Source: a virus
IMG/VR virus record: IMGVR_UViG_3300046753_000522
Span: 37,941-101,940 of that record
Strand: one strand, 5' to 3'
Length of the DNA: 64,000 nucleotides
The translations under genes and the position numbers were made by a program. Of this stretch, positions 1-64,000 are shown piece after piece (within the stretch, counting starts at the first letter, position 1; each line of letters starts with the position of its first letter). The notes below the pieces were generated by a model. It was not told where the DNA came from, did not search any database, and saw only the letters and a list, made by a program, of their open reading frames with translations.

Positions 1-342
1 GGAACCAGATGCAACATGAACAAGGTCAGCAGAACCTGTTACCTCGGAATCAGAGCAAGTGAGGTCGCCAGCAGCGACTGCCTTATTTTCAGCAACGCCG
101 TTGACAGTAGAATCGCCTGATACGAGTGTACCAGGACCGATGCTCCTAGATCCACCCTTGCCATGAACAAAGGAGGGACTGCTAAACAGTTGTACTTTAG
201 CGTCTCCTGGACCGTTACGTGCCTCTGCTGAAACAGAAGCATCCTGAGCATCGAGTGTAACCCCCAAAATGTGTATGCGTTTAACATACCCGTGGGTTAC
301 ATATCCGTCTTCAATGTATTCTATCAGTTGGTAAGTTGACAC
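1..342 (-). CDS. Partial structural or fibre-like protein, GTG start, cut by window edge
   Basis: An open frame of 114 codons runs from a GTG at 342 to base 1 without a stop, so the C-terminus is outside the window. The visible protein begins VSTYQLIEYIEDGYVTHGYV and continues as a Gly/Ser/Val/Thr/Ala-rich, low-aromatic stretch typical of beta-rich virion proteins. The start is chosen because no in-frame ATG lies upstream before a stop, and because a CTAAATA promoter-like box sits 39 bp ahead. It lies downstream of the oxygenase at 384-1076, at the end of the fibre module, which suggests a structural role. I do not recognise a family. The other frame here also has an ATG-started ORF, which I regard as a shadow. 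Confidence 0.6.
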   Translation of the reverse strand, partial: MSTYQLIEYIEDGYVTHGYVKRIHILGVTLDAQDASVSAEARNGPGDAKVQLFSSPSFVHGKGGSRSIGPGTLVSGDSTVNGVAENKAVAAGDLTCSDSEVTGSADLVHVASGS

Positions 343-380
343 TTACTGACCTATTTCTTATTATTGCGGTCCATGAGATC

Positions 381-387
381 TATTTAG
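381..387 (-). promoter_or_regulatory. Candidate late promoter, CTAAATA variant
   Basis: The minus strand reads CTAAATA at 387-381, 39 bp ahead of the GTG start at 342. That spacing is similar to the TATAAATA boxes elsewhere in the window. It overlaps the last codons of the oxygenase gene. It is one base short of the T4 consensus, so this is inference from spacing and position. Confidence 0.4.
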
Positions 388-1076
388 GGAGTTTGAATTT
401 CCTCCAGCAACATCTCAACCATTTTTTTGCCTGTTTCATCTACATTGAATATAAAAGCGACTGTTGCTCTGAGGCACTCCGTTTCTGCCATATGATATAC
501 TATTTCCTTTCCATCAGGAGAGGTCTCATATGCGCCATAATAACCAAACTTGCATTGCCATCCAGGTGTATCCTCGATGGTTACTATTTCTCTTTTCTTT
601 GGGTCCCAGTGTTTCCACCGACCCTTGCCCCCTTCAGACCAAGTGAAGAGGACGTTGTATGCATCGCAGTTTGCATTATTGTGCCAAGAGATATAACCTC
701 CAGGTGGATAAATGGCAAACAGCGCATTTCTTTTTGAACCAGTCCAAGAGTTGAGTTTAGACATCAGGCGAACATATTCTGCCATAAGTTCGCCTCTATC
801 GCAATCTAACTCTGGCGCTCTACCGCCTTCAAACCCAACTCCCGTCAAAAGTTCTGGATACCCATCATGGGCATTCCACAGTTTACGGATTCGATGTAGA
901 TACTCATCCGAGCAGAATTCATCGCGCCTTTCCAACATATCTTGTTGGCAATTTCTGTGAGTCTCAATGGGTGTAGATTTGAAGAACTGCACAAACTCTT
1001 CCAAAATTTCTAAAAGTTCTTCATTATGTATTTCGACAGATTGCATCATATCTGTCTTCTCAATTGTTTCGATCAT
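384..1076 (-). CDS. 2OG-Fe(II) oxygenase-like protein with an HNN iron-site motif
   Basis: The 230-residue protein carries the double-stranded beta-helix signature of phage 2-oxoglutarate/iron oxygenases: a YPPGGYISWHNN segment (about residues 123-134), then YNVLFTWSEGG, and a distal His in YHMAETECLRATVAF (about 195-209) with the Arg that normally binds 2-oxoglutarate. The usual H-x-D iron pair reads H-N-N, so the carboxylate ligand appears replaced by Asn; aspartyl/asparaginyl hydroxylases also work without that carboxylate. The substrate is unknown. It starts 2 bp after the long fibre gene ends, in the same direction, so a virion or fibre side chain is a plausible target (inference). The protein belongs to a type I know from marine myoviruses. 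Confidence 0.75.
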   Translation of the reverse strand: MIETIEKTDMMQSVEIHNEELLEILEEFVQFFKSTPIETHRNCQQDMLERRDEFCSDEYLHRIRKLWNAHDGYPELLTGVGFEGGRAPELDCDRGELMAEYVRLMSKLNSWTGSKRNALFAIYPPGGYISWHNNANCDAYNVLFTWSEGGKGRWKHWDPKKREIVTIEDTPGWQCKFGYYGAYETSPDGKEIVYHMAETECLRATVAFIFNVDETGKKMVEMLLEEIQTP

Positions 1077-1078
1077 GA

Positions 1079-3685
1079 TTAACTCACTCTGACGTATAAT
1101 GTAAATGTTTCTATTGTTTCGGAAGTATCTATAAGAGTGTCACCAGCATATTGCCCAGTGTACTGGTTGGTATAGGATCCAGCGTAATCTCCGCTGTATG
1201 TGCGATCACCAGAGAAATACCGAAGTCCTGTGAACGCGCTCGCGCCAGTATACTGCGAAGAGAATACACGATCGCCTTGATACTGTATGTTTCCGACAAA
1301 CTGGTTATCTGCTGTGTAATCGGTCGAGAATGTTCTCACTCCAGCGAATTGTCTTGTTCCTTGGAAGTTGGCAGATGTGCTGAAAGTATCTGGTTTGGTT
1401 CGACTTCCAGAGTATTGTCTCGGACCAGTGAAGTCTCCTGGAGTACTGAATGCTTGCGACGGCGCACGATCGCCAGAGTAGTTACGAGGTCCAACGAAGT
1501 TTTCTGGTCGACCAAATGGTTGCGTCCTTGACCTACTACCAGAATATTGTCGAGGTCCAGTAAAGTCTCCTGGTCGACCAAATGGTTGCGTCCTTGACCT
1601 ACTACCAGCAAATTGTCGACTTCCAGTGAAGTTACCTGGACCCGTGAAAGCATAATCCCTAACCCCAAGATACTGTACTGCGCGGTTTCCACCAAATGGT
1701 TGGTACACTACTCCAGGACGATACCAAGTTGTGTATCCGAGGTACTGGAATGGTCGATTCCCAGCAAAGACTCCAGGTCGAACGAATTGAGCAGGAACAT
1801 TTTGGGTATAATAGACCACCCTAGGACCAGCAAAAGACCTTGGTGCAGTGAAGGAAGAATTTCTTGCAAAACTTCCAGGACTTGGTGCTCCAGGTCGAAC
1901 ACCAGACCAGTTTAGCACAATTGTGCGACTCCCCGCGAAACTACGTGTGCCAGAAAATACCGAGACGATAGGTTGTCCGCTAAGGTTGACCAGGGGACTG
2001 GAAATCGGTGGAACATAGTACACCGAACTAAAAGATCTTTGTCCCACAAACGATCCGTTTGGGAAGTAGTACACGGCGGTGAACGACCCATTCGAGGGTG
2101 AACCACCACGAACGCCCGAAAAATACCGTATCCCTTGAAAGACTTGTTGCCCACCAGCAAAATTTTGCGATACCACTCCAGGTCGGAAAATGATCTGGTA
2201 TCCAGCAAATTGTCGCTGACCATTAAACTGCTGGGGCAAATACGCAGGGCGATAGTATGCAACTCCCCGAGAGTAATTTATCCCACGCGGTCCCGCAAAA
2301 TATTGATATATTACTGCAGGTCTGTATGCTGGTCTTGGTCCTGAAAATGCCCGCTGTCCACCAAAGGGTTGTGGACTTCTCGCGTATTGGTCAGAAAATG
2401 TTCTTGGTCCCGAAAAGGATCGAACCCCACCAAATGGTTGTTGACCTCCCGCGTACTCGCCAGAAAATGTTCTTGGTCCAGAATAGGATCGAACCCCAGC
2501 AAAGGTTTCTGGTGCACTAGCATACTGGCCAGAAAATGTTCTTGGACCCGAAAAGGTACGAACCCCAGCAAAGGTTTGAGGACTTCCTGCATAGTCTCCG
2601 GCAAAGTCACGCGTGCCAGCAAAAGAACGAACCCCAGCAAAGTCTGTTAGGGCAGAAGTGAAGTCGCCTGGATTATCTCTGAAACCAGAGAATCCCCGAA
2701 CTCCAGAAAATTGTTCGGGAGGAGCACCATAAGCAGAGGAATACGTTCTGTCTCCAGCAAATTGCCTCGTTCCCGCAAAGTCAGTGGGGTCAGAAGCATA
2801 GTCGCCAGCATAAGTTCTATCACCGCTGTACTGTACAGAAGAGAATCCGCTATACTGCCCAGCATACTGTTGACTCTCAGTAGTGTATCGAGTATCTACT
2901 GCTGCTCCTCTCGAAACCCAAGTTCCTGTATCTGTCGGTGCACCCTGCGCTGAACTTCTCAACTGGTAAGAACCAACCTGCCCTTGATCAAACTGTTTCC
3001 TGATCATTTGGCCAAAGGTGGTTGACACTTGGTCTTGGGTCATCGCCTGCAGACCATCGTTGTAGTCTGCCATTGGAATGACACCGTATGCGTCCCTGCG
3101 CACGTACATAGGAGAGCATGAGTCTGGCATAGTTCCAGAGGTTCTCTGCCAGATTGTATATGAGGTTACTGCGCCATCAGTAGTTGTATCGGTGAATACA
3201 TCACTAATAGAGGCGGTCCAGTCAGCACTTGGGGCAGATGCAGAGAGTCTGTATACTCCAGGATATTCTTGAGTTTCGATAATAGAAAGCAGAGAATTGC
3301 CGAGGGTTGACATTGTAGTCGAATTCATGTCACGAATACTTGTGGCAGAATCGGAATCCACCACTGGACGACGGAACGCCGACAACTCATCAGTTTCTAC
3401 CGTACCATCCTTTCTTTGAAAGAGATTGGTGGTTGTTGTTCCCACCGTGAGGGATGATGCTGGGTGCGTGCCCACAGGTTGCTCATAGAAAGTATTGACG
3501 AAACTGCCTATGAGGTTGTCGGAAGTGTCTCCCTCAACATTCAACGTAATTGAGGTGGCAGAATCTACGTCGGTTGCCAGATGTAACCCTGCTTGGTATG
3601 CAAGGTAATTGGCGTCCGAAGAAGATGCCCTCTTTAGATTACCGTTGTTATCCTTTAATACGACCGGAGTTGAACTTTGAGACAT
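1079..3685 (-). CDS. Long F-x-G-x-R repeat fibre protein (copy 1)
   Basis: The 868-residue protein has a non-repetitive N-terminal domain (about 1-265) and then some 75 tandem short units of the form [F/Y]-x-G-x-R at 6-8 residue spacing, for example QFAGTRQFAGD and TFAGVRTFSGPR. It ends in a conserved tail, ETIETFTLYVRVS. The N-domain, the linker (LRSSAQGAPT) and the C-terminal tail are shared with 4974-7373, so the two are paralogues. Repeats of this sort occur in structural proteins of uncultured marine phages; a distal fibre or adhesin is the likely role. A TATAAATA box lies 31 bp upstream. Internal DNA repeats (for example 1504-1542 and 1570-1608) show recent unit duplication. A chaperone or collar role cannot be excluded. 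Confidence 0.75.
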   Translation of the reverse strand: MSQSSTPVVLKDNNGNLKRASSSDANYLAYQAGLHLATDVDSATSITLNVEGDTSDNLIGSFVNTFYEQPVGTHPASSLTVGTTTTNLFQRKDGTVETDELSAFRRPVVDSDSATSIRDMNSTTMSTLGNSLLSIIETQEYPGVYRLSASAPSADWTASISDVFTDTTTDGAVTSYTIWQRTSGTMPDSCSPMYVRRDAYGVIPMADYNDGLQAMTQDQVSTTFGQMIRKQFDQGQVGSYQLRSSAQGAPTDTGTWVSRGAAVDTRYTTESQQYAGQYSGFSSVQYSGDRTYAGDYASDPTDFAGTRQFAGDRTYSSAYGAPPEQFSGVRGFSGFRDNPGDFTSALTDFAGVRSFAGTRDFAGDYAGSPQTFAGVRTFSGPRTFSGQYASAPETFAGVRSYSGPRTFSGEYAGGQQPFGGVRSFSGPRTFSDQYARSPQPFGGQRAFSGPRPAYRPAVIYQYFAGPRGINYSRGVAYYRPAYLPQQFNGQRQFAGYQIIFRPGVVSQNFAGGQQVFQGIRYFSGVRGGSPSNGSFTAVYYFPNGSFVGQRSFSSVYYVPPISSPLVNLSGQPIVSVFSGTRSFAGSRTIVLNWSGVRPGAPSPGSFARNSSFTAPRSFAGPRVVYYTQNVPAQFVRPGVFAGNRPFQYLGYTTWYRPGVVYQPFGGNRAVQYLGVRDYAFTGPGNFTGSRQFAGSRSRTQPFGRPGDFTGPRQYSGSRSRTQPFGRPENFVGPRNYSGDRAPSQAFSTPGDFTGPRQYSGSRTKPDTFSTSANFQGTRQFAGVRTFSTDYTADNQFVGNIQYQGDRVFSSQYTGASAFTGLRYFSGDRTYSGDYAGSYTNQYTGQYAGDTLIDTSETIETFTLYVRVS
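1504..1608. repeat. 39-bp perfect direct repeat, 66-bp period, in fibre gene
   Basis: Bases 1504-1542 are repeated exactly at 1570-1608. The period is 66 bp (22 codons), so the copy keeps the reading frame and repeats the SGSRSRTQPFGRP segment. The nucleotide identity, against degenerate neighbouring units, points to recent in-frame duplication. Confidence 0.85.
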
Positions 3686-3715
3686 TTTTTCAATGACCTA
3701 ATCTATGCTAGTCCT

Positions 3716-3723
3716 TATTTATA
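3716..3723 (-). promoter_or_regulatory. T4-type late promoter TATAAATA
   Basis: An exact TATAAATA on the minus strand lies 31 bp before the ATG of the repeat fibre gene (3685), in a 48-bp intergenic gap. T4-like late promoters consist of this single -10 element, read by a gp55-type sigma factor with gp33. Confidence 0.8.
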
Positions 3724-3733
3724 CAGGTCTAGT

Positions 3734-4495
3734 TTAGGGATTATCGTCCTCCTGATCGAATTTCTTTGCTTGACAGGAGAGGTGATATACAACAGTGTTC
3801 TCTGGCATCGGTTGCTTCGTTCTATCAAGGATTGCCCAGTAGTTCCAGCGCAAATCATTTTCGAAGATTCCGACCTTTAGGTCTTTATACTTGGGTTCTT
3901 TCTCAGTTAACCACCAAAGGGTAAATTGATCCCACATCGAAAGGTTTTCACGAGGATACAATTCGTCGTCAGGTTCGCCCTGTTCGTTAGTTGGCCACCA
4001 CTGATTCTTATTTTGTTTAATAAAGTACTCGTGCCAGTCTTTCATAAACTCCATCACCAACGGATTGCTGCTATCATACAGGCAGACAGCACCACAAAGC
4101 GTGAAGGTTCCTCCAGGGAACTCAGTATCCTTGAACACATACCACCGATCCCTCGGCAATCCCGTGAACATCATATCGTGGTCGCCAAGTTCGTCCCACA
4201 CCTTTGCGATATCTTCGTGGATAACCTCAGAGTCAGCATCGATATAGAATGTGAGGTCGTATGGAGTGTTCGCCATTCCCCACAACTTTTCTCGCACGCC
4301 GTTACCGCAAAGCAGAAGATCATCTGCTAGATCTGCTCTCTGGTCTAGAAATCTTTCTTCAGTTACGAGACAAACCTTTGCTTCAGGGTGATAGTCTTTA
4401 ATTGACTCAACAACATTACAGGCAAAGGAGTAGTAGCGATAGTGCCTTGATCCGACTACAACATAACCCCTAGTCTTTGATTGTGAACTCGACAC
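3734..4495 (-). CDS. Glycosyltransferase-like protein in the fibre locus
   Basis: The 253-residue protein has the look of a GT-A fold sugar transferase. An N-terminal beta-strand/loop region (GYVVVGSRHYRYY) is followed by FYIDADSEV at about residues 83-91, a D-x-D motif that would bind the metal and nucleotide-sugar phosphates. Downstream Trp-rich segments (NQWWPTNEQGE, DLRWNYWAILD) and a late His in YHLSCQ resemble GT8-like phage enzymes. Its first 26 bp overlap the preceding coiled-coil gene and it lies between the two repeat fibres, so fibre glycosylation is the obvious hypothesis. The substrate is not visible. It is not part of the larger sugar cassette at 38-45 kb. Confidence 0.6.
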   Translation of the reverse strand: MSSSQSKTRGYVVVGSRHYRYYSFACNVVESIKDYHPEAKVCLVTEERFLDQRADLADDLLLCGNGVREKLWGMANTPYDLTFYIDADSEVIHEDIAKVWDELGDHDMMFTGLPRDRWYVFKDTEFPGGTFTLCGAVCLYDSSNPLVMEFMKDWHEYFIKQNKNQWWPTNEQGEPDDELYPRENLSMWDQFTLWWLTEKEPKYKDLKVGIFENDLRWNYWAILDRTKQPMPENTVVYHLSCQAKKFDQEDDNP

Positions 4496-4931
4496 CGATT
4501 TCCTCCATCATAATCAATTGTGCATAACATTGCATCTCGAGCAAACTTTTAGATCTTCGAAGTTTACTCTTCAATTTCTTATTCTCGGTGTTTTTGACTT
4601 CTTCGATTTCGAGGATCCTTATCTTGGCATCAAATAGTTCTTCAAGTTCCCTTGCTTTTTGATTTGCCTTGCGTTCTTGTTCCTCGACTTCTTGCTCTTT
4701 TGCCTTACGAATTCGGCGCTCTTCAGTACTCGTGTCGATCGCCTCTTCACCGACCTGTTCCATCAACTCTTCCCAATCGGGGTTGACGTTCATTTCGGTG
4801 TCGAATTTACGGACCGTGAGAACCTGAGAAATTTCCCGACCTTCAGAGTCTGTGATGACGAGAATCGCTTCTGCGATCTCTTTCTCTTCATTATGCCAGA
4901 AGGCATTGTCTAACCACTTTCTTTTGCTCAT
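4470..4931 (-). CDS. Coiled-coil protein of the fibre locus, unknown function
   Basis: The 153-residue protein starts MSKRKWLDNAFW and has a short acidic N-terminal domain (about 1-70), then a long charged helix rich in Glu/Lys/Arg (about 70-135) that predicts as coiled coil. No signal peptide or membrane segment is seen. It lies between the two fibre genes and overlaps the glycosyltransferase by 26 bp. Small coiled-coil proteins next to phage fibres are often assembly chaperones or attachment adaptors, which is a guess from context here. I do not recognise the family. Confidence 0.6.
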   Translation of the reverse strand: MSKRKWLDNAFWHNEEKEIAEAILVITDSEGREISQVLTVRKFDTEMNVNPDWEELMEQVGEEAIDTSTEERRIRKAKEQEVEEQERKANQKARELEELFDAKIRILEIEEVKNTENKKLKSKLRRSKSLLEMQCYAQLIMMEEIGVEFTIKD

Positions 4932-4973
4932 TTCATTCTCCTATCATAAAGCAATGATGTAGTGTTATGTATA

Positions 4974-7373
4974 TCAGGTATCGGATACCCTACAGTACAG
5001 AGTGAAGGTGTCGATTGTCTGAATTTGTGATGTGATCGTTTGACCAGTATACTGGTTTGAATACTGTGAAGTGTAGTTTCCAGCATAGACGCCAGTGTAA
5101 GTTCCACTGTATTGCGCAGTGTATGTAGTTGGAACTTGACCCGTAAACTGATTGTCACGAGGACCAGCGTAGGTTCCGATATAGTTTCTATCGCCCTGAT
5201 ACTGGTCCCCGCGCGAGGCAAAATTTCTGTCCCCTTGGTACTGCTTACCGTATGTCCTTTTACCTTGGAACTGAGTAGATCTGACGAATTGTTGTGTCGG
5301 AGAAGTAAAATCTCCAGGTTTTATTCTTGTGCCAGAGAAACTTCGGACACCAGCATATTGAATAGGCACAAGAGTATAGAATAATTGGTTTCTCACGTAG
5401 TTATTACTGAAACTTCTTTGCCCAGCAAATTGCTGCGGAGTGTTTCTTTGTCGACTTCCCTGGAAGGGGTATGGGAACGGACCGCCAAAGTTATTAGCAT
5501 AATTGTATAATCTGTAACCTTGGTATGGTCTTGGATAGTAATACTCAACAGGGTAATTGGAGATGAAATTACGTTGACCTGTAAAGAAACTTGGAACGAA
5601 TCTCACCCCAGCAAAGGCACGTGATCCTGCATAATATCCTGGAGAAGAATATAACACATTCCGTTGACCGTTATAGTATACGACTGAATAAGTCGAAAAA
5701 GATTCCCTGACACTAACAGGTTGATATGTTTCTCGACCCTGAATCGGAACGCCACCACTGGAGAAATTGAGGTTGTCATCCCCTTCGTCAACCACGGGGA
5801 TGATCGGGTTGAAGAAGTAGTAAAACGGAGTTGGGGTTGGAGTTGGAGTTGGTCTTGGACTTGGAGTTGGAGAACTATTGTAGCGGACTCCAGTATAAGA
5901 CTGTGTAACTCCTCTTCCAAAGGGTAATTGTCCAGGACGATATAGTCCTTGGAACTGCTGAGGTCCGCCACCGAAATTGCTACCTACTGTGCGTTGAGCA
6001 GGCGTTGCCCTGTTTCCAGCAAAGGGGTATGGACCCAGTGTTCTATAGTTTGTGGCATAGGAAGATGTGACCCCGAACCCAGCGAATGGTTGAAGTCCTC
6101 CAGGTTGAACCCTGTATCCGCTAAATGCCCTTGTACGAAATCCGGCATAGTCGCCACCGTATGAGATCTGGCGCACCCCAGCAAATGTTCTGTCTTTCTG
6201 GCGCGCACCAGAATAATATGAGGTTACGAAATTCGTAAGTGGTGTAAGACCCCCACGCTGAATTGGTCTTGTATAATCATCACTAAAAGATCTTTGCCCC
6301 GAAAACTGTCTGGTTCCGGCGAACTGCCTTGTTCCAGCATAGTCACCACTATAGTCTCTCTGTCCAGCATAGGTGCCTACAAAGTTCCGAGAACCTTGAT
6401 AACTGCCAGTGTAGTTTCTGTCACCTTGGAAATTAAATGTTCGGAATCCAGAGTATTGAGTGTCGACGTCAGCGAAAGAGACGCCTGTATACTGACCAGT
6501 GTACTGCCCAGTGTATTGCCTCGTGTATTGAGGACTTGTAAACTGTACCGTGGCATACTGCAAATCTTGTACGATATGTTGTGTGTCAGTTGCTGTACCT
6601 CTTGCAACCCACGTACCGCTTGCTGTAGGCGCTCCCTGCGCCGAGGAGCGTAGTTCGTAATCGCCCACCCCAGTTGTTGATTGACCGATCAAAAGGATCT
6701 CTCGTGCTATCTCCTTCGCCTCCTCCTTCGTTATCTCTCTTAGGTCAGGACTGACGCCATCATTGAGAGCAACGGGGAAGTGCACGGGAATATTCGGTTC
6801 TTCTACAATAGAATTTTGTGTCAGTCTCCAGATATGATAGATGATATCGCCGGAAGTGCGAGTATCGGTGAAAGCAGAATCAATCCACTTTGTCCAACCA
6901 GAACCTGGAGATGACTGAGAGAGTTTAAAGGCACCAGCAAATGTGTTTACATGAACCTGCCCTGCGATTCTCTGCGCTAACTCGAGTATTCCCGCATCTT
7001 GCATTTCATATATTTCGCCGTCACTATCTGTTACGACAGGAATGGGGTAGGAACGGATATATCGAGTAGTGCTGGCAGAGTCTGCCATTTGATATAGGTT
7101 GGTGCTGATTGTCCCTTCACTGATAGAAGTTCCAGGGTGAGTCCCGACAGGTTCGTTATAGAAGGTATCGACATATGTGCCGATGAGATCCGCATTGTCA
7201 GAGTCAAGGGTTAGACTCTTGCTGTATCGGTCAGTCGTATTAGGATAAGTTGTGATTATCTTTTCCGATGCCCAATACGCCATCCATTCTTCTAATGCGG
7301 CATCAGACTGCTGTACACTTCCGTCTCCAGCGCCCGTCTTTAGAGTCAGCGGTATTGATTCATATGATGACAT
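4974..7373 (-). CDS. Long F-x-G-x-R repeat fibre protein (copy 2)
   Basis: This 799-residue paralogue of 1079-3685 keeps the same N-terminal domain (NTFYNEPVGTHPGTSI matches NTFYEQPVGTHPASSL in copy 1), the LRSSAQGAPTASGTW linker near residue 240, and the C-terminal TIDTFTLYCRVSDT. Its repeats are QYTGQYTG units (about 265-290), then F-x-G-x-R units. A proline/threonine hinge (PTPSPRPTPTPTPTP, DNA about 5820-5875) splits the repeat region, and a unique insert with an acidic DEGDDN loop follows. No late promoter is seen directly upstream, so it is probably co-transcribed from the 7385-14506 block. The likely role is a distal fibre or adhesin. Confidence 0.75.
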   Translation of the reverse strand: MSSYESIPLTLKTGAGDGSVQQSDAALEEWMAYWASEKIITTYPNTTDRYSKSLTLDSDNADLIGTYVDTFYNEPVGTHPGTSISEGTISTNLYQMADSASTTRYIRSYPIPVVTDSDGEIYEMQDAGILELAQRIAGQVHVNTFAGAFKLSQSSPGSGWTKWIDSAFTDTRTSGDIIYHIWRLTQNSIVEEPNIPVHFPVALNDGVSPDLREITKEEAKEIAREILLIGQSTTGVGDYELRSSAQGAPTASGTWVARGTATDTQHIVQDLQYATVQFTSPQYTRQYTGQYTGQYTGVSFADVDTQYSGFRTFNFQGDRNYTGSYQGSRNFVGTYAGQRDYSGDYAGTRQFAGTRQFSGQRSFSDDYTRPIQRGGLTPLTNFVTSYYSGARQKDRTFAGVRQISYGGDYAGFRTRAFSGYRVQPGGLQPFAGFGVTSSYATNYRTLGPYPFAGNRATPAQRTVGSNFGGGPQQFQGLYRPGQLPFGRGVTQSYTGVRYNSSPTPSPRPTPTPTPTPFYYFFNPIIPVVDEGDDNLNFSSGGVPIQGRETYQPVSVRESFSTYSVVYYNGQRNVLYSSPGYYAGSRAFAGVRFVPSFFTGQRNFISNYPVEYYYPRPYQGYRLYNYANNFGGPFPYPFQGSRQRNTPQQFAGQRSFSNNYVRNQLFYTLVPIQYAGVRSFSGTRIKPGDFTSPTQQFVRSTQFQGKRTYGKQYQGDRNFASRGDQYQGDRNYIGTYAGPRDNQFTGQVPTTYTAQYSGTYTGVYAGNYTSQYSNQYTGQTITSQIQTIDTFTLYCRVSDT

Positions 7374-7384
7374 AATCTACGCTC

Positions 7385-8554
7385 TTATGGATTCAACAAC
7401 ACGCCAGAACGATCGTATACGTTTGGAATCCTCGCATTTAATTCGTCGACTATTTCGTGGATAGTAATCGAACTGATGTTTCCATTAGTTATACTACCAG
7501 GACCAGAAGATGGGATAGTTATCTCTCCCAAGAACTCTGCGTTGGCGCCAGTGAAATCGATGGCAGTTGTTGTACCAGATTGTATCCTAAGTTCGCCATT
7601 GTTATCGACTAGTCTCGCATAGGTAGTGCCATCCTCTTTCAAAGTGAGGAACCCGTCGCCGTTGTCAAGGGTGATTCCTGAGGAGGCATCGACCACAAAT
7701 GCGCCTGTCACATATCCAGTGTTAGTGGCACCCAGAGTCCAGTTGATTCTTTCTTGACCGCCATGCCTAAACTTGATGTTATTGCCACCAGCATCGAGAA
7801 TGATATCATCTTCGGCATCGATTTCGACACCATCGTCGCCGCTGATCCTCATATACCCAACCGCCTCAATAGTGGTAGAGTTTAAGAGGAAACGGAAGAC
7901 GTCTACATTATCGTCTTTGAATACAATTGTGCCTGCGTCAGCATCGAGAACGATGTCTTCAGTGGCATCAATGACATAGTTGCCATTTGATGCGACAGTG
8001 TTAGTTGGACCCATCGTGTGAGTCAGTCTTGTTGCGGCACCATCGCGGAAGTAGATATGATTTCCGTCAGCATCAAGAGTGATGTTTCCAGTGACGTCGA
8101 GTATGAAGTCGCCGTTGACCGTATTCTTCCAATCACCGTTCGTGATAATGTCTAACGCAGAGTCAGTAATGATCTGCCCAGCGTTTGCATCAAAGACTGC
8201 TTCGATCTCGTTGATAGCACCAACAACAGTCTTTGCTTCTGTGTGAGTCAATTGAGCAAAGTTACCGCCACCTGCGCCGTGCAGGTCACTATCCAACTCA
8301 TTGATGGCGACTACCAGATCAGTCTTGCCATGGATAGGAAGCATGTCGGTCGTACAACCATATCGGTCGACCGTTGACAATGCTTCTGTGGTGAGCATGT
8401 TACGATCACCAATAGCACTATCCAAGTATCGCAGATCGCTATCAACCACATCAGCGTTATCGTTCATGTGGAAGATCATCTGCTGGAAAGTATCAGTTGT
8501 CTCGTATATAATATGAGGAACTTTTACTGCTTCTGTAGGATTGCTCGATGCCAT
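7385..8554 (-). CDS. Tail fibre protein with D-I-x-L-D-A repeats
   Basis: The 389-residue protein has an alpha-helical N-terminal part (about 1-125, with YETTDTFQQMIFHMND) and then about five tandem beta units of the type NYVIDATEDIVLDADAG followed by IVFKDDN, spaced about 40 residues apart. This pattern (V-I-D-A-x-x-D-I-x-L-D-A, then F-K-D) is typical of trimeric phage fibre shafts in T4-like marine phages. It ends in a short C-terminal segment LNARIPNVYDRSGVLLNP. It sits between the large DUF4815 protein and the repeat fibres, so it may connect the baseplate to the distal fibres (inference). Confidence 0.7.
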   Translation of the reverse strand: MASSNPTEAVKVPHIIYETTDTFQQMIFHMNDNADVVDSDLRYLDSAIGDRNMLTTEALSTVDRYGCTTDMLPIHGKTDLVVAINELDSDLHGAGGGNFAQLTHTEAKTVVGAINEIEAVFDANAGQIITDSALDIITNGDWKNTVNGDFILDVTGNITLDADGNHIYFRDGAATRLTHTMGPTNTVASNGNYVIDATEDIVLDADAGTIVFKDDNVDVFRFLLNSTTIEAVGYMRISGDDGVEIDAEDDIILDAGGNNIKFRHGGQERINWTLGATNTGYVTGAFVVDASSGITLDNGDGFLTLKEDGTTYARLVDNNGELRIQSGTTTAIDFTGANAEFLGEITIPSSGPGSITNGNISSITIHEIVDELNARIPNVYDRSGVLLNP

Positions 8555-8555
8555 T

Positions 8556-8780
8556 TTATTTTACCAATTCCTTGACAAGTTCTTTGAGTTCTGCGATCTC
8601 AGAACGGAGTTCTTGAACCTCCGACTTCATTCTCGCGTCCTCTATCTTCTTTAGTTTCTTTTGTTCCTTGCGCTCACGGGCGCGTTGTATCTCTCTCACA
8701 TTGGTATTTATAATAGCACCCGTGGTCTCATCCTTATATAGATTTGGATGATGCACAATTTTCTTGTACTGTGAACCCAT
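8556..8780 (-). CDS. Small conserved coiled-coil protein with STGAIIN-type motif
   Basis: The 74-residue protein contains HHPNLYKDETTGAIINTN near residues 10-27, then a charged helix ending ELRSEIAELKELVKELVK that predicts as a leucine-zipper coiled coil. I know this pairing as a small protein found beside structural genes in marine T4-like phages, without an assigned role. Its start overlaps the stop of the 1,908-residue gene by one base, so the two are probably translated together. A TATAAATA sequence lies inside it. Confidence 0.65.
   Translation of the reverse strand: MGSQYKKIVHHPNLYKDETTGAIINTNVREIQRARERKEQKKLKKIEDARMKSEVQELRSEIAELKELVKELVK
8705..8712 (-). promoter_or_regulatory. Possible internal late promoter TATAAATA
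   Basis: An exact minus-strand TATAAATA lies inside the 74-residue gene, 151 bp ahead of the fibre gene start at 8554. The sequence is a full match to the consensus, but it is within coding sequence and further from the next start than the other boxes, so use is uncertain. Confidence 0.45.
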
Positions 8781-11700
8781 CAGATTACCGCAATTGCTCG
8801 AATGTTTCGGAGAACTGGTGTCTGAGTGGTATTCGTAGTCTTGAATACAACCTTCATCTGATACTGCACAAAGTCAGGAAGATCTCCTCCAGGACCACCC
8901 GCCAACCAAGTGTACTCACTGAAGATGAGAGGATCAATTACCTCAGTCATCTCAGGATTAGCACGAGGGTAGACTTCTGGTTCGAGGTAAGTCCAAGGCA
9001 CACTATAAAGGTCAGTATCTAAGTCCGCTGCAACTCGATAGTAGAAGTCGATGTTTGCTGCTGGGGGTCGATAGATCTGGGCAAAGACCCGTAATCCATT
9101 CGCGGCACTCGGCACACCGATGATTCGAGTGATGTGCTTCGATGGCGATGTACCCGCCACAGGGTGTGTTTCAGGAACATAGATCGTAGGCACGTTGGGG
9201 AACAACTCGCCTGCCGTATTAGCAGAGTCGCGAGGTTGATTATCGATGAGACTATTTTTCATCGTATAACCCATACCCTGTAGATCAATGAACGGCGAAA
9301 CATCAGAAATAAACCCACGACCAAATAGACCCTGACTCGAGTCATCATTGATGCCAAAGTTTGAAGACTGTACACTGTTTAGCGTAGTGCCGACAATCAG
9401 CGATGGTTGGTTCTTACCCTCTTGCACATCATTCTCTGCATCCTCGCATGCCATGTATCGAGGTTTGATAAAGCGATGCACCATACGGTTCTGGATCAAC
9501 TGATTCTTAACATCGTAACGGGGGTCGTTGTTCTCAGTCAGATATGCCTCTGCCCAAGAGTATCCAGTAATGAACGATGCATCATATTGAATAAACGTGC
9601 TGGTCAGTTCAACTGCTTCCATGTTCATAGAACCGAGGTCGAAGTTGAAACCGTAGTTGGTGCGAACGGAGTCACTACCAAAGAATCCAGAATTGGCAGT
9701 GAATGTATCACCACCTGCGAGTTCTACAAAGTACCCACCAATGTCTGCTTCGGCAACTTGGTTGATTGGATTCATAATCTCTGAACCAGTAACTCCAGCG
9801 TATTCTTCGGTAGAGTCAAGACCAGTCATACCCACAACATCACCTACACCCAGACCATGACCATAGTGATTTACTCGGAACCTTGTCAGATCGTTCTCGT
9901 CAACGTTGAGTGTAGTCGGTCTGTTGTGACGGAACTTCGGCAACGGTGCGTTGTAGAAGTTGGTCGTACCGCTTGGTTTGAATTTAGCGGTCTTAATTCG
10001 ATATGCCAAGTCTTGGTTCTGCTTCGGCGTCCAAGTTGAACCGTTCTGCGACAGGAACAATGAACCCTTCGCTGGTTGCTTGTGCACTCGGCGGTTTGTC
10101 TTACCGAGGTGCAGGTCATAGGTCGTGGCACAAAATGCTTGATACTTGTCGCACTCTGCGAGCAGCACGAACGCAAACTCAGCACCTGCCTGTAAGTAGA
10201 ATGGTTCGGGGAACGTGAAGGTGACAGGGTTTGCCAGAACCTCATCAAGATCTTCGAGTCCGGCACCGTCTTTAATTCTTTGTACGACTTCGTAAACTTC
10301 GTCAGCACTAACGTATGCACGATGCTGCTCGCTGATAAAGTTATTGACGGGCACTCCGTTCTCAACGGGTCGGATTTGTATCTGTAATGGGATAGCAGGA
10401 TCCATTCCACCGTTAGTGGAAGTCTTTGGCGCACTACGGATGAATACATCAATAGAAGTAACGAACACTCCTGGAACTCCAAGAGAAGGATCGACCGTAA
10501 ACGATTGTGCCAGAGGATCAAACCATCGTACTGTCTCTTCCCTGTCGAGGAAGAATTCATTGGTGATCACTCGAGTTGATAGAACCTGTCTCTGAAGAAT
10601 ATTCAGTGAACCCTGACCACTGTAGGTCGTTCGTGCGCGCGAGAGAGCAAACTCTTCAGCGTTGTCAGAAACGTCAAGTAGTTTGACAGTCTGTGTGCCA
10701 GCACGGAACTTCCAACCGATATCGTTCATGACGCGAGCATCTTTAGAACCTTCGTATCTTGCTGATGCGTTTCTTTGTGCGGCAATCCAACCTTCCCACT
10801 CATCAAGGGTAGTGAACGTGTCGCCGCCAGGAACACGTGCTGTGTTGGGCAACCAGAAGTCAAACCAGAGTTTACCTTCTTCATCTGTCTTCAAGACATT
10901 AGAGGTCGCTGCGGTTGCAAAGGGGTGACGGTTAAGTGTTACGTCCACGTCCTCGTAGTTGCGGTTCATCACACCCTGGTTAAAGAGTGCCTGATATCCA
11001 GACTCGTCGGGAATAGAGATTACCCACTGAGATACGTCAACGTCGCCAAAGTACAACCAAAAACGAGTGTACGGACGCAGACCCTTTGCAGATCCGATAA
11101 TGCGTCTCTGTCGCAAGAAGGGTAGGGCACCAAGAGATACTGTAACGTCACCAAGATCTTGTTGTACTACCTGATCGCTGACTACCTCGCTACGGATCGT
11201 TTCACGAACTGTTCGTACTCCTGGTTGCCAGAATTCAAAACCGTTCCAACGAATAACTCTTCTTCCTGGTTCACCACCCTGACTCTGCCCAGCACCTTGA
11301 CCAGCACGAGGTCCGGCAATGTGTAGGGCAGGAATCTGTTCTTCCCAAGTTCTGGGGATAACATCAACAGCGCCGATGTTTACGACTTGTGTACCACCAT
11401 TGATAATATTATCGGGCAGTCTTCGTTGATCGATCCACCTATCAACAGATGGACGTACCTGTAAGAAACCCTCATTAGCAAATACGTTGAATGGGTTTAC
11501 GTTGTAGTAACCACGCTCTTCGTAACTGCGGTCGTCCGAGTACCAAGAGATAACTTCCTGCTTCATGGTCTCGTCAAGCACTTCTTCGTGCTCGAGCATG
11601 ATCAGGTCACCTTTGCGTACAATATCTTGATTTGTCAGTGTGGTTCTTTGTCTCTCGATACCAATCCAGTTATCGGTTAGGGCAAGGTTATCTGAGTCCC

Positions 11701-14506
11701 ACATTAAGTTGGTCTGCGACAACAACTGCTTGGGATAGATTTGCCTCTGCATCGGATCAATTGCGCTGGTTGTTACGCCTCGATCTTCAATGTACCGATT
11801 CTCTCGGACGGATGCTGTCAGAGCATAACCCTTGGTGAAGTCGTCAGCAAAGAAACCTGACTTGACACGGACGTTACCGTCTGAGTCATATTCAATGAAA
11901 GTGCTTGCCTCTTGCTCTAACAGTGTGAGCGAAAGAGTATCCTCAAGGTTGGTGATTCTCTTGTCGAGTTTTGCGATCTCAGTCATGCGATATCGCTTGT
12001 GAGACATCTTCACGATGTCCATGTCCTCGACGTTCTTAGTGTTACCGTTCATATAGACGGTATACAGAATCATCTCATTTGGTTTCTTCGCGGGGGGAAG
12101 TGGTTGCAACGCGGGAATGCCCTTGTTGTAGATCATCTTCCTTCGGAAATTCTGCCTACTATATCCGATACAAACGTGGTCGATTCTTTGATGATACCAC
12201 TGAACATCATAAGTAATTTGATCGCCATCGCGCGGCAACTCAAAACGATCACCGTCTGGCATAGTATCAGAGGCGGGATCAAGTTTGCTACGGAAATCAA
12301 AGTAGTCATGAAGAGGTATGCGTTGACCTGTTCGACGAGACTGGTATGTCGGAATGTCACCATAGTCGAATATGTTACGGTCAGACAGGTCGTATGAGTT
12401 GACCGAGAAGTAATCTCCGTCGTTACCCCAATCAAAGTAAGAGACCTTCGCGAAAAGAGTGGTTACTCCCTGAGGGATCAACGTGCTCTTGACCACAGCA
12501 GGTTGATAGAAGTTATCTCTCGCGCCGCCATCAAACGTAACGGCATTGATGTAGTTTGTCCCTGCTGAGTCGACTTCCGTCAGACTCAACAATTGGAGAC
12601 CGTCATACAGAGGGTCATCAAATTCAAACGTATCTGCTTGAAGGTCGGGGTCAGAAGAACGAGTCAACGTCACCCAATCTTCTGTATAAGTCTTGGACTT
12701 AGCAGTTGCGTTGTTCTTTCGCACGTATGCCCAAACAACATAGTCGGAACCTGCGGCACCAGAAGTAGTAATTACTGCGTCTTGATTAGTTATCTTGACC
12801 TTGCCCGCAGGGAGATATTCAGTACTGTTGGTGGTAACATTCAACAGAGTCCACTGACCTTCGTCTTCAAACGACTCGTTAGCACCACAACGAATGCTTA
12901 CAGTGACGGTGCCGTCAGGATTATTGACTGACTGATCAAAGAACTGGCGTTGCACAACAAACTGCACATCTGTTGCCGATTTAACTCTACCTCCAGGAAT
13001 CAAATACAGAGAATCGTTCTCGCGAGGTTCCACAACGTAGAGGTTATTGTCCTCGAGATAGGGTTCCATTACTGCCGCAGAACCATCGGTGTATTGACTG
13101 ATACCAGTCACGTTCCGCAAGTTTTTATTATCTTGCATCTGTATGTCATATAGGTGAACGCGGATATGATCTTCGTCCTGAGTACCCATATTTCGGATAG
13201 TTTTAATCCTTGCGGTCCCGACCTCTTCGGTGCCGTCCCAAAGTTTATGATTTGTCTGAAGTTTTAGGTCGCCGCCATTATAGAGGTCGAGTCCTGTATT
13301 CGAATCGTCGATATAAGGTATCTGTACATAGTTCTTATACTCAACGTCAGAAGTAGTATCTGAGTCGTTGGAGAACGTCAGGGGTTTCTCGACACTCATT
13401 TCCTTAGGAAGGTCATGTATCAGTCGGAAACCGTCAACGTATGCAATAGGGTTGTTACCCGCAACCATGTGCGGAATATCGAGAGTGAACGTGTCGCTAT
13501 CATCTTCCTCGAATCGAATCAAGAAATCCTGCGCAATGAAGTCGCCGGAGGTTTCCTTTGAACGAATCGCCAATCTTTCTTCGACTTTATTGAATCCACT
13601 GCTCGCGTCTTTCTGTGCAATGATTGTACCCTTACGGATCCAAGCGAATGAAACAAAGTTAGAAACGTCAGCGACGTCTACCTTCTTAATCAACTCCATC
13701 TGTATGCGATATCGATCAGCACCTGGAGCAGACAGGTTGGGTCTTGCACCTTGGTTGTCGTAGAGATTATTGTCGTCGAGTACCGTTACAACATCTTGTG
13801 ATACCTCAAACCCAACGATTGCGTCTGGGTCTTGGATATATTCGCCAACAATGATTTTCTGTGAGGGGGCATAGACAAAGTGCTCTTGAACATAGAACTC
13901 AGCACTCTGCATACCGTATGCGAGACCCTGACCGACAGACTCGAGAAGGGAGTTGGCGGGTTTAGTTCGTACAACCAACTCACCAACCTGCGGTACGAAA
14001 CCAGAGAGAGTTCGGATGTCGGTGATTGTGTCGCCTTCAGAGAAACGCAGAGTTTGCGGTTGAATGTCGTCGTTTTCTTGACCTTGATTGTTAGAAACGT
14101 ATCGACCGTACAGCGTTGTGTACTCAGTGTTATCATCTTCGTAGAAGTTAGTCTGTTGATGCGTTACCTCAAACTGCAAACCGCCCGTGATACCAGGAAT
14201 CGCCGGACCTTGGAAAATGACGCCAACATAACTTGAGGGGGTGCTATTGTTCCATTCTTCGACAATGACATACTCTACGTCGAATAGTGTTCCACCAGCA
14301 GAGGGCACAGAAGTTGCCGCACCATCCTGAAAGATATTATTCGCAAATCGACTGATCTGTCTCTGCAATATTGTTTGCAGAGTAGTAAGTTCCCTCGCTT
14401 GTAGAGAACGACCACTATTGAACAGAACTTTGTGGTATCCGTCGCTGTCGAGGAAGTCGTCTTTATAGACTTCCCTGAATGTTGTTCCTGTAAACTGCTC
14501 TGGCAT
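8780..14506 (-). CDS. Very large DUF4815 virion structural protein
   Basis: At 1,908 residues this is the largest gene in the window. The N-terminus (FNSGRSLQARELTTLQTILQ at about residues 29-48, then RQISRFANNIFQDGA) matches the DUF4815 structural family of marine T4-like phages. The rest is long and beta-rich with no catalytic motif that I can see. It lies directly after gp8 (14518-16011), where cyanophage genomes place large baseplate or fibre-anchoring proteins, so it probably forms part of the outer baseplate or the proximal fibre. Assignment to a named T4 protein such as gp10 is not justified from sequence alone. Confidence 0.85.
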   Translation of the reverse strand: MPEQFTGTTFREVYKDDFLDSDGYHKVLFNSGRSLQARELTTLQTILQRQISRFANNIFQDGAATSVPSAGGTLFDVEYVIVEEWNNSTPSSYVGVIFQGPAIPGITGGLQFEVTHQQTNFYEDDNTEYTTLYGRYVSNNQGQENDDIQPQTLRFSEGDTITDIRTLSGFVPQVGELVVRTKPANSLLESVGQGLAYGMQSAEFYVQEHFVYAPSQKIIVGEYIQDPDAIVGFEVSQDVVTVLDDNNLYDNQGARPNLSAPGADRYRIQMELIKKVDVADVSNFVSFAWIRKGTIIAQKDASSGFNKVEERLAIRSKETSGDFIAQDFLIRFEEDDSDTFTLDIPHMVAGNNPIAYVDGFRLIHDLPKEMSVEKPLTFSNDSDTTSDVEYKNYVQIPYIDDSNTGLDLYNGGDLKLQTNHKLWDGTEEVGTARIKTIRNMGTQDEDHIRVHLYDIQMQDNKNLRNVTGISQYTDGSAAVMEPYLEDNNLYVVEPRENDSLYLIPGGRVKSATDVQFVVQRQFFDQSVNNPDGTVTVSIRCGANESFEDEGQWTLLNVTTNSTEYLPAGKVKITNQDAVITTSGAAGSDYVVWAYVRKNNATAKSKTYTEDWVTLTRSSDPDLQADTFEFDDPLYDGLQLLSLTEVDSAGTNYINAVTFDGGARDNFYQPAVVKSTLIPQGVTTLFAKVSYFDWGNDGDYFSVNSYDLSDRNIFDYGDIPTYQSRRTGQRIPLHDYFDFRSKLDPASDTMPDGDRFELPRDGDQITYDVQWYHQRIDHVCIGYSRQNFRRKMIYNKGIPALQPLPPAKKPNEMILYTVYMNGNTKNVEDMDIVKMSHKRYRMTEIAKLDKRITNLEDTLSLTLLEQEASTFIEYDSDGNVRVKSGFFADDFTKGYALTASVRENRYIEDRGVTTSAIDPMQRQIYPKQLLSQTNLMWDSDNLALTDNWIGIERQRTTLTNQDIVRKGDLIMLEHEEVLDETMKQEVISWYSDDRSYEERGYYNVNPFNVFANEGFLQVRPSVDRWIDQRRLPDNIINGGTQVVNIGAVDVIPRTWEEQIPALHIAGPRAGQGAGQSQGGEPGRRVIRWNGFEFWQPGVRTVRETIRSEVVSDQVVQQDLGDVTVSLGALPFLRQRRIIGSAKGLRPYTRFWLYFGDVDVSQWVISIPDESGYQALFNQGVMNRNYEDVDVTLNRHPFATAATSNVLKTDEEGKLWFDFWLPNTARVPGGDTFTTLDEWEGWIAAQRNASARYEGSKDARVMNDIGWKFRAGTQTVKLLDVSDNAEEFALSRARTTYSGQGSLNILQRQVLSTRVITNEFFLDREETVRWFDPLAQSFTVDPSLGVPGVFVTSIDVFIRSAPKTSTNGGMDPAIPLQIQIRPVENGVPVNNFISEQHRAYVSADEVYEVVQRIKDGAGLEDLDEVLANPVTFTFPEPFYLQAGAEFAFVLLAECDKYQAFCATTYDLHLGKTNRRVHKQPAKGSLFLSQNGSTWTPKQNQDLAYRIKTAKFKPSGTTNFYNAPLPKFRHNRPTTLNVDENDLTRFRVNHYGHGLGVGDVVGMTGLDSTEEYAGVTGSEIMNPINQVAEADIGGYFVELAGGDTFTANSGFFGSDSVRTNYGFNFDLGSMNMEAVELTSTFIQYDASFITGYSWAEAYLTENNDPRYDVKNQLIQNRMVHRFIKPRYMACEDAENDVQEGKNQPSLIVGTTLNSVQSSNFGINDDSSQGLFGRGFISDVSPFIDLQGMGYTMKNSLIDNQPRDSANTAGELFPNVPTIYVPETHPVAGTSPSKHITRIIGVPSAANGLRVFAQIYRPPAANIDFYYRVAADLDTDLYSVPWTYLEPEVYPRANPEMTEVIDPLIFSEYTWLAGGPGGDLPDFVQYQMKVVFKTTNTTQTPVLRNIRAIAVI

Positions 14507-14517
14507 CTCTTCTTTCC

Positions 14518-16011
14518 TTAAAGGTCGATGACGATCTTAATGTCTTCGGTTTGTTCGTCGTCACGTTCAATTGGCGATCTATTGTCTATGTAGATAACTT
14601 TTCCAGAGAAGTTATTCACTTCTGCGGGTCGTAGGTTTGGACCGAATGCATTCTCACGAATACTTGCAGTACCACCACCTTCATTAACAGTTACTTGCTC
14701 AGCACTATCATATGGTAGGAATCCTGTCCTTCCGTTTTGATGCACATAGAGAATGTTATTCTCATCATCAAAGTAGTTAATGATTGACTGCGCACCAGTA
14801 GTAGTTCCAGTCACAATCTGGTCGCCAGTAATGTTGTCTGCATTGAGACCACTGGTAACCCAAAGTTGCTTGTATGCCTGCGCGGTTGGGGCAGACAGTG
14901 CAGAGTCTCTTCCAGTCATCGGGAAGTCACCATACTGAGCGGAGTCGCGTAACGGATTCTGCACCAGACCGATCTGACGGAAGTCATTCTCTACGTTAAA
15001 GTCACCGCCCTCAACACCAGTCAGTGTGGTCTGGAACATCAGACCAGAGGAGTTGAGGTCACGTCGAGGGTCAGCACCCATTCCTGGATTCTGCGAGGTG
15101 ATGGCACGGAGTTCAGCACCGCTACCACCACCACCCGAAACGCGAATTGATGCGTGGTGATAGTTTTGTCCGAATGAATACAACTCGTCTGATGAGTCAT
15201 CCTTCATGATGATCTCACCAATGAGACCTCCTGGAGTGATATTGGCATATGCCTTTGCTTCGACAATCTGTGTTCCATAAATGGGAATGCCCACGATCTC
15301 GATTTGCGGACGGGAAGTATAACCCACACCTGCCGAGTCAATAGCAATACCCAATAGTTCTCCAGGGATTGCTTGCTTCTGAACCTCTAATTGCTTTTGG
15401 CGAGTTGTTGACAATTCGTCGTAGGGCGGTCCACCTTCTTCAGAATCTAAAACTCTCTCAACAGGCATATAACCTGAAGTTAGATAGTTTCTTGCTTCAA
15501 CAGTACCGACAGTGTACATGTATCTCCAGATGTATCCGTCGTCTCCAACCGAGAAGGGATACCCCGAAATATCGTTGGGTTTAAACAATGAGTTCTTTGG
15601 CGTTCCGTTTGATGCTCGACCTTGCTGTAAGCAGACGAATACGTTGTTCTCATCGGTGAGGACATAGTAGGGATACTGTATATCGCCAAAGGGTGCGATC
15701 TGAGTGTTCGAACCATAGTTGTTATCCCATGCTTCGTAGACCTGACCAGCAGTCCAGTTCCATCGCGGAACAACGTATGTTACGTTGGGAACCAACTTCA
15801 TTGACTGGATGCTTTCTTGGAACCTCAGAGTCTCGCCACGAGAACTATTGGGGATAGGTGGTTGCGCATCGGAATCCCATTCCTCGGTACGACCAATCGC
15901 CATATAGAATCGATCAGAATCCTCGTCGGAATCCAAGTCCAGATTCAAATAATCTGCATAGATCCTATCGAGGATGTCCCACTTAAAAAAGTCTGATACT
16001 GTTGCTGCCAT
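14518..16011 (-). CDS. 8: Baseplate wedge protein gp8
   Basis: The 497-residue protein has the T4 gp8 pattern: DRFYMAIGRTEEWDSD (about residues 33-48) and PPIPNSSRGETLRF, then VVPRWNWTAGQVYEAWDNNY (about 80-99) and DGYIWRYMYTVGTVEA (about 157-172). The segment ILYVHQNGRTGF is also typical. gp8 is a dimer in each T4 baseplate wedge and binds gp10 and gp7. Its neighbours, the gp6/gp7-position proteins upstream and the DUF4815 protein 12 bp downstream, support the call. It is longer than T4 gp8 (334 residues), as is usual in marine relatives. Confidence 0.85.
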   Translation of the reverse strand: MAATVSDFFKWDILDRIYADYLNLDLDSDEDSDRFYMAIGRTEEWDSDAQPPIPNSSRGETLRFQESIQSMKLVPNVTYVVPRWNWTAGQVYEAWDNNYGSNTQIAPFGDIQYPYYVLTDENNVFVCLQQGRASNGTPKNSLFKPNDISGYPFSVGDDGYIWRYMYTVGTVEARNYLTSGYMPVERVLDSEEGGPPYDELSTTRQKQLEVQKQAIPGELLGIAIDSAGVGYTSRPQIEIVGIPIYGTQIVEAKAYANITPGGLIGEIIMKDDSSDELYSFGQNYHHASIRVSGGGGSGAELRAITSQNPGMGADPRRDLNSSGLMFQTTLTGVEGGDFNVENDFRQIGLVQNPLRDSAQYGDFPMTGRDSALSAPTAQAYKQLWVTSGLNADNITGDQIVTGTTTGAQSIINYFDDENNILYVHQNGRTGFLPYDSAEQVTVNEGGGTASIRENAFGPNLRPAEVNNFSGKVIYIDNRSPIERDDEQTEDIKIVIDL

Positions 16012-16026
16012 TTTCTATGCCCTTCC

Positions 16027-16854
16027 TTATGATGCGCCGACTACAGATTGTACGGTCACACCTGTGTCACTTGATAGATGCCAGTTATTACCTGTCCATA
16101 TTAAAGATACTACTGCGTTCTGCAGAACATCGATTTGTGCACCGTTTGCAAAGTTTACGGGTTCAAGGTAGCACTTTGCTACATTAATGTTCACAAACCT
16201 TTTAACGTCGCCGATATCAATGCCATCGTCGAGATAAACTCGGAACGGAGTAGATGATTTATTAAGTAGAGTCGTCGCCTTTGCAAGTGATGCTCTTGCT
16301 TCGTGATTTACAATCGTCTCGTTGTCAAGAACAACCCGACCGTTGACGCGAACAATACCACCATTCAAACCGCTCAGGAGGAGGTCAACATCTGCGCTGT
16401 CGCCACCGACCGTCAAACTAACGCCACTGATGCTGTCGCCGTTTGTCAGCACCACGTGGTTCGGTAGTGTTCCGCTACTCCGGAATGCTAAAAGTATGTC
16501 GCCGTCAGAGTCATGAATGTCGTCGACAACGGGGTGTAGCAGAGTCTTGTTTTCAAGAATGTCAACTGTGTCCTTGAGTACCACAGTGCCCGATGCTGCT
16601 GGCAGAGTGATGTTGTAGTTGGCAGAAGTTGCGTCCTCCGCTACCAGTTTGGTGACGTAGTTGTTCGTGCCTTCGAATATAATTGCGCCCGCAGAGTCGA
16701 ACGAAATGTTTTGGGACAAGTATGAGTCGGAAGATCCTAAAACTCTCCAAACATTTGCAAAGTTGTTATTGATCTTCGTAGCAGCATCACGGAGTGTATC
16801 ACCCTTGCCGTCATTCGCGACTACCCCATTGTTTAGTATTGATCGTGTTGCCAT
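16027..16854 (-). CDS. Fibre or baseplate protein with NDGxGDTLRDAATKIN motif
   Basis: The 275-residue protein begins with ILNNGVVANDGKGDTLRDAA and KINNNFANVW, a motif seen near the N-terminus of many T4-like baseplate-attached proteins. A middle of short beta repeats follows (TLPAASGTVVLKDTV, SLTVGGDSADVDLLLSG), and the C-terminal domain ends VSLIWTGNNWHLSSDTGVTV, as in many phage fibre head domains. It has its own TATAAATA box 28 bp upstream and lies between gp8 and the gp7-position protein. A short tail fibre or baseplate spoke attached to the wedge is likely. Confidence 0.65.
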   Translation of the reverse strand: MATRSILNNGVVANDGKGDTLRDAATKINNNFANVWRVLGSSDSYLSQNISFDSAGAIIFEGTNNYVTKLVAEDATSANYNITLPAASGTVVLKDTVDILENKTLLHPVVDDIHDSDGDILLAFRSSGTLPNHVVLTNGDSISGVSLTVGGDSADVDLLLSGLNGGIVRVNGRVVLDNETIVNHEARASLAKATTLLNKSSTPFRVYLDDGIDIGDVKRFVNINVAKCYLEPVNFANGAQIDVLQNAVVSLIWTGNNWHLSSDTGVTVQSVVGAS

Positions 16855-16881
16855 TACTGTTGTCCTGTAAATTTATGTTTG

Positions 16882-16889
16882 TATTTATA
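16882..16889 (-). promoter_or_regulatory. T4-type late promoter TATAAATA
   Basis: This is an exact minus-strand match in the 39-bp gap, 28 bp before the start codon at 16854. It would drive the fibre/baseplate gene and the gp8-DUF4815 block below it. Confidence 0.8.
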
Positions 16890-16893
16890 CTGT

Positions 16894-18495
16894 TTACTCA
16901 TCACTATCAAAGTAGGTGTGAGGATCTTCTTTGTAACTCCAGTTTGAGTTATCTTCTCTCAAATCTGAGTCTAGGATTCCAGGCGTCTGGTTGTAGTCGA
17001 GTATCGGGTTCGCATAACCTGCTTGCGAATATATCTCGGTCGTTAGGGCAATGGGATTCCCGAAGATATCGGCAAACTCAGTAGTAATATAATCTTCCTG
17101 CTCTGTAATTATTATCTCTCCGAATTCGCCGATTCTAGGCGTTCCAATCGGGGGTGTCGGATAATTAACCCATTCTGAATTGTGATTAGAATTCCAAGCA
17201 CTATCATAGTACGACCAGTGATAGTTGTTCTCATCCAACAAGTTCATAGTGTTGGAGAGGTCTGGCGCCACTTCGTCGAACGTTCGACCATCTGCGATAT
17301 CCGCACGGTATACGCTTGGATACTGTAAGTGCCACTTCTCGACATTCCTGTAGGAGAACATATCGTTTGGTTGCGTTCGTATCTGTGCACCACGCTCTTG
17401 TATGTCAGCAGGTCCAGGTCCGATCTCGGTGATATCAGTATGGAAGATAGGTCTCTTCCTGCGCCACTTGTCTCCGATCGGTGCCCTCTCGATAATCTCT
17501 ACTGGCGGTGGCGGTTCGATGATGGAAGGTTGCGGTCCAAGGTTAAAGTCGTATTCCGACAGAATAACAACCTGACCAGCAAGATACATTCCTGCTGGGT
17601 GGATAAATGTTTTGTATGCCTCTTTCCAAGTGTTGACGCCAACGGGTGTTTCGATCAACAGGGCATATAACTGATAGAATTTGTCGTTGGTAATCTTTTT
17701 GTCGGTAACGTCTGAACCGATAGTCGTGTACGGAGTATCCCGCACCGTAGTGATTTTCAACTCGGCATCTTCGGGCAACCAAGCATTGTCGTTCATCTCT
17801 CGGATGATGGCATCGTTTGGCGCCAGATACTCTTCAGCAGGTTCTTTCTGAGAAGAGGAAGTTCCCACAAACACCAAGGTACGGTCGATTCTTCTCAGAG
17901 TGATGAATCGATTGGTGAAGTCCATGATGTAGTCAAGGTCTTGACGTAGTATGACCCACTCGCCCTTGGTGTTCTTAATTTCGACCGTTACATCGGCGCC
18001 CAAGAAAGTGTATGGGAAGTTACTGCCCCCCAACTGACCCTCACCTTCGTAGATGAGAACTTCTTCCAGAGGATCACCAACGTAGAATATCTCGTCCTTA
18101 CCGTACCGAACATCAATGTCAAACCCGTAGAAGATACGGAAGAACTGACGGATCGAATACTCGGTGCCCTTTGACCGATACAGTAGGTTTGAGTATTGTA
18201 GTGCTGTTCTCTTGTCGTTGAATGACTCAAAGTATGGTTTGCCTAACAACAACTCGTTCGCAATGAACGTCAAGAACTCTTGCCGTGCTATTACAATATC
18301 TCTCGATATCAGGAGGTCATTGAGTGCCTCCGTCGGCATATTATTTTCTTCAAGTGCTTCATAGTATTTGATCAGGAACTTGGTGAGTTCCGGATACTTA
18401 TCATCAAAATGTCCTGGAAGAACTTCAAAGACGTGATACTTGTCAAAGTCAAGCGCGCGCCGATAGTTATCTGTTAGTGTCTTATCTAACGGCAT
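16894..18495 (-). CDS. Baseplate wedge protein at the gp7 position
   Basis: The 533-residue protein has a conserved N-terminal half: YPELTKFLIKYYEALEE (about residues 34-50), LNDLLISRDIVIARQEFL (about 58-75), and LQYSNLLYRSKGTEYSIRQ followed by FFRIFYGFDIDVRYG (about 103-137). I recognise this as a standard virion protein of marine T4-like phages. The C-terminal half is Pro/Trp/Asn-rich. Its first base overlaps the gp6 stop and gp8 follows after one gene, which is where gp7 lies in T4 (6-7-8). It is half the length of T4 gp7, so I only claim the position and a structural role. Confidence 0.65.
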   Translation of the reverse strand: MPLDKTLTDNYRRALDFDKYHVFEVLPGHFDDKYPELTKFLIKYYEALEENNMPTEALNDLLISRDIVIARQEFLTFIANELLLGKPYFESFNDKRTALQYSNLLYRSKGTEYSIRQFFRIFYGFDIDVRYGKDEIFYVGDPLEEVLIYEGEGQLGGSNFPYTFLGADVTVEIKNTKGEWVILRQDLDYIMDFTNRFITLRRIDRTLVFVGTSSSQKEPAEEYLAPNDAIIREMNDNAWLPEDAELKITTVRDTPYTTIGSDVTDKKITNDKFYQLYALLIETPVGVNTWKEAYKTFIHPAGMYLAGQVVILSEYDFNLGPQPSIIEPPPPVEIIERAPIGDKWRRKRPIFHTDITEIGPGPADIQERGAQIRTQPNDMFSYRNVEKWHLQYPSVYRADIADGRTFDEVAPDLSNTMNLLDENNYHWSYYDSAWNSNHNSEWVNYPTPPIGTPRIGEFGEIIITEQEDYITTEFADIFGNPIALTTEIYSQAGYANPILDYNQTPGILDSDLREDNSNWSYKEDPHTYFDSDE

Positions 18496-20408
18496 TATCT
18501 GGTCTCTACAACAATTGCCTTCGTAAATGATTCTTCGGGGTCAAACTTAATGATATTGTTTAGTTCCGAAACCACCACTGATTCATTCGCAGGTACAGCG
18601 AACAGTTTTATGAAGTTCTTACCGCCTGGAACATTCTGTACATTTAGTCCAGTGATTGCAACTCTACCCGTCTCAGGGAAATACTCGCCGACATTTTCTA
18701 TGAGCACGCGACCTGACTGAGTTACAACCTCGAGTGCGCGCGAAGGACCAACACGAAATTGCGTGGGCGCATTTTCTTCGGTGAGTCGTACTCGGTCGAG
18801 CAACTTGTTGCGGATAAAGCAGATTTGATTCTTGTATGTAAACAGAGAAGAGTAAACAGACGCTTCGTCAGATTCTTCAGGGATTTGTAATGGTGTCGGG
18901 AAAGTCTGCTCATAGTTAAACTCAAAGTTTAGCAGAGGTAGTATTCTTCGTTGTATAACTGTTCTCGATCTAGAAGAAAGAACTGACGGGTCAGTAGCGT
19001 CAACCTGTGTGAGCATGTTTGAGCGACGGAATACCTGATCGAACTTTCCTGTATTCTCTTCAAAATACTTTGCAATATTTCGTTCTACATTATTACGAAT
19101 AGTAGAAGAGTTGATGCCAGTCAACGATGGGTTAAACTGGAAGAAAGTTTGTGTTGAAATGTATGTTGTAACTGGATCAGTAAACTTCAGATCAAAGGAA
19201 ACAATTGAGAAGTCATCAGCGAGGGCAAGAATCTTTTTACGGACGTCAGCGATAGTTGAATTATCGAGACCCTCTTTCCAAACGATTGAGGTGAACACCT
19301 TTCCGTAATCGGGTTTGGGGTCGTCCTCACCGCCCCACGACTTGATGTCCTCAATGAAGGTGGAGTATCTTTTCAAGATCAAGGCAGAGTAGTCAAGTGA
19401 TGTTACCATTCGATTCTGCGCAGCATATTGGAACGGTGCGTTCTTGCGCATTGATTCGATTGTTTCTTTATCGCCACCCCCAGCGGTAGTAGACAACATT
19501 GTAACTGAGATGTTATCGGGACTGATTCCGGTTTCGTTGAGACTGATAGGAGTCTTTAGAACCAGTGACCGAATACCGTTTGCTTCCTCACCTCTGGTGC
19601 GCAGGTAGTTTACGTTGACGACATTACCTGCTGTCGGTGCTTCACCGAGTGAGTTACCATTACCGAACGTCAACTCGTAGTAACCATTCGGTGCCTCTCG
19701 CAGAACGTAGAGACGGGAAGTCTCGTCAATGGTAGTAGCATCCAGAAGGTTAGTGTAAATGTTGAACGCTGAACCGCCGTCAACTACAGCAGAACCTTGG
19801 TCGGTGAACACTTTGATAAGTGCGGTTTCGATATCAATATTCGGATCAGGCACAACGTACACGGTATCTTCTTCTGTGCCAACGATAAAGTCTTGATTGC
19901 GCTCGATACCTTCATAAACTTTGATGGGTTCATCAGGCGCATCGAAGGGGGCGAAAGTATAGACGCCTGTTCCCTGTGCGTTAGCGACCAACGAGTCACG
20001 GTTTGTGAACGTATAGTCGATGTCGTCCTTACTACCACGGAGCACCAACTCTCCAGGTTGAAGTACGGCGACTTCGGCAAGTCCAGGAACACCAACCGCG
20101 TTGATCGTTAGGTCGACCGTTGCTTCTGCTGACTTCTTTGAGTCAGGGATATAACCCAATGACTCAGCGAGCGATACAACAGAGGGTCGCAACTGTGCGG
20201 TGACGAGGTATGACTCGTTGAGGGCAAAGTTTGCGATAAGTGCGCTGAGGTGAGTGTTGTGTGATAGAACGTCAAGGATGTTACTGAGACCTGCTCCCTC
20301 AAAGTCGTAATCCGCAAACTCTCCGCTTTCTTTCAGGAAAGTCTTGAGAGTTTCTTTGAGGTTCTGAAAGTCTAATTCTGACGATTTTATTGTTGTTGGT
20401 GTTGTCAT
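18495..20408 (-). CDS. 6: Baseplate wedge protein gp6 (baseplate J family)
   Basis: The 637-residue protein matches gp6: SSELDFQNLKETLKTFLKES near the N-terminus, then DYDFEGAGLSNILDVLSHNT and FALNESYLVTAQLRPSVVSL (about residues 38-80), with YELTFGNGNSLGE and VNYLRTRGEEANG mid-protein (about 240-272). In T4, gp6 dimers join wedges into the inner baseplate ring. The length equals T4 gp6 (660 residues). gp25 lies 2 bp upstream and the gp7-position protein overlaps it by one base, keeping the 25-6-7 wedge core together. Confidence 0.9.
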   Translation of the reverse strand: MTTPTTIKSSELDFQNLKETLKTFLKESGEFADYDFEGAGLSNILDVLSHNTHLSALIANFALNESYLVTAQLRPSVVSLAESLGYIPDSKKSAEATVDLTINAVGVPGLAEVAVLQPGELVLRGSKDDIDYTFTNRDSLVANAQGTGVYTFAPFDAPDEPIKVYEGIERNQDFIVGTEEDTVYVVPDPNIDIETALIKVFTDQGSAVVDGGSAFNIYTNLLDATTIDETSRLYVLREAPNGYYELTFGNGNSLGEAPTAGNVVNVNYLRTRGEEANGIRSLVLKTPISLNETGISPDNISVTMLSTTAGGGDKETIESMRKNAPFQYAAQNRMVTSLDYSALILKRYSTFIEDIKSWGGEDDPKPDYGKVFTSIVWKEGLDNSTIADVRKKILALADDFSIVSFDLKFTDPVTTYISTQTFFQFNPSLTGINSSTIRNNVERNIAKYFEENTGKFDQVFRRSNMLTQVDATDPSVLSSRSRTVIQRRILPLLNFEFNYEQTFPTPLQIPEESDEASVYSSLFTYKNQICFIRNKLLDRVRLTEENAPTQFRVGPSRALEVVTQSGRVLIENVGEYFPETGRVAITGLNVQNVPGGKNFIKLFAVPANESVVVSELNNIIKFDPEESFTKAIVVETR

Positions 20409-20409
20409 A

Positions 20410-20955
20410 TCAGCGTAACCTGTTCATGTTGACTTTCGCTACGAAAGATTCTTGATAGTTGTCGATTTTAAATTCTACTTTGATCACAACAGTATTGTGT
20501 ATCTGTTCTCGCAGGATAGTCATTCCCTGCGGTATCTTTTGATTGCTATCCCAGAATTCAACATTAATGATCGTTGCTCTTGGTTCGTCCCTTTCAATCG
20601 CTCGTGTAATCTCTGTTCGCACTAATTCTTCGGTGTAGTTCTCAACCGTCTCAAAGAGCATAGCACGGACGTTAGCGCCAAAGTAGGGATTGTATGGTTT
20701 CTCAAAGTAGTTTGTGAGAAGAATATTCTCGACAGACTGTACGACAGCAGCAGCATCTTCTTTCTTATAGATGTCGCCAACCATCTGACCATCAACCAGA
20801 ACCATTCTTCCTGACCGTACATCCCATCGATAGACAGGGTCTTGTACAGTTCCAGGTTTTGGTTGGAATCGTAGATCGATATCCCTGTTTCTGCGGACTC
20901 TGGACGTCGCAAGAGTCTTGTTTTTTAATCCTGGTGATACCCGTTTGAGTGCCAT
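20410..20955 (-). CDS. 25: Baseplate wedge protein gp25
   Basis: The 181-residue protein contains the gp25 fold signature: DAAAVVQSVENILLTNYFEK (about residues 68-87), PYFGANVRAMLFETV (about 91-105), and a C-terminal beta segment HNTVVIKVEFKI. gp25 is the conserved clamp of the inner wedge in contractile systems (GPW/gp25 family) and contacts gp6 and the sheath. It is somewhat longer than T4 gp25 (132 residues) because of a basic N-terminal extension. A TATAAATA box lies 26 bp upstream and gp6 follows at once. Confidence 0.88.
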   Translation of the reverse strand: MALKRVSPGLKNKTLATSRVRRNRDIDLRFQPKPGTVQDPVYRWDVRSGRMVLVDGQMVGDIYKKEDAAAVVQSVENILLTNYFEKPYNPYFGANVRAMLFETVENYTEELVRTEITRAIERDEPRATIINVEFWDSNQKIPQGMTILREQIHNTVVIKVEFKIDNYQESFVAKVNMNRLR

Positions 20956-20980
20956 TTCGTTATCCCACCTTGTATGGGTT

Positions 20981-20988
20981 TATTTATA
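20981..20988 (-). promoter_or_regulatory. T4-type late promoter TATAAATA
   Basis: This is an exact minus-strand match in the 39-bp gap between the spike gene stop (20995) and the gp25 start (20955). It would drive the gp25-gp6-gp7 block. Confidence 0.8.
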
Positions 20989-20994
20989 CGGTTA

Positions 20995-23475
20995 TCAGTC
21001 AGTTATCTCAACAAGGTCGGCACCAGAGAACATCTTCCTGTTGAAGTATGTGCAAACTTTTTGCTCGAAAGTCGCCTTGTAGTCTTTCTCGATCTTTGGC
21101 ATAACGACAATCAACTGCTGAGACATATTCCCATCGGGGCGAGTGATATCATAATCGAGACTCAACTGGTCGAAGAAGAAAGTGTCTCGGATATACAAAG
21201 AAAGGTCAAAGGTGGCGCGATAGTCGATCTTACCTCTTGTGTTATAGAGAGTGTATACGACAGCACGACCTTCGTACTTCAGTTGGTTGATTGGGAAAGC
21301 ACCAGCAACGATAGACTTCTGGGTACTTCCACCATCTTCTTTGCGATATGGTTCGCGCCAGTATCTCTTCTGTACTGGTTCTTTCTCTTTATACTTTCTT
21401 CGGATACCGTTGGCAGGATTATAGTATGCTTCGGTGACTTGTAATCTGTGGTGCTTGAAGTCTGCGCATCCAGCAATGCCTTCCATCAACCACGCATGCA
21501 GGTAATACTGACGGGCAAGGTCTTGTCGATGTTTGATGATTGGCACAAACTCAAGACTGGTCATGGATCCAGGAGCACCAAAGAACTTCGAAACCGTACA
21601 AGACTTCGACAACTTGGTGCTGCTCGTAATCGGGGCATCGTATCGGTCTGGGTTGTAGATGGGATCTGCAAGAATCGTACGAGTCAGCGCCTGCTTGTTC
21701 TTGGGCAGGAAGGTCTTGCTCGCCCTCTCGACAGGGTTTCCGAGAAGCGTGTAACCGAACCTTGGAATAGGTTCACTCTGACCTGTTCGTTTGACCTCGT
21801 ACGGAGGAGGAGGTGCTCCGATATTATACAAGGGATTCAGGCGATTTTCGTTCAATAGGGACTCAATACACTTCGGACCGTCGGTCTGCATCTCGGGTGC
21901 GGTAACGATATCGCTCGCCCCATCCATCGTACGCAACTTCGACCGTATCTCCATTGTGTTGGGAGTCCAGTTGAAGTAGTAACTGTATGTGTCGATCTTG
22001 GCGATCTTGTCCTCAAGATAACCATCCTCGTCAACTTCAACCATACGCACAGCATACGGTGAAGTTTTCTGCCACACTTCCCACCACTGAGGGGGATTGG
22101 CGTAGTTCTTGAACAGAGGTTCATGCGGTGCGTTGGCATCTGGCCATTGCGCCATCAGGTTGACCGCATCGGGATCCTTTGGAGTTGTCCAACCCTCAGA
22201 CCACATATCAACAGATGCATAGACCACGTGATTGTTCTTTGCTTCCCAACCCCAGTCAAAGATGTACTCAGGTTTCTCTTCGCCCTTCATGTCTGAAGAA
22301 CCGTCATGGGTGTCGTCCCAATCATTAGTTGCAATGGGAAGTGCGGGGTAGTCGTGGTCGATAGGCAGGTTAATTGCACCTGGACTACCGCCGAGAGAAA
22401 CCGCCATCAGAGAACGATCAGCAGCACGTGCATGTTCTGCCCTGTAGCAATCATCTGCTCGATCAGCGTAATTTGCATAGTTGGAAATATGCGCGCTGTG
22501 TGCCTCTTCAGAATACTTTGCGAACTTTGAGGTCCATGCCTCGAGTGCGCGACCGACGAGGTTTCCGTGGAATACCGTGTCCTTGCCCTGACCGTCTTCA
22601 CCGCCAGTGTAAAGTGAACCAAAGTAATGGAAGTCCGGACCACCGATCTTTCCCTTCTTGCCGATCACGCGTGTGTCTTCAGAAGAGAATGTCATGAACC
22701 CGCCACTGGTAGCAGTGAAATGAGACATTGCAGAGAAACGAATACCGCGTTTTGCGTTGGGGATAATATCGTTACCAGAGATCAACCGTAGATCTTTCTT
22801 CGTGATGATCTTATGTTCACTTGAACCATAGTCAAGGCGATCGCCCCAAACCTTTGTGTCCATATTACCCCGAACAATGGTTGAGTGCGTGTCACCCGTT
22901 TCGGTGATCAACGTTCCGTGTACCGAGTGGTTTTGATTGGCACCGACAGTGACGTTATAATTGCCACCGACATGCATATTATAGTTGCCATTGACCGTCA
23001 GGTTGAGGTCGCCGTCATAGGTCAGGTTGCCTTCTCCCTGCACCACAAGTTCGTGGTCGGCACCAACGACTTGTACTTGGTGTGAACGAGATGAGATCAG
23101 TACTGAACCGTCTTGCTTGAGTTCAACGCCTGCGCCCGTATGGTGTTTGATTAATATGCGCTGGTTTCCTGGAGTGTCGTCCATCTCGAACGAGTGTCCA
23201 GTCAGAGTCTCGTTTGCCTGATTGAATGGGTAGATGGAGGTTGTCGCCATGGGTACGTCGAAGTTTGTGCCAACCGTGCTGCCCCGACTCCAAACTTCAT
23301 TAATCTTGATTCCCATACTCGCACGATTGAGACTTGTACCGAACCAGTTTCCTCTGCGGGGAAACTCTCCAGTGGGGTCAGCAAATCCATCGATGGGTAT
23401 ACCAGTGGTGAGTTCTTTCTCTTCACCACCTTCTTCTTTGGCGCGTTGCGTTATCTTGTTATTTCCTGTTGTCAT
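20995..23475 (-). CDS. Central spike protein with gp5/VgrG-like beta-helix
   Basis: The 826-residue protein carries a gp5-C/VgrG type beta-helix at about residues 85-235: HSFEMDDTPGNQRILIKHHT, VELKQDGSVLISS, then regular octad-like units (LNLTVNGNYNMHVGGNYNVT). This is the membrane-piercing needle that in T4 is the C-terminal part of gp5. The remaining 590 residues are unlike T4 gp5 and rich in Tyr, Trp and Pro. No lysozyme domain is present; that is on a separate gene (26102-26995). It abuts the amidase gene (23476). It is therefore probably the spike half of a split gp5, with an added C-terminal domain of unknown role. Confidence 0.7.
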   Translation of the reverse strand: MTTGNNKITQRAKEEGGEEKELTTGIPIDGFADPTGEFPRRGNWFGTSLNRASMGIKINEVWSRGSTVGTNFDVPMATTSIYPFNQANETLTGHSFEMDDTPGNQRILIKHHTGAGVELKQDGSVLISSRSHQVQVVGADHELVVQGEGNLTYDGDLNLTVNGNYNMHVGGNYNVTVGANQNHSVHGTLITETGDTHSTIVRGNMDTKVWGDRLDYGSSEHKIITKKDLRLISGNDIIPNAKRGIRFSAMSHFTATSGGFMTFSSEDTRVIGKKGKIGGPDFHYFGSLYTGGEDGQGKDTVFHGNLVGRALEAWTSKFAKYSEEAHSAHISNYANYADRADDCYRAEHARAADRSLMAVSLGGSPGAINLPIDHDYPALPIATNDWDDTHDGSSDMKGEEKPEYIFDWGWEAKNNHVVYASVDMWSEGWTTPKDPDAVNLMAQWPDANAPHEPLFKNYANPPQWWEVWQKTSPYAVRMVEVDEDGYLEDKIAKIDTYSYYFNWTPNTMEIRSKLRTMDGASDIVTAPEMQTDGPKCIESLLNENRLNPLYNIGAPPPPYEVKRTGQSEPIPRFGYTLLGNPVERASKTFLPKNKQALTRTILADPIYNPDRYDAPITSSTKLSKSCTVSKFFGAPGSMTSLEFVPIIKHRQDLARQYYLHAWLMEGIAGCADFKHHRLQVTEAYYNPANGIRRKYKEKEPVQKRYWREPYRKEDGGSTQKSIVAGAFPINQLKYEGRAVVYTLYNTRGKIDYRATFDLSLYIRDTFFFDQLSLDYDITRPDGNMSQQLIVVMPKIEKDYKATFEQKVCTYFNRKMFSGADLVEITD

Positions 23476-24954
23476 TTAAAACTTCTTATCCAGTACGTCG
23501 GGGTCTTTCTCTGATACCTGCGGACCTTCTCTTTCCAGTGCCTTCAGGATATCATCGGGTGAAAGGGCAGGGTCATTTAGCGGATCTGCATATAAACTCT
23601 GTTTATTGAAGTTGTTATATGCATAATCTCGAACGTCAAACCCTGGATCATCCTGTGAGGCATCTACGTCCATATGACCGAGTGCCTGACCTCCTGGGAA
23701 TTGATCAAAGAAAGTCTTGAATACACAGTACAGGGTGCTGTACTGGGTAGAAGTAATTCCTCTCGCGCCAGACACTTCGTACAAATCTTCGGTGCCCGAG
23801 GCAACGTTCACGCCACCAACCAAGCACACACCAATAGAGTATGCGTTATGGTTGTTTGGTGGACAATGCGATCCTACTGAATTAACGGGAACACCTCTCT
23901 GTATCGAACCATCTCTCATAATAATTATGTGGTATGCGTTATCACCACTACCAGTCAGATCTGTCAGGTTTTCTGCTGTCAGGTTTGCGTTAGTATATGT
24001 ATCAGAATAATGAACAATGATTTCGCTGACGTCTCTTGTGATTGACGACATCTCTGATTCTAACTCTTCCAGCGAACTAATGTTATTGTCACCAAGTCCT
24101 GCTTGCAAACTACCGATACCGATCTCGTAGGGAGGAGGCATAGGAAGGTCATCGCTGGCACCAACCGTACCAGCGAGGGTGGGAAGGTAGGATCCAAAAG
24201 TATTTGCCAAACTGTTTGTTGACACCACTGCGCCTGTCTGGGACTTAACTAATTCTGCGGCGACCGCATTTCTAAAACTCTGCGGAAGATTCTCAACAGG
24301 GATAGTGTCGGGGATGGGAGCACCACTCGGTGATGTCGTGCTCGTAAACTGACGAACTACAGCAGCAGGTATTGCATCGGTGTTCAACGATCCGTTGCCA
24401 CCCAAAAGGTCTGTCACTGCACTGGTAAGTTCGTTGTCAAAGCGAATTTGATTACCTTGACCATCCAATATGCCCTGGACCGACTGATTCAATATCTTTC
24501 TCGTTTGGTTTGTTGCGTCCGCGACCATACCCTGCATAAATCCGTTGAAACCGAAGTTATCGAGAACCTCGTCTACCTTGCCCGACTTCTCAAGAAGGTC
24601 AACGTTGTAACGACTTATCGCGGCATTCAGAGAACGAGAAACAACAAAGTCGATATCGGTTTCTACACCAAAGTTATTAAACACACCGTTAGACCTCAAC
24701 GCATTCGTGAGGGTAGATCTAGTCATTCCAGGAGTTTGCGAGAGCAGAATGTCTGCTGCTCCCGTGTATGCCTCGTCAGGTATCTCACCGTTTGGTCCAA
24801 TGCGATCTTGCATATCCGAGATGTAGTTGGTCAGGTTCGTCCTTGTTACGGGATCAAGGTTGCCATTAGAGAACTGATCAACGCCTGCCTTCGTGCCAGT
24901 CTTGATACTCTGAGCAATTATCTCGTTGAGATATGATTGATCTGGGATACTCAC
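23476..24954 (-). CDS. Baseplate hub protein with C-terminal N-acetylmuramoyl-L-alanine amidase domain
   Basis: The 492-residue protein has a helical N-terminal region (about 1-300) and a type-2 amidase domain at about 305-465. Visible amidase elements are SEIIVHYSDTY (first zinc His), NAYHIIIMRDGSIQRGVPVN (the active-site strand), HNAYSIGVCLVGG, and GHMDVDASQDDPGFDV (second zinc His and the DPGFD motif). Amidase_2 enzymes cut the bond between MurNAc and the stem peptide. It lies between the spike and hub genes, overlapping the next upstream gene by 4 bp, so it is likely a virion-borne enzyme for entry and not an endolysin. T4 has no such hub amidase. Confidence 0.8.
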   Translation of the reverse strand: MSIPDQSYLNEIIAQSIKTGTKAGVDQFSNGNLDPVTRTNLTNYISDMQDRIGPNGEIPDEAYTGAADILLSQTPGMTRSTLTNALRSNGVFNNFGVETDIDFVVSRSLNAAISRYNVDLLEKSGKVDEVLDNFGFNGFMQGMVADATNQTRKILNQSVQGILDGQGNQIRFDNELTSAVTDLLGGNGSLNTDAIPAAVVRQFTSTTSPSGAPIPDTIPVENLPQSFRNAVAAELVKSQTGAVVSTNSLANTFGSYLPTLAGTVGASDDLPMPPPYEIGIGSLQAGLGDNNISSLEELESEMSSITRDVSEIIVHYSDTYTNANLTAENLTDLTGSGDNAYHIIIMRDGSIQRGVPVNSVGSHCPPNNHNAYSIGVCLVGGVNVASGTEDLYEVSGARGITSTQYSTLYCVFKTFFDQFPGGQALGHMDVDASQDDPGFDVRDYAYNNFNKQSLYADPLNDPALSPDDILKALEREGPQVSEKDPDVLDKKF

Positions 24955-26102
24955 GTGCCTTCACCATATGGAACATTGTTCGGATTAAATCCTCGCTGTG
25001 CTCTCTCTTCGACCGGAACTTCGTTCGGCGGGAAGGTGCTTGGGTCAGTGACGTCAACACCCGTCCTGTAGAAGTAAGCACGAGCATACTCGACGCTGTT
25101 CTTACCGCCCGAACCAGAGGGCACTTCGTTGATCGGAGACAAGAAGTCGAGTATCGCCTTCTTACCGCCCTTGACGAATCTGTGTCCTGGAATTGGCGGG
25201 TATGTCCCAACCTCTTCAATGATCTCGGGGATTTTGCCATCGTACATACCATTCTTATACTCGTCGACATATCGGTCGAGCATATCATTTATCGCTTCTG
25301 GAGAAGAGGCACAGAAAATTCTATAAGGAAAATGATTACGCTCGTTGCCGATATGATAGATGGCATCATCATTATCTGCATCTGATGCCTCGCCGTTTTT
25401 CTCCTTTACGATATCACTGCCTGTATGATACGTGATGGTCTCCATCATCCAGCAATCTGGTTCGGAGTACGCTGCGGTCGTACCGCCCTTTGGTGTATCA
25501 GTTCCCTGTAGAATATCTTGGTCTACGTCAGGTGTGTCATGCCACAAGTAACCGTGCTCCCAACCCTGATCACCCCAGTCAGGTGCAGGACCGAGTCGTT
25601 TGGCAGGTCTGTCCTTTGTGGGTTCAGGTTCATACCAGAACACGGGAGGAGGATCGTTCTTTGTTCTTTGGAATATATGCTTCTGCGTTCCACTGTAGTT
25701 TGTCTGGTGAAACTCATCATCATAGATGTGATCACCCGCCTCACCGTATCCGTCTTTGCTCTGCTCTGGCCAATACAACGGGAGTTCCATCTCGCCATGT
25801 ACATATAAAATACCTGTGCCGTATGTCAGGTGGTCAATGTCAGGAACTTCTTCCGTCAGGGAGACCCAACCGTCAGCACGGTCAAAGTGATTGGGGCGAT
25901 TATCGTTGTATGGTTTACCTAAAGAATTGAGATTACCAAACCTCTCGAAATCCCTTACAGCATATCGTCCGACATTTGAAAGGTTGTTGACAAACCACTT
26001 GCGTATTCGATCAGCATGATGCGCCTCAAGATCCCGTAGATTGATTCTATCAAACAGGTTCTTAATGTACTGATTAACTTCCGATAGGTTGATCGTTGCC
26101 AT
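24951..26102 (-). CDS. Baseplate-region structural protein, unknown
   Basis: The 383-residue protein begins ATINLSEVNQYIKNLFDRIN and is rich in Asp, Gly, Tyr, Trp and Pro, with no catalytic motif, signal peptide or membrane segment that I can recognise. It lies between the gp5-like lysozyme (one-base overlap) and the amidase (4-bp overlap), so translation is coupled to the hub genes. It is very probably a hub or spike component of the baseplate, but this is from context only. Confidence 0.6.
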   Translation of the reverse strand: MATINLSEVNQYIKNLFDRINLRDLEAHHADRIRKWFVNNLSNVGRYAVRDFERFGNLNSLGKPYNDNRPNHFDRADGWVSLTEEVPDIDHLTYGTGILYVHGEMELPLYWPEQSKDGYGEAGDHIYDDEFHQTNYSGTQKHIFQRTKNDPPPVFWYEPEPTKDRPAKRLGPAPDWGDQGWEHGYLWHDTPDVDQDILQGTDTPKGGTTAAYSEPDCWMMETITYHTGSDIVKEKNGEASDADNDDAIYHIGNERNHFPYRIFCASSPEAINDMLDRYVDEYKNGMYDGKIPEIIEEVGTYPPIPGHRFVKGGKKAILDFLSPINEVPSGSGGKNSVEYARAYFYRTGVDVTDPSTFPPNEVPVEERAQRGFNPNNVPYGEGT

Positions 26103-26995
26103 TACCTTGCTCCTAATCCCCCGTAGATTCCCTTCGCTGCTCCTTCAGCAGCACCCTTTGAACAGGTGGTCAGGGGATGGACATAATACTTGACGAGTGC
26201 GGCAACTTGCCCGTTGCCCTTCTCTTCAATACCGTCGATCTTTTCTCCATACAAACTGCCCTCGATCTCTCGAGCGCGAAGTATCTTAGAGAGTGCGGTT
26301 GAGTTCGTTGTTTGTAACTCGTGTAGTACATATAACAGTTGCCCATCGAAATCTTTTGCGGTCTTTGTGGGGGCGAGTCGCTTAATATATGAGTTGAATC
26401 TCGCATACCGTGCGCTGTCTTTTGGCCAACCCGCGATTCCAAAACCGTTACCCTCTTGAGTGGGAGAGAGTCCACTGATCGTTTGTAGTACGCCAGTGAT
26501 TGACGATGCCTGCTTTGCATTGAACCCGTTGTCAATGAAGTATCGAGCGACATCTGCTGCAGGTATTCCCTCTGTTTCGAATATGGGATCTTCCATCTGA
26601 GCATTTGTTTGCTGGAAGTAATACGCGAAAGGATTGGTTGCAGGGTCCATACGATACTGTGATTGCACAGACGTAGGATACTCAACGTGTGGTAGTGAAC
26701 CAACGATGAGAGGAACCTGGGAGTTAATACCGTCAAGGAAGAAACCGAATACAATGGCACCTGCCTGTATGTGCGGTATCGTACCCAAACCAGAAACACC
26801 ATACGTATCCGAGGGAAGCATCACCTGCGCCCAAGGCAGATCCTTTTGCGGAATCTGGTTGACGTCGCCACTGTGTATACCATGTATACGAATCTTGACC
26901 CTGCCTTCGTATCCATGGGGTGGTGTGGCGTCAATTACGTTGGCGACAAACCAACGAACGTCATCGCCGTAAAATTCTTTATTATATGTTTTCAT
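26102..26995 (-). CDS. 5: gp5-like hub protein: OB domain plus tail lysozyme domain
   Basis: The 297-residue protein has an N-terminal gp5-type OB-fold (about 1-115): VRWFVANVIDATPPHGYEGR, VKIRIHGIHSGD, LPWAQVMLPSDT and GFFLDGINSQVPLIVGSLP. A second domain (about 145-270) matches the phage tail lysozyme pattern: ARYFIDNGFNAKQASSITGV, GNGFGIAGWPKDSARYARF and LLYVLHELQTTNSTALSKIL. This would be a peptidoglycan glycosidase used during penetration. T4 gp5 is OB-lysozyme-beta-helix in one chain of 575 residues; here the helix is encoded separately at 20995-23475. It overlaps the gp27-like gene by 4 bp. Confidence 0.8.
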   Translation of the reverse strand: MKTYNKEFYGDDVRWFVANVIDATPPHGYEGRVKIRIHGIHSGDVNQIPQKDLPWAQVMLPSDTYGVSGLGTIPHIQAGAIVFGFFLDGINSQVPLIVGSLPHVEYPTSVQSQYRMDPATNPFAYYFQQTNAQMEDPIFETEGIPAADVARYFIDNGFNAKQASSITGVLQTISGLSPTQEGNGFGIAGWPKDSARYARFNSYIKRLAPTKTAKDFDGQLLYVLHELQTTNSTALSKILRAREIEGSLYGEKIDGIEEKGNGQVAALVKYYVHPLTTCSKGAAEGAAKGIYGGLGAR

Positions 26996-28395
26996 CTCGC
27001 TGGCACTTCCTCATCTTTAGGATTCTTGGCGAGTTTAGTTACATGCATAATAACATCATGAACCGTATTACGATAAAAGTTTCTACACTTATGTATTAGG
27101 TACAGTCCAGACATTTCTTGGTTCAACTTGCGGTTACCGCTTTCACCAGTGTCGGACTGTAGGAAGTCGATCCAGATAACGTCGCCCACAGAAGGCAACG
27201 AACTGCCACCGCTACCCTTTGACTTAAAGAACGAGATACCAGGAATCGTAACCTCAATCATATTTTTATTCAGTAGACTCTTGATTGCGTTTGCTCGAAT
27301 TTTATTCATTGCCTGTAACTGGTCTGGATCATCAGCATAACTATGGACCGAACCATATGTTCCGAGTGAAGATATTGTGCTGATGTAACGAGACTCACAG
27401 TCTGGTAGTTTTTTCTCTTCACCTTCTACTTCAATCTTCTGCTCAACGTCGTAAACATTCTGACCTGCTACGCCACCTGTTCCTAGCACTCCGACAGAGG
27501 CAAGTCTTTCAAGTAATTTCTTTCCGTCAAAGTGTCGATCAAACTTTTGCGAGGTGTAGGTGTCAATGTACATTAGGTTAGCGCCCAGTGCTCCCTCTTG
27601 CGTCAACTTTAGGGTGTCTTGAATACTATCAACAAGAACACGTTTCACAATCACATCTTGCTTGTCCTGCCCTTGACCAGCGATCATCATACCACGTGCT
27701 TGCGAGTAGAGCATATGCTTGTTTTCATTAAATGCCTCGGCGCTGAACATCTTCTCAAGATTACCTATGCGGATTTTGTCGACACCCTCCACTTGATCAT
27801 ACAAAGTTTGGTATGCATAGTATGGGCAACCAACGTCTGTCGTAGCGCGATCCATCAACCACTTAACTGCCTCAAGAGGACTAATGAACGGAGTGATGAT
27901 TCTAACGGGATCTTGCGACTCAACCTGATCGCCGCCATAGGAACGATCTACTTCGACACTCAGGTGGTTCTTCAAGATTGCCTCTGATATCTTGGTGAGT
28001 CTGCCTGTGTATGACCTCGAGATCTTAATGTTTTGATCACGGTAGGCATGAGGCGAGATAATATTAACATGATAGACTTCTGTTCGTTCTGCTGTCTTTT
28101 CTTGTTGAATAATAGAGACAATGTTGAACTCCATCGTCCATTCTACTTCACCAACAGTATCCTTTTCTGCTGTTGCTACCGTCAGTTTTATCTTCTCAGT
28201 GCCGAGTATCTTGATTTTCTGAATGAGACCAATGTCATCCATGAACACAATCTGTCCTGTGACATATGGTTTGTCGAGATCTTCAAAGCAAGACAATTCC
28301 ATAATGTATTGCTTTATATCATAACCTTCGTCACCAAGGCGATCCGCTGTTATGATCGCCTCAGTGATCTTAAATTCTTGAGTTAATTGGTTCAA
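26992..28395 (-). CDS. 27: Baseplate hub protein, gp27-like
   Basis: The 467-residue protein has a VgrG/gp27-like layout. Paired beta-domains at the N-terminus (MELSCFEDLDKPYVTGQIVF) are followed by an insertion with SRSYTGRLTKISEAILKNHL (about 125-144) and ITPFISPLEAVKWLMDRAT (about 165-183), which is the hub fold seen in phage gp27/gpD-type proteins. The C-terminal part has GDVIWIDFL and a distal strand GLYLIHKCRNFYR. It lies between gp53 and gp5, overlapping gp5 by 4 bp, where a gp27 would be expected. T4 gp27 (391 residues) forms the trimeric hub under gp5. Confidence 0.72.
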   Translation of the reverse strand: MNQLTQEFKITEAIITADRLGDEGYDIKQYIMELSCFEDLDKPYVTGQIVFMDDIGLIQKIKILGTEKIKLTVATAEKDTVGEVEWTMEFNIVSIIQQEKTAERTEVYHVNIISPHAYRDQNIKISRSYTGRLTKISEAILKNHLSVEVDRSYGGDQVESQDPVRIITPFISPLEAVKWLMDRATTDVGCPYYAYQTLYDQVEGVDKIRIGNLEKMFSAEAFNENKHMLYSQARGMMIAGQGQDKQDVIVKRVLVDSIQDTLKLTQEGALGANLMYIDTYTSQKFDRHFDGKKLLERLASVGVLGTGGVAGQNVYDVEQKIEVEGEEKKLPDCESRYISTISSLGTYGSVHSYADDPDQLQAMNKIRANAIKSLLNKNMIEVTIPGISFFKSKGSGGSSLPSVGDVIWIDFLQSDTGESGNRKLNQEMSGLYLIHKCRNFYRNTVHDVIMHVTKLAKNPKDEEVPAR

Positions 28396-28399
28396 CGTA

Positions 28400-29251
28400 T
28401 CAGTCTCTAGGTTGCGTCAATAGTTTCTTATATTCGTCGACAACTTGCTCAATGGTATCGGGTTTGAGAACTTTGATGCCTCTGGCAATATCGTTTTCTT
28501 CCTCAAGTCTTTGATAGTAAGAAACTGACTGCCTCGTGGTTACACTTTCTTGGTCCATCAGGTGAGGTGCTTCTGCAGAATAGGTTGGGTAGATCCAGTT
28601 GCCCTCTGCATCCTCGTAGTGATGCGGGGCATCCCACTGATTATATCTTCGAACAATAGAGGCACCATCAATCTCGTTGATGAATTGCTCTTCGACTTCC
28701 TCGCCGTTGAACATTGCCTCGCCCTCTGCCTTACCTATGCTGACCATCTGGTTAGATCGAATTGGCAACTTTTCGCATGCAATGTGGTACATGCCGAGGT
28801 CATAGTCTACGCGCAGGATTTTGCCCACAAGACCATCTGCCTTGAACCGCACATACTGTCCAGGAACGAGAGTGGTGCTGACGCCAAGAGGTCGGACATT
28901 TCCAGTAGGGAAGTTGATAAAGATACCGTTTGTCACGATACAAATATTCGGATAGTATCTCTGTGCTTGAGCATACAACAGGGTGTTCGATAATGGCCAA
29001 CCCTGCTCTCTCAGGTGGTTATTCATCAAGAAGAAGGTCCAGTAATAATCAGTCGTGTTATACAACTTCATCGAAACTTGATCTGGTCTCTCGGGATTTT
29101 GAATCTGATAGTCCATATAAAATGAACCATATTCTTGAACCTGATCGAATGCATCAATGTACACGCTGAGGTCTTGCCAACGAACTGGTTGCTCGTTGTC
29201 ACCAAAACGATAGTCTACCTTGGGAAAAGTTTGAAAGAAATTAGTTGGCAT
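28400..29251 (-). CDS. 53: Baseplate wedge protein gp53
   Basis: The 283-residue protein shows the gp53 signature: NFFQTFPKVDYRFGDNEQPV at the N-terminus, then NPERPDQVSMKLYNTTDYYW and TFFLMNNHLREQGWPLSNTL (about residues 52-92). The C-terminal part includes RYNQWDAPHHYED. gp53 joins neighbouring wedges in the T4 inner baseplate. It is longer than T4 gp53 (196 residues) by a beta-rich insert at about 115-200, common in marine homologues. The tube-cap gene lies 1 bp upstream and the hub gene 4 bp downstream. Confidence 0.88.
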   Translation of the reverse strand: MPTNFFQTFPKVDYRFGDNEQPVRWQDLSVYIDAFDQVQEYGSFYMDYQIQNPERPDQVSMKLYNTTDYYWTFFLMNNHLREQGWPLSNTLLYAQAQRYYPNICIVTNGIFINFPTGNVRPLGVSTTLVPGQYVRFKADGLVGKILRVDYDLGMYHIACEKLPIRSNQMVSIGKAEGEAMFNGEEVEEQFINEIDGASIVRRYNQWDAPHHYEDAEGNWIYPTYSAEAPHLMDQESVTTRQSVSYYQRLEEENDIARGIKVLKPDTIEQVVDEYKKLLTQPRD

Positions 29252-29252
29252 A

Positions 29253-29975
29253 TCAGAAACCCTGTTGGATATCGTCTTTACTGAGAGTTCTTGCTTCCAT
29301 GAATGTCAGGGAAATGTCAGTCTCAGAAAAGTGTGCGGGACCACTTCCGCTTTGCAAGAAAGCAGCATTAGATGGATTGTAGTTTGTCTGGAATGCCTCA
29401 AGGTAGCAGTCTGAGAGTTTAGTCACGATATTGCTTCCACCTGTCTGAAATTGTATCTTGAATTTATTTGGAAACTTATAACCGAGTGCGAGGTCTGCAT
29501 AGGTGATATTGGCAGGGTACATCTCTGTACGAAAATACTTGATAATCTCTGGAACGCTCTGTGCTTCGGATTGACTGGTGGGGATCAATTTAAATGTGAA
29601 CTGAAACTGGCGCAGGTTGACCTGCTTAAACAGAGCACGAGTGTTGGGGTTTGGCGCGTTCAGATTTCTCGCTCTTGCTGCTGCCCCCGCACGTTCACTG
29701 AACTTCGCCACTGCCTGAGAGACTAACTGTTTTGCTGTGTCAGCGAGATTACCCTCGCTTGCTGCTGCATTAGGGTCTGACGTCCCACCCATTGCTGCTC
29801 CAATGGCACCAAGTTGTGCGTTCTCGTATTCTACCTTATCCGCAATTTGTAGACCGACAGGCATATACAAAGTACAAGTATCTCCAAGAGTGCTCGATGA
29901 CTCGGCACCTGTGACAACTGTGAAGTTAATCACTCCTTCATACATATTACGATTTTCGGGGAATACCAGTGCCAT
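29253..29975 (-). CDS. 48: Baseplate tail-tube cap protein, gp48-like
   Basis: The 240-residue protein has NPNTRALFKQVNLRQFQFTF (about residues 108-127), then PEIIKYFRTEMYPANI and YLEAFQTNYNPSNAAFLQ, and ends ISLTFMEARTLSKDDI. I know this pattern from marine T4-like gp48 (tube initiator or cap) proteins, which share the tube-protein fold. An Ala/Gly-rich low-complexity insert lies at about 55-105. It is preceded by a TATAAATA box 35 bp upstream, which also lies in the leader of the opposite-strand gp4 gene. gp54, the other T4 initiator, is an alternative name. Confidence 0.7.
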   Translation of the reverse strand: MALVFPENRNMYEGVINFTVVTGAESSSTLGDTCTLYMPVGLQIADKVEYENAQLGAIGAAMGGTSDPNAAASEGNLADTAKQLVSQAVAKFSERAGAAARARNLNAPNPNTRALFKQVNLRQFQFTFKLIPTSQSEAQSVPEIIKYFRTEMYPANITYADLALGYKFPNKFKIQFQTGGSNIVTKLSDCYLEAFQTNYNPSNAAFLQSGSGPAHFSETDISLTFMEARTLSKDDIQQGF

Positions 29976-29985
29976 TCGTATGCTC

Positions 29986-29993
29986 GCTAAATA
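29986..29993 (+). promoter_or_regulatory. Candidate late promoter on the plus strand (GCTAAATA)
   Basis: GCTAAATA on the plus strand lies 28 bp ahead of the gp4 ATG at 30022, the same spacing as the TATAAATA boxes have to their genes. It keeps the TAAATA core, and similar C-variants occur at 381 and 45884. No exact TATAAATA exists on this strand nearby, so this is the best candidate for driving the only plus-strand gene. Confidence 0.45.
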
Positions 29994-30009
29994 GGTTTAT
30001 CTTTGAGTT

Positions 30010-30017
30010 TATTTATA
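30010..30017 (-). promoter_or_regulatory. T4-type late promoter TATAAATA
   Basis: An exact minus-strand box lies 35 bp before the gp48-like start at 29975 and 5 bp before the opposite-strand gp4 ATG. It would begin the tube cap-gp53-gp27-gp5-spike block. Confidence 0.8.
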
Positions 30018-30021
30018 CGCA

Positions 30022-30525
30022 ATGGCGAACACTTATAAAGGCAAGTATAAAGTCAAGAACCGTGGAAAGTACAACGGCAACGCAGACGATGTTGTGTATC
30101 GTTCAGGTTGGGAGAAGCAGGTGATGATCTTCCTTGACGAGAATACTGCTGTAGAGAAGTGGAACAGCGAGGACTTCAAGGTCCGATACTTCTACGACGT
30201 CGATAAACGATACCATACATACTACGTTGACTTCTGGGTCAAATGGAAGAGTGGTGGAGTTACACTAATCGAAGTCAAACCCAAGAAGCAAACCGAACCG
30301 CCCAAAGTCAAAAACCCCAAATCAAAGCGTGCGCTCAACGAGGCATTCACCTACATTAAGAATCAGAACAAGTGGGAAGCAGCAGAGGCGGTTGCGAAGG
30401 ATAACGGATACAAGTTTGTTATCTGGACCGAGGACGAGTTGAAGGCACAGGGAATACTCAAGAGGCAACCTGGGAAGTTGAAGAAAATGAAACCGCTTCC
30501 AGCATTCAAAAAGAAGAAGCGTTAG
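30022..30525 (+). CDS. 4: Head completion nuclease-like protein gp4
   Basis: This is the only plus-strand gene. The 167-residue protein has the T4 gp4 head-completion pattern, which resembles PD-(D/E)xK nucleases: YRSGWEKQVMIFLDEN (about 27-42), YYVDFWVKWK (Asp in a beta-strand, about 67-76) and VTLIEVKPKKQ (E-x-K, about 80-90). The tail is highly basic. In T4, gp4 (also gp50) acts late in head filling and neck joining. Its last four bases, TTAG, are shared with the stop of the convergent tape-measure gene. No clear Shine-Dalgarno is visible. The ATG is the first after a divergent promoter pair. Confidence 0.85.
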   Translation: MANTYKGKYKVKNRGKYNGNADDVVYRSGWEKQVMIFLDENTAVEKWNSEDFKVRYFYDVDKRYHTYYVDFWVKWKSGGVTLIEVKPKKQTEPPKVKNPKSKRALNEAFTYIKNQNKWEAAEAVAKDNGYKFVIWTEDELKAQGILKRQPGKLKKMKPLPAFKKKKR

Positions 30526-32462
30526 GTTCCTCGATATGCCCCGCGACGGTGAGTACGGTCACTTCTATCAAACGGACCAGGATTCACTCCTGACGTAACA
30601 TTATTCTGAACGATAGACTGCTGCTGGGAATTATCGGCAACGACTACGTTTGAGGCATTATCGTTCGCGATGTTCGTCGCCAGTTGGTCAGCAAGGTCGT
30701 TCTGTCTTGATTCCAACTCTGCACTCTGCGCTGCATTGCCTTCTAAACCGCCAGCGACGGTGGGTTTGCCAGAAAGAACAGCAGTGCCGTCAACCGTGCC
30801 CTGTTGTACAACATCGGGTCCACCAATCTCCATACCACGTTTACTTGGATCTTTACTCGCCCATTCTGCTGCTTCTGCATACGTGTCGAAGAATTTTGTT
30901 CCTGTCTCTAACGGCATTTCTGGGTTTGTCGCCCTAAACTTGCCACTCGAGGGCATGACCATCACATTCGGATTCTCTTGTGCAAGTTCGTAACCAGTTT
31001 TTGCAACTTTCGGTTCGCGAGACATTGCAGCAGGAATAGTCTTTGCTTCCCGTGTCGGTACAGAGATTTCCTGAAGAACTGAAGAAGTCGAGGCATCGTT
31101 GACAACTTCTGGCGTTGCGGGTGCTTCGACTGTTGCGCCCATCTGAGTGTCTAATGCTGCCTTTCGCTTTTCCCGACTGGCGATTTCTTGCAGTACCATC
31201 TTCTCATCTTCGGGCGAGAGGTCATCGTCTTTTACGATAGAGATTAACTGACTCGTCGGTGCTTCCTTGATCATTTCCTTATTGATCTCAGAGTCACCAT
31301 AGATGTTTGAGTCGTACAGTCCGCTGTTCCTTGCTGCCTTCACATTCTCCCGTTGCTCCTTTCTATCCATTGTATAGTCTGCTGCGGTCTTACCCTGCTC
31401 GCGAGTATCCTCGCCAATCATGGGAAGTCCAGGAACGTACTTTGCGATTTTATTATATACTGCTTTGAGTGCCGACATCATTTTGTCGATCGCCCCTGTG
31501 ATATCTTCCCACAGTTGCTTGAAACTCTGACCCACAGGTGATGCTGCGAGCATATCATACGTTTCCTTCAACGACTGACCGAAGTCTTCGAACAGATTGA
31601 AGAATACTTCGACTGCGTACTTTGCTTCCTCTACGATGGACAGTTTCTGCATCCACTCAATACCAAAGAAGTCGCCAATGGCGTGCATAATCCAATCAAG
31701 CGGAGCGAGTAGAGTACCAAGGAATCCAGCAAAGAATCCTTCGAGTGCCGCCATAAACTTGGACTGCATACCGTCACCTGCTTCGTTGAAGTAGTTGAAT
31801 GCTTCTATGAGACCGCCAATCGTTCCGATGACCAGCGTTAGCGGAATTGCTAATTTGCTGAGGGACTTGACCATGTTCTTAAGGACTTCAAAGAATTGCA
31901 TGTTCCGAAATCCGGACAAGAAGGTGAAGATTCTGCTACCCAGATTTGAGAAGAAGTTGCCTATTGCCCTGAATGGTTTTAAGTAAGTGTCTTTGTTTCC
32001 AAGAAACTGTTTGGCGACAATCATTGTTGCAGCGATTTCGCCTGCTGTTTCTATCAACTCTTTTATGGTGTTTCCAAGACCACTAAGTGCCTTTGATCCA
32101 GAAGGACCGCGTTTCAATCCTGACTGGAAAGAATCTTTGACTGACTCTCCGAACCCTTTCTTCTTTCCACTCTGCACCTCACCCTTCTCTTCGCGATCTC
32201 TTTCTTTGTCTTGCTGCTTTTGGTACTCAAGAGCAGCGTCGAAGGAACCAGTGATACCCTCAACGATATCTTGCGAAAACTTTTCGAGGGACTCTTGTAT
32301 GGCAGGTTGCTCTAGCATACGCCCAACCTTTACGTCGATTGCGCTTGCAACACTTTCAATACCGATAAGTGCTTCCAAGTGCATATCAGTTGTGTCGTGT
32401 ATTAACTGATTTATCACTTGGAGTTCGGAGACAACGCCTTGGATGGTTGCTTCTTCTGCCAT
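30522..32462 (-). CDS. Tail tape-measure protein (gp29-like position)
   Basis: The 646-residue protein follows the tube and gp26/gp51 genes, the canonical tape-measure slot. It is helical with a charged coiled-coil N-terminus (LEKFSQDIVEGITGSFDAAL, then KQQDKERDREEKGEVQSGKK), a central hydrophobic region with several potential membrane-spanning helices (IPLTLVIGTIGGLIEAF and FMAALEGFFAGFLGTLLAPL, about residues 205-260), and a disordered C-terminal third with repeated Asn/Gln/Ala. Hydrophobic mid-segments are typical of tape measures that insert into the host inner membrane during DNA delivery. It has its own TATAAATA box 26 bp upstream. Confidence 0.75.
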   Translation of the reverse strand: MAEEATIQGVVSELQVINQLIHDTTDMHLEALIGIESVASAIDVKVGRMLEQPAIQESLEKFSQDIVEGITGSFDAALEYQKQQDKERDREEKGEVQSGKKKGFGESVKDSFQSGLKRGPSGSKALSGLGNTIKELIETAGEIAATMIVAKQFLGNKDTYLKPFRAIGNFFSNLGSRIFTFLSGFRNMQFFEVLKNMVKSLSKLAIPLTLVIGTIGGLIEAFNYFNEAGDGMQSKFMAALEGFFAGFLGTLLAPLDWIMHAIGDFFGIEWMQKLSIVEEAKYAVEVFFNLFEDFGQSLKETYDMLAASPVGQSFKQLWEDITGAIDKMMSALKAVYNKIAKYVPGLPMIGEDTREQGKTAADYTMDRKEQRENVKAARNSGLYDSNIYGDSEINKEMIKEAPTSQLISIVKDDDLSPEDEKMVLQEIASREKRKAALDTQMGATVEAPATPEVVNDASTSSVLQEISVPTREAKTIPAAMSREPKVAKTGYELAQENPNVMVMPSSGKFRATNPEMPLETGTKFFDTYAEAAEWASKDPSKRGMEIGGPDVVQQGTVDGTAVLSGKPTVAGGLEGNAAQSAELESRQNDLADQLATNIANDNASNVVVADNSQQQSIVQNNVTSGVNPGPFDRSDRTHRRGAYRGT

Positions 32463-32487
32463 TTTTGGGACTCTTATTATTTTGCTT

Positions 32488-32495
32488 TATTTATA
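32488..32495 (-). promoter_or_regulatory. T4-type late promoter TATAAATA
   Basis: An exact minus-strand box is placed immediately after the stop codon of the gp51-like frame (32496-32498) and 26 bp before the tape-measure ATG. Confidence 0.8.
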
Positions 32496-32690
32496 CTATC
32501 GTTGCGATTGTTTAGCGAGTTCCATCCTCTCTTTCTCTTCCTTGATGTACTCGATGAGAAGAGTCACATAGACCTGCCTTTCCCATGGTAACATAGTTTC
32601 TAACTCTGACAAGGAATACTTGTGGTGTTGCATCAGGGCAAAGTTAGTCTTGTAATGGTTTACAAGATTATCATGAGAAAGGCATATCAG
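32496..32690 (-). CDS. 51: gp51-like extension reached by -1 frameshift from gp26
   Basis: The minus-1 frame is open from the gp26 stop to a TAG at 32496-32498, giving 64 codons: LICLSHDNLVNHYKTNFALM, QHHKYSLSELETMLPWERQV and YVTLLIEYIKEEKERMELAK, then QSQR. It has no ATG or GTG near its beginning; the first ATG is codon 20. gp26 ends GAT TTT TTC TGA, so the heptamer T TTT TTC sits right at the stop. A -1 slip there joins gp26 to this peptide. Its position, size and the NHYKTNFALM / YSLSELETMLPWER pattern match the gp51 hub-assembly proteins that follow gene 26 in T4. An 8-bp stem with an ACCA loop lies at 32648-32667, 22 bases after the slip site. Confidence 0.75.
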   Translation of the reverse strand: MICLSHDNLVNHYKTNFALMQHHKYSLSELETMLPWERQVYVTLLIEYIKEEKERMELAKQSQR

Positions 32691-33394
32691 AAAAAATCAG
32701 ATAGACCCTTTAACTCCAGTTCGTTCTTCTCAGTACAGTGCTGACACAGAAACTCCGCTTTATGTTTCAGTGCGGGCATATCCTCGATAAAACTCGTGAT
32801 ATTCTTCAACTGCGCGGCGGTCATAGAAGAAACGAAGTCGAGAATATCCTCCCTGCTCTCATCAGAGCAGTCAATTCTCTCATCGTTCGTATGGATAGCA
32901 ACCATGCAGTTAACGACCACTTCCAGTGCCTTCTCGAATTCGTCGCCTTCCTTTTCTTGCTCGAGCATAACGTCGTACGAGGGATACCGCATCTCTACGC
33001 GAATGTTGTCCGTGACTTCTCGAAGATTTTGTCCAACGGGAACCTCAATCTCTAACTCGTCGAGGTCGATTTGGTATTCATTTTGTTCTTCGCACTTCTT
33101 ACAGTTGATCAAGATCGTCGAGACTTCGCCAACCGACTTCGCGCGTACCTGCGTGAACATGTACTCAACGTCGAAGGTCGCAAGTTTTGCGACATTGATG
33201 CCTTCCCTTGGATCAATGGTTGCGGAAAGAGTATCCGTCATTGCCTGCAAACAAGTTGAGGCATCCTTTGACTCGAATGCTTGAAGTAGAACCTTTTCTT
33301 CTTGGACCAGATATGGTCGATACTTGACTTGCTTTCCCAGTGATGGGATTGTCATGACAAAGTTTAGGTGCTCATTAATTTTTGGTAATGCCAT
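32687..33394 (-). CDS. 26: Baseplate hub/tail assembly chaperone gp26
   Basis: The 235-residue protein matches the T4 gp26 baseplate family: NFVMTIPSLGKQVKYRPYLV, QEEKVLLQAFESKDAS (about 10-46), then FDVEYMFTQVRAKSVGE (about 74-90) and the C-terminal DILDFVSSMTAAQLKNI. Two CxxC pairs (CKKC at about 98, CQHC at about 218) could hold a zinc ion. The gene lies between the tail tube and the tape measure, which is where siphophages keep their frameshifted G/GT chaperones. Its last codons form a perfect slippery heptamer (see 32496-32690), so a minority of product should be a longer gp26-gp51 fusion. Confidence 0.82.
   Translation of the reverse strand: MALPKINEHLNFVMTIPSLGKQVKYRPYLVQEEKVLLQAFESKDASTCLQAMTDTLSATIDPREGINVAKLATFDVEYMFTQVRAKSVGEVSTILINCKKCEEQNEYQIDLDELEIEVPVGQNLREVTDNIRVEMRYPSYDVMLEQEKEGDEFEKALEVVVNCMVAIHTNDERIDCSDESREDILDFVSSMTAAQLKNITSFIEDMPALKHKAEFLCQHCTEKNELELKGLSDFF
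32690..32696 (-). promoter_or_regulatory. -1 programmed frameshift slippery heptamer T TTT TTC
   Basis: The heptamer is read on the minus strand in phase X XXY YYZ with the gp26 frame (GAT TTT TTC TGA). Both tRNAs can re-pair after a one-base backward slip, and the UGA stop directly follows, which usually raises frameshifting. The new frame runs open for 64 codons. Confidence 0.75.
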
Positions 33395-33409
33395 AATTTA
33401 ACTCCGATA

Positions 33410-33958
33410 TCAACTCGCTTCATAATTTGTGTATTGTAGGGTGACAGTAAACTCCGCTGCTGCTGTTGCTGCCTGATTTGTCAGATCGATTTCACTGACG
33501 TTAACTGGATATGCTTCGGTCAACTTGACCTTGTAAACGGGTGCCTGCAGTTTATCCAACTGTATAATTGTCACCTGCTTTCCATATTCTTGCAGGAAAC
33601 CTGCTGTGTATGGTGCGCCGCTACCGACAACGCATTCCATCCAATCTTGCCAATACTTTCTGGCAGTGTATTTATTCGTGAGATAGAAGGTCAAAGTGAC
33701 AGGGTTGAGTGTCTTACCGATACCAACCTTCTGCGGGACCATACCGATCTGTCGGTCAATAGTCACCACATCAACTCCAGGCATCTTGACAGAGGTGCAG
33801 ACCAGATTCAAATCGGAAGTGGTATAACTGCCTGCACTACCGCCTCCAGGTTTTGGTGTTCCGGATATCTGGGGAAGTTCTATCTTCCAACGAGACTCGG
33901 ACGCGACTCCGTTCTCGGTGTTTAGAAATGACCGGAGGTCATCCGTCTTAAATGTCAC
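33410..33958 (-). CDS. 19: Tail tube protein gp19
   Basis: The 182-residue protein is of the gp19/T4-tube type: SRWKIELPQISG (about 22-33), NLVCTSVKMPGVDVVTIDRQ and IGMVPQKVGIGKTLNPVTLTF (about 50-91), KYWQDWMECVVG, then VYKVKLTEAYPVNVSEIDLT and EFTVTLQYTNYE at the end. The size equals T4 gp19 (163 residues). It is followed by gp26 and the tape measure. If a second tube gene exists elsewhere in the genome beside the sheath gene, this could be a paralogue. Confidence 0.78.
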   Translation of the reverse strand: MTFKTDDLRSFLNTENGVASESRWKIELPQISGTPKPGGGSAGSYTTSDLNLVCTSVKMPGVDVVTIDRQIGMVPQKVGIGKTLNPVTLTFYLTNKYTARKYWQDWMECVVGSGAPYTAGFLQEYGKQVTIIQLDKLQAPVYKVKLTEAYPVNVSEIDLTNQAATAAAEFTVTLQYTNYEAS

Positions 33959-34557
33959 GATATTCTCCTCGCAATTTTGCGACTATCTTGATGAATCTTC
34001 TGTTCGCTGGACTTTCTCCAGAGGGCAAGTGGTAGGTGCACCGTCAACTCCCACTCGTTAGCAGGTACATGCGCCATTTTGCCAATCATCTGTTCGTATC
34101 TATATCTTCTGATGCACGCTTTAAATGCGCGCAATGAGTTTCTACTCTTCAGGAAATTGTAATCTATCTTTAATCTTGTGTATTCTGTGAAAACGGTAGT
34201 TGTTGCCCTCGGCAATAGGCGGTAGTACAACTGTTGCCTCAAGTCGATAGGCAAATAATGTAGGTTCAATCCCATGAAGTGTTCTTTAGAATGTTCTAAT
34301 AAAAATATCAACGGGAAACGGTCATAGTAAGGCAACTGCTGCGCAGTTTTTGGATAATAGAAGAACATGAACATTTGACCGACGATCTGTCTCTTTGCAA
34401 AGGGAAAATTATTCTTAACAGCGCGACGATCGGGCGGTTTCTGACCCGACATCTCTTCTACCTTTTCAAGAAACCATTCTGCTGACTTCTCCGTATTAGC
34501 AGAAATTCCTTTCTGCTGCATCTCTGCTTCTAACGATTTGAAATCGAGTGGGTCCAT
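33955..34557 (-). CDS. Conserved phage protein, possible gp2-like DNA end protector
   Basis: The 200-residue protein contains AKRQIVGQMFMFFYYPKTAQ (about residues 54-73), LPYYDRFPLIFLLE and FMGLNLHYLPIDLRQQLYYR. I know the LPYYDxFPL...GLNLHYLP pattern from marine T4-like phages, where it is sometimes annotated as DNA end protector gp2, but I cannot confirm that link to T4 gp2. The C-terminus is strongly basic, which fits DNA binding. It overlaps gp19 by 4 bp. An exact TATAAATA lies so close (7 bp) that the late transcript would have almost no leader. Confidence 0.55.
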   Translation of the reverse strand: MDPLDFKSLEAEMQQKGISANTEKSAEWFLEKVEEMSGQKPPDRRAVKNNFPFAKRQIVGQMFMFFYYPKTAQQLPYYDRFPLIFLLEHSKEHFMGLNLHYLPIDLRQQLYYRLLPRATTTVFTEYTRLKIDYNFLKSRNSLRAFKACIRRYRYEQMIGKMAHVPANEWELTVHLPLALWRKSSEQKIHQDSRKIARRIS

Positions 34558-34563
34558 GACACT

Positions 34564-34571
34564 TATTTATA
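34564..34571 (-). promoter_or_regulatory. Late promoter TATAAATA with almost no leader
   Basis: An exact minus-strand box lies between the gp32 terminator and the start codon at 34557. With a T4-like start about six bases below the box, transcription would begin within a base or so of the ATG, giving a leaderless message. Confidence 0.7.
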
Positions 34572-34585
34572 TGGCATGCAGACAT

Positions 34586-34609
34586 AAAAAAGGGCGACCG
34601 AAGTCGCCC
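34586..34609 (-). terminator. Rho-independent terminator after gp32
   Basis: The minus strand reads GGGCGAC-TTCG-GTCGCCC followed by six T. The 7-bp GC-rich stem, the UUCG tetraloop and the U run make this a textbook terminator, 21 bp below the gp32 stop. Confidence 0.92.
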
Positions 34610-34629
34610 ATACACTTTCCAAGCAAGAG

Positions 34630-35544
34630 TTAGTCAGCGTTTGCCAACTTTTGGAAGTATGAGAATGCGTCGTCATCCCCATCCTCGTCCGATGCTTCAG
34701 CAGTCGCAGCAGCGGATACTGCTACTTCTGGTGCTGCTGCTACGGGAGCAGGAGCAGGTGCGGCGACCGTGTCAACGGCAACCTCTTCCTTCACAGTACG
34801 CGGAGCAGACTGACCCAAAACCTCAAAGAGTTTTGTTTCGAGTTGCTCATACGACTTATAGTTCTTGGGGTCAAGAAACTGGTTAATGTCGTGCAACTGA
34901 TTCAGTACTGCTTGCAGTTGAACTTCATCACCGTCGAGCAGAGGCGCAGGTGCCTTGAACTCTGAACGGTCGTAGTTTCGATAACCTTCAACCTGACGAA
35001 TCTTCAGTTGGAAGTCAGCACCCGCCCACAGATCAAACGGATCGACGGGGGTCTCTCCAGGAAACTGTGGTTGCATCAGGTCTTGTATCTTATCAAAGAT
35101 CTTCTTACCGAACTGATACATGAAGACCTTACCTTCGTTCTCAGGAGCAGAGGGGTCAGAGACAACCAGAATGTTTGTCACATAATGGAGTCGTCGCTTC
35201 TGCTTGCGGACTTGCTCGCGATCTTCTTCGTTGCCTGAGTTCCACAACTTGCTGTTGTACTCGCCGAGAGGATCCTGATTACCCAATGAGGTCAGGGACT
35301 TCTCGATGTACCACTTGCCAGTTGGTCCTTTGAAACCGTGATCCCAGTAACGTACCCATGGGACTTCTGCTTCAGCGGGGAGAAAACGAATGACAGCGTA
35401 ACCGTTGCCTGCCTTATCGACAGTCGGTTTCCAGATGTTGCTGGTATCTTCGCGTTGGTTATCGGAGGAACCGTTGCCTTCTTGTGCTGCGGCAACGAGT
35501 TTGTTGATGTCGTATCGACGTGACTTAAGAGATGAAATATCCAT
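34630..35544 (-). CDS. 32: Single-stranded DNA-binding protein gp32
   Basis: The 304-residue protein matches T4 gp32 in length (301) and layout. A basic N-terminal cooperativity segment (LKSRRYDINKLVAAAQ) is followed by the OB-fold core with IWKPTVDKAGNGYAVIRFLP (about 37-56), VPWVRYWDHGFKGPTGKWYI (about 62-81), NILVVSDPSAPENEGKVFMY and FGKKIFDKIQDLMQPQF, and an acidic C-terminal tail (EASDEDGDDDAFSYFQKLAN) for partner binding. No cysteine is present, so the zinc site of T4 gp32 is missing. A TATAAATA box, a 5' hairpin and a terminator bound it, so it is a monocistronic late unit at least in part. Confidence 0.93.
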   Translation of the reverse strand: MDISSLKSRRYDINKLVAAAQEGNGSSDNQREDTSNIWKPTVDKAGNGYAVIRFLPAEAEVPWVRYWDHGFKGPTGKWYIEKSLTSLGNQDPLGEYNSKLWNSGNEEDREQVRKQKRRLHYVTNILVVSDPSAPENEGKVFMYQFGKKIFDKIQDLMQPQFPGETPVDPFDLWAGADFQLKIRQVEGYRNYDRSEFKAPAPLLDGDEVQLQAVLNQLHDINQFLDPKNYKSYEQLETKLFEVLGQSAPRTVKEEVAVDTVAAPAPAPVAAAPEVAVSAAATAEASDEDGDDDAFSYFQKLANAD

Positions 35545-35583
35545 ATCGTGTATCCTTTGTATGACTGTAGTATGGTTTAGTAT

Positions 35584-35609
35584 GGTGTTCCTGTATCAGC
35601 GGAACAACC
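35584..35609 (-). promoter_or_regulatory. gp32 leader hairpin, possible translational operator
   Basis: The minus strand reads GGTTGTTCC, a loop, then GGAACACC, a stem with one bulge. From the TATAAATA box at 35611-35618 the message should start near 35605, which puts GUUCC/GGAAC at its very 5' end. It is followed by about 35 A/U/C-rich, weakly structured bases up to the AAGGA ribosome site. T4 gp32 represses its own translation from a comparable leader with a 5' pseudoknot. Confidence 0.5.
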
Positions 35610-35610
35610 A

Positions 35611-35618
35611 TATTTATA
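35611..35618 (-). promoter_or_regulatory. T4-type late promoter TATAAATA for gp32
   Basis: An exact minus-strand box lies 67 bp ahead of the gp32 ATG. A perfect 7-bp inverted repeat (ATTCTAC / GTAGAAT, 35619-35636) directly abuts its upstream edge. Confidence 0.78.
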
Positions 35619-35636
35619 ATTCTACGCAAGTAGAAT
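35619..35636 (-). terminator. Hairpin abutting the gp32 promoter, weak terminator candidate
   Basis: A perfect 7-bp stem ATTCTAC / GTAGAAT with a TTGC loop ends where TATAAATA begins, 7 bp below the oxygenase stop (35643). It lacks a U run, so its ending of upstream transcripts is uncertain. Confidence 0.4.
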
Positions 35637-35642
35637 GAGAAG

Positions 35643-36263
35643 TCAATAGCGGGGCATAAGACTTTCAAACTGTGCCCAACTAATGAGTATTGTTCGGCGA
35701 CCCTGTAGAACAGGACTCGCTTCGTGAAAATAATATGCGGGAAATATGACAGTTTCCCATGGTTCGAGGTCAACAGTGTAACGCAGACTCTCATCGTAGT
35801 AACGATATCCGTCATCATAAATTCTAGTCTTTGGCCAAATGTAGAGGTGACCGCCTTCCAGGTCGTCCGTTTTATCGACCATGGTAACAGAAGTGAATAG
35901 ACGATTATGTTGACTGGCATCTATGTTATCATCTTGATGCGGTTTAAATGTCTCTCCATTACCGTCATATTTTACAAACTCGTATTGTGCGAACCAGAGA
36001 TCCTCTGGGTAATCATACGCCAATTCGTCAGTGAACTCGAGCATTGACGACGATATGTCGAATATTTCGGGGTTTTGTTTGTAATTGAATGAAAAGTTTT
36101 CGCAAAACCTGGATTCAGAATATGGGTTATCGCCATGCACCTTAGCACGTTCGAATTCCTTTCCCTCTAACGCATCTTGGTATTTCTCCCAGATAATATT
36201 CTTTTGTGCATCATCAAGGATAAAATCGCGAATGAGGTCACTATTCAACTGGTAATGTAGCAT
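35643..36263 (-). CDS. 2OG-Fe(II) oxygenase, prolyl-hydroxylase-like
   Basis: The 206-residue protein has the full iron and co-substrate signature of this superfamily: FKPHQDDN (H-x-D, about residues 107-114), GGHLYIWPKTRIY, then AYYFHEASPVLQGRRTILIS (distal His and the 2OG-binding Arg, about 177-196). It hydroxylates an unknown substrate. It lies between gp33 and gp32, and its start overlaps gp33 by 23 bp. Such genes are common in marine myoviruses; protein side chains or modified bases are possible targets. It is one of three oxygenases of this fold in the window. Confidence 0.82.
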   Translation of the reverse strand: MLHYQLNSDLIRDFILDDAQKNIIWEKYQDALEGKEFERAKVHGDNPYSESRFCENFSFNYKQNPEIFDISSSMLEFTDELAYDYPEDLWFAQYEFVKYDGNGETFKPHQDDNIDASQHNRLFTSVTMVDKTDDLEGGHLYIWPKTRIYDDGYRYYDESLRYTVDLEPWETVIFPAYYFHEASPVLQGRRTILISWAQFESLMPRY

Positions 36264-36498
36264 GCCTCTCCAAGAAATTAAGTTTGGTCGCCTCTGCTTC
36301 GATCTTCTGCTTTAGAACGACATTCACATATCGTTTGACATCCTCTAACTCAATGCCGTGTTCTTCGCAAACATGGATGACCGCATCCATGTAACTCATA
36401 TTGTGACGCGATACGGTTGCGTCAACGAGTTTACGAAACTTGGGTTTCGTCATAAACTCAGGTTGATCTTCACCGTTCGCTGGATTCTGTTCCGACAC
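36241..36498 (-). CDS. 33: Late transcription coactivator gp33
   Basis: The 85-residue protein reads FRKLVDATVSRHNMSYMDAV, IHVCEEHGIELEDVKRYVNV and VLKQKIEAEATKLNFLERHA, which is the gp33 pattern of T4-like phages. gp33 binds the host RNA polymerase flap and links the sliding clamp to late promoters. I start it at the GTG at 36498 because AGAGGAGG lies seven bases upstream; an in-frame ATG at 36543 lacks a site. It overlaps the gene before it by 29 bp and the oxygenase after it by 23 bp. Its presence fits the many TATAAATA boxes here. The partner sigma gp55 is not in the window. Confidence 0.82.
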   Translation of the reverse strand: MSEQNPANGEDQPEFMTKPKFRKLVDATVSRHNMSYMDAVIHVCEEHGIELEDVKRYVNVVLKQKIEAEATKLNFLERHATLPVE

Positions 36499-36661
36499 TA
36501 TCTGCCTCCTCTGGTAATGTTTCTGCACCTTTAATTGTGACAATTTCTGACTCGAGCAATTTCAACAATTCAGAAACTTCTCGATACGGGCGGTCGAGCA
36601 GATAACTGACCACCTTGTTGAGGGTATCTTCAGGGACACCCAAGTAATTTGGTTTACTCAC
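36470..36661 (-). CDS. Small conserved protein with GTG start
   Basis: The 63-residue protein starts at a GTG (36661) inside the last codons of the gene before it, with AAGGAG eight bases upstream. It reads MSKPNYLGVPEDTLNKVVSY, LLDRPYREVSELLKLLESEI, then an acidic tail. The PxxTLxxVxxYLxxRPYxEV pattern recurs in small proteins of marine T4-like phages just ahead of gp33; function is unknown. The helical first two thirds suggest a small binding protein. The longer ATG-started frame (36805) would overlap a real gene fully and is not used. Confidence 0.6.
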   Translation of the reverse strand: MSKPNYLGVPEDTLNKVVSYLLDRPYREVSELLKLLESEIVTIKGAETLPEEADSVGTESSER

Positions 36662-37241
36662 CTTTGTACTCCTTTTGTAGTTCCTGAGTCCACACTGCTC
36701 CGATGTCTGAATAGTATGTGCCCTGTACACGGTCGATTGTACCATCTTCTTTGTTGGAGGGAGCATAGCAAACGTAGGACATCGTGTTCGCTCGCTTCGG
36801 TCCATACTTATGGTCTAACCAGACACCGTCCCTAATCCAGATCTGTAGATTCTTCACATAGTTCTCTGTGATCTGATATTCCATCCTCTGTTCGCTGTCC
36901 TTCGACACTTTCTGTTGACGAATGCTTGACAGTTTCTCTTTCCACTCTTTGAGCACTGCCTTTGTATTGACAAGACTCAGAGGATGGTCGTCTGGAAGTT
37001 CCTGCACTCGAGGATGCACGTTTGTATTCTTCGCTGGCGCTCGGGCGGCACGTGCTTTGGCGAGTCTCTCGACAGCAGCAGCACGTTGCTCCTCGGTCAT
37101 AGGTTTACGTTTCTTGCGGGGTTTCTTAGGTTGTTTTCTTGGTTCAACCCCCATACGTTCCAGCATTGCCTTCTGCTTCTTCTCGCGAGTTTTTGCTCGC
37201 TTCTGCGCAGGAGTTAGTAGGTGGTCCATTTCATCCGACAT
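36654..37241 (-). CDS. Conserved phage protein with basic Lys/Arg/Ala-rich N-terminus
   Basis: The 195-residue protein starts at 37241 (MSDEMDHLLTPAQKRAKTRE), overlapping the previous stop by 11 bp. Residues 10-70 are extremely basic (EPRKQPKKPRKKRKPMTEEQ, then RAAAVERLAKARAARAP). The second half has NVHPRVQELPDDHPLSLVNT, then YVKNLQIWIRDGVWLDHKYG and TYYSDIGAVWT. I know this arrangement from cyanophages and pelagiphages, always near gp33, without an assigned function. Nucleic-acid binding through the N-terminus is likely (inference). Confidence 0.65.
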   Translation of the reverse strand: MSDEMDHLLTPAQKRAKTREKKQKAMLERMGVEPRKQPKKPRKKRKPMTEEQRAAAVERLAKARAARAPAKNTNVHPRVQELPDDHPLSLVNTKAVLKEWKEKLSSIRQQKVSKDSEQRMEYQITENYVKNLQIWIRDGVWLDHKYGPKRANTMSYVCYAPSNKEDGTIDRVQGTYYSDIGAVWTQELQKEYKGE

Positions 37242-37506
37242 ATCTTCGCACCATTCCTTTGTATACAACCAGTTCGGCGATCTGAAAAGTCTCCCACTCA
37301 TTCTTTGAGATATTAAATGCGGTGAACTCTTCGGCAGGAGCACTGTTTGGATTCGCGGAACCTATCTTTGCCAGATGGTCAGGTATGGCGCCACGAATCA
37401 GAGTGTACTCCTCAAGATCCTCACCCAACTTCAGTTGAACGATACCGTGTTTCATGTGCTTGAGTATCAGTTCCTTAGTTGGGAGTTTGTTCTTCGCAAT
37501 GGGCAT
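37231..37506 (-). CDS. Small conserved protein, SH3-like fold suspected (DUF2693-like)
   Basis: The 91-residue protein starts at 37506 (MPIAKNKLPTKELILKHMKH), directly after the preceding stop; an in-frame upstream ATG would run through that gene. The layout of ELILKHMKHGIVQLKLGEDL, EEYTLIRGAIPDHL and a final beta-strand ISKNEWETFQIAELVVYKGM resembles phage DUF2693/SH3-like proteins that bind DNA or polymerase. Similarity is by eye only. Tight overlap on both sides puts it in the gp33 operon. Confidence 0.6.
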   Translation of the reverse strand: MPIAKNKLPTKELILKHMKHGIVQLKLGEDLEEYTLIRGAIPDHLAKIGSANPNSAPAEEFTAFNISKNEWETFQIAELVVYKGMVRRYVG

Positions 37507-37507
37507 A

Positions 37508-38095
37508 TTATTCCCCGTATGCAAACTTGGATTGCCAGTCGGAGATAAAGTCGTATTGGATCTCATGTAAGATCTCCCATGCCTCTTCTTCCTTACCGTC
37601 TTTCCAGTCGCCTTCATCTTCGTCATACAGTGCCTTTAACTCGGCGTCCTCTTCCATCAAAAGTTGTAGAAGATCGTCGTGCTCCATGTATGCTTCTTCA
37701 TCTTGACCGCTGTGGTCGTAGATAGCACAACCAACAAAGTTAGGCATCTCGTCCTCATAGGTCATAATGAGTCGAAAGTCCTTATCGACCTCACCGATCT
37801 TTTGAGAAATCATCTCACAAAGAGCATTGAGGGGAGACCAAGCAGAGTAATACGCAAATCCGCTTTCGTCAGCGTCAGTTGCATATGCCCACTTGGCACC
37901 AACTTCTTCGCACATTCTATTAAAGTCCCAGTCGACGAACTCGCCGTCTTTTTCTTCGAACAGAAAGTGACCCAAATGGGTCTCATAGTTATCTCTGTTC
38001 TCTGCTATCGTTCCCAGAACGAACGTGTCCCAAACTTTTTGACCTTCTTCGGACGCATTCTCGAGAGTGATGTAACCTGATACGTGATTTGCCAT
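37508..38095 (-). CDS. Ferredoxin-like fold phage protein (Api92/YubB-like)
   Basis: The 195-residue acidic protein begins MANHVSGYITLENASEEGQK. It has EEVGAKWAYATDADESGFAY (about 63-82), SAWSPLNALCEMISQKIGEV and FRLIMTYEDEMPNFVGCAIY (about 107-126). The order of a Trp-containing strand, SAWSPP-like loop, helix, and Y-E-E-x-x-x-F-x-G strand matches Api92-like/YubB proteins found on plasmids and phages. No function is established for these. It starts the gp33 cluster. The C-terminus is very acidic (about 40% Asp/Glu). Confidence 0.6.
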   Translation of the reverse strand: MANHVSGYITLENASEEGQKVWDTFVLGTIAENRDNYETHLGHFLFEEKDGEFVDWDFNRMCEEVGAKWAYATDADESGFAYYSAWSPLNALCEMISQKIGEVDKDFRLIMTYEDEMPNFVGCAIYDHSGQDEEAYMEHDDLLQLLMEEDAELKALYDEDEGDWKDGKEEEAWEILHEIQYDFISDWQSKFAYGE

Positions 38096-38150
38096 TTGTC
38101 TTTCCTCTAACCTATAAGAGATATTCTACTGAATGAGATTGAAAAGTCAA

Positions 38151-38468
38151 CTACTGCGTGAACCATCGATATAGACCGAGGGAAGCACCGATGCCAGCAC
38201 CCGCCACGGTGCCCACAAACGGAATGGGGACAAGAGTGCCTATCATGGCACCAGCAATCATACCGCCGAGCACGTGCTTCATGGCAGGAGACTTGATCGC
38301 TTCGACTGTTGCCTCTTTGGTTGCGGATCCGATTTCACGAACGTGCTCGTTCTCGCTGACCTCGATTGCTACATCTTTGGTCTTGGAACCCCAAAACTTC
38401 AACTTTGAACCGACTGCCTTGATCCGTGAAACTTTGATCTCATCGGCGAACATATCTTCTTGCATCAT
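38151..38468 (-). CDS. Small glycine-zipper membrane protein
   Basis: The 105-residue protein has a soluble N-terminal half (about 1-65), then MKHVLGGMIAGAMIGTLVPI and PFVGTVAGAGIGASLGLYRW, a pair of Gly-x-x-x-Gly hydrophobic segments near residues 64-103. Glycine-zipper segments insert into membranes and oligomerise. It could alter the host envelope or act in lysis timing; nothing in the sequence decides. Gaps of 55 bp and 89 bp isolate it from the neighbours, and I see no promoter box in them. Confidence 0.6.
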   Translation of the reverse strand: MMQEDMFADEIKVSRIKAVGSKLKFWGSKTKDVAIEVSENEHVREIGSATKEATVEAIKSPAMKHVLGGMIAGAMIGTLVPIPFVGTVAGAGIGASLGLYRWFTQ

Positions 38469-38557
38469 TGTAGTGTCCTATTCACTCAACTATGGGTCTA
38501 TTATCCCGCATCTGGGGTACAAAGACAAGTTTAAGAAACCTGAACAAAATCAACAAC

Positions 38558-39193
38558 TTACGAACCAGTAAAGAACTCCACGTTCTTCGGAGTTTCTATT
38601 TTAGGGTTCGGATGCTTATGGTATAGGACGAATTTAATGTCTTTAAACTCATTGAATATGTGATTCCATATGGGACGCCAGACATCCAACAGGCGGTAAT
38701 TGTTGGTCTTGCTCCTGTCCGAGTTGAGAACAACGTCAGTGTATGACCGCATATTATGATCAAAGATAGAGTCAAACCCGTACATGTGGATCTCGTCAGG
38801 TTTCAATCTCGCTGCAGCATAGTGAGTCGCCATATGCCCGCAGTTAAATGCAGTTGCTGCCTCGTTTGCGCGTTTTCCACAGTATTTAGGCACGGTCGTA
38901 TAGAACTCTCGAATGTGGTGAGCATGCTTCATATAGAAGTTAGGATTCTTGTCCATCCAGAGTCGGGGGCGATTACCCATTACCCACATAAATGCATCTA
39001 GATTGATCGATCCTTCAGTCAACGCACCACACATCTTGAAGTCGACAATCGTAGTGCACCAAGGGTCTTTAATCGCAAAGGGTGGTTGATTGCAGGCAAT
39101 GAGTTTACCGTCACGTGCCGTTTTATCCCGAACACCCTGAGGCATCATATGCGCCATGTCGCCATTACCGAGTATGTGTGCCTTTTTCGTCAT
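38558..39193 (-). CDS. Conserved protein of the glycan cassette, unknown
   Basis: The 211-residue protein starts KKAHILGNGDMAHMMPQGVR, a glycine-rich N-terminal loop of Rossmann type, followed by IACNQPPFAIKDPWCTTIVD, FNCGHMATHYAAARLKPDEI and HMYGFDSIFDHNMRSYTD. The pattern is familiar from marine myoviruses. The GNGxSA-like opening and xIxxYGFD strand recall DUF115/sialyltransferase-like enzymes, so a sugar-related role is possible. It overlaps the next gene by 4 bp and is the last member of the nine-gene cassette. Confidence 0.55.
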   Translation of the reverse strand: MTKKAHILGNGDMAHMMPQGVRDKTARDGKLIACNQPPFAIKDPWCTTIVDFKMCGALTEGSINLDAFMWVMGNRPRLWMDKNPNFYMKHAHHIREFYTTVPKYCGKRANEAATAFNCGHMATHYAAARLKPDEIHMYGFDSIFDHNMRSYTDVVLNSDRSKTNNYRLLDVWRPIWNHIFNEFKDIKFVLYHKHPNPKIETPKNVEFFTGS

Positions 39194-39828
39194 GCCATTT
39201 GTCTCCGAATCTCATCATTACCTTTCTCACCAGTCCAATGCATAAGAATTGGGTTCTCTGGTGCGGTTTTATCTATCAGATCTATTCGCAGGGTGTTATA
39301 ACGATGAGGTGCCTCAGAGATGTAGGTTGCGATCTTCATAAAGTCGCCACCCAACCAAGAGTAGAGTGCCTCTTGATCGCCAACGTGCGTTCCCTGACGA
39401 CACTCTTTGTGCCAAGTGTAGAGAATATTGGGTGTGCCCTGGAACGCCACCACGCCAGAGTTATACCAGTGACCGAGTTGTGGTCGACGTGCTGACCAAG
39501 GATGGTCGATCACCATGGTCAGTTTCTCGGGTTGCACATAAGAAAAGATGCCGGAAGGATCCGAACAAACTTGGCAGTCCGTATCGATCCAGCAAAACTG
39601 TTTGGGTCCGAACATGGATCCCATTTTAATCATTGACTCTACCTTTGTGAACCAACCGTTTGGTTCGCAATCGAATACCTGTGCTTGGTGAGTCGCCCAG
39701 TCACGCATCACATCGGACATACCGAAGTCTGCAATGACGAGAGGAATATCAGTGTGTTCCGTATAATTCGCCACAAACCACGGCAATTGCCACTCTGTGT
39801 TCTTGTCACAACCAGTTAGAAACATCAC
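39190..39828 (-). CDS. Glycosyltransferase, GT8-like
   Basis: The 212-residue protein has a short N-terminal strand-loop (MMFLTGCDKNTEWQLPWFVA), FGPKQFCWIDTDCQV with a D-x-D metal site (about 75-89), HWYNSGVVAFQGT (about 120-132), GDQEALYSWLGG and a late LMHWTGEKG with the C-terminal His of GT8-type enzymes. Together these fit a retaining GT-A sugar transferase. Donor and acceptor are unknown. It overlaps both neighbours by 4 bp. Confidence 0.68.
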   Translation of the reverse strand: MMFLTGCDKNTEWQLPWFVANYTEHTDIPLVIADFGMSDVMRDWATHQAQVFDCEPNGWFTKVESMIKMGSMFGPKQFCWIDTDCQVCSDPSGIFSYVQPEKLTMVIDHPWSARRPQLGHWYNSGVVAFQGTPNILYTWHKECRQGTHVGDQEALYSWLGGDFMKIATYISEAPHRYNTLRIDLIDKTAPENPILMHWTGEKGNDEIRRQMA

Positions 39829-40484
39829 TTCACCCCCAACAATTCATAACGGTCACCGAGTTTCTGGTACTGATGCTTCGCCTCGATTCCTCGGTCAGAT
39901 TGAATCGTAGAAAACGAGTCCTTTGCTTCAACTGGCCAAGGGTAGTATTCCTCAACGCAATCGAAGTTCTTGTTGCTGATAAAAATATCAGTCGGTCCGG
40001 CGCACACCTTTGCTGCTTCGAGCAACTTCTTTGCTCCCTGTGGCGTCACAGCATAAGCATGGGCACCTGGAAGGTATTGCTTGGAGACAAGTGTGTTCTT
40101 GCCCAAGTTGGGTGGGGTCTGCCATCTACCATAGGAGGGGTGACCGAAAGACAGGATATCAGTAAAAGTGACGTTCGGGATTTGATCAACGAAATACGCA
40201 TCGTGCTCAAGGACAAGAAGAGTTTCTTTCTCATTGTATGCCTTCTCCCATAAGCGATAGTGCGAGGTGAATGCGGCGACGCAGTTAGCGAAACGAGAAT
40301 ACACCTCACGGAATCCTTCAGTGGAGATGCCTCGTTCTTCTAGATATTTTTGGGGATTATCAGCAGGTGTGGTTGCGGCGAACATTTCTACTTCGACGTC
40401 ATTTCTTACTGCTGACTTGATGCATCGTTCTGCTGCTTTTACTGACTGCGGCATACTTTGTATCGTAATCACATAACCTTTCAT
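39825..40484 (-). CDS. Glycosyltransferase family 25-like protein
   Basis: The 219-residue protein starts MKGYVITIQSMPQSVKAAER and has SRFANCVAAFTSHYRLWEKA (about 64-83), LLVLEHDAYFVDQIP with the E-H-D acidic site (about 89-103), LPGAHAYAVTPQGAKKLLEA (about 137-156) and GPTDIFI. This is the family 25 pattern, known from LPS galactosyltransferases. Family 25 homologues at 40487 and 43248 show duplication inside the cassette. Overlapping ATGA junctions indicate one operon. Confidence 0.72.
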   Translation of the reverse strand: MKGYVITIQSMPQSVKAAERCIKSAVRNDVEVEMFAATTPADNPQKYLEERGISTEGFREVYSRFANCVAAFTSHYRLWEKAYNEKETLLVLEHDAYFVDQIPNVTFTDILSFGHPSYGRWQTPPNLGKNTLVSKQYLPGAHAYAVTPQGAKKLLEAAKVCAGPTDIFISNKNFDCVEEYYPWPVEAKDSFSTIQSDRGIEAKHQYQKLGDRYELLGVK

Positions 40485-40486
40485 AA

Positions 40487-41212
40487 TCAAATTCCTGTTG
40501 TGGTCGACCCTCTCTTCGCAACGTCAGTATAGTATGGATAAACTACTTTGAGTGACGGGAATAACTGACGACACATAATCGCGTCGTTTGGCCAAATACC
40601 AATCGTTCGCATTTCTTCGAGTAGTTTACTCGCGAACTCTGGTTTAATTATGTAGGCACTATTTCCTGCCAGTCCCATGGGGAGAGGTGGTTCAGTAGGT
40701 TCGTCGATGACGGGTACTCGGTGTATGCCTTCCCCGTACGATGCGACTAAATCGTGGAACTTCATTCCTTTTCGAGTGTTACCTCGCGGGTCATTCAACC
40801 CAACTGCTCCCCATCTACCAGCAAGGTCAGATAAACTGAACTTCCTGATAAATCTTGCGTCATGCTCAAGTACCATTATCGGTTCATCACCGTGTGCGCA
40901 CTTCTTCCAGAGTCGCATATGACTCAGGGCACAAGCGATGACCCTGTTCTGGTCAACTGCTTGATAGTGCCTCTTGAACAGACCTGTTCGTAGATCCATT
41001 CTGTCCTCTGCTGGACTGTTGGACCACGACCACCTAATATCTTCTTGCCCGAATACTTCTCGAATCCCCTCACCAATGGTGTGGGGTTGCGTCGCAATGA
41101 AGGGCAGTAACGATACGTTAGACTCGGTGTCAGTAATACTCTGCGACAGAGTGCGATACCCTGCCAGCGAGTCTTCGTTATCATTCATCACAATCGCATA
41201 TGCTATCATCAC
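40487..41212 (-). CDS. Glycosyltransferase family 25-like protein
   Basis: The 241-residue protein has AVDQNRVIACALSHMRLWKK (about 85-104), MVLEHDARFIRKF (E-H-D, about 113-125), MGLAGNSAYIIKPEFASKLL (about 179-198), then WPNDAIMCRQLFP and VVYPYYTDV. These match family 25 transferases (helix with S-H, acidic E-H-D strand, AYxI-P strand, PxD motif). It is paralogous to 39825-40484 and 43248-43859. Acceptor is unknown. Confidence 0.72.
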   Translation of the reverse strand: MMIAYAIVMNDNEDSLAGYRTLSQSITDTESNVSLLPFIATQPHTIGEGIREVFGQEDIRWSWSNSPAEDRMDLRTGLFKRHYQAVDQNRVIACALSHMRLWKKCAHGDEPIMVLEHDARFIRKFSLSDLAGRWGAVGLNDPRGNTRKGMKFHDLVASYGEGIHRVPVIDEPTEPPLPMGLAGNSAYIIKPEFASKLLEEMRTIGIWPNDAIMCRQLFPSLKVVYPYYTDVAKRGSTTTGI

Positions 41213-41808
41213 GGCACCTGTATGCTGAACTGACTTCCCATACCTTCTTGCATTGGCGTCATATTGTAAACCGTCTTGAACTTCTCGACTGCCTGTGTCA
41301 CGCCATCCTTACCATACTTCTGGAATGCCCACTTGTAGTCATCACCGAGGATGTAACCGCCCGACTTGACCACCTTAACAGCATTACATAGGTCTCGGTA
41401 ACAACCCTTGAACGAGTGGTCACCGTCGATGTAGATCCAGTCGAGTTTGCCTTTGAAAGACTCGAACCACTCGTCGGATGTCATACGGTGAATCGTCACT
41501 GCTGGATCTTTACCCAGAGTCGCTTCGACACCCATATAAACTCCCTCGTAGAATGCGGAGAACTCTGCCTCGGTGTTGCCGCCAGTCAGGGTAGCGTAAC
41601 GGTCCAAGTAGTTTTGGTATGTTCCGTGCTCGTCCGACTCTTCGTACGCGACTGTGCTCCAAGAGTCAACAAGGTGCAACTCCTTCGGTTTCTTCGCGAG
41701 AAACTTCTTTGACGACAACCCCTTCCAGACGCCAATCTCTGCACCGACAGATCCTTTCTTTATCAGATGCATGACGTCTACCGAGTGCTTATTATTCCCG
41801 AACATCAT
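41209..41808 (-). CDS. SAM-dependent methyltransferase
   Basis: The 199-residue protein matches class I methyltransferases of the Methyltransf_24 type: GSVGAEIGVWKGLSSKKFLA (motif I, about 18-37), LHLVDSWSTVAYEE, then KLDWIYIDGDHSFKGCYRDL (about 115-134) and VKSGGYILGDDYKWAFQKYG (about 142-161). These enzymes often methylate sugars or sugar acids. The gene lies between a glycosyltransferase and the sulfotransferase with 4-bp overlaps, so O-methylation of the same glycan is the natural reading. Confidence 0.75.
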   Translation of the reverse strand: MMFGNNKHSVDVMHLIKKGSVGAEIGVWKGLSSKKFLAKKPKELHLVDSWSTVAYEESDEHGTYQNYLDRYATLTGGNTEAEFSAFYEGVYMGVEATLGKDPAVTIHRMTSDEWFESFKGKLDWIYIDGDHSFKGCYRDLCNAVKVVKSGGYILGDDYKWAFQKYGKDGVTQAVEKFKTVYNMTPMQEGMGSQFSIQVP

Positions 41809-42452
41809 AATTGTGCTTCCTTCTGCAACCAGTCATATGTATCGATGTTTAATTCTTCCTTTGCGCTACCGATCTTGCCCTTACGGGTTTTATAAAATCC
41901 ACGAGACATATGCGCCTTCGAAACTCTCATGTCGACCTTACCCGAACGCTCACTTTGTTGCAGTTTAGAGAACTCGCATTCTCTTACTGCGCTCTTCAGT
42001 GCTTCGCGATCAACTTCTCCCATTAACAATTCGATGATAGGTGCCACAGTTTCAGTTGTTTTGTGATGCATTTCTTCATACGACAACTGCAGGTCATAAT
42101 TGAGCGAACCTGCCTTGCGATAAAATTCTTTAATGTGTGTTATATGTTCTCTCACATAGTCGTTGACGTCAGGGCAACCGACAAGACGTGATGGATTGCG
42201 AAACATATCATCGTGGTAATACGAGACGAGTGAGTCGGCGAGATCGCGAGTGAGTAGAACTCTTGGTACATCTCGGTGCCTGAGAAAAAACTTATTGACC
42301 TCAACCGCACTGTCGTGACCATAACCCAGATGAGTCCATAGTATTTTCGGCATTGGCATGCCGTTGAACTCTCGATACCATTCGAGTATAACCTTCAACC
42401 AAGTTCTTCCGGACTTGGGATAGGAAACGATTACCATCTTCGCGTCATTCAT
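41805..42452 (-). CDS. PAPS-dependent sulfotransferase
   Basis: The 215-residue protein starts at 42452 with GGAGTGGAG just upstream. It has both PAPS-binding signatures: MVIVSYPKSGRTWLKVIL (5'-phosphosulfate loop, about 6-23) and RVLLTRDLADSLVSYYHDDM (3'-phosphate site, about 64-83). A C-terminal basic segment (RGFYKTRKGKIGSA) matches the RxGxxGdW-like end of this family in degenerate form. Sulfotransferases of this fold move sulfate onto hydroxyls of sugars or other small molecules. It is rare in phage genomes as far as I know. It overlaps the methyltransferase by 4 bp and the glycosyltransferase by 8 bp. Confidence 0.8.
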   Translation of the reverse strand: MNDAKMVIVSYPKSGRTWLKVILEWYREFNGMPMPKILWTHLGYGHDSAVEVNKFFLRHRDVPRVLLTRDLADSLVSYYHDDMFRNPSRLVGCPDVNDYVREHITHIKEFYRKAGSLNYDLQLSYEEMHHKTTETVAPIIELLMGEVDREALKSAVRECEFSKLQQSERSGKVDMRVSKAHMSRGFYKTRKGKIGSAKEELNIDTYDWLQKEAQL

Positions 42453-43251
42453 ACTCCACTCCAATCTTCTCCATCAGTGCTTCGACGTTCTCTCCCGCAG
42501 AGGGCAACTTGTCTTTCAGGAAGAAGTGAATGAAGTGTGCTTCCGGAATATGCTCGTCTTTGACCGCCGAGTACAGGGCATTCCACTTCCATGACATGTC
42601 TTTCGCCTTCATGTTCTCTTTCTTGACCCAATAGTTTAGGAGAGTCTGGTCTGTCGACCATTTCCAATTACCAACTCCGTCAATGAAGTCCAAGAACTGG
42701 GGGCGGTCAAGAAACTCTCTTGCAGTCTGTCCCTTCAGATACTTGACAATAGACTTATTCATCACAATCATTCCCATATTATAGAAATGTGCTCCCCAGT
42801 CTCGCCAGTCCCACTGCACATCTGTGAGACTATTGTACTGCATATGAGAGTAGTTCTTGATCTTCATTGCGTACTGCCCACTGATGGGCATGCTGCGCTC
42901 AACAACAGCACCAATGTCATACTCATCCTCGAGATCGTCGAAGATGTTAGGGGCATCGGCACGAATGTAAATGTCGGCATCGATGATTGCGATTTGATCA
43001 TAACCTTCCGCGAAGCAATCGAAGGCGTTTTCTTTTTCATAGATTGGCAGAAATCCACCATGCTTCACATATGAATCTGCGTTTCGATTCGTCACAAACG
43101 GGTCGGGTTGGATTTTGAGGTGTGCTTCTCTCTGGACAAATTGGTCGATATCGTGTTTCTTGCAGTAATCTGTTACCGAATCGATACACGTAGAATAGAG
43201 TTTGGAGTCCTTTGCCTCGCCGAGACAAACTTGATAGATTAGACGTTTCAT
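42445..43251 (-). CDS. Glycosyltransferase with DAD motif (GT8-like)
   Basis: The 268-residue protein reads LIYQVCLGEAKDSKLYSTCI at the N-terminus, YDQIAIIDADIYIRADAPNI with a D-x-D site (about 84-103), HFYNMGMIVMNKSIVKYLKG (about 155-174), WSTDQTLLNYWV and a late HFIHFFLKDK. This is the order seen in GT8-like GT-A enzymes. It is the second gene after the carbamoyltransferase in the direction of transcription. It overlaps the sulfotransferase by 8 bp. Confidence 0.7.
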   Translation of the reverse strand: MKRLIYQVCLGEAKDSKLYSTCIDSVTDYCKKHDIDQFVQREAHLKIQPDPFVTNRNADSYVKHGGFLPIYEKENAFDCFAEGYDQIAIIDADIYIRADAPNIFDDLEDEYDIGAVVERSMPISGQYAMKIKNYSHMQYNSLTDVQWDWRDWGAHFYNMGMIVMNKSIVKYLKGQTAREFLDRPQFLDFIDGVGNWKWSTDQTLLNYWVKKENMKAKDMSWKWNALYSAVKDEHIPEAHFIHFFLKDKLPSAGENVEALMEKIGVEYE

Positions 43252-43859
43252 AATTTGTGTTCCGCTGACGTTCCGATATCATAATTAACTATTTGAAAAC
43301 AAGATGCTCTGGGGCAGTATACTTGATTTAGTTGTTCCATGCGTTGCTTTGCTGTCTTGTTTTTGCTCATGTTTAACTCTTTCTCAAAGTGCGTATGGAT
43401 ATGACCGTCTACATTTTGCGAAATGGTATCCTCTAATGCTGCAGCAGTTAGTATAGCAGCAAACCTCTCGCTTATATAGTAACCGCTTCCAGGAGAAATA
43501 TGCTCTTCCATCTTTAACCACGCTCTGTTGTTTCTTGGAAACACTGAGAACAATCCGTAGTCTTCCTTGAACTCAGGGAGTGAGCGAAATGGATACGTGT
43601 CGTGCTCAATAATGTAAGTTGGTTCCTTCACAGTTTGCCATACCCGAAAGTGACTGTACCATATTGCTTTCTCTGTTGGAGTGAACGGTGTCTTAGACGT
43701 CATCTTTATATCTGCGAATTCTAACTCATCGCCAAGAGTGTCGGGCGTGGTTCCCTGGAACAGACTTATATTATACCCTAATTCTCCCCATCTTTCAACA
43801 CATATCTTAGAGTAGTATTGAGACTTGGGACAGTCCGATAGGGCGATCATGCGGATCAT
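43248..43859 (-). CDS. Glycosyltransferase family 25-like protein
   Basis: The 203-residue protein has TPTEKAIWYSHFRVWQTVKE (about 60-79), TYIIEHDTYPFRSLP with E-H-D (about 81-95), and PGSGYYISERFAAILTAAAL (about 122-141). This is the same skeleton as the two family 25 enzymes downstream. It overlaps the carbamoyltransferase by 4 bp, so the two are translationally coupled. Sugar and acceptor are unknown. Confidence 0.68.
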   Translation of the reverse strand: MIRMIALSDCPKSQYYSKICVERWGELGYNISLFQGTTPDTLGDELEFADIKMTSKTPFTPTEKAIWYSHFRVWQTVKEPTYIIEHDTYPFRSLPEFKEDYGLFSVFPRNNRAWLKMEEHISPGSGYYISERFAAILTAAALEDTISQNVDGHIHTHFEKELNMSKNKTAKQRMEQLNQVYCPRASCFQIVNYDIGTSAEHKL

Positions 43860-45385
43860 GAAGTGAAAACCTTGACTCCATATTTCTGCTCAAATTCTTC
43901 AGCGTGAGTCACATCATTCACCATGGGTTTGCCGCGAATGTTGAGTGAGGTGTTGAGAAGCATAGGAATGCCCGTGCGATCATAGTAGCACTCAAGGATA
44001 CGGCGAAACACTGACTGCGAGTCTTTGTGCACGAGTTGTACTCGCGCGGATCCGTCTACGTGCGTGACCGAGGAGAAGTCATGCTTGGCATAACTCGTGT
44101 ATTGCATCCAGCGGTTCATATGTCCCGTGAAGTACTCATCTGCGTGCTCTTCGAGAATCGCAGGAGCGAAGGGTCGATACTTCTGTCGTTGCTTGATCTC
44201 GTTGACAGTGTCCTTGACCTCATAGCGAACATCAGCAATCAGTGAGCGATTACCATAGGCACGATAACTGAACTCGGCAGGACCATTGGCAACACCACAC
44301 ACCTGCTTCTTCATCAAATAGTCGACAACCTTCTCGGGGTCGAGATCGCCCTCGATATTGTGACCAAGATAGGGATGTGACCACTGAATACGCTCTGCGC
44401 CAGTGTCTTTCATGTAATGGTATGCTGCAGCACCGAGACTCGCTCCACCATCTCCAGGATTCACGTCGATCCAGACATCGTCAAACAGGTCGCGCATACG
44501 AGAGTTTGCCATGATGTTTTGCGCTACGCCGCCACTGTAGCAGAGTTTGCTACCGTATTGCCTTGCCTTCACCATGAAGTCGTATATGAGTTCTTCCACT
44601 CCCCTTTGGAGGGATGCTGATGCATCAGCGGTATTCTTACAATTTTCGAGCAGGTAGTCGATCATCTTGAAGATATGCATTTTCTTTACGGAAAATTTTT
44701 GCGCCCAATCGAATTTGTCCCAACCGTCTTGATCTTCCATGGTGTAGGAAGGGACGCATTGGAACATCTCGTAAAATTGTTCCCAGTGAGTGGGTTCGCC
44801 ATAGCAAGAGTACCCCATTACCACATACTCATCCTCGTTGGCATTGAGGTGCATACCAGGAAGGTTGTCTGTGAAATTGGCGTAGGTGTACCCAATCGAT
44901 CGCGGGAACGATACTTCATGGACAATTTCGAAATCGTTGTTGAGGATGAGCATCGAACGATACTCACCAATACCATCGATCACAACGTTGACGACGTCTT
45001 CTTTAGCGAAAGATTCGGGGCGAGTTGCAAAAGCAGCAGCAGCGTGAGAGTAATGGTGATTGGTCGAGAGGAAGTTCTTTCGAAAAACTGGATGCTGCTT
45101 CCAAGGTTCATCATGGTTTTCGGCATGATAATAATCTGGATCTTGCAAGACCGGATCGTACGCACCGTTGCGGAACTTCATTCGCAATTCCCAGTCGTCG
45201 TGGCATATCCACTTCGTGTCTGGAATTTGCATGTATTTCTTCAGAAGATCATGAGGGATGTGTGGATCGTGCTTCTTTCCGCTGTATCTCTCAGCAAGAG
45301 TCGCAAATTCTACTTCACCATTTTCATTAATAAGAGTGAGACCCGCGTCGTGGAACCACTCTCCTCCAATACCTAACCATTTCAT
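43856..45385 (-). CDS. O-carbamoyltransferase, NodU/TobZ family
   Basis: The 509-residue protein has the two-domain layout of this family. The Kae1-like N-domain has STNHHYSHAAAAFATRP (the H-x-x-x-H metal site, about 107-123), VNVVIDGIGEYRSM and SGGVAQNIMANSRMRD (about 283-298), followed by VNPGDGGASLGAAAYHYM. The C-domain has YRAYGNRSLIADVR (about 369-382), KYRPFAPAILEEH, and PMLLNTSLNIRGKPMVND (about 475-492). It would move a carbamoyl group from carbamoyl phosphate to a hydroxyl, as NodU does on Nod factors. It heads the cassette, 15 bp below the endolysin. Confidence 0.88.
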   Translation of the reverse strand: MKWLGIGGEWFHDAGLTLINENGEVEFATLAERYSGKKHDPHIPHDLLKKYMQIPDTKWICHDDWELRMKFRNGAYDPVLQDPDYYHAENHDEPWKQHPVFRKNFLSTNHHYSHAAAAFATRPESFAKEDVVNVVIDGIGEYRSMLILNNDFEIVHEVSFPRSIGYTYANFTDNLPGMHLNANEDEYVVMGYSCYGEPTHWEQFYEMFQCVPSYTMEDQDGWDKFDWAQKFSVKKMHIFKMIDYLLENCKNTADASASLQRGVEELIYDFMVKARQYGSKLCYSGGVAQNIMANSRMRDLFDDVWIDVNPGDGGASLGAAAYHYMKDTGAERIQWSHPYLGHNIEGDLDPEKVVDYLMKKQVCGVANGPAEFSYRAYGNRSLIADVRYEVKDTVNEIKQRQKYRPFAPAILEEHADEYFTGHMNRWMQYTSYAKHDFSSVTHVDGSARVQLVHKDSQSVFRRILECYYDRTGIPMLLNTSLNIRGKPMVNDVTHAEEFEQKYGVKVFTS

Positions 45386-45400
45386 AACAAAGTGGTATCC

Positions 45401-45856
45401 TTATTTTACAAATTCAAGTCGACTCATTAAACGGTTTGCACGATTACCAACCTGATGGTACCATCGCGAGTCACGACCCTCTACAGATGCAGTTTTCCAA
45501 TCGCCTTCGCGAATTGCTGCATTCATCTTCTTAAACTTAGATAGGCGTGGTCGACCCATGTTAAACATCATGTTCACGAGGATCTCTTGGACCGCTTCTG
45601 GCAGTACTTGCCAGCAATCATCATATAGAACTTCGCATTCTTTAATTGCGGTATTTAAATCCACTCCAAAGAGGTTACGGACTCGTTGTTCCGATACTTC
45701 AGTACCCACTTCTTGCCCGTGCTCCAGATCGTTCTCAAGGATGAGATGACCGACGCCCAGTGTAGGATAACCCAGATGATCGAGATAAATTTCATACACG
45801 ACTCCTTCGTCTATTTTGAGTTGCTCGTATACGCGGTTTCTTGCTTCGGGGGACAT
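45401..45856 (-). CDS. e: GH24 lysozyme, T4 e-like endolysin
   Basis: The 151-residue protein is a free-standing T4-type muramidase: LKIDEGVVYEIYLDHLGYPT and LGVGH carry the catalytic Glu (about residue 17), the Asp (about 26) and the Thr of the E-D-T triad. NMMFNMGRPRLSKFKKMNAA and SRWYHQVGNRANRLM follow as in T4 lysozyme. It has no signal peptide, so a holin would be needed for release. A CTAAATA box lies 28 bp upstream. The hub lysozyme at 26102 is a different fold and role. Confidence 0.9.
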   Translation of the reverse strand: MSPEARNRVYEQLKIDEGVVYEIYLDHLGYPTLGVGHLILENDLEHGQEVGTEVSEQRVRNLFGVDLNTAIKECEVLYDDCWQVLPEAVQEILVNMMFNMGRPRLSKFKKMNAAIREGDWKTASVEGRDSRWYHQVGNRANRLMSRLEFVK

Positions 45857-45883
45857 AGTAGAATCCTGTTAGTAAGACTCTCC

Positions 45884-45890
45884 TATTTAG
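45884..45890 (-). promoter_or_regulatory. Candidate late promoter, CTAAATA variant
   Basis: The minus strand reads CTAAATA 28 bp ahead of the endolysin start, in the 36-bp gap. The same variant and spacing are seen before gp4 and before the partial gene at 1-342. Confidence 0.5.
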
Positions 45891-45892
45891 TA

Positions 45893-46123
45893 TTAGAGGT
45901 TGATGCTGTTGCCTCTCCCTGATCCTTTCTTTGTTGCCTTGAGAAGATCTTTCCAACCATCGGGAGTTTTGTTAATGATATTGCCAGTGTGTGAGATGAG
46001 AGTAGTAGCACTGTTATGAACTATAGTCCATTCTCCGCTCGCTACCATTTCTTCCATTTTAGAGATAGAACAGAATTCCTCTCGCTCTTCTCCATCTTTT
46101 GTTCGAATGTCGTATGTTGGCAT
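45893..46123 (-). CDS. Small conserved protein with MPTY-type N-terminus
   Basis: The 76-residue protein begins MPTYDIRTKDGEEREEFCSI, then KMEEMVASGEW, and ends PDGWKDLLKATKKGSGRGNS. I know this beginning and ending from cyanophage proteins related to FmdB-type zinc ribbons but without the cysteine pairs. The start at 46123 is taken from that family pattern; an in-frame ATG at 46165 (MLKIKDIAAWETNT) is possible. It lies ahead of the endolysin and after a strong hairpin. Function is unknown. Confidence 0.6.
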   Translation of the reverse strand: MPTYDIRTKDGEEREEFCSISKMEEMVASGEWTIVHNSATTLISHTGNIINKTPDGWKDLLKATKKGSGRGNSINL

Positions 46124-46207
46124 AGTATTAGTTTCCCAGGCAGCGATGTCTTTTATTTTAAGCATCTCCACTCAAAAGACAACAACTTTCTTGATCTTTT
46201 TTGACGA

Positions 46208-46231
46208 TACCCTCACGTCCCTGTGAGGGCA
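46208..46231 (-). promoter_or_regulatory. Strong RNA hairpin in intergenic gap
   Basis: The minus strand reads TGCCCTCAC-AGGGAC-GTGAGGGTA, a 9-bp stem with a six-base loop, about 11 bp below the preceding gene's stop. No U run follows, and six A come after. It may be an mRNA end-protecting or processing element and not an intrinsic terminator. Confidence 0.5.
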
Positions 46232-46241
46232 CGAGATAGGA

Positions 46242-46400
46242 TCACCTCCAGTTTTGTAATTCTGAAATTGTAGAGCGGATAAATTCCTGCTCCCTTTTGA
46301 CTCTGTGCGCTTTTTTAGTTTTGCCTCTCCTTATAAGACGGTTGATTTGGTTACTCATTTCCGAACAATAATTGTTCAATTGGGTTTCATGATTTACCAT
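46242..46400 (-). CDS. Small basic protein, unknown
   Basis: The 52-residue protein starts MVNHETQLNNYCSEMSNQIN and continues RLIRRGKTKKAHRVKREQEF, ending SELQNWR. It is strongly basic and helical. I recognise no family. It is placed as a gene because it fills the gap between the DUF6433 protein and the hairpin with good spacing and in the operon direction. An in-frame ATG eight codons earlier (46424) is an alternative start. Confidence 0.45.
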   Translation of the reverse strand: MVNHETQLNNYCSEMSNQINRLIRRGKTKKAHRVKREQEFIRSTISELQNWR

Positions 46401-46425
46401 AGGCGACTCCTGTTTGCTTAACAAG

Positions 46426-46878
46426 TCATAACAATTTCGGCAATCCCTCCTTCACATCTTCTATTTCGAGTCCCTCAGGTGCTTTCTTGTTGATCATCAT
46501 AGAGAGGATCTCTGCATCTTTAGGGTGGATTACCTCGAGAAGTCCAATAAACATCGTTTCCCGTTTCAACGGGTGCATGGGATCGGACTTGCGTGACCCC
46601 TTCACGAAGTATTGGAGTTTTACGTTTTGCTTGTGCCAAGAAGTGGGCACTGCTTGCTCTTCCGCTGGAGTATAGGGAACCTCTCCTCCAGGAAGATTGA
46701 ATTGAATGCGGTCGTCAAACACGCAACGTAGATAGTCTGTCCACGATGACATGCCTGCGTATTTTCTAATCAAAGTCACCCTTTCTTCCGGCGTCTTGCT
46801 CTTCGCAATTGACTCGATTATCTCATATAGTTCTGGGACCCGCTTCTTCCCATTTTGTTGCTCAGTTATCATATCCAA
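46426..46878 (-). CDS. DUF6433 family phage protein
   Basis: The 150-residue protein matches a conserved phage family by pattern: ELYEIIESIAKSKTPEERVT near the N-terminus, LRCVFDDRIQFNLPGGEVPY and TPAEEQAVPTSWHKQNVKLQ, YFVKGSRKSDPMHPLKRETM, FIGLLEVIHPKDAEILSMMI, ending VKEGLPKLL. I assign it to DUF6433 from memory of these motifs. No function is known. It overlaps the GIY-YIG gene by 17 bp. Confidence 0.7.
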   Translation of the reverse strand: MDMITEQQNGKKRVPELYEIIESIAKSKTPEERVTLIRKYAGMSSWTDYLRCVFDDRIQFNLPGGEVPYTPAEEQAVPTSWHKQNVKLQYFVKGSRKSDPMHPLKRETMFIGLLEVIHPKDAEILSMMINKKAPEGLEIEDVKEGLPKLL

Positions 46879-47314
46879 GTTCCCTCTTCAATCTATCGCT
46901 CAAATGTTTCTGATGTATACGAACATTCACGATTCCATTTAAGTATTTATCGTCAAATAGAACCTCACGACGAACCTGTTCAATCATTTCCAAATAATTC
47001 AGGTCTCCTTTTGAGTACCCGAACCGTATTATCTCTCTTATATATCGGTCCGATAAACCTTCGGAAATATTCTGCTTGATGGTCTCGCTAGAGGAGTAGT
47101 AAGTCCTCCAATCCGACTCTACCAAGACCTTCTGCCTGCGCTTTCTGTTCTTGGTGATGGGAAGAGTCTTTTGTCTGTGGAATCTCTTCTGACCCACATA
47201 CATCTCGCCCGTTTCCGTATCGGTGATCAGGTAGACAAACCCAATCCAGTCTGGGTGGAGAGCACCGTACTCGATAGCGAAGGGTTCACCCTCGTATAAC
47301 CAATCCTTGTTCAT
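46862..47314 (-). CDS. Putative GIY-YIG endonuclease
   Basis: The 150-residue protein has GFVYLITDTETGEMYVGQKR (about 25-44), equivalent to the GIY...YIG pair, followed by SDWRTYYSSSETIKQNISEG (about 67-86) and a late Glu in YLEMIEQVRREVLFDDKYLN. In this family an Arg and a Glu complete the active site. Free-standing phage members act as homing endonucleases or in host DNA breakdown. It overlaps the downstream DUF6433 gene by 17 bp and the nuclease gene upstream by 29 bp, so it looks integrated in the operon and not recently inserted. Confidence 0.7.
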   Translation of the reverse strand: MNKDWLYEGEPFAIEYGALHPDWIGFVYLITDTETGEMYVGQKRFHRQKTLPITKNRKRRQKVLVESDWRTYYSSSETIKQNISEGLSDRYIREIIRFGYSKGDLNYLEMIEQVRREVLFDDKYLNGIVNVRIHQKHLSDRLKRELGYDN

Positions 47315-47723
47315 AAAGTATTTCCCGATTCTTCAAATGTTCTGCTTCAATATCTTTCTTGGACTGACCAAAGTATTTTACTGCCAGTTTCTTTGTTATC
47401 ATCGCATCATTGAGTGACATTTCGCGGTCAAACTCATGGACGTAACAAATTAGTTCGCCGAGGATTCTACCGTACTTTCCTTTTCCGTCAAGTCGACTGC
47501 GTAAAGTGAAAGTGGTGCCTTCCGATATGTGGTCCGCGATGTACTGTGCGGCGAGTTTCCCGCACTTCTTCTCTTCGAGGTCTCGAGTGCGCGATTCAGG
47601 CGTGTCAATGCCGTAAAGACGAATACGCTGATTAGAGAGGATAATACCAAAACCAAGGTCAATATCCACATCAACGGTGTCACCGTCAACAATGCGACGT
47701 AGTGTGCTACGGTATTCATACAT
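47286..47723 (-). CDS. Thermonuclease (SNase) family nuclease
   Basis: The 145-residue protein matches staphylococcal nuclease: LRRIVDGDTVDVDIDLGFGI (about 8-27, Ca-binding Asp), IRLYGIDTPESRTRD (about 33-47, catalytic Arg and Glu), and KGKYGRILGEL (about 80-90, second catalytic Arg). It has no signal peptide, so it would act in the cytoplasm, perhaps in host DNA or RNA degradation. It overlaps the GIY-YIG gene by 29 bp. Confidence 0.88.
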   Translation of the reverse strand: MYEYRSTLRRIVDGDTVDVDIDLGFGIILSNQRIRLYGIDTPESRTRDLEEKKCGKLAAQYIADHISEGTTFTLRSRLDGKGKYGRILGELICYVHEFDREMSLNDAMITKKLAVKYFGQSKKDIEAEHLKNREILYEQGLVIRG

Positions 47724-47727
47724 TTCC

Positions 47728-48354
47728 CTATCCTTCTGTACACCCTTCGTATTCGGTGTATTCGTCGATGAACCTATATGGTGTGGTTTGGGAAATCTGA
47801 AAATCTTGCGTCGCGGTGTTCCAGGTAAGTTCGACGTTCCAAGATCTTTGTCCTACCTGAATTCCCTCCAGCACCAACCTATCCTGCCAAAGATGTATTC
47901 TTCGCACCTCATATAGTTTAATATCATTGGGGTCTTTAATGAAATTAGTGTTTGCCAACTTGCTGACGCAAAACTCTGCTTCTTTGAAATTATACCTCCC
48001 GTCAAACGTGTATGCGTAAACGGCGACACGGTGGTATCCTTCGTCATATTCTTTGAAGTTGACTGTTTGTGAGAATCCAGAATATAGAGCGCCATCGACG
48101 TCCGGAAACGCATTGGCGACATCTAATCTCGACCCGCCTACAGGAACTTCAGATGAAAACTGCTCGTCGATATAGATCTCAACAACTTCGACTGATTTGG
48201 TGGGGTGAAGCGTCCATCCTCTGACCGTCCCGATATTTCCGAGCGTCACTCCGTTTACAGGAGTCTCGAGGAAAATCCTAATATTTTCGTCTCTTGTCTG
48301 CGCCTGTGCAGTAGAGAATACCGCAATCATTGCTAGTAGTAGGAATGTTCTCAT
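47728..48354 (-). CDS. Secreted Ig-like domain protein
   Basis: The 208-residue protein has a clear Sec signal peptide (MRTFLLLAMIAVFSTAQAQ) when started at 48354; the longer frame to 48393 would bury it. The mature part contains an Ig-like beta sandwich: VNGVTLGNIGTVRGWTLHPT, VEVVEIYIDEQF, PDVDGALYSGFSQTVNFKEY and YHRVAVYAYTFDGRYN, a pattern of bacterial surface and carbohydrate-interacting proteins. A second beta domain follows to the C-terminus. The ATGA junction with the zinc-ribbon gene upstream couples them. It would reach the periplasm or outer surface; role unknown. Confidence 0.72.
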   Translation of the reverse strand: MRTFLLLAMIAVFSTAQAQTRDENIRIFLETPVNGVTLGNIGTVRGWTLHPTKSVEVVEIYIDEQFSSEVPVGGSRLDVANAFPDVDGALYSGFSQTVNFKEYDEGYHRVAVYAYTFDGRYNFKEAEFCVSKLANTNFIKDPNDIKLYEVRRIHLWQDRLVLEGIQVGQRSWNVELTWNTATQDFQISQTTPYRFIDEYTEYEGCTEG

Positions 48355-48473
48355 AGGTCTTCTACCTCTACGGGTGCTCCACACATGGGACAAAAAGAAG
48401 GCATTTCGTCATCATCTTCGGTGTATACCTGAGTAACCTTCTCGCATATTTCACAACTGATCTCGTATTCCAT
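48351..48473 (-). CDS. 40-residue zinc-ribbon protein
   Basis: This short gene (40 codons plus stop) reads MEYEISCEICEKVTQVYTED, DDEMPSFCPMCGAPVEVEDL. Two knuckles, CEIC and CPMC, are 19 residues apart and make a rubredoxin-like zinc ribbon. Its TGA overlaps the ATG of the secreted protein in an ATGA junction. Small zinc ribbons of this kind are frequent in marine phages; a partner is not evident. Confidence 0.7.
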   Translation of the reverse strand: MEYEISCEICEKVTQVYTEDDDEMPSFCPMCGAPVEVEDL

Positions 48474-48482
48474 TTTTACTCC

Positions 48483-49013
48483 TCAATCTAACCATTCAGA
48501 TCTATGAAATGGCAACTTCATTCCGCTCAGGGTGCCTCTTTTTACTATACTGAGCGAAGTCCTGTAGTCAGTAAGAACTTTGACTTGATGTGTTACTCCA
48601 CATGGCATATAGAGTATTTTATCCATTTCACCCAATTCAACCGTTTCAATCTCACCAGTTATCAATGAGAAGTACTCCCAGACAGTTCTTCCTTCGATGT
48701 TGAAAGCATAAACATCATAATTATCAACATGCCATCCAAGGGAAGCATTACTGTCTATATTATCTCCGACAAATCCACTCAACATAGCATCATCATCGTA
48801 AACATCTAACTCTGTTATGTATCGTGGGATTAGTTCTCTAGATTCGTGCAACTCGCAATGTCTGTGTACGAGACCCACAAGTTCTTGATCTTTCCATTTT
48901 CGCCATAGGTCCCATCCAGGACGAATGCGACTGCCCCACTCCCAAAACTCTTCGGGAGTGGTGGCGAGGTCACGCAACGCCTGAGGGAATTCCGTGACCT
49001 CTGGCACCATCAT
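48483..49013 (-). CDS. Cupin/JmjC-like oxygenase-fold protein
   Basis: The 176-residue protein has GWHVDNYDVYAFNIEGRTVW (H-x-D, about 93-112), then MDKILYMPCGVTHQVKVLTD (distal His, about 130-149) and YRTSLSIV. This is the double-stranded beta-helix metal site of the cupin/JmjC group. A start at 49013 or 49010 is set by the nrdB stop, which it overlaps (TGATG). It follows nrdB directly. The reaction is unknown; hydroxylation of a protein side chain is typical for JmjC-like enzymes. Confidence 0.68.
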   Translation of the reverse strand: MMVPEVTEFPQALRDLATTPEEFWEWGSRIRPGWDLWRKWKDQELVGLVHRHCELHESRELIPRYITELDVYDDDAMLSGFVGDNIDSNASLGWHVDNYDVYAFNIEGRTVWEYFSLITGEIETVELGEMDKILYMPCGVTHQVKVLTDYRTSLSIVKRGTLSGMKLPFHRSEWLD

Positions 49014-49993
49014 GCAGCAGCACCCCAAACATCTCCCCAGTCACCGCTCAATGCGCCACGTGCGTAGTCAGTAGCACGATTCTCAAAGAAGTTGGTGTGG
49101 GTGGGTGCGTTAATCATTTCTTCTACCCAAAGCAGAGGATTCTTCTTGACCTTGAAGATGCCCTTCAGTCCGAGCGAGATCAGGCGGCGGTCAGCGATGT
49201 AGCGAATGTAGGTCTTGACCTCTTCTGAAGTTAATCCCTCCATCGGACCCATAGCAAAGGCGAGGTCGATGAACTTATCCTCAAGTTCGACCATCTTGGT
49301 TGCGATAGTATAGATGGTAGACTTCAGACTGTCTCCCCAGATCTCAATATTCTCTTCGACATACTGACGGAACAACTTGATCATGGACTCAGCATGCATC
49401 GTCTCGTCTACAATAGACCATGTAACGATCTGCCCCATTCCCTTCATTTTACCGTGTCGGGGGAAGTTGAGTAGCATAATAAACGAGGAGAACAACTGCA
49501 TCCCCTCCGTAAACGCCGAGAATGCCGCGATATTTGCTGCAACCGACTCAGTAGTACCATTCTTCCCGCTGAGGTCAAGGAAGTACTCGTGCTTCTCTCG
49601 CATTGCCTCGTACTCGAGGAACTCGTTGTAGGTAGAGTCGGGCATACCCAAGGTTTCTATCAGGTGCGAGTATGCAGCAACGTGGAGCGCCTCTCTCGCG
49701 GCGAATCCACACAGCATCATGCGTACTTCTGGTTGTTTGAAATATGGCAGGTAGTTTTGCACATATCCACCCGCCACGTCGATATCTCCCTGTGTAAAGA
49801 ATCGGAAGATGTTAGTTAGAAATGCTTTTTCTTCGTGCGACAGTTTACGTTGCCAATCTTTCACGTCCTCTGCCATAGGCACTTCGGTGTGTAACCAATG
49901 GGACTGTTCGTGTTTTAACCACGCCTCATATGCCCATGGATAATTGAACGGTTTAAAGTATTCTCTTTCTTGCGTTAGTAACGTCTTTGACAT
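49010..49993 (-). CDS. nrdB: Ribonucleotide reductase class Ia small subunit
   Basis: The 327-residue protein matches NrdB: YPWAYEAWLKHEQSHWLHTE (about 19-38), QRKLSHEEKAFLTNIFRFFT, FAAREALHVAAYSHLIETLG, where E..H...Y supplies iron ligands and the radical Tyr at the expected spacing, and SIVDETMHAESMIKLFRQYV with further ligands. It ends with FFENRATDYARGALSGDWGD, the subunit-binding tail region. It provides the tyrosyl radical to NrdA for making deoxynucleotides. An oxygenase gene lies between it and nrdA. Confidence 0.93.
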   Translation of the reverse strand: MSKTLLTQEREYFKPFNYPWAYEAWLKHEQSHWLHTEVPMAEDVKDWQRKLSHEEKAFLTNIFRFFTQGDIDVAGGYVQNYLPYFKQPEVRMMLCGFAAREALHVAAYSHLIETLGMPDSTYNEFLEYEAMREKHEYFLDLSGKNGTTESVAANIAAFSAFTEGMQLFSSFIMLLNFPRHGKMKGMGQIVTWSIVDETMHAESMIKLFRQYVEENIEIWGDSLKSTIYTIATKMVELEDKFIDLAFAMGPMEGLTSEEVKTYIRYIADRRLISLGLKGIFKVKKNPLLWVEEMINAPTHTNFFENRATDYARGALSGDWGDVWGAAA

Positions 49994-50548
49994 TTAGAAT
50001 TCCTTTTTATTGCTCCACCATGTCACAAGTACAATCCTGTGACCCTGATACACTTTTGACACGCCATGTTGAAGATGCGGACCATAGCAAAGAGATTCGC
50101 CGTCTTTTATATCAATCACGTCAGTAATTATGTCTTGTCCATAACCATTGTAACCGTGTTCGTCACGAACAGCATCCCAATCACGTGGTCTGCTTTTCTC
50201 TTCATAGGTTCCCATTGCGATGGAGTGTCCTCCAACGAGATCGGATGATTCGAGTAATGTGACGATAGTTAGGTCAGAACCGTTATCTCCGTGAACCTTT
50301 GTGAATGATCCAGGAATATACTTCAGGAAATAAAGTGATGATAAAGGGCATTCAGTGCGTGCTCTTTTATGTAGGGTTTTCATGAACCCTGAATCCATTA
50401 AATCTGAGGATTTTACATCTCTTCTTTCTACTTTGTATAGGTTATAAAACTGCCAATACTGATCCATTGGCGTTTGGTGATAGAGGTCCAATGCCTCCTG
50501 TATTTCTTCTGGACTCAGTAGAGTCTCTTTGGTGTAACCACCCATCAT
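49994..50548 (-). CDS. 2OG-Fe(II) oxygenase within the nrd operon
   Basis: The 184-residue protein has FTKVHGDNGSDLTIVTLLES (H-x-D, about 87-106), VGGHSIAMGTYEE, then LQHGVSKVYQGHRIVLVTWW (distal His and Arg, about 160-179), the prolyl-hydroxylase-like pattern. It begins 3 bp after nrdA and ends where nrdB begins, so it is co-expressed with ribonucleotide reductase. No relation to nucleotide synthesis is known for such proteins. A nucleotide- or base-directed hydroxylation is possible and would need testing. It is only distantly alike to the oxygenases at 384 and 35643. Confidence 0.8.
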   Translation of the reverse strand: MMGGYTKETLLSPEEIQEALDLYHQTPMDQYWQFYNLYKVERRDVKSSDLMDSGFMKTLHKRARTECPLSSLYFLKYIPGSFTKVHGDNGSDLTIVTLLESSDLVGGHSIAMGTYEEKSRPRDWDAVRDEHGYNGYGQDIITDVIDIKDGESLCYGPHLQHGVSKVYQGHRIVLVTWWSNKKEF

Positions 50549-50551
50549 AAT

Positions 50552-52351
50552 TCATCCCTCGCAAGCGAGACATTCTTCATCATTCACTAATGCAGACATA
50601 TCAAGTTCTTTGATTACCTGTCGCTCAATCCTTGCAGATACCTTATCTGCTTTACCGAGTTTTTCTGACCGACAGTAGTACATAGTCTTCAGTCCTCGCT
50701 TCCATGCGAGGAAGTGTACCGCATGCAGATATAGGATGCTGGTGTCGGGTCGGAAGAATACGTTGAGAGACTGCGCTTGATCAATAAAGTTCTGGCGGTC
50801 AGCAGCATGCTCAACAACCCACCGTTGATCGATCTCCATCGATGTCTTAAAGACTTCCTTATCGTCTTGCGATAAGAAGCGCAGGTGCTGGCACGAACCA
50901 TCATTGGCGATTATTGATGACCAGATCTCATCATAGTCCTGTTTTGTCTCCCCTGCCTCAATTTTCTCTTTAATCTTCGCATCCAAATATTTGTTCTTGT
51001 TGAGATATGCACCTGAGAGTGTGTCCTGCCTGTAAGCATTCGCCCTAAATGGTTCAATGGACGGCGAAGTGTTTCCCATAATAATACTACTAGAAGCGTT
51101 AGGAGCGATCGCCATAGTGTGACTAAATCTTCGTCCTGTGCCTGCAGCATCAGGCGCTTCGCCTCTTTCTTGGCCAAGTTCCAGGTTTGCATTGTCGAGT
51201 TTCCTTTTAATGTGTGAGAATAGACGGTTGTTTGTCACCTTCGCCATAGCACATTCAAAGGGCAGATTCTTCTTCTGGAGATAGGCATGAAAACCCAGTG
51301 CTCCTATACCGATACTCCTCTCTCGAGAAGCAGAGTACACTGCTCGCGCAACTGACGGGGGAGCGTTAGTTATGAAGAAGGTTAGCACGTTGTCAAGCAT
51401 CTCTGCCATGTCTCGAAGGAACATATCGTTCTTGCTCCAAGCATCATAGTGCTCGAGATTCACGGAAGAGAGACAACAAACAGCAGTCCTCTCCTCGTTG
51501 GTTGGCAGGATAATTTCTGAACAAAGGTTAGACTGATGTATCTTGAGACCCAGTTCCTTAAGAAACTCGGGTAAGTTTCTGTTGCTGGTGTCAATGTAGT
51601 GGATGTACGGTTCGCCCGTCTCCATCCGTAACTCGAGAATCTTTTGCCACAATGCCTTAGCAGATATCGTCTCGCGGACTTCGCCCGAATGCGGGTCGGT
51701 CAGATTCCACCGATCATCTGCTTCTGGGTCTGTCATACACCTTTCGATCAACTCCATGAAACGGTCGTTGATATTGATACCGTGGTGTAGGTTCAGGCAG
51801 CGACGATTGGGGTCGCCTGTCGGTTTACGCATCTCGAGGAACTCAGTAATATCTGGATGCGAGATGTCAAGGTATGCTGCATATGACCCACGCCGAGTCT
51901 TGCCCTGACGGTATGCCAGAGAGGATGCGTCGTATGTTTTGAGGTGAGGAATTACGCCTGTAGACTTTTCGTCGGAAGAGCGGATACCGAACCCGATACC
52001 AACACCACCACCCATCATGGACAACCAGTTTGTTTCGGACAGATTGGCAACCAGACCCTCAGCAGTGTCCTCGATGAAGTTGAGGAAGCATGAGATTGGC
52101 ATACCCTTTCCCGTGCGCCCGTATGCGAGGATAGGAGTTGAGTAGGATAACCAATGCTTGGATGCGTATTCGTAGAGGCGCTGGGCGTGTTCTGGATTAG
52201 AACCGAATTTCTGTGAGACGAATGCGAACCTGTGTTGCGGAGACTCTTCGTCATCACGCATGTAGGATTCTTTCAGTCTTTGTATTCCCAGAGGATCAAA
52301 CAGTTTGTCGCGGGATAAATCAATTTCAATACCAAGATATGTTTCTTTCAC
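50552..52351 (-). CDS. nrdA: Ribonucleotide reductase class Ia large subunit, short form
   Basis: The 599-residue protein carries the catalytic set: PISCFLNFIED (first redox Cys, about 85-95), NLCSEIILPTNE (N-x-C-x-E thiyl site, about 275-286), TAVCCLSSVNLEHYD (second redox Cys), the radical-transfer pair in KTMYYCRSEK, and a C-terminal CLAC thioredoxin-type motif. It lacks the usual N-terminal ATP-cone of about 100-150 residues (T4 NrdA is 754), so dATP feedback control should be weak or absent. The gene begins the nrdA-oxygenase-nrdB-cupin operon. Confidence 0.92.
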   Translation of the reverse strand: MKETYLGIEIDLSRDKLFDPLGIQRLKESYMRDDEESPQHRFAFVSQKFGSNPEHAQRLYEYASKHWLSYSTPILAYGRTGKGMPISCFLNFIEDTAEGLVANLSETNWLSMMGGGVGIGFGIRSSDEKSTGVIPHLKTYDASSLAYRQGKTRRGSYAAYLDISHPDITEFLEMRKPTGDPNRRCLNLHHGININDRFMELIERCMTDPEADDRWNLTDPHSGEVRETISAKALWQKILELRMETGEPYIHYIDTSNRNLPEFLKELGLKIHQSNLCSEIILPTNEERTAVCCLSSVNLEHYDAWSKNDMFLRDMAEMLDNVLTFFITNAPPSVARAVYSASRERSIGIGALGFHAYLQKKNLPFECAMAKVTNNRLFSHIKRKLDNANLELGQERGEAPDAAGTGRRFSHTMAIAPNASSSIIMGNTSPSIEPFRANAYRQDTLSGAYLNKNKYLDAKIKEKIEAGETKQDYDEIWSSIIANDGSCQHLRFLSQDDKEVFKTSMEIDQRWVVEHAADRQNFIDQAQSLNVFFRPDTSILYLHAVHFLAWKRGLKTMYYCRSEKLGKADKVSARIERQVIKELDMSALVNDEECLACEG

Positions 52352-52397
52352 TTCAAATCCTCTGTTTAATTAAACGGCAGGATTATATAGTATTAGA

Positions 52398-52553
52398 TTA
52401 TTTGGTAATACGTTTGCGCTTGCCCATAACTTCAATAAAACTTCGGGTCAGCACTTTATGCTTTCTCTTCTTAGTGCCCATGTCCTTGGTGTCCTTCGGG
52501 ATACCTGCATCGACAGTTGTGGTCATCTCTTCAAACTCTTTAAACGACTTCAT
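52398..52553 (-). CDS. 51-residue basic phage protein
   Basis: This short gene reads MKSFKEFEEMTTTVDAGIPK, DTKDMGTKKRKHKVLTRSFI, EVMGKRKRITK. Its ATG overlaps the stop of the gene upstream in an ATGA junction. The MKSFKEF opening is a common start of small virion-associated proteins in marine T4-like phages (compare MKRFIEF at 58191 and MKFIDYIEE at 63308). Function is unknown. Confidence 0.6.
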   Translation of the reverse strand: MKSFKEFEEMTTTVDAGIPKDTKDMGTKKRKHKVLTRSFIEVMGKRKRITK

Positions 52554-53131
52554 AGTCTCAGTTCCCCCGAAGTGACATAAATCTGCTGTTTCGTTTTTAG
52601 ATGAGTCACCTCGTATACGGGCACGCCCAAAGACTCACCAATCGGATAGTTGTCTAATATAACCTGTACGGTGTCGCCCTGCTTCACGATCTCTTCGAAC
52701 GTAGAGTTGACGAGTTTGTTACTGGATATCTTGTAGTTTCCTGGAGATAACATACCGTCATCGGTCACGAACCACTGAGTGTTCTCGTCTAAGAACCCAA
52801 GCGGATCAATACCTGCCTCGCCAATGATTTTATCCATCGACTTATCAGATAGTTGCAGGTGCTCTTTAATCAGGAACAGCGCAGAAGCGTAGGAGGCAAA
52901 CTTGGTGCTGCCACCTGGAACCTTTGCGAGTAATTTCTTCAGGTTGAAGACGAGGCGGTGGAAGGCATTGTATGCTGACTTCTCTTCATTGGTCTTTGGG
53001 GATTTTTGCTTAGTACCCTTCGCGTCAATCAGACCAAGTTTGTAGGCAGTGGTGTCTTCGAACTTCGTGGTCAATAATCGAAGAAACCGAAGGGTGTAAG
53101 TTAAATCACCTGCCCTTGAAAGTAATCCCAT
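52550..53131 (-). CDS. Conserved virion-associated protein, unknown role
   Basis: The 193-residue protein has a helical N-terminal domain (GLLSRAGDLTYTLRFLRLLT, KFEDTTAYKLGLIDAKGTKQ, FHRLVFNLKKLLAKVPGGST, KFASYASALFLIKEHLQLSD) and a C-terminal beta domain with KQGDTVQVILDNYPIGESLG and PVYEVTHLKTKQQIYVTSGE. I know the N-terminal pattern from cyanophage proteins annotated only as structural. It overlaps both neighbours by 1-4 bp. Confidence 0.65.
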   Translation of the reverse strand: MGLLSRAGDLTYTLRFLRLLTTKFEDTTAYKLGLIDAKGTKQKSPKTNEEKSAYNAFHRLVFNLKKLLAKVPGGSTKFASYASALFLIKEHLQLSDKSMDKIIGEAGIDPLGFLDENTQWFVTDDGMLSPGNYKISSNKLVNSTFEEIVKQGDTVQVILDNYPIGESLGVPVYEVTHLKTKQQIYVTSGELRL

Positions 53132-53499
53132 CAGATATTGTCCAGTTTCGTTTTAACCCAAGGATCGCTTTCTATGCCCTCGAAGTCATTGCCCTTAATT
53201 GCCTTCAAATACTCCAAGAACGGTTTGATTACTGGAAGGTGATCGGCACCGACCTTGTACATCAACATCAAGATAGCAGGTTCATTGCCAAAAATATTCA
53301 ACAGTATCGTGATGTGGTTGAGTATCAACCTCTCTCGTAACTCGTCGCCTCTCTGGTAACGGTTCACCAACCTCTTGATATACTTGAACCTACTCAGTTC
53401 TTCATAGAACTCTTCGGCATCAATACACCTTGGAGTGTGATAATGCTTTGCCGCATAGATGACAAAGTTGTCATCATTTAACTCTTCAAATTTTATCAT
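53131..53499 (-). CDS. Conserved small phage protein, unknown role
   Basis: The 122-residue protein reads MIKFEELNDDNFVIYAAKHY, HTPRCIDAEEFYEELSRFKY, IKRLVNRYQRGDELRERLIL, NHITILLNIFGNEPAILMLM and onward. This highly conserved, helical sequence is present in marine T4-like genomes as a hypothetical protein. I believe it corresponds to a numbered DUF but cannot confirm which. It overlaps the next gene by one base. Confidence 0.7.
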   Translation of the reverse strand: MIKFEELNDDNFVIYAAKHYHTPRCIDAEEFYEELSRFKYIKRLVNRYQRGDELRERLILNHITILLNIFGNEPAILMLMYKVGADHLPVIKPFLEYLKAIKGNDFEGIESDPWVKTKLDNI

Positions 53500-53514
53500 A
53501 ACAAAAGTCTTATT

Positions 53515-53757
53515 TTATGACTGTGATTTTAGGTCCGCAATCATGTTTGCTTTTGTCTTGCGCTTATCAAGTTCTACGCCAATGTCTCGTCCAAAGGTTT
53601 CTAACTGCCCTTTGGTCATCTTCTTCAGCGTGGCGTCAGTAGGCAAGACCGCTTCAGGTTTCTCAACCGCTTCTTTTCCCTTGGGCAAAAACCCGACCCA
53701 ATAAATGATCACGCATAGCGCCAGTGCTGCTGGGACCAATAATAGTATTTCGCTCAT
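53515..53757 (-). CDS. Membrane-anchored HeH/LEM-like domain protein
   Basis: The 80-residue protein has one N-terminal membrane segment (MSEILLLVPAALALCVIIYW), a linker, then KMTKGQLETFGRDIGVELDK and RKTKANMIADLK, a helix-extended-helix (HeH/LEM/SAP-like) fold that usually binds DNA or proteins. The start at 53757 is preferred because AGAGGTGA lies just upstream; a GTG at 53763 is the alternative. An inner-membrane tether facing the cytoplasm is implied. A holin role is less likely with one segment and a folded tail. Confidence 0.65.
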   Translation of the reverse strand: MSEILLLVPAALALCVIIYWVGFLPKGKEAVEKPEAVLPTDATLKKMTKGQLETFGRDIGVELDKRKTKANMIADLKSQS

Positions 53758-53769
53758 ATTCACCTCTCA

Positions 53770-54054
53770 TTATCCCTCGGAATTTCTTCTATTGTATCCC
53801 TTTTCAGCACCTTTCTTGACACGGTCATAAGTCGCTTGTCCACCATCACGCTTGATGACTTTCTTCGCCTTTCTGACTTTCTTCGCGGCATCTGCTTGCG
53901 CCTTGTTAGGAGTGCCGCCCATGCTACCAACCGAACCGCCCTTATCAGCAGCGTGGTCGTAGTTGCTTGCTCCGCTTTTTGGTTTGGAAATGGTCTTGAC
54001 TGCCTTCTTCATTTTAGGGGTCATTTCTTCTCGAATTTGCGCAAAAGTTTTCAT
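53770..54054 (-). CDS. Small basic protein, likely virion-associated
   Basis: The 94-residue protein (MKTFAQIREEMTPKMKKAVK, TISKPKSGASNYDHAADKGG, then a Lys-rich region and YDRVKKGAEKGYNRRNSEG) is basic, low-complexity and probably disordered. The MKTFAQIREE opening resembles others of this group. Proteins of this kind in T4-like phages are often packaged in the head, but this is inference. It starts 5 bp above the EF-hand gene's coding end. Confidence 0.55.
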   Translation of the reverse strand: MKTFAQIREEMTPKMKKAVKTISKPKSGASNYDHAADKGGSVGSMGGTPNKAQADAAKKVRKAKKVIKRDGGQATYDRVKKGAEKGYNRRNSEG

Positions 54055-54058
54055 AGTG

Positions 54059-54910
54059 TTATCCTTTTCCTGCTTGCTTAAACGGTTTCAGGTCACCGTT
54101 GTCCAATTGATCTGTACCGCGACGATTGGGCGACTGACTCTTAACTGCTTCGCCACCTGCCTTCGATACGTCATCTACCGACTGGTCGTACTTGACCTCA
54201 AACTCTTTGTCGGACTGTTGGTGCTGACGAATAAATTCTTTAGATTTGGGCGACTCTTTGTCGACCAGACCTTCGGGTTCAGTAGACGACCTATTGTGCT
54301 TGTCGTATTCCTTGGTGTTGGGATCAGTCTTTGATTGGCCAAGAGGTTCCATATCCTGAGCAGGTTTGTTCTTGCCCTTGAAGTTGAACTCTTTGCCATA
54401 TGGCCATTCGTTAGCAACCTTTTCCATGAAAGTAGCAAAGTCGATAACGGGAGCATTGAAGTCAAGTTTTGGTTCTGTCGACTCGGACACGCCACCCTTT
54501 GAGTGCTTCTCGGGGTCGCCTGCCTTCACCTTACCCATAGGATCTTGAGGTTTCTTTGCTTTCTTTTGCTGGGCACCTTCAACAGATTCTTTATCAGGAG
54601 TACCTGGAACAACTTTCTGCATCGGGTCTTGAGTGGACTCACTATATGATGGTTTTGAGTTCTTTTCAGGATCGCCTGGAACGCACTTCCCCATAGGGTC
54701 AGATTTCTTCTTGTCGCCCTTTCGGGGATCACCGCCTTTGATAGGATCAGCAGGTTCGTTTGCTTCCTTGTTCAACATCGCCATATCTTTATCATCGATA
54801 TCGCCGTCGTTGTCCTTGTCGAAGTGCTTCTTCTGCTTGGCAGAAAGTTTCTTACCTTCCTGCACTTCGAGGTATGCTTCCCATACACTCTTCATTTGCT
54901 TGAGGTCCAT
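54059..54910 (-). CDS. EF-hand-like protein with internal DPMGK repeats
   Basis: The 283-residue, very hydrophilic protein has an EF-hand-like loop DKDNDGDIDDKD (about 31-42) within KLSAKQKKHFDKDNDGDIDD. Three copies of a D-P-M-[G/Q]-K-x-x-x-G-[D/T]-P-[E/D]-K unit follow (about 71, 95 and 123), each ending near a SEST or ES segment. The last half is rich in Lys, Asp, Ser and Pro and looks disordered, with one folded-looking stretch (FNAPVIDFATFMEKVANEWP). It has its own late promoter, so it is likely a virion or head-internal protein. Confidence 0.6.
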   Translation of the reverse strand: MDLKQMKSVWEAYLEVQEGKKLSAKQKKHFDKDNDGDIDDKDMAMLNKEANEPADPIKGGDPRKGDKKKSDPMGKCVPGDPEKNSKPSYSESTQDPMQKVVPGTPDKESVEGAQQKKAKKPQDPMGKVKAGDPEKHSKGGVSESTEPKLDFNAPVIDFATFMEKVANEWPYGKEFNFKGKNKPAQDMEPLGQSKTDPNTKEYDKHNRSSTEPEGLVDKESPKSKEFIRQHQQSDKEFEVKYDQSVDDVSKAGGEAVKSQSPNRRGTDQLDNGDLKPFKQAGKG

Positions 54911-54915
54911 TATTA

Positions 54916-55326
54916 TTACTCCTGGGATTTTAATTCGGTAGCAGTATTTATACTCTCTTTAGACTTGGTTATCTGATCTTCGTAATAAACGATTATCGCC
55001 TGCTGTTGCTTTATATATCGTTTGATATCGGCAAGGTTCAGAGAGAGGTTTTCGTAGTGTGGGACAGATATAGCAAAGAACACAAGGTCGCCGTTATCGT
55101 TCTCAAAGTTCTTTTCAAACTCATCAATGTTGTCTGTAGTAACAGTGTACCACTTCACGTCCGACATATTGATCGGACGAGGGGGTCTTTGCTGAGGTAT
55201 GTTAGGTGCTTTGTAGACTACCTGAGTTACAACAACCTCTTCAGGTTTACTGAGGAGACTGCACCCCGTCGTCAGTAGGAGCACCACTGACAGACTCAAT
55301 AGCGTCAAATGCTTTTTTAGTTCCAT
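54916..55326 (-). CDS. Outer-membrane spanin lipoprotein (Rz1-like)
   Basis: The 136-residue protein has a lipoprotein signal (KKHLTLLSLSVVLLLTTGC, lipobox LTTGC with the lipidated Cys at about 22), followed by a Pro-rich stretch (NIPQQRPPRPINM) as in Rz1 proteins, and a coiled helix near the C-terminus. Its first 80 bp lie inside the 3' end of the Rz-like gene in another frame, the classic nested spanin arrangement. It would link with the inner-membrane partner and fuse membranes during lysis. It is longer than lambda Rz1. Confidence 0.72.
   Translation of the reverse strand: MELKKHLTLLSLSVVLLLTTGCSLLSKPEEVVVTQVVYKAPNIPQQRPPRPINMSDVKWYTVTTDNIDEFEKNFENDNGDLVFFAISVPHYENLSLNLADIKRYIKQQQAIIVYYEDQITKSKESINTATELKSQE
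54945..54952 (-). promoter_or_regulatory. T4-type late promoter TATAAATA
   Basis: An exact minus-strand box lies 35 bp before the EF-hand protein start (54910), inside the end of the Rz1-like gene. Confidence 0.7.
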
Positions 55327-55642
55327 TGTTTACTCTCGTCTCGATTAATCCAGGTTTCTTGAGCGCCAACCTCGTGAGGTCATGCTTACCAAACACTTCA
55401 ATGAGTCGGTTACGACTCTCTTCGGATTCTTCTAATCTCTCCTGAAGTTCCTCGTTCAACTCAGCATTGATTTCCGCTTGGTTCTCCATGCTATCGATAG
55501 TCGCCAAGTTCTGCGCGTTCGCGAGTTTCAACTCTGCGTTGTTCGACTGTAGTTGTGCAATACGTGCTTGGGTGTCGGTGTAATAGAACCAACCGCCACC
55601 TGCGATCGAACCTGCTAACAGTAGGACGAGTAGTATAGGCAT
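55247..55642 (-). CDS. Inner-membrane spanin (Rz-like)
   Basis: The 131-residue protein starts with an uncleaved membrane anchor (PILLVLLLAGSIAGGGWFYY), followed by a long periplasmic coiled coil (about 25-85: RIAQLQSNNAELKLANAQNL, LNEELQERLEESEESRNRLI), then LTRLALKKPGLIETRVN. This is the i-spanin layout. The C-terminal 80 bp overlap the Rz1-like lipoprotein gene in a different frame. Its start overlaps the preceding stop by one base. Confidence 0.75.
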   Translation of the reverse strand: MPILLVLLLAGSIAGGGWFYYTDTQARIAQLQSNNAELKLANAQNLATIDSMENQAEINAELNEELQERLEESEESRNRLIEVFGKHDLTRLALKKPGLIETRVNNGTKKAFDAIESVSGAPTDDGVQSPQ

Positions 55643-56109
55643 TATTTCCTCACTAATCTATAGTCTGTCGCACCCTTTCTCGAGTCAACCTCGTAGTTAT
55701 ATCCCATCGACGGTGCGAATCTTTTTACCATTCTTTTGTAGAGTTTCTCTCTTGAACTTTTAACATTCGGTTTGTCGCCCATCTCAATCTCAAACCATTC
55801 GGGTTTGACCGCACTAAAACTCATCTCTTGCGGTTTCTCTGACTTTGTGAAGTCTCTAATGATGTTGATGACCGTTGCGAATATTCGCATAGCATCACCC
55901 TCACCAGTCATATCCTGCCTCATGTTCCTTTCGAAACTGACATTCCAGACCGACTCAGAGTCAGAGATCTCATCTTCTTTGAAGATCACATCAATTTCAG
56001 TCTTATCATCTGGAACAAACCGATACACAAACCGACCCTTCATAATCTTTTGCTTTGTGAACCTATAGGGTCGGTTGAACGATTCTCTCAACTCAAAAAA
56101 GTCTATCAT
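55642..56109 (-). CDS. Conserved phage protein, unknown
   Basis: The 155-residue protein has VWNVSFERNMRQDMTGEGDA and MRIFATVINIIRDFTKSEKP (about 54-93), then SSREKLYKRMVKRFAPSMGY and a final strand YRLVRK. The TGxGDAxRIFATV motif is familiar from many T4-like and other marine phages as a hypothetical protein. No catalytic motif. It is joined by one-base overlaps to the mosaic protein and the Rz-like gene. Confidence 0.65.
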   Translation of the reverse strand: MIDFFELRESFNRPYRFTKQKIMKGRFVYRFVPDDKTEIDVIFKEDEISDSESVWNVSFERNMRQDMTGEGDAMRIFATVINIIRDFTKSEKPQEMSFSAVKPEWFEIEMGDKPNVKSSREKLYKRMVKRFAPSMGYNYEVDSRKGATDYRLVRK

Positions 56110-57935
56110 TACTTTGCTCTTTTACGAAGTTCCTTCGTGACCATGATCTGAAACTTTCTCTTTTCTTGGGGTTTCTGCAAACTATCAAATCGCTTGAGCA
56201 GTTTATCAATCATTGCCTTGGGCAGTCGAGCAGTCCGACCTTTGGGGGATACGATAATGTCGTGATTGCCCTTGAGGTCTTGTGCCTTACGGAGTTGCAT
56301 GACGATGTTGCGGTCACCTGCCTCCATAGAACCCATGTGCCTTTTACCAGTACTGGTCTTGGTTGTGCTCTGCTTCTTCGGCGCTGCTTTCTTCGCCCTT
56401 GCTGCACCACGCAACTCTTCCTGCGCACGTGCTTTCAACTTACGCAACTCAACAGAGTTACGAGGCAACTGACCCTTGGGGGCGAGTTCCTTCATCTTAT
56501 TCAAAAGTTTCTGCGAAGTTGCTTCTTCTATTGACTCTTTCTGTGCAGCACTTCCACCGACGTTGTATCGAGACTTAGTAGTCTTGCCAGTCTTAATATT
56601 TCGAGACACCTTATAACCGTTACCAGAAGTGGTAGTAACTGACTGCCCACTTGTGCCACCTGGTGCTCCCTTTCGCCCACTCGAGCGCGAGGAGGAAGAA
56701 GATGAAGAAGATGAAGAGGATGAAGATGAAGAAGATGAAGACGATCTCATTGGATTCTTTCTGACCATTAGAAACTCATCAACGGTTTCTTCCATAATCC
56801 TACGACCATCTGTCTTGTGGACTGTCGCCTTATGCCCAACTCGATTTGTCTTGTTGATTCTATCGGCGTACTTCTTTGCCCCTTGTGAGGTCGGGTGGTA
56901 CTGCTTAATCATCTTCTTGCCACCAGGTTTGGTGACAACGACGAGGTGACCAGGACGGTCAGTGTGATCGCGAGGGTCCATAGATTCGCCAACATCACGC
57001 TTATGGTCGTGATCTAATTCTTTTTTGTGGGCAGGTTGCATCCTAACCCGCTTCTTGCCTGTTCTGGGGTCAGTTACCATGACGGGTTTCTTTGCAGAAG
57101 AATCAGTTTCAATTTCCTCTTGGAACTGCTTGCCCTTGTGCTTGACGTATCCCTTCTTTTCTTTCTTCTTTCTGTCTGCCATCACGTGCGCTTTGTTGTA
57201 CTCGCGCGCATGCTTTGCAACGAGGTTATTGGTCTTTTCTGATACGTGATACCCTTTATCGTCACAGTGGTTACAACCCTCACCCTCACACTTGGGGCAT
57301 TCAACCTTCTTTTCTACCTTCATAGTGGCATATTTCTTACCGCCTGTCGGTGAAGGGATAAACTCTTGAGAAGATGGTGCCATTATTGCTGTGGACTCAG
57401 GGACGCAGTTGGGGACCATCTTATCTCCCTTCTTCTTCATGCCCTGTTTCCTATAACCAGTCCAGCATTCATCAGCATTCTCTTCATTCTTACTTGCCCT
57501 TTTCTCCCGCTCCTTTCGCATCATGTCAGCAACTGCACCCAACTTCTTCTGATCAGAAGAGGACATACCCGCTCGTTTTTTCTTGTCACGAATTGCTGCT
57601 TGCGAGTCGGCATATGCGTCGGTAGATTCTTTCTTCGCGCCTTTCTTTGCATCCATATAAGCAGCAATTGCCATTGACTTTCGGTCTTCGCCAGACTTAC
57701 CTTTAAATTGAGGGGCATCAGATTTCTTAAAGTCGTCAATCCACTTTGCGATAGGGTCTTTTGAACTGAGGGGCATTGTTTTCTCCTTAATGTCGTTCCT
57801 TTTTTGCGAATGCACGACCTTACTACCCGAAGCAATCTTACCGTCTTTCTTTGATTCGTTGGGTGTTAGTTTCTTTGCGTATTTAGTTGAGGCATCTGTG
57901 CCCCATTGGTGCTTGCTTGGGTCATACTTACTCAT
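56109..57935 (-). CDS. Large mosaic basic protein with zinc motifs and polyserine tract
   Basis: The 608-residue protein is started at 57935, one base after the DUF6321 stop; the longer frame would overlap that gene. It strings together small modules: PIAKWIDDFKKSDAPQFKGK (about 60-79), ECWTGYRKQGMKKKGDKMVP with NC (about 155), a DnaJ-like ribbon CPKCEGEGCNHCDDKGYH (about 213-230), HLVVVTKPGGKKMIKQYHPT (about 317-336), a 20-residue serine run (about 396-416) and a basic C-terminal domain. Modules are separated by Ser/Glu/Lys linkers such as PEST, GES and KES. A head-internal or scaffold-like protein processed into pieces is one idea; nothing proves it. Confidence 0.6.
   Translation of the reverse strand: MSKYDPSKHQWGTDASTKYAKKLTPNESKKDGKIASGSKVVHSQKRNDIKEKTMPLSSKDPIAKWIDDFKKSDAPQFKGKSGEDRKSMAIAAYMDAKKGAKKESTDAYADSQAAIRDKKKRAGMSSSDQKKLGAVADMMRKEREKRASKNEENADECWTGYRKQGMKKKGDKMVPNCVPESTAIMAPSSQEFIPSPTGGKKYATMKVEKKVECPKCEGEGCNHCDDKGYHVSEKTNNLVAKHAREYNKAHVMADRKKKEKKGYVKHKGKQFQEEIETDSSAKKPVMVTDPRTGKKRVRMQPAHKKELDHDHKRDVGESMDPRDHTDRPGHLVVVTKPGGKKMIKQYHPTSQGAKKYADRINKTNRVGHKATVHKTDGRRIMEETVDEFLMVRKNPMRSSSSSSSSSSSSSSSSSSSRSSGRKGAPGGTSGQSVTTTSGNGYKVSRNIKTGKTTKSRYNVGGSAAQKESIEEATSQKLLNKMKELAPKGQLPRNSVELRKLKARAQEELRGAARAKKAAPKKQSTTKTSTGKRHMGSMEAGDRNIVMQLRKAQDLKGNHDIIVSPKGRTARLPKAMIDKLLKRFDSLQKPQEKRKFQIMVTKELRKRAK
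56688..56748. repeat. Low-complexity triplet tract coding polyserine
   Basis: Plus-strand GAA/GAT/GAG triplets run for about 60 bp and code a nearly pure Ser run on the minus strand. Triplet slippage would change its length without breaking the frame. Confidence 0.85.
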
Positions 57936-57936
57936 A

Positions 57937-58191
57937 TCAGCAGTTCCATCTCCGACGTGCTGCTTTGCCTCTCTCGCCAGTCCAACTGCGCGAACGAGCA
58001 CAAAAGGATTTGCGCCTGCCTGCTGCCTTGCCATTTGGATCAAGTTTGGAAGGTGGAGTTGTCACAGCGGTCTTGACACCTGCTGCCTTTGCACCTTTGC
58101 GAGTTAGACCAGCACCGTCTTCCACAGGTCTCTTATGACCCGACTTGACCCCGCCCTCAGATACCTGTAGAAATTCGATAAACCGCTTCAT
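57937..58191 (-). CDS. DUF6321 family protein
   Basis: The 84-residue protein starts at 58191 (MKRFIEFLQVSEGG), with GGGGAG seven bases upstream; ATGs at 58218 and 58203 are less well placed. It matches DUF6321 by pattern: EDGAGLTRKGAKAAGVKTAV, then TTPPSKLDPNGKAAGRRKSF and CARSR, ending ARRRWNC. It is short but has both ends of the family. It lies first below the 58253 late promoter and one base ahead of the mosaic protein. Confidence 0.72.
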   Translation of the reverse strand: MKRFIEFLQVSEGGVKSGHKRPVEDGAGLTRKGAKAAGVKTAVTTPPSKLDPNGKAAGRRKSFCARSRSWTGERGKAARRRWNC

Positions 58192-58217
58192 TGCACTCCC
58201 CATATTTCTGTCGGGCA

Positions 58218-58253
58218 TAAAAAAAGACCTATCAAGTTGCCCTAATAGGTCTT
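58218..58253 (-). terminator. Rho-independent terminator overlapping a late promoter
   Basis: The minus strand reads AAGACCTAT, a 12-base loop, ATAGGTCTT, then seven T. The 9-bp perfect stem and U run follow the EF-hand/holin-like gene (stop at 58272). It closes the secreted/membrane island. The 5' arm shares its first base with the last base of the TATAAATA box at 58253-58260. Confidence 0.9.
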
Positions 58254-58260
58254 ATTTATA
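58253..58260 (-). promoter_or_regulatory. Late promoter TATAAATA nested at a terminator
   Basis: An exact minus-strand box lies 62 bp before the DUF6321 start. With the T4 rule (start six bases below the box) the message begins near 58247, inside the terminator's 5' arm, so its own RNA cannot form the full hairpin. Confidence 0.78.
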
Positions 58261-58271
58261 CATGTAAAAAC

Positions 58272-58598
58272 TTACTTCTTACCAGACCACGCCTGCGCTC
58301 CGAAGAATGCTGCCACGATACCAGCAACAGAAACAAAGTAGACTGACGCCATTGACCCGAGGATCTCTGCTGCTTGGTGCAGATTCATTATCTCGGTCGC
58401 CATAACGGTCGCTGGATAGAGCAACATACCAGACAGGGCGAACCATGTCATCTTACGTTGCGCGTCTCGCATTGCATCTTGGTCTTCAAGTTCCTTTCTC
58501 TTGAACTCCATATACATCTTATGCTCTTCCTCGCTGACCTTTCGGTCACCGTTGGTATCTGCGGGATGGAATCCTGCCTTTTCGATTTCTTCTGCCAT
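58272..58598 (-). CDS. Two-helix membrane protein with EF-hand-like loop (holin-like)
   Basis: The 108-residue protein has a cytoplasmic N-terminus with DTNGDRKVSEEE (about 14-25, an EF-hand-like loop), a charged helix, and two membrane segments (MTWFALSGMLLYPATVMATE, about 50-69; ASVYFVSVAGIVAAFFGAQA, about 83-102), ending WSGKK. The size, two segments and basic tail fit class II holins, and it is the best holin candidate in the window; this is inference. It is the last gene before the terminator at 58218. Confidence 0.62.
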   Translation of the reverse strand: MAEEIEKAGFHPADTNGDRKVSEEEHKMYMEFKRKELEDQDAMRDAQRKMTWFALSGMLLYPATVMATEIMNLHQAAEILGSMASVYFVSVAGIVAAFFGAQAWSGKK

Positions 58599-58606
58599 GT
58601 TACCCC

Positions 58607-58873
58607 CTATTTGGTTTTAATAATGTCATAACCAACAGGATCAACTGTTTTGATATGCACAGCATGACCGTCAACAGTCTTCAACTTAAACTCAGTTTGC
58701 GATTTAACCTTTACAGTTCTACACGTGTAGTGCTTTGGGTTGAAGTGTACTGTCTCCGAACCATCCTCGTTCTGCACCTTACTGGCAGGAAAATAAATGG
58801 TGACCTCAAACTCATCGATGAACCAAGCGAGGATCCAGTCCCAGATTCTTTTCCAAATACTTTTCTTCTTCAT
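58607..58873 (-). CDS. Small protein with Trp-rich amphipathic N-terminus
   Basis: The 88-residue protein opens KKKSIWKRIWDWILAWFIDE, a cationic Trp/Ile segment that probably lies at or in the inner membrane, followed by a small beta domain (FEVTIYFPASKVQ, HFNPKHYTCRTVKVKSQTEF, KLKTVDGHAVHIKTVDPVGY). I do not recognise a family. It overlaps the coiled-coil membrane gene by 4 bp within the secreted/membrane island. Confidence 0.58.
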   Translation of the reverse strand: MKKKSIWKRIWDWILAWFIDEFEVTIYFPASKVQNEDGSETVHFNPKHYTCRTVKVKSQTEFKLKTVDGHAVHIKTVDPVGYDIIKTK

Positions 58874-59325
58874 GATAGTGGATTGTCCAGTACTTTCTGA
58901 ATTTTATCTTCGAGGTTATCCTCGATCTCTTTGATCTTACGATCTGTTTCGCTGACAAGGGCATCTCTCTTCGTTTCAAATCTTTCGTCTGCCTTATCAA
59001 TCATTGTTCGGACTTTGTCCTCTGACTCGCGCACCATATCTTCGATACGGTCTGCCTGTGCCTCAACCGAGAGTATATCATCCCTCAGATCGGACTTAAT
59101 ATCTCTCGTGTAATCGATCGCCTCGTCGAGTTTCGTTTCGATGACATCATTCCTTGCTTCAATCTCTCCGACGTCGATGTTCTGGATAATCTCTTTCATA
59201 TCCATGTAATCTTTGTAAAACTCGAATGCACCCCAAGTCGCCCCACCAAGTGTAGTGAGCGCAGTGAGCAAGATCATCATCTTGCCTCCTTTGAATGTCA
59301 TACCGCCAAATTCTACTTCTGCCAT
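58870..59325 (-). CDS. Membrane-anchored coiled-coil protein
   Basis: The 151-residue protein has one membrane segment (MMILLTALTTLGGATWGAFE, about 16-35), then an unbroken charged coiled coil to the end (about 45-150: EIEARNDVIETKLDEAIDYT, VEAQADRIEDMVRESEDKVR, RKIKEIEDNLEDKIQKVLDN). Orientation is uncertain: the short N-terminus is weakly charged. It could be a tether or spacer in the envelope. Overlaps of 1 and 4 bp tie it into the island operon. Confidence 0.62.
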   Translation of the reverse strand: MAEVEFGGMTFKGGKMMILLTALTTLGGATWGAFEFYKDYMDMKEIIQNIDVGEIEARNDVIETKLDEAIDYTRDIKSDLRDDILSVEAQADRIEDMVRESEDKVRTMIDKADERFETKRDALVSETDRKIKEIEDNLEDKIQKVLDNPLS

Positions 59326-59534
59326 TACTTGTCCATCTCTCTGATTGCCAATTCCCTAATATTTTCCTCTGCCTCTGCCAAGTCATCCTGTAGTATCGCG
59401 ACCTGTGTCTGTAGCAGGTGTAACTCTTCCAGTGTCTGGAAGTAGGTTGCCACAAATGTGAACAGTAAAGACAAGAAGGCGACCAAACTCTTAACCGACA
59501 TTCTAATTTCAGTTTCTTCGTTCAAAAAACTCAT
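59325..59534 (-). CDS. Small single-pass membrane protein with coiled tail
   Basis: The 69-residue protein (start 59534, MSFLNEETEIRMSVKSLVAF) has a membrane segment LVAFLSLLFTFVATYFQTLE and a short coiled coil LLQTQVAILQDDLAEAEENI. An in-frame ATG at 59564 would translate through a 7-bp GC hairpin and has poor spacing to a ribosome site, so I prefer the internal ATG. Function is unknown. It belongs to the island operon. Confidence 0.58.
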   Translation of the reverse strand: MSFLNEETEIRMSVKSLVAFLSLLFTFVATYFQTLEELHLLQTQVAILQDDLAEAEENIRELAIREMDK

Positions 59535-59543
59535 ATCATTTAA

Positions 59544-59562
59544 GGGGGAGCAGAACTCCCCC
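59544..59562 (-). promoter_or_regulatory. GC-rich hairpin between two island genes
   Basis: The minus strand reads GGGGGAG-TTCTG-CTCCCCC, a perfect 7-bp stem 8 bp below the preceding stop. A T6 run comes only 16 bases later, so it may attenuate transcription or shield the message end. Confidence 0.5.
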
Positions 59563-59570
59563 ATTCCCCC

Positions 59571-59729
59571 TTATTCTGCTTTCCAAAGAGTCCACGCACC
59601 GTAGGCACAGAGCGCCATTGCTGCGAGTTTACCGAGCGGACCGAGCAGCAGCACGGATGCTCCAACCCCGAGACATACTGCCCCATCGAGTGAAGTCCTT
59701 TCTGCCATTCTTGCTTTTAACCAGTCCAT
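59571..59729 (-). CDS. 52-residue hydrophobic membrane protein
   Basis: This short gene reads MDWLKARMAERTSLDGAVCL, GVGASVLLLGPLGKLAAMAL, CAYGAWTLWKAE. An amphipathic start is followed by two short hydrophobic stretches (about 17-31 and 33-48) split by GPLGK, which could form a membrane hairpin. AGGAG lies seven bases ahead of the start, and it ends before the GC hairpin. Family unknown. It fits the all-membrane character of this island. Confidence 0.62.
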   Translation of the reverse strand: MDWLKARMAERTSLDGAVCLGVGASVLLLGPLGKLAAMALCAYGAWTLWKAE

Positions 59730-59730
59730 T

Positions 59731-60327
59731 TTATTCTCCTATTTTACAGTTACGTTTGCGGTGACCATTCCACGCCACAAATCCACCAATACGCAATGCC
59801 CAATATGCCAAATAGTTTAAGAAATGGAAACCATTTTGCTCTATGTTGATGTCTCTAAAGATTATGTCCATATCTTTTTGAGTTTTCCATCCACAGTTTT
59901 CTTTCCAGTCTCCTTTGTTCTTCGTGTACAGGGTTTCATATTTGTATCCGTAGTCGTGGACAAGTCCCCCCACTAATAGGACTCCAACAGGAGACAACCA
60001 TGATGCCAAGAACTTCGGCACTGATGCTCCGTCGAATACAAATCCTTTCGGTATGACGTAGTTTACGCCACCGATTGTGTAATGCCAATCTTTTACAATC
60101 TCCCATGTTCGACCGCCGAGTAACCACATTTTGACTGCACCCCAGAATCCCTTACCTGCGGTTTCTATCCTAACAGGTTTCATATGGGGCATTTCTTTGT
60201 ATGTGAACCCGAGCAACTCTTTGTCGTTATCGACTCCAAACAAGTTGACCACAAACCCAACAAGGATTAGGATCGCGGCAACGGTGAACATCCAAAATTG
60301 CATTGCCAAGTTAAACAGTGTTTCCAT
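59731..60327 (-). CDS. Membrane-anchored DUF1353 protein
   Basis: The 198-residue protein has an N-terminal membrane segment (LAMQFWMFTVAAILILVGFV, about 6-25) and a DUF1353-like domain: YVIPKGFVFDGASVPKFLAS and VGVLLVGGLVHDYGYKY (about 91-130), with the conserved GFxxDGASxP and HDxxY. A second hydrophobic helix may lie near WALRIGGFVAW. DUF1353 proteins are common in phages and have no settled activity. It abuts its upstream neighbour without a gap. Confidence 0.72.
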   Translation of the reverse strand: METLFNLAMQFWMFTVAAILILVGFVVNLFGVDNDKELLGFTYKEMPHMKPVRIETAGKGFWGAVKMWLLGGRTWEIVKDWHYTIGGVNYVIPKGFVFDGASVPKFLASWLSPVGVLLVGGLVHDYGYKYETLYTKNKGDWKENCGWKTQKDMDIIFRDINIEQNGFHFLNYLAYWALRIGGFVAWNGHRKRNCKIGE

Positions 60328-60768
60328 TTATTCGTACTCCTCGAACTGCATTTTTCTGAGGTTGGCGATCTCTGCCTCCAACTTCTCTACTTCTAATCTC
60401 TTCTTTCTCAACTCCAGTTGATACAGGGCATCACAATTCAGTCTCTTCTTCGGAGCACCAATAGGAATAATGATACGACCGTAAACGCCAACGTCCCGTA
60501 TAAACTGGTCGTTGTTGTACCTCTGTGCCATATAAGGATCTTCCTGCGATAAACGGTAGAGTGGATCCTCTTGGTTCAGTATACCAACAACGCCAAACTC
60601 GACATTAGTTGACGAACCGATTGCCATGGAGCATTCTGTATCTCCTGCTCGTATCCTATCATTCTGAAAACTCTGTTGTGCCTGAGGTATCGACATGTTC
60701 AATGACGAAGACTGCCCCCATACAAGAGAGGGTACAAAACAAAGAATGATCAATAGTAGTTTTTTCAT
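60328..60768 (-). CDS. Secreted protein with C-terminal coiled helix
   Basis: The 146-residue protein has a Sec signal peptide (MKKLLLIILCFVPSLVWGQ), a mature N-terminal region with AGDTECSMAIGSSTNVEFGV and VGILNQEDPLYRLS, VGVYGRIIIPIGAP in the middle, and a charged helix at the end (LYQLELRKKRLEVEKLEAEI). Two cysteines could pair. It would act in the periplasm or beyond. I do not recognise a named family. It overlaps the following signal-peptide gene by 4 bp. Confidence 0.65.
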   Translation of the reverse strand: MKKLLLIILCFVPSLVWGQSSSLNMSIPQAQQSFQNDRIRAGDTECSMAIGSSTNVEFGVVGILNQEDPLYRLSQEDPYMAQRYNNDQFIRDVGVYGRIIIPIGAPKKRLNCDALYQLELRKKRLEVEKLEAEIANLRKMQFEEYE

Positions 60769-61148
60769 TTCGCCTTTGAGCAGATACGGGAAGCAACTGC
60801 TGCCCTACTCCGCTGTTCCTTCAACAATTTCGATACCGAGCAGATATAAACCGCCCTTTCAATGTCCTTCTTCCTAACGTAAACCTCAACCGTTTTCTTC
60901 TTCAAGTGTGGTACTTTCATCACTTTTTCTGATGTAACGAACGGTACGGGTTCCATATCAGCATCGAGTACTTGTACACCATACCACTCGACGTCTTTCC
61001 TGGAGTTAAACAACTCCATCTTTACGGACACAACTCCATCAATGTACGAACTTTCCCACTTCGGATAAGTCGGCGTCCACTGGTGGGCAATTGCTGGTCC
61101 CGAAAATATTAACAACGAAACCAGCAGTTTCTCGCATAACGAAAGCAT
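60765..61148 (-). CDS. Secreted Ig-like protein, pilus-chaperone-like
   Basis: The 127-residue protein starts at 61148, five bases after the preceding stop, giving a signal peptide (LSLCEKLLVSLLIFSGPAIA). The mature part is one beta-sandwich-like domain: YIDGVVSVKMELFNSRKDVE, WYGVQVLDADMEPVPFVTSE, KVMKVPHLKKKTVEVYVRKK, and ends RAAVASRICSKAK. The order of strands and the xxxRICxK end recall a single domain of periplasmic pilus chaperones, but the second domain is missing. The similarity is weak and by eye. Confidence 0.55.
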   Translation of the reverse strand: MLSLCEKLLVSLLIFSGPAIAHQWTPTYPKWESSYIDGVVSVKMELFNSRKDVEWYGVQVLDADMEPVPFVTSEKVMKVPHLKKKTVEVYVRKKDIERAVYICSVSKLLKEQRSRAAVASRICSKAK

Positions 61149-61153
61149 AGAAA

Positions 61154-61651
61154 TTACTTCGCTATGCAATCTGCTTGAACAATTGACCGATAAGTGCCTG
61201 ACGGGAATGCCCTATCAAACCCATATGCAACGTCTGAAGAAACGGAGAACCAAGTGCTACCTGCAACAGTCAAGTCATACTCCGTCTTGTTGTCATAGGT
61301 CACCTTGCCTGTCTCGTATCCAGACATTGTGGTTTCCGATACTTCTTCTACTGTTGTTGAACCTGTCCACGCAGTGTTGTCAATCAGTGTTGGACTCTCA
61401 CTGAACGACATTGGGTGAGCAATCACTGCCTTATAGTAGTTTGCCTGTAGCACATCAAACCGAACGATGGGTTCTACCCCACCATCAGCAGCATCAGTAC
61501 TGAGAGTATCTGGTGTTGAGTTGCCATAGACACCTTCTGTGTCAGCAATGATCTGACACTTTGATTGGACTTGACCGACAATTTGAACTTCTTCCGCATA
61601 AGATGCGCAGGTGAAGATGCCAGCGATGAATCCGATGATTAACTTCTTCAT
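61154..61651 (-). CDS. Secreted beta-rich protein, pilin/SCPU-like
   Basis: The 165-residue protein starts at 61651 (MKKLIIGFIAGIFTCASYAE, a clean signal peptide). The mature part has a cysteine near each end (SKCQIIADTEGVYGN and VQADCIAK), as in DUF4402/spore-coat-U type pilus subunits that close their fold with a disulfide. Between them lie alternating beta strands (VEPIVRFDVLQANYYKAVIA, SGYETGKVTYDNKTEYDLTV, AGSTWFSVSSDVAYGFD). An ATG 19 codons earlier would run into the upstream gene. A self-assembling surface subunit is one idea; it is unproven. Confidence 0.58.
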   Translation of the reverse strand: MKKLIIGFIAGIFTCASYAEEVQIVGQVQSKCQIIADTEGVYGNSTPDTLSTDAADGGVEPIVRFDVLQANYYKAVIAHPMSFSESPTLIDNTAWTGSTTVEEVSETTMSGYETGKVTYDNKTEYDLTVAGSTWFSVSSDVAYGFDRAFPSGTYRSIVQADCIAK

Positions 61652-61652
61652 A

Positions 61653-62525
61653 TTACTTTCCCTCGTATTGTTGATCAACCATTTGGTTGTGTAGTGCATC
61701 GTTCGCATAATTCAATCGCCGTAACTGTACATTGTCGGGCAATGTCGCATCCTTTAACTCAATCCTCTCCTCATACCCAGGATCAGGAATAACTCTTTCG
61801 TATGATGCTGGCACAAAGTTGAGTGCCAGCATCTGCGCGTGTAACATCTCTGCTGGTCCTTGTAGTTCGTTCAACGAAAACGTGCCCAGCATTTTCTCAA
61901 GGTCAGTCAGTACCAACTTCTTCTTCTCTTTGTCCTTTATCCTCTCGAAGTCGCGACGCTCTTGATCATCGTCACGGAATACCTGCTCACGGTCCATCTG
62001 GTCTTGGAACGATTCCCCCGCCAGATCTAAATTTGTGTCGTCAGTCTCTGGTATCACTGGTGAGTATCCTGGACAAGTTGGATTGTTCTGCGGGTTAATA
62101 CACTTGTCATCATAGCGATAGGTGTATAACACAGAGGGGTCGACAACCTGCCCTTCTCCCTCTACGACGATAGAACCGTCTCCCCAGTACTCAACGGGAA
62201 TGTAATCAACTGGTACGATCTTATTGATTGTATTCCCTGGAAGTCCAGTCCAGTCGTCGACCTCACGGAAGATATAACCGCCATCGATCGGATTCTCGTT
62301 CTGCACGGAAACGACCATGGGGTCGCTGGGGTCTTTGATGGTTGTGTACTGATACACAACTCCGTTGACCGCCAGTCCCGTGTATTGGGGAATTACATTC
62401 TGCATTACCCACTGCTGCCCACTTTGGGCAGCATTACCACTGGATCCGTAGATTACTTCAGAGGAGGAGTAAGAGCAGTAACCCAGCAAGAGCACCGCCA
62501 CCAGCAGCAGTTTTTTCTCCAGCAT
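61653..62525 (-). CDS. Secreted protein, unknown, with charged helical C-terminal half
   Basis: The 290-residue protein has a signal peptide (MLEKKLLLVAVLLLGYCSYS), a beta-rich first half (WVMQNVIPQYTGLAVNGVVY, FREVDDWTGLPGNTINKIVP), a Cys pair in DDKCINPQNNPTCPGY (about 134-149), and a highly charged helix (FQDQMDREQVFRDDDQERRD, FERIKDKEKKKLVLTDLEKM, about 177-216). No family is recognised. Its first 68 bp overlap the 3' end of the upstream gene in another frame, so its signal peptide is coded over that gene's hydrophobic tail. Confidence 0.6.
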   Translation of the reverse strand: MLEKKLLLVAVLLLGYCSYSSSEVIYGSSGNAAQSGQQWVMQNVIPQYTGLAVNGVVYQYTTIKDPSDPMVVSVQNENPIDGGYIFREVDDWTGLPGNTINKIVPVDYIPVEYWGDGSIVVEGEGQVVDPSVLYTYRYDDKCINPQNNPTCPGYSPVIPETDDTNLDLAGESFQDQMDREQVFRDDDQERRDFERIKDKEKKKLVLTDLEKMLGTFSLNELQGPAEMLHAQMLALNFVPASYERVIPDPGYEERIELKDATLPDNVQLRRLNYANDALHNQMVDQQYEGK

Positions 62526-63006
62526 CTAAACCCTCCTCTTCGGGTTGTTCTAATTCTTCTCTCTGCCATGCTGCCTTTGCAGCGTCACCAATCATACCGT
62601 CTTTGGGGCAGGGAGTTCCTGCGTTCATCATTGCGTCGAATACTCTCTTGTCTTGGCACATCATCGACACTGCTGCCACTTTCATGCCCATATCATAGAG
62701 AGTTTTAGAATTCTTGAGACGCTCACAGTTTTCGTCTGTGAACTGAGTCCCCGTCGAGATACCAAGTATCTGAGTTTGCACTGCACCCGCAACTCCAAAC
62801 GTACAAAGGTCGGAGTTCGACGTGTTGATAGTGGGGGATATAGCGGAAGCAGGCGGTGACTTCAATTCAGTCTCCGTCTTTCCGTTTGTTGTAATCGTAC
62901 TGGTCGTTACAGACTCTGAACGAATTAGGTTGGGGTCTACTGGATCTTCTTGTCCAATTGCAATTGTACTAAAGAAGATTGCAGCAAGTGCAAGCATCCT
63001 TTTCAT
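62458..63006 (-). CDS. Secreted protein with GGG plus poly-Leu C-terminal tail
   Basis: The 182-residue protein has a signal peptide (MKRMLALAAIFFSTIAIGQ), a Ser/Thr-rich stretch (IRSESVTTSTITTNGKTETE), a middle with DLCTFGVAGAVQTQILGIST and four Cys (about 72, 95, 122, 138), an acidic linker (ELEQPEEEGLDAGEK) and a last segment TAAGGGALAGLLLLLLL. A glycine run followed by a hydrophobic end resembles GlyGly-CTERM sorting signals but lacks the final basic residues. It is the first gene of the secreted/membrane island; a GAGGT ribosome site precedes it. Confidence 0.62.
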   Translation of the reverse strand: MKRMLALAAIFFSTIAIGQEDPVDPNLIRSESVTTSTITTNGKTETELKSPPASAISPTINTSNSDLCTFGVAGAVQTQILGISTGTQFTDENCERLKNSKTLYDMGMKVAAVSMMCQDKRVFDAMMNAGTPCPKDGMIGDAAKAAWQREELEQPEEEGLDAGEKTAAGGGALAGLLLLLLL

Positions 63007-63080
63007 CTTATACCTCAGTTTTATTATCTGTATAAAATTACTCAGGGGTGTTGCATGTACTTCAAATTCGAGTTATTATT

Positions 63081-63308
63081 TTATGCCAAGTCTTTGTCGT
63101 GGTTCAAACCACCTTTCTTCTTCTTAACGATAAAGGCATTGACCCGAGCATGTCCCCACTGCTGGGGAGTGGTTCCAGGACGGTGCCCCGTCTTCCATGC
63201 TGCGACGCCACGGTTGTAAACCTTTTTCAGAGTACCGACGGAGATACCCGATTTATCTGCTTTCGCAGCAAGTCCCTTTGACTCTTCAATGTAGTCAATA
63301 AATTTCAT
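63081..63308 (-). CDS. DUF5824 family protein
   Basis: The 75-residue protein matches DUF5824 as I know it from T4-like cyanophages: KFIDYIEESKGLAAKADKSG, ISVGTLKKVYNRGVAAWKTG, HRPGTTPQQWGHARVNAFIV and KKKKGGLNHDKDLA. The AAWKTGHRPGTTPQQWxxARVNxF core is strongly conserved. No activity is established. Its start overlaps the stop of the upstream gene by 4 bp. A 74-bp gap, free of TATAAATA, follows before the secreted island. Confidence 0.78.
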   Translation of the reverse strand: MKFIDYIEESKGLAAKADKSGISVGTLKKVYNRGVAAWKTGHRPGTTPQQWGHARVNAFIVKKKKGGLNHDKDLA

Positions 63309-64000
63309 TTCTTATCTCCATACATCTGTTTAAACTGCTTCGTGTACTTTGATGGTTTAGTCTTTGCGTCGGCATCTCCAGGAGCAGGTTTGTATGCTTT
63401 CGGGTTTGAATCCGACATCTTCGCCTGCTTCTTAAATTGTCTATCTCGGCGGGTCTTCATCGCCTTGGATAAACCTTTATGGTATTTAGCGGGTTGTGTG
63501 CCCTCGCGGTCCTTGATTTCAGAATCTTGTGCTACTTTTTTCTCGACCACTTCATCGTCTTTCGCCTTTCGCGAGGTCTTTCGCTTTTTGCGACCAACAT
63601 CAACCTCTGGTTCGGGAACGTCCACATGTCCAGCGTCCATACCGCCACCGCAGGACTCGTCGAGTTTCTCTACAGAATCTAACCACTTGCGGAGGGACTT
63701 ACCCTCAGCAATCTCAACAACAACGTAGTTGCTACCGAGAACAGTTACCGTTCCGATCTCTTCGGACTCTTTGACGACCACTTGATCGCCAACAGAGAAC
63801 AACTCGCCCTTCACAAACTTCTCTCGGGTTTCGCTGACCGATTCTAACTCAACGTGTCTCTTGAATACGGTTTCCTCTTTGATGCCCATGCCCTTACGGA
63901 CATCGGTAAACAGTTTCTTGGAATCTTTGGTGTTCATATTTCGACCGAGTCCCTGAGAGAAACTGGCGAAGTCGTTGTCTGATGCGAAAGAACGTAGTTT
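63305..64000 (-). CDS. Partial basic virion-associated protein, runs off the right edge
   Basis: The frame is open from its stop at 63305 to base 64000; upstream of the first ATG (63937) it reads KLRSFASDNDFASFSQGLGR without a stop, so the real start is outside. The visible 231 residues include a KOW/SH3-like barrel (LFSVGDQVVVKESEEIGTVT, VLGSNYVVVEIAEGKSLRKW), a GGGMDAGHVDVPEPEVDVGR linker, and a basic tail with KYHKGLSKAMKTRRDRQFKK, ending KYTKQFKQMYGDKK. The tail pattern recurs in head-associated proteins of marine T4-like phages. Function is unknown. Confidence 0.65.
   Translation of the reverse strand, partial: KLRSFASDNDFASFSQGLGRNMNTKDSKKLFTDVRKGMGIKEETVFKRHVELESVSETREKFVKGELFSVGDQVVVKESEEIGTVTVLGSNYVVVEIAEGKSLRKWLDSVEKLDESCGGGMDAGHVDVPEPEVDVGRKKRKTSRKAKDDEVVEKKVAQDSEIKDREGTQPAKYHKGLSKAMKTRRDRQFKKQAKMSDSNPKAYKPAPGDADAKTKPSKYTKQFKQMYGDKK

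Follow-up and report, generated by a model that had tools for sequence, protein, structure and literature searches.

A conserved -1 frameshift site very probably joins gp26 and gp51 into one tail assembly chaperone gene in T4-like phages

Introduction

For T4, PMC3004832 lists gp26 and gp51 as chaperones of hub assembly. Frameshifting in the G-T arrangement was described by Atkins et al. in 2016 as widespread 'except T4' (PMC5009743). As early as 2010, it was noted that gp51 of cyanophages and marine vibriophage 'lacks' about 200 N-terminal residues of T4 gp51 (PMC3037559). Vladimirov, Gautam and Davidson reportedly identified the tail assembly chaperone genes of T4-like phages (Virology 2022, doi 10.1016/j.virol.2021.11.003). 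In the summary given by PMC10885494, some T4-like phages have a short gene and a long, fused one. PMC12846349 refers to the same work for slippery poly-T sequences in the TAC-N genes of T4-like phages.

The core of the present finding, a frameshifted chaperone gene in T4-like phages, is probably already known in principle. By its title, the 2022 study suggests a mechanism other than frameshifting. Our study adds the near-universal conservation of the site in marine and other T4-like phages, a Shine-Dalgarno-like element, an argument from start codons, and the split between phages with one gene and phages with two.

Results

Anatomy of the locus

The window, i.e., the whole stretch of 64,000 nucleotides analysed, is part of a viral record of 101,940 bases and belongs to a marine T4-like phage. 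The features under study are collected in Table 1. The gene order gp2, tube, gp26, gp51 is common to the window and phage C48C1.

Table 1. Features of the gp26/gp51 locus in the window.
Feature	Position	Strand	Evidence and remarks
Tail tube family protein, directly upstream	33410..33958	-	PF06841 E 9.8e-7, phrog_45 E 2.8e-32
gp26 in the 0 frame: TAC-N-like short form of 235 aa with two CxxC motifs	32687..33394	-	PF12322, phrog_150, AlphaFold2
Shine-Dalgarno-like stretch TTAAAGGGT, core AAAGGG; probable 5' stimulator	32705..32713	-	last G to heptamer, 9 nt
Slippery heptamer T TTT TTC	32690..32696	-	X XXY YYZ phase; TGA stop immediately 3'
-1 frame extension (so-called gp51), C-terminal part of long form	32496..32690	-	64 codons and stop
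8-bp stem with ACCA loop; function doubtful	32648..32667	-	-6.7 kcal/mol; 22 nt 3' of heptamer; within codons for LVNHYKT
646-aa candidate tape measure protein, directly downstream	30522..32462	-	phrog_4200 E 0.007 and position

In profile searches, the short form was recognised by PF12322 with an E-value of 3.7e-55 (187.4 bits, cut-off 24.5) and by phrog_150 with 3e-54 over columns 5-232. Its C-terminus KGLSDFF ends on the minus strand as GAT TTT TTC TGA. The original prediction had placed the heptamer in phase against the gp26 stop, and it is indeed found there, read from 32696 to 32690. Translation of the -1 frame from the slip gives LICLSHDNLVNHYKTNFALMQHHKYSLSELETMLPWERQVYVTLLIEYIKEEKERMELAKQSQR, with a stop codon ending at 32496. 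This frame is open for 64 codons and has no nearby start, as had been proposed: the first ATG is codon 20 past the slip (window position 32633), and no ATG, GTG or TTG was found ahead of it, back to the upstream -1 stop. The -1 peptide matches phrog_634, the 'baseplate hub assembly catalyst' gp51 family (E 4.9e-27). A second match is to columns 236-278, at the C-terminal end of phrog_150 (E 1.1e-5), so the gp26 profile itself already includes long members.

For the neighbourhood, the order tube, gp26/gp51, tape measure had been assumed. The tube gene upstream is identified by two profiles. Downstream, the tape measure label goes back to the position of the gene and to the sole functional match of its product, the weak tail length tape measure profile phrog_4200. 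The 646-aa protein is likely the client of the chaperone and a candidate tape measure protein. An ORF for a tail tube cap protein (gp48-like, 29253..29975, minus strand) aligns to phrog_230 over its C-terminal half alone (338-585 of 628) and is thus shorter than the family model.

Slippery heptamers of the types scanned occur about 225 times on both strands of the window. The site alone is therefore weak evidence, and it is its conservation that lifts it above chance.

Conservation of the slippery site across relatives

Matches to gp26 were found in 617 phage records and tblastn matches to the -1 peptide in 585, the latter including gp51 of phiAS4 and of IME13. We read the junction in the Kyanoviridae S-SM1, P-SSM4, P-SSM7, S-SSM4, ACG-2014b, S-WAM1, S-CRM01, C48C1, and Mosig, as well as in KVP40, Rhizobium phage RHph_Y68, Sinorhizobium phage phiM9, and Xanthomonas phage X1. 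All reference phages read carry T TTT TT[C/T/G] in phase, followed by a gp51 peptide in the -1 frame. When IMG/VR loci are included, 245 of 248 related loci hold an in-phase T TTT TTN at the end of gp26. Since the first large set had been picked by a fused alignment of both frames, which might have introduced selection bias, the search was repeated with 0-frame gp26 alone and gave the same result. A profile over all groups (A2) held too little conservation for scanning. Thinning to less than 85% nucleotide identity resulted in 164 loci.

Constraint on the site is visible at the synonymous level. The codon preceding the slip ends in T in every one of the 164 loci, though the encoded residue may be Asp, Ser, Asn, Ala or Gly. 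Judged from how these genes use their codons, this has a probability of 10^-34.6, a figure that overstates independence because the loci are related. The first Phe codon is likewise always TTT (164/164; 10^-24.8 from codon usage, with the same overstatement for related loci). Elsewhere in the same gp26 genes, T6 in this phase occupies 14 of 32,800 codon positions (0.04%).

These numbers bear on the view that TTTTTTC merely follows from a required Asp/Ser-Phe-Phe, the -1 frame being a degraded remnant. Some non-shifting proteins of the T4 type do have Phe near the same spot, as T4 gp26 with its terminal KEFFELL, but T4 gp26 has no heptamer there. A requirement of the protein leaves the synonymous choice NNT TTT free, whereas it is fixed far beyond codon usage, and in every locus the supposed remnant is open and shows selection at the protein level. 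We give this view almost no credence.

Slippage of the transcribing polymerase on the T run, rather than of the ribosome, would also change the frame. It is conceivable at runs of eight T, which are found in 35 loci, and 48 of the 164 loci have runs of seven or eight. However, the run is exactly six T long, followed by another base, in 116 of 164, and six T is short for RNA polymerase slippage. Moreover, the codon phase is strict and a Shine-Dalgarno-like element lies at the distance suited to a ribosome (see below), both of which fit ribosomal slippage. Because 116 sites have just six T, we consider a transcriptional origin of the frame change exceedingly improbable.

The 0-frame stop follows the heptamer within 0-1 codons in 158 of 164 loci, which is tighter than slipping alone seems to require.

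All three exceptions to T TTT TTN belong to one distant virus, represented by near-identical sequence in three contigs (L260, L261, and L262; around L261:2169). Its gp26 counterpart, a distant homologue by phrog_150 (E 2.5e-15), has GAC TTT TTT TGG at its end, and the gp51-like continuation lies in the +1 frame. The sequence suggests a +1 (or -2) shift on the T7 run in this virus.

The -1 frame as an extension of gp26

All 161 complete loci have an open -1 frame, 56-69 codons long. Substitutions in its codons 2-8 are distributed over the three codon positions in shares of 0.27/0.22/0.51, and the third-position bias holds from the slip onward. Among the residues following the slip, H6 is kept in 82 of 88 loci and L/I9 in 88 of 88. 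Of the 164 loci, 79 offer no possible start anywhere from the upstream -1 stop to codon 8; as the residues are nevertheless conserved, the beginning of the peptide can be made in these loci only by entry from gp26.

This has to be weighed against gp51 as a separate short gene that initiates from a start codon of its own, coupled to the gp26 stop or located at the ATG of codon 20. Public records annotate it so, and stop/start overlaps of the type TAATG or TGATG do exist, in 7 of 164 loci, all of which keep the heptamer. An ATG at the NFALM position (codon 20) is present in 110 of 159 loci, yet it is absent from the other 49 and its Shine-Dalgarno pairing is poor (mean -0.7 kcal/mol, 4.5% strong). 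A separate gene would further leave unexplained the constraint on T TTT TT and the in-frame long gp51 of the T4 type (see below). An own start for gp51 was consequently rejected on the counts of start codons, Shine-Dalgarno pairing and conservation, and we regard it as very unlikely. The combination of an intact gp51 start with a missing heptamer was found in none of the frameshift-type phages.

In sum, the heptamer, its phase, synonymous constraint, the upstream element, the missing start and residue conservation, compared over more than 160 divergent loci, support the -1 frameshift that had been predicted and its parallel to lambda G/GT.

Stimulators around the site

In 76 of 88 loci, a Shine-Dalgarno-like core (GGAGG, GAGGG, AAGGG) begins 12-13 nt ahead of the heptamer. 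Over the 164 loci, mean pairing of this region with the 16S tail amounts to -6.73 kcal/mol; synonymous recodings average -5.46 (sd 0.11), and the observed value is stronger than in all 300 sets. Other parts of the same genes average -2.47 kcal/mol. For TTAAAGGGT of the window, the duplex energy is -5.9 kcal/mol. In dnaX, a Shine-Dalgarno-like element in such an arrangement stimulates -1 shifting, and this dnaX-type feature, placed about 10 nt 5' of the heptamer, is present here.

Downstream of the heptamer, RNA stability averages slightly above that of shuffled sequences (z -1.2 at +15), and no stem common to the loci was found there. The 8-bp ACCA stem noted in the original prediction is real and lies at the distance given. 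Among the relatives inspected, it occurs only in the window and in its close relatives L004 and L017; in view of this and of the long spacing of 22 nt, it is probably not a stimulator.

Paralogy with gp26 and gp51 of T4

A single PF12322 copy is present in 14 of 14 frameshift-type records, while each of five T4-type records has two. The T4-type gp26 spans phrog_150 columns 17-235, and the T4-type gp51 spans columns 13-282 plus phrog_634, with no slippery site found at its junction. T4 gp26 and gp51 had been taken as adjacent hub genes. Judged from these profile matches, they are not simply that: they are duplicates of one gene, and the T4-type gp51 already holds a gp26-like part. The T4-type gp26 equals the short form and the T4-type gp51 an in-frame long form, so the "gp51" of the window corresponds to the C-terminal part of the long form. 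The frameshift reading is strengthened by this, since phages of the T4 type lack the heptamer but have gp51 as a full-length paralogue. The residues missing from cyanophage and vibriophage gp51 would likewise be those of the upstream gp26, joined by frameshifting.

In the predicted folds of the window gp26 and of a T4-type gp51, strands and helices follow each other in nearly the same order; after these, at the place of the putative -1 extension, the gp51 model adds three helices. In a tree that is unrooted and has several long branches, T4-type gp26 and gp51 form one group with support of 92/93. A single duplication from a one-gene ancestor is accordingly the simplest history that the sequences suggest for the T4-type pair.

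The two T4-type genes (L097, L011, L101, and L102) are divergent in three of four phages, and co-directional and overlapping in Klebsiella phage KP27.

Structure and function

The AlphaFold2 model of the window gp26 has a pLDDT of 92.7. Among solved structures, the HK97 tail assembly chaperone (2OB9) is its Foldseek match of highest probability, with a weak E-value: the two matches have probabilities of 0.80 and 0.66 and E-values of 0.2 and 1.1 (ranks 2 and 6 by E-value), respectively, and cover about 90 of 235 residues with a target TM of 0.40-0.47. The PDB sequence search gave no match, comparison of the gp51-type model with solved structures gave nothing meaningful, and NCBIfam holds no model for gp26/gp51 proteins. 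In phage AM101, both gp26 and gp51 are named 'tape measure protein assembly chaperone'.

Public annotation

None of 13 annotated frameshift-type records examined has a joined CDS for gp26 and gp51. The assumption that the arrangement is little annotated thus holds, whereas the idea itself is not new, given the study by Vladimirov et al. The annotated gp51 is missing, truncated, or begins at varying start codons. Such faults behind gp26 were seen in L007, L008, L009, L001, L015, L016, L002, and L100. In S-WAM1 (L007), gp26 is also annotated with a late start, at 917, with an open ATG at 803. The frameshift reading suggests that hundreds of public T4-like records would have a missing or truncated gp51. 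The long-noted, seemingly cut-off "gp51" genes of cyanophages would be accounted for by joining through frameshifting.

Discussion

Very probably, gp26 and the -1 frame that follows it constitute one tail assembly chaperone gene, from which a short and a long form are produced by a -1 slip. Most ribosomes would terminate at the TGA and release the short form of 235 aa. A minority would slip back one base on T TTT TTC and continue to the long form of 235 + 64 = 299 aa; the slipping ribosomes would probably be paused by the upstream Shine-Dalgarno-like element, with tRNA-Phe on T TTT TTC. The comparison shows the anatomy of the locus, its conservation, the constraint on the site and the paralogy; slippage in the cell and its rate, the chaperone function in this phage and the tasks of both forms are inferred. 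By analogy with lambda gpG/gpGT, the tape measure protein may be coated by many short and few long forms, with tail tube subunits recruited through the helical, gp51-like tail. In T4, the same two products come from duplicated genes, gp26 (short) and gp51 (long).

On an evolutionary scale, a single frameshifted gene, with fixed slippery site and Shine-Dalgarno-like stimulator, could be ancestral in T4-like phages, as retained in cyano-, pelagi-, vibrio-, rhizobium- and Xanthomonas phages. The T4 lineage would have swapped recoding for the gp26/gp51 duplication, and one distant virus would have switched to +1 shifting at a run of seven T. We are evenly divided between accepting and rejecting this scenario.

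Compared with known systems, T4 gp26/gp51 is of the same family as the window gene (PF12322, phrog_150/phrog_634) and has the same short and long forms. In contrast to the single gene with a -1 site in the window, T4 has two separate genes with no slippery site. One recoded gene and two duplicated genes form a natural pair for asking why both chaperone forms are needed, and in what ratio. For HK97 gp13 (2OB9), the resemblance is one of part of the predicted gp26 fold and not of sequence in the PDB search. P2 E/E+E' and the TAC of Vandenendeviridae are also myovirus tail chaperone genes with a -1 shift, likened here by description and not by sequence; the GTTTTT site of the latter is, as in the window, a T run (PMC12846349). 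With lambda gpG/gpGT, the window gene would share a -1 shift close to where the first frame stops, a location behind the tube gene and before what may be the tape measure gene, and a short and a long chaperone. It differs from lambda in its heptamer, T TTT TTC, in the Shine-Dalgarno-like 5' element, and in a longer N part with CxxC motifs.

Follow-up and report, generated by a model that had tools for sequence, protein, structure and literature searches.

Eleven consecutive open reading frames, g1 to g11, occupy one strand from 63006 to 58272 of the window, the whole 64,000-nucleotide stretch of viral DNA that was analysed (Table 1). They follow each other with gaps or overlaps of a few bases, apart from g1 and g2, which overlap by 68 nt. 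The terminator annotated behind g11 proved to be the strongest terminator-like site on its strand. The window contains ten copies of the late box TATAAATA, each on the minus strand, compared with 1.3 expected. None was located between 58261 and 64000, which agrees with the initial annotation of a run lacking internal boxes. The copy behind g11 overlaps the terminator hairpin and was therefore assigned to the next gene downstream. Export signals had been annotated for four leading genes; the signals were real, but they were five in number, g1 to g5. The DUF1353 assignment of g6 held, with a match to PF07087 that passed the cut-off (E 9.8e-11). A near-DNA search with the window in phage records gave no match.

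Table 1. Genes and other features of the run and its surroundings in the window.
Feature	Coordinates	Strand	Description
g1	62458..63006	-	signal peptide; Ser/Thr stretch of low complexity; conserved domain rich in Cys; short hydrophobic tail at the C-terminus; phrog_20531 (unknown function)
g2	61653..62525	-	signal peptide, conserved two-Cys N-terminal domain, coiled-coil-like middle, conserved C-terminal box LAQQLLHxxMVxxQY
g3	61154..61651	-	secreted beta-sandwich with two Cys (model pLDDT 87); strand motif VxIxGxVxxxC at the N-terminus, pilin-like; phrog_25895
g4	60765..61148	-	secreted; one domain with a PapD/FimC-like chaperone fold (model pLDDT 92); Cys103 and Cys123 invariant, on last two strands; phrog_25455
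g5	60328..60768	-	secreted; beta segment GVYxxIxIPIGAPxxRLxC, C-terminal coiled coil; phrog_37374
g6	59731..60327	-	membrane-anchored DUF1353, predicted phospholipase A2; accessory, outside the conserved cassette
g7	59571..59729	-	52 aa with two hydrophobic segments; resembles a holin only in size and context
g8	59325..59564	-	small, one TM, coiled coil; lineage-specific
g9	58870..59325	-	membrane segment at the N-terminus, long coiled coil, C-terminus with conserved NPL motif; sixth cassette member
g10	58607..58873	-	small basic protein; lineage-specific
g11	58272..58598	-	EF-hand-like stretch, then C-terminal hydrophobic region; patchy in relatives
Rho-independent terminator ending the run	58224..58253	-	hairpin with 13-bp stem and T run
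TATAAATA late box just behind g11	58253..58260	-	overlaps terminator hairpin
Spanin genes downstream	54916..55642	-	inner 55247-55642, outer 54916-55326

Conserved gene set and late transcription

Synteny was strong in relatives for six genes. Among 80 IMG/VR contigs picked by g4 alone, and counting only loci where the sequence allowed it, g3 was present in 78/78, g2 in 70/70, g1 in 68/68, g5 in 76/76 and g9 in 65/65. Gene order was consistent in all 80 loci, and very different genes flanked the cassette across contigs. The other genes come and go: g6 was found in 6 of 60 of these loci, g8 and g10 occurred only in near-identical relatives, and g7 and g11 were likewise variable. The true unit is thus the six genes g1-g2-g3-g4-g5 and g9, not the single eleven-gene system of the initial annotation. 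Hundreds of marine virus contigs carry these six genes in the same order. An alignment-based search retrieved relatives of g4 in at least 585 stretches, unlike a single-sequence scan with g4, which found nothing; whatever the cassette does would hence be common in marine viruses. Relatives of g1 were encoded by at least 393 IMG/VR stretches and also occurred in Pelagibacter podoviruses, Mosig, CRP-810 and JWAlpha. Homologues of the cassette, whole or cut, were present on six contigs of metagenome bins. Since all six had phage-like neighbours, they were not counted as bacterial host genes.

The unit had been described as non-late. Relatives argue otherwise: in 38/81 of them a T4-type late box immediately precedes g1, and 34 of these boxes were positioned at -53 to -29 from the start codon. 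The same 81 relatives showed one box on the antisense strand, and shuffled sequences had a mean of 1.67 and a maximum of 6. An independent contig set gave 12/39, all at -61 to -33. No late box preceded g2 or g5 in the relatives. In the window, the leader of g1 is devoid of a late box, and the nearest one is 2.3 kb upstream in the near-identical contig L122. At the level of the family, the TATAAATA box immediately ahead of g1 points to a T4-type late transcription unit. Late timing weakens the earlier idea of a superinfection barrier and leaves a surface structure or a part in lysis open.

Late expression would also fit virion-related proteins, which either are exported and, once freed by lysis, decorate the virion, or are plain virion proteins with misleading N-termini. 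Structural genes are neighbours in some phages. However, the signal-peptide-like N-termini of g1 to g5 were kept in 67-68 of 68 relatives, compared with a background of 19% in the same rule-based test, and the assembly of T4-like virions takes place in the cytoplasm. In JWAlpha, the proteins reported from peptide fingerprinting of virion bands do not include its g1 relative (PMC3915230), which is a weak test. A virion role is very unlikely on these grounds.

Predicted folds of the secreted proteins

The annotation of g4 as a single-domain pilus chaperone was borne out by its structure model, which comprises one pilus-chaperone-like domain. Best Foldseek matches were SafB, PapD, SfaE and FimC, with E values from 8e-5 (SafB) to 1e-3. 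VIA gave a Z of 10.5 with FimC/DraB over 98-99 residues, corresponding to FimC residues 1-114. The protein was confidently modelled as the first domain of the PapD/FimC chaperone fold. With 127 aa, g4 stops behind the final strand of domain one and has no second Ig-like chaperone domain. It also lacks an arginine that is invariant near the N-terminus of E. coli chaperones, and its profile showed no sequence similarity to the profile of FimC relatives. The Cys pair on the last two strands recalls FGL-type chaperones. A Pfam run on all g4 and g3 members returned no family.

The pilin assignment of g3 stood in part: a pilin-like sandwich and strand motif were found, but the fold match was weak. 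Its best Foldseek matches were the pilins CfaB and FimF and the pilin domain of PapG, at E 2e-3 and weaker, with none below 1e-3. VIA was likewise weak (best Z 7-8, mixed Ig-like sandwiches). The motif VxIxGxVxxxC was present in 91/115 g3 proteins versus 24/4237 other proteins. In hhalign it matched the donor-strand region of nine pilins from E. coli K-12, with a probability of 41% and a coverage limited to signal peptide and motif. The Cys pair of g3 spans the domain ends, unlike that of the K-12 pilins. The secreted beta-sandwich folds expected by the initial annotation were thus seen in the models. Side by side, g4 and g3 look like a minimal chaperone and pilin, so the phages may build an undescribed structure in the envelope.

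The top rows of the VIA comparison for g3 held sortase-type pilins and no classical chaperone-usher pilin; this was not treated as an exclusion. The N-terminal half of the g3 consensus matched only ice-binding proteins among PDB sequences, judged to be chance. Profiles of g1 to g5 gave nothing meaningful against PDB sequences.

The C-terminal box of g2 is common to proteins of 460-640 aa at the same position in other phages, where unrelated beta-rich domains replace the N-terminal part. In other phages, this box and g9 also occur alongside another large secreted protein, which would suit a platform role for the two. A core set of g1, a long secreted protein and g9 is carried by the cultured Pelagibacter phages HTVC115P, HTVC023P and Mosig. 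A lipoprotein nature of g2 was rejected, with a lipobox in only 18/49 and a conserved SYS site of signal-peptidase-I type. The NPL end of g9 was present in 65/68 relatives. Because the g9 profile also catches inner spanins, g9 was counted only inside the cassette. Its PADLOC matches were weak coiled-coil ones, none above noise.

Secreted surface-type folds and the exchangeable N-terminal part of g2 would suit a complex that covers or jams the receptor, so that other phages, or progeny at lysis, cannot attach to the doomed cell or to what is left of it. Against this, exclusion usually acts early and the cassette is late. With a mean identity of 57%, g3 is among the more conserved cassette members, unlike a host-specific adhesin, and no cassette protein matched PADLOC above noise. 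Receptor masking as the function proper is improbable.

Lysis genes near the cassette

The residues H124, D125 and D154 of g6 were invariant in 65 homologues. Together with the Pfam match, this invariant His-Asp and Asp make g6 a predicted phospholipase A2. Phospholipase A2 activity was demonstrated for the DUF1353 relative TtaP (PMC11525133), with which g6 shares the domain above cut-off and these residues. It differs from TtaP by an extra N-terminal membrane anchor and its occurrence in marine phages, and its activity is predicted from sequence. Because the family has shown phospholipase activity, the PHROG label "tail assembly chaperone" for DUF1353 was not believed. Genes of the g6 type often adjoin spanins in other phages, and g7 adjoins DUF1353 and spanins in marine T4-like phages. 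The GTA_holin_3TM family was detected in just 2/40 records. The putatively lipid-cleaving g6 would belong to the lysis set as a separate accessory of the cassette. Such a predicted phage phospholipase A2 beside spanins could change the view of outer-membrane rupture.

The six genes themselves might form a lysis accessory, a late envelope-disrupting complex that helps spanins and a phospholipase to rupture the outer membrane, or the links to the wall, when the cell bursts. Late timing, secreted and membrane-anchored coiled-coil proteins and the inner-spanin-like layout of g9 are consistent with it. In 7/46 non-redundant cassettes a DUF1353 phospholipase or class-3 lipase was encoded on the same strand no more than 3 kb downstream, compared with 0/45 upstream, and lysozyme adjoins g1 in some clades. 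However, the phage of the window already has a spanin pair and lysozyme. The cassette is mostly far from lysozyme, found within 6 kb in 7/18, about what a hand estimate from contig sizes predicts, and a general adjacency was rejected. Constant adjacency of g1-g5 and g9 to endolysin, holin or spanins was not found in the relatives. Six conserved genes with a chaperone/pilin pair also exceed known lysis needs. Lysis as the main task is a possible but rather doubtful reading.

Proposed envelope structure and known systems

Our preferred reading, with a probability of roughly 40%, is that g1 to g5 and g9 form one late-expressed cassette for an usher-less chaperone/pilin-like complex, pilus-like or for display, in the envelope of the host late in infection. 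In the periplasm of this dying host, g4 would donate a strand to the pilin-like g3 and stabilise it, and the N-terminal strand motif of g3 could complete a neighbouring g3 subunit. The inner-membrane anchor and long coiled coil of g9, the Cys-rich domain and hydrophobic tail of g1 and the coiled coils of g2 and g5 would make up a platform on which g3 is held or displayed across the envelope, with no need of an usher. The product, on or in the envelope, would be functionally comparable to phage-encoded curli, and may act as a fibre, a lysis aid or a receptor mask. More tentatively, and with some doubt, many lytic marine phages may, late in the infection cycle, build pilus-like envelope structures of a new, usher-independent class from six proteins of their own, with a one-domain PapD-type chaperone, a pilin-type subunit and an inner-membrane platform. 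If so, lytic phages build a dedicated envelope structure in a cell that they soon kill, using a pair of chaperone and subunit that was known until now from bacterial pili. As initially stated, searches of Pfam, NCBIfam, PADLOC and the literature brought up no described system with such a composition.

Spanin complexes (Rz/Rz1) are likewise late and share the layout of the inner spanin with g9. The cassette differs by its six proteins, by the lack of a recognised outer-membrane lipoprotein partner and by its location apart from the real spanin genes, a true pair of which is nearby in the window.

Chaperone-usher pili (FimC/PapD, FimA/FimG) have in common with the cassette an adjacent secreted beta-sandwich subunit and PapD-like domain, and with g3 a donor-strand-like motif ahead of the first Cys. 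In contrast, the cassette has one chaperone domain instead of two, no usher, no sequence similarity in g4 and no penultimate Tyr in g3, and it is carried by lytic phages and expressed late. The usher family PF00577 was present in 0/40 phage records, many of them fragments; only phage records were covered.

Phage curli (type VIII secretion) of pelagimyophages and HTVC023P-type phages were proposed to serve sibling capture, superinfection defence or lysis (PMC7029224, PMC9599517, PMC9004378). Differences from curli are the folds and the lack of a CsgG or CsgF homologue in the cassette, and no record here carried both the cassette and curli genes. CsgG (PF03783) and CsgF (PF10614) were present in Melnitz and HTVC008M and in 0/38 g1-bearing records. 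Curli genes occurred in 6/15 g1-less versus 0/38 g1-bearing records, counts that ignore kinship and derive mostly from fragments. In HTVC008M a late box lies 13 nt upstream of the start codon of csgF; in Melnitz no such box directly precedes csgF. Like the cassette, curli are a multi-gene, co-transferred and host-absent module of secreted, surface-fibre-type proteins in marine T4-like and podo-type phages (PMC7029224, PMC9599517, PMC9004378). The cassette would be a second surface-fibre-like module tied to marine T4-like phages, beside curli.

Six conserved genes in the eleven-ORF run

The virus record is 101,940 bases long, and the window makes up its final 64 kb. Genes for a T4-type baseplate are present in the record, as are a lysozyme and a spanin pair. 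The eleven minus-strand ORFs (g1 to g11) of the initial annotation were found at the positions it gave, with a terminator closing the series and a DUF1353 domain match in g6. Signal-peptide-like starts were present as described, in five leading proteins (g1-g5) and not four.

The eleven genes had been read as one unit, but only six hold together. IMG/VR was scanned with g1, g2, g4 and g6, and the fetched contigs were profile-searched. The order g1-g2-g3-g4-g5 was constant, with g9 following at once or one to three genes later; genes outside this cassette were very different between contigs. The cleanest synteny test used 80 loci picked by g4 alone, each gene being scored where enough sequence was present. 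There, g3 (78/78), g2 (70/70), g1 (68/68), g5 (76/76) and g9 (65/65) were always found, in consistent order at 80/80 loci, and g6 in 6/60. The real unit is six genes, g1-g5 and g9, and for these the expected synteny in other phages was confirmed. The g4 scan yielded at least 585 confirmed stretches, and at least 393 IMG/VR stretches encoded g1 relatives.

Divergence was correlated from gene to gene among g1-g5 (pairwise r 0.63-0.80) and more weakly for g9. Of 68 non-redundant sets, 67 or 68 kept a signal-peptide-like start in each of g1-g5 by a simple rule (not SignalP), compared with 19% of other proteins; g9 ended in an NPL motif in 65/68. The g1/g2 overlap was retained in relatives (median 71 nt). 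The cassette genes belong to PHROG families of unknown function and matched no family above noise in Pfam, NCBIfam or PADLOC, DUF1353 being the one exception in the run. Judged by these comparisons, the cassette corresponds to nothing characterised. It is a real, conserved set of genes whose products are destined for the envelope.

Features of the window and of compared phage records
Feature	Position	Strand	Description
g1	62458-63006	minus	cassette
g2	61653-62525	minus	cassette
g1/g2 overlap	62458-62525	minus	68 nt; same bases encode g1 poly-Leu tail and g2 signal peptide
g3	61154-61651	minus	candidate pilin-like subunit
g4	60765-61148	minus	candidate chaperone
g5	60328-60768	minus	cassette
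g6	59731-60327	minus	DUF1353
g9	58870-59325	minus	cassette
g11	58272-58598	minus	last gene of run
Late box and hairpin	58224-58260		overlapping; upstream-unit stop and next-unit start share ~35 bases
Terminator hairpin	58253-58224	minus	13 bp and T run
Reading frame	57937-58218		overlaps start of next ORF
ORF	56109-58043		downstream of terminator; long serine run
Class-3 lipase PF01764	L164:12611-13390		in DUF1353 slot; also L210-L212
CRP-810 86-aa protein	L206:5654-5911		lipoprotein-like; adjoins g1, matches piece of g1 domain
CRP-810 gp51 (OR671924.1)	L206:7258-7680		annotated lysozyme; sequence of g9-type coiled-coil membrane protein

Late transcription

The T4-type late box TATAAATA occurred 10 times in the window (1.3 expected), every copy on the coding strand. 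As the initial annotation noted, none lies between 58261 and 64000, from which it concluded that the unit is non-late; relatives show the opposite. Upstream of g1, 38 of 81 non-redundant loci carried the box at a distance of no more than 250 nt, and in 34 of the 38 it lay at -53 to -29 relative to the start codon. Dinucleotide shuffles gave 1.67 (maximum 6), and the opposite strand carried it once in the 81 loci. In the same scan no box stood directly before g2 or g5. Among 39 previously unused loci, 12 had it before g1, all at -61 to -33. The cassette is therefore a late unit at family level. In contig L122, which overlaps the window end (2327/2328 bases identical) and reaches further upstream, the box nearest to g1 lies 2.3 kb upstream of it, with other genes of the same strand in between. 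In the window phage the cassette is probably read through from a late promoter.

One copy lies directly behind g11, overlapping the terminator hairpin. By T4 promoter geometry, a late transcript of the following gene would begin within the hairpin. The overlapping frames downstream suggest a frameshift or two genes.

Predicted folds and a proposed constant platform

The proposal of g4 as a single-domain pilus chaperone was borne out at the level of predicted fold. The model (A2, 45 sequences; pLDDT 92) had pilus chaperones as top Foldseek matches (SafB, E 8e-5; PapD, SfaE, FimC), and VIA-align placed it on FimC residues 1-114 (Z 10.5, 99 residues), exceeding usual noise. A chaperone-like fold is well supported; since some further domains of the PapD superfamily or of Ig-like type (CsxA, MSP domains) scored similarly, the match assigns a fold and does not prove a function. 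The last two strands, after which the protein stops, bear Cys103 and Cys123, both invariant in the 45 sequences. In sequence, g4 showed no resemblance to five K-12 chaperones.

For g3 (model A1, pLDDT 87), the pilin proposal held in part. Best Foldseek matches were pilins, but with E 2e-3 and low TM-scores, and VIA gave Z 7-8 with assorted sandwiches. The residues ahead of Cys32, unpaired in the model, follow the pattern hydrophobic-x-hydrophobic-x-G-x-hydrophobic-(3 or 4)-Cys, present in 91/115 g3 proteins versus 24/4237 others. Nine K-12 pilins share this arrangement, and hhalign aligned exactly this stretch with them (probability 41%). A pilin nature is plausible.

In Pelagibacter phage HTVC115P (gp53) and contigs L029, L036 and L039, the protein encoded between g1 and g9 is a different secreted one, 460-640 aa long, with a C-terminal box matching the one in g2. 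In HTVC023P, Mosig and CRP-810, a g1 relative is followed by a gene for a secreted protein and one for a coiled-coil protein resembling g9. This recurrence points to a constant platform made of g1, g9 and the C-terminus of g2, with the g2 N-terminal part and g3-g5 exchangeable. The 86-aa protein of Roseobacter phage CRP-810 is perhaps an outer-membrane paralogue.

Predicted lipid-cleaving neighbours and known systems

DUF1353 has shown phospholipase A2 activity in one bacterial protein (PMC11525133). The g6 counterparts of its catalytic His-Asp and Asp (H124, D125, D154) were invariant in 65 homologues. Of 64 non-redundant g6 loci in marine T4-like phages, 30 had an outer-spanin gene no more than five genes away. 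Most likely, g6 is a phospholipase A2 anchored in the membrane and encoded next to spanins in many of these phages; the PHROGs and RefSeq label 'tail assembly chaperone' looks wrong. In several lineages an unrelated class-3 lipase (E 6.7e-20) replaces it in the same slot. One or other of these genes stood no more than 3 kb downstream of the cassette in 7/46 loci, and upstream in 0/45. They look like lysis accessories placed beside the cassette. That the cassette itself is a lysis accessory ranks second and is rather unlikely; lysozyme adjacency was not general among the loci compared.

We favour, tentatively (probability about 0.4), a late, usher-less chaperone/pilin-like envelope complex; its mechanism beyond the g4 fold and g3 pilin nature we infer. 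Receptor masking ranks third and a virion role fourth, both being improbable. Unlike in chaperone-usher pili, no usher was found alongside the cassette in 40 phage records, many of them fragments, and g4 lacks a second chaperone domain. Curli genes are carried by pelagimyophages and some podoviruses, where sibling capture, superinfection defence and lysis control are debated as roles (PMC7029224, PMC9599517, PMC9004378). CsgG was present in 6/15 g1-less T4-like records versus 0/38 g1-bearing ones (Fisher p 2e-4, ignoring phylogeny and contig completeness), so the contrast between cassette and curli is a lead.
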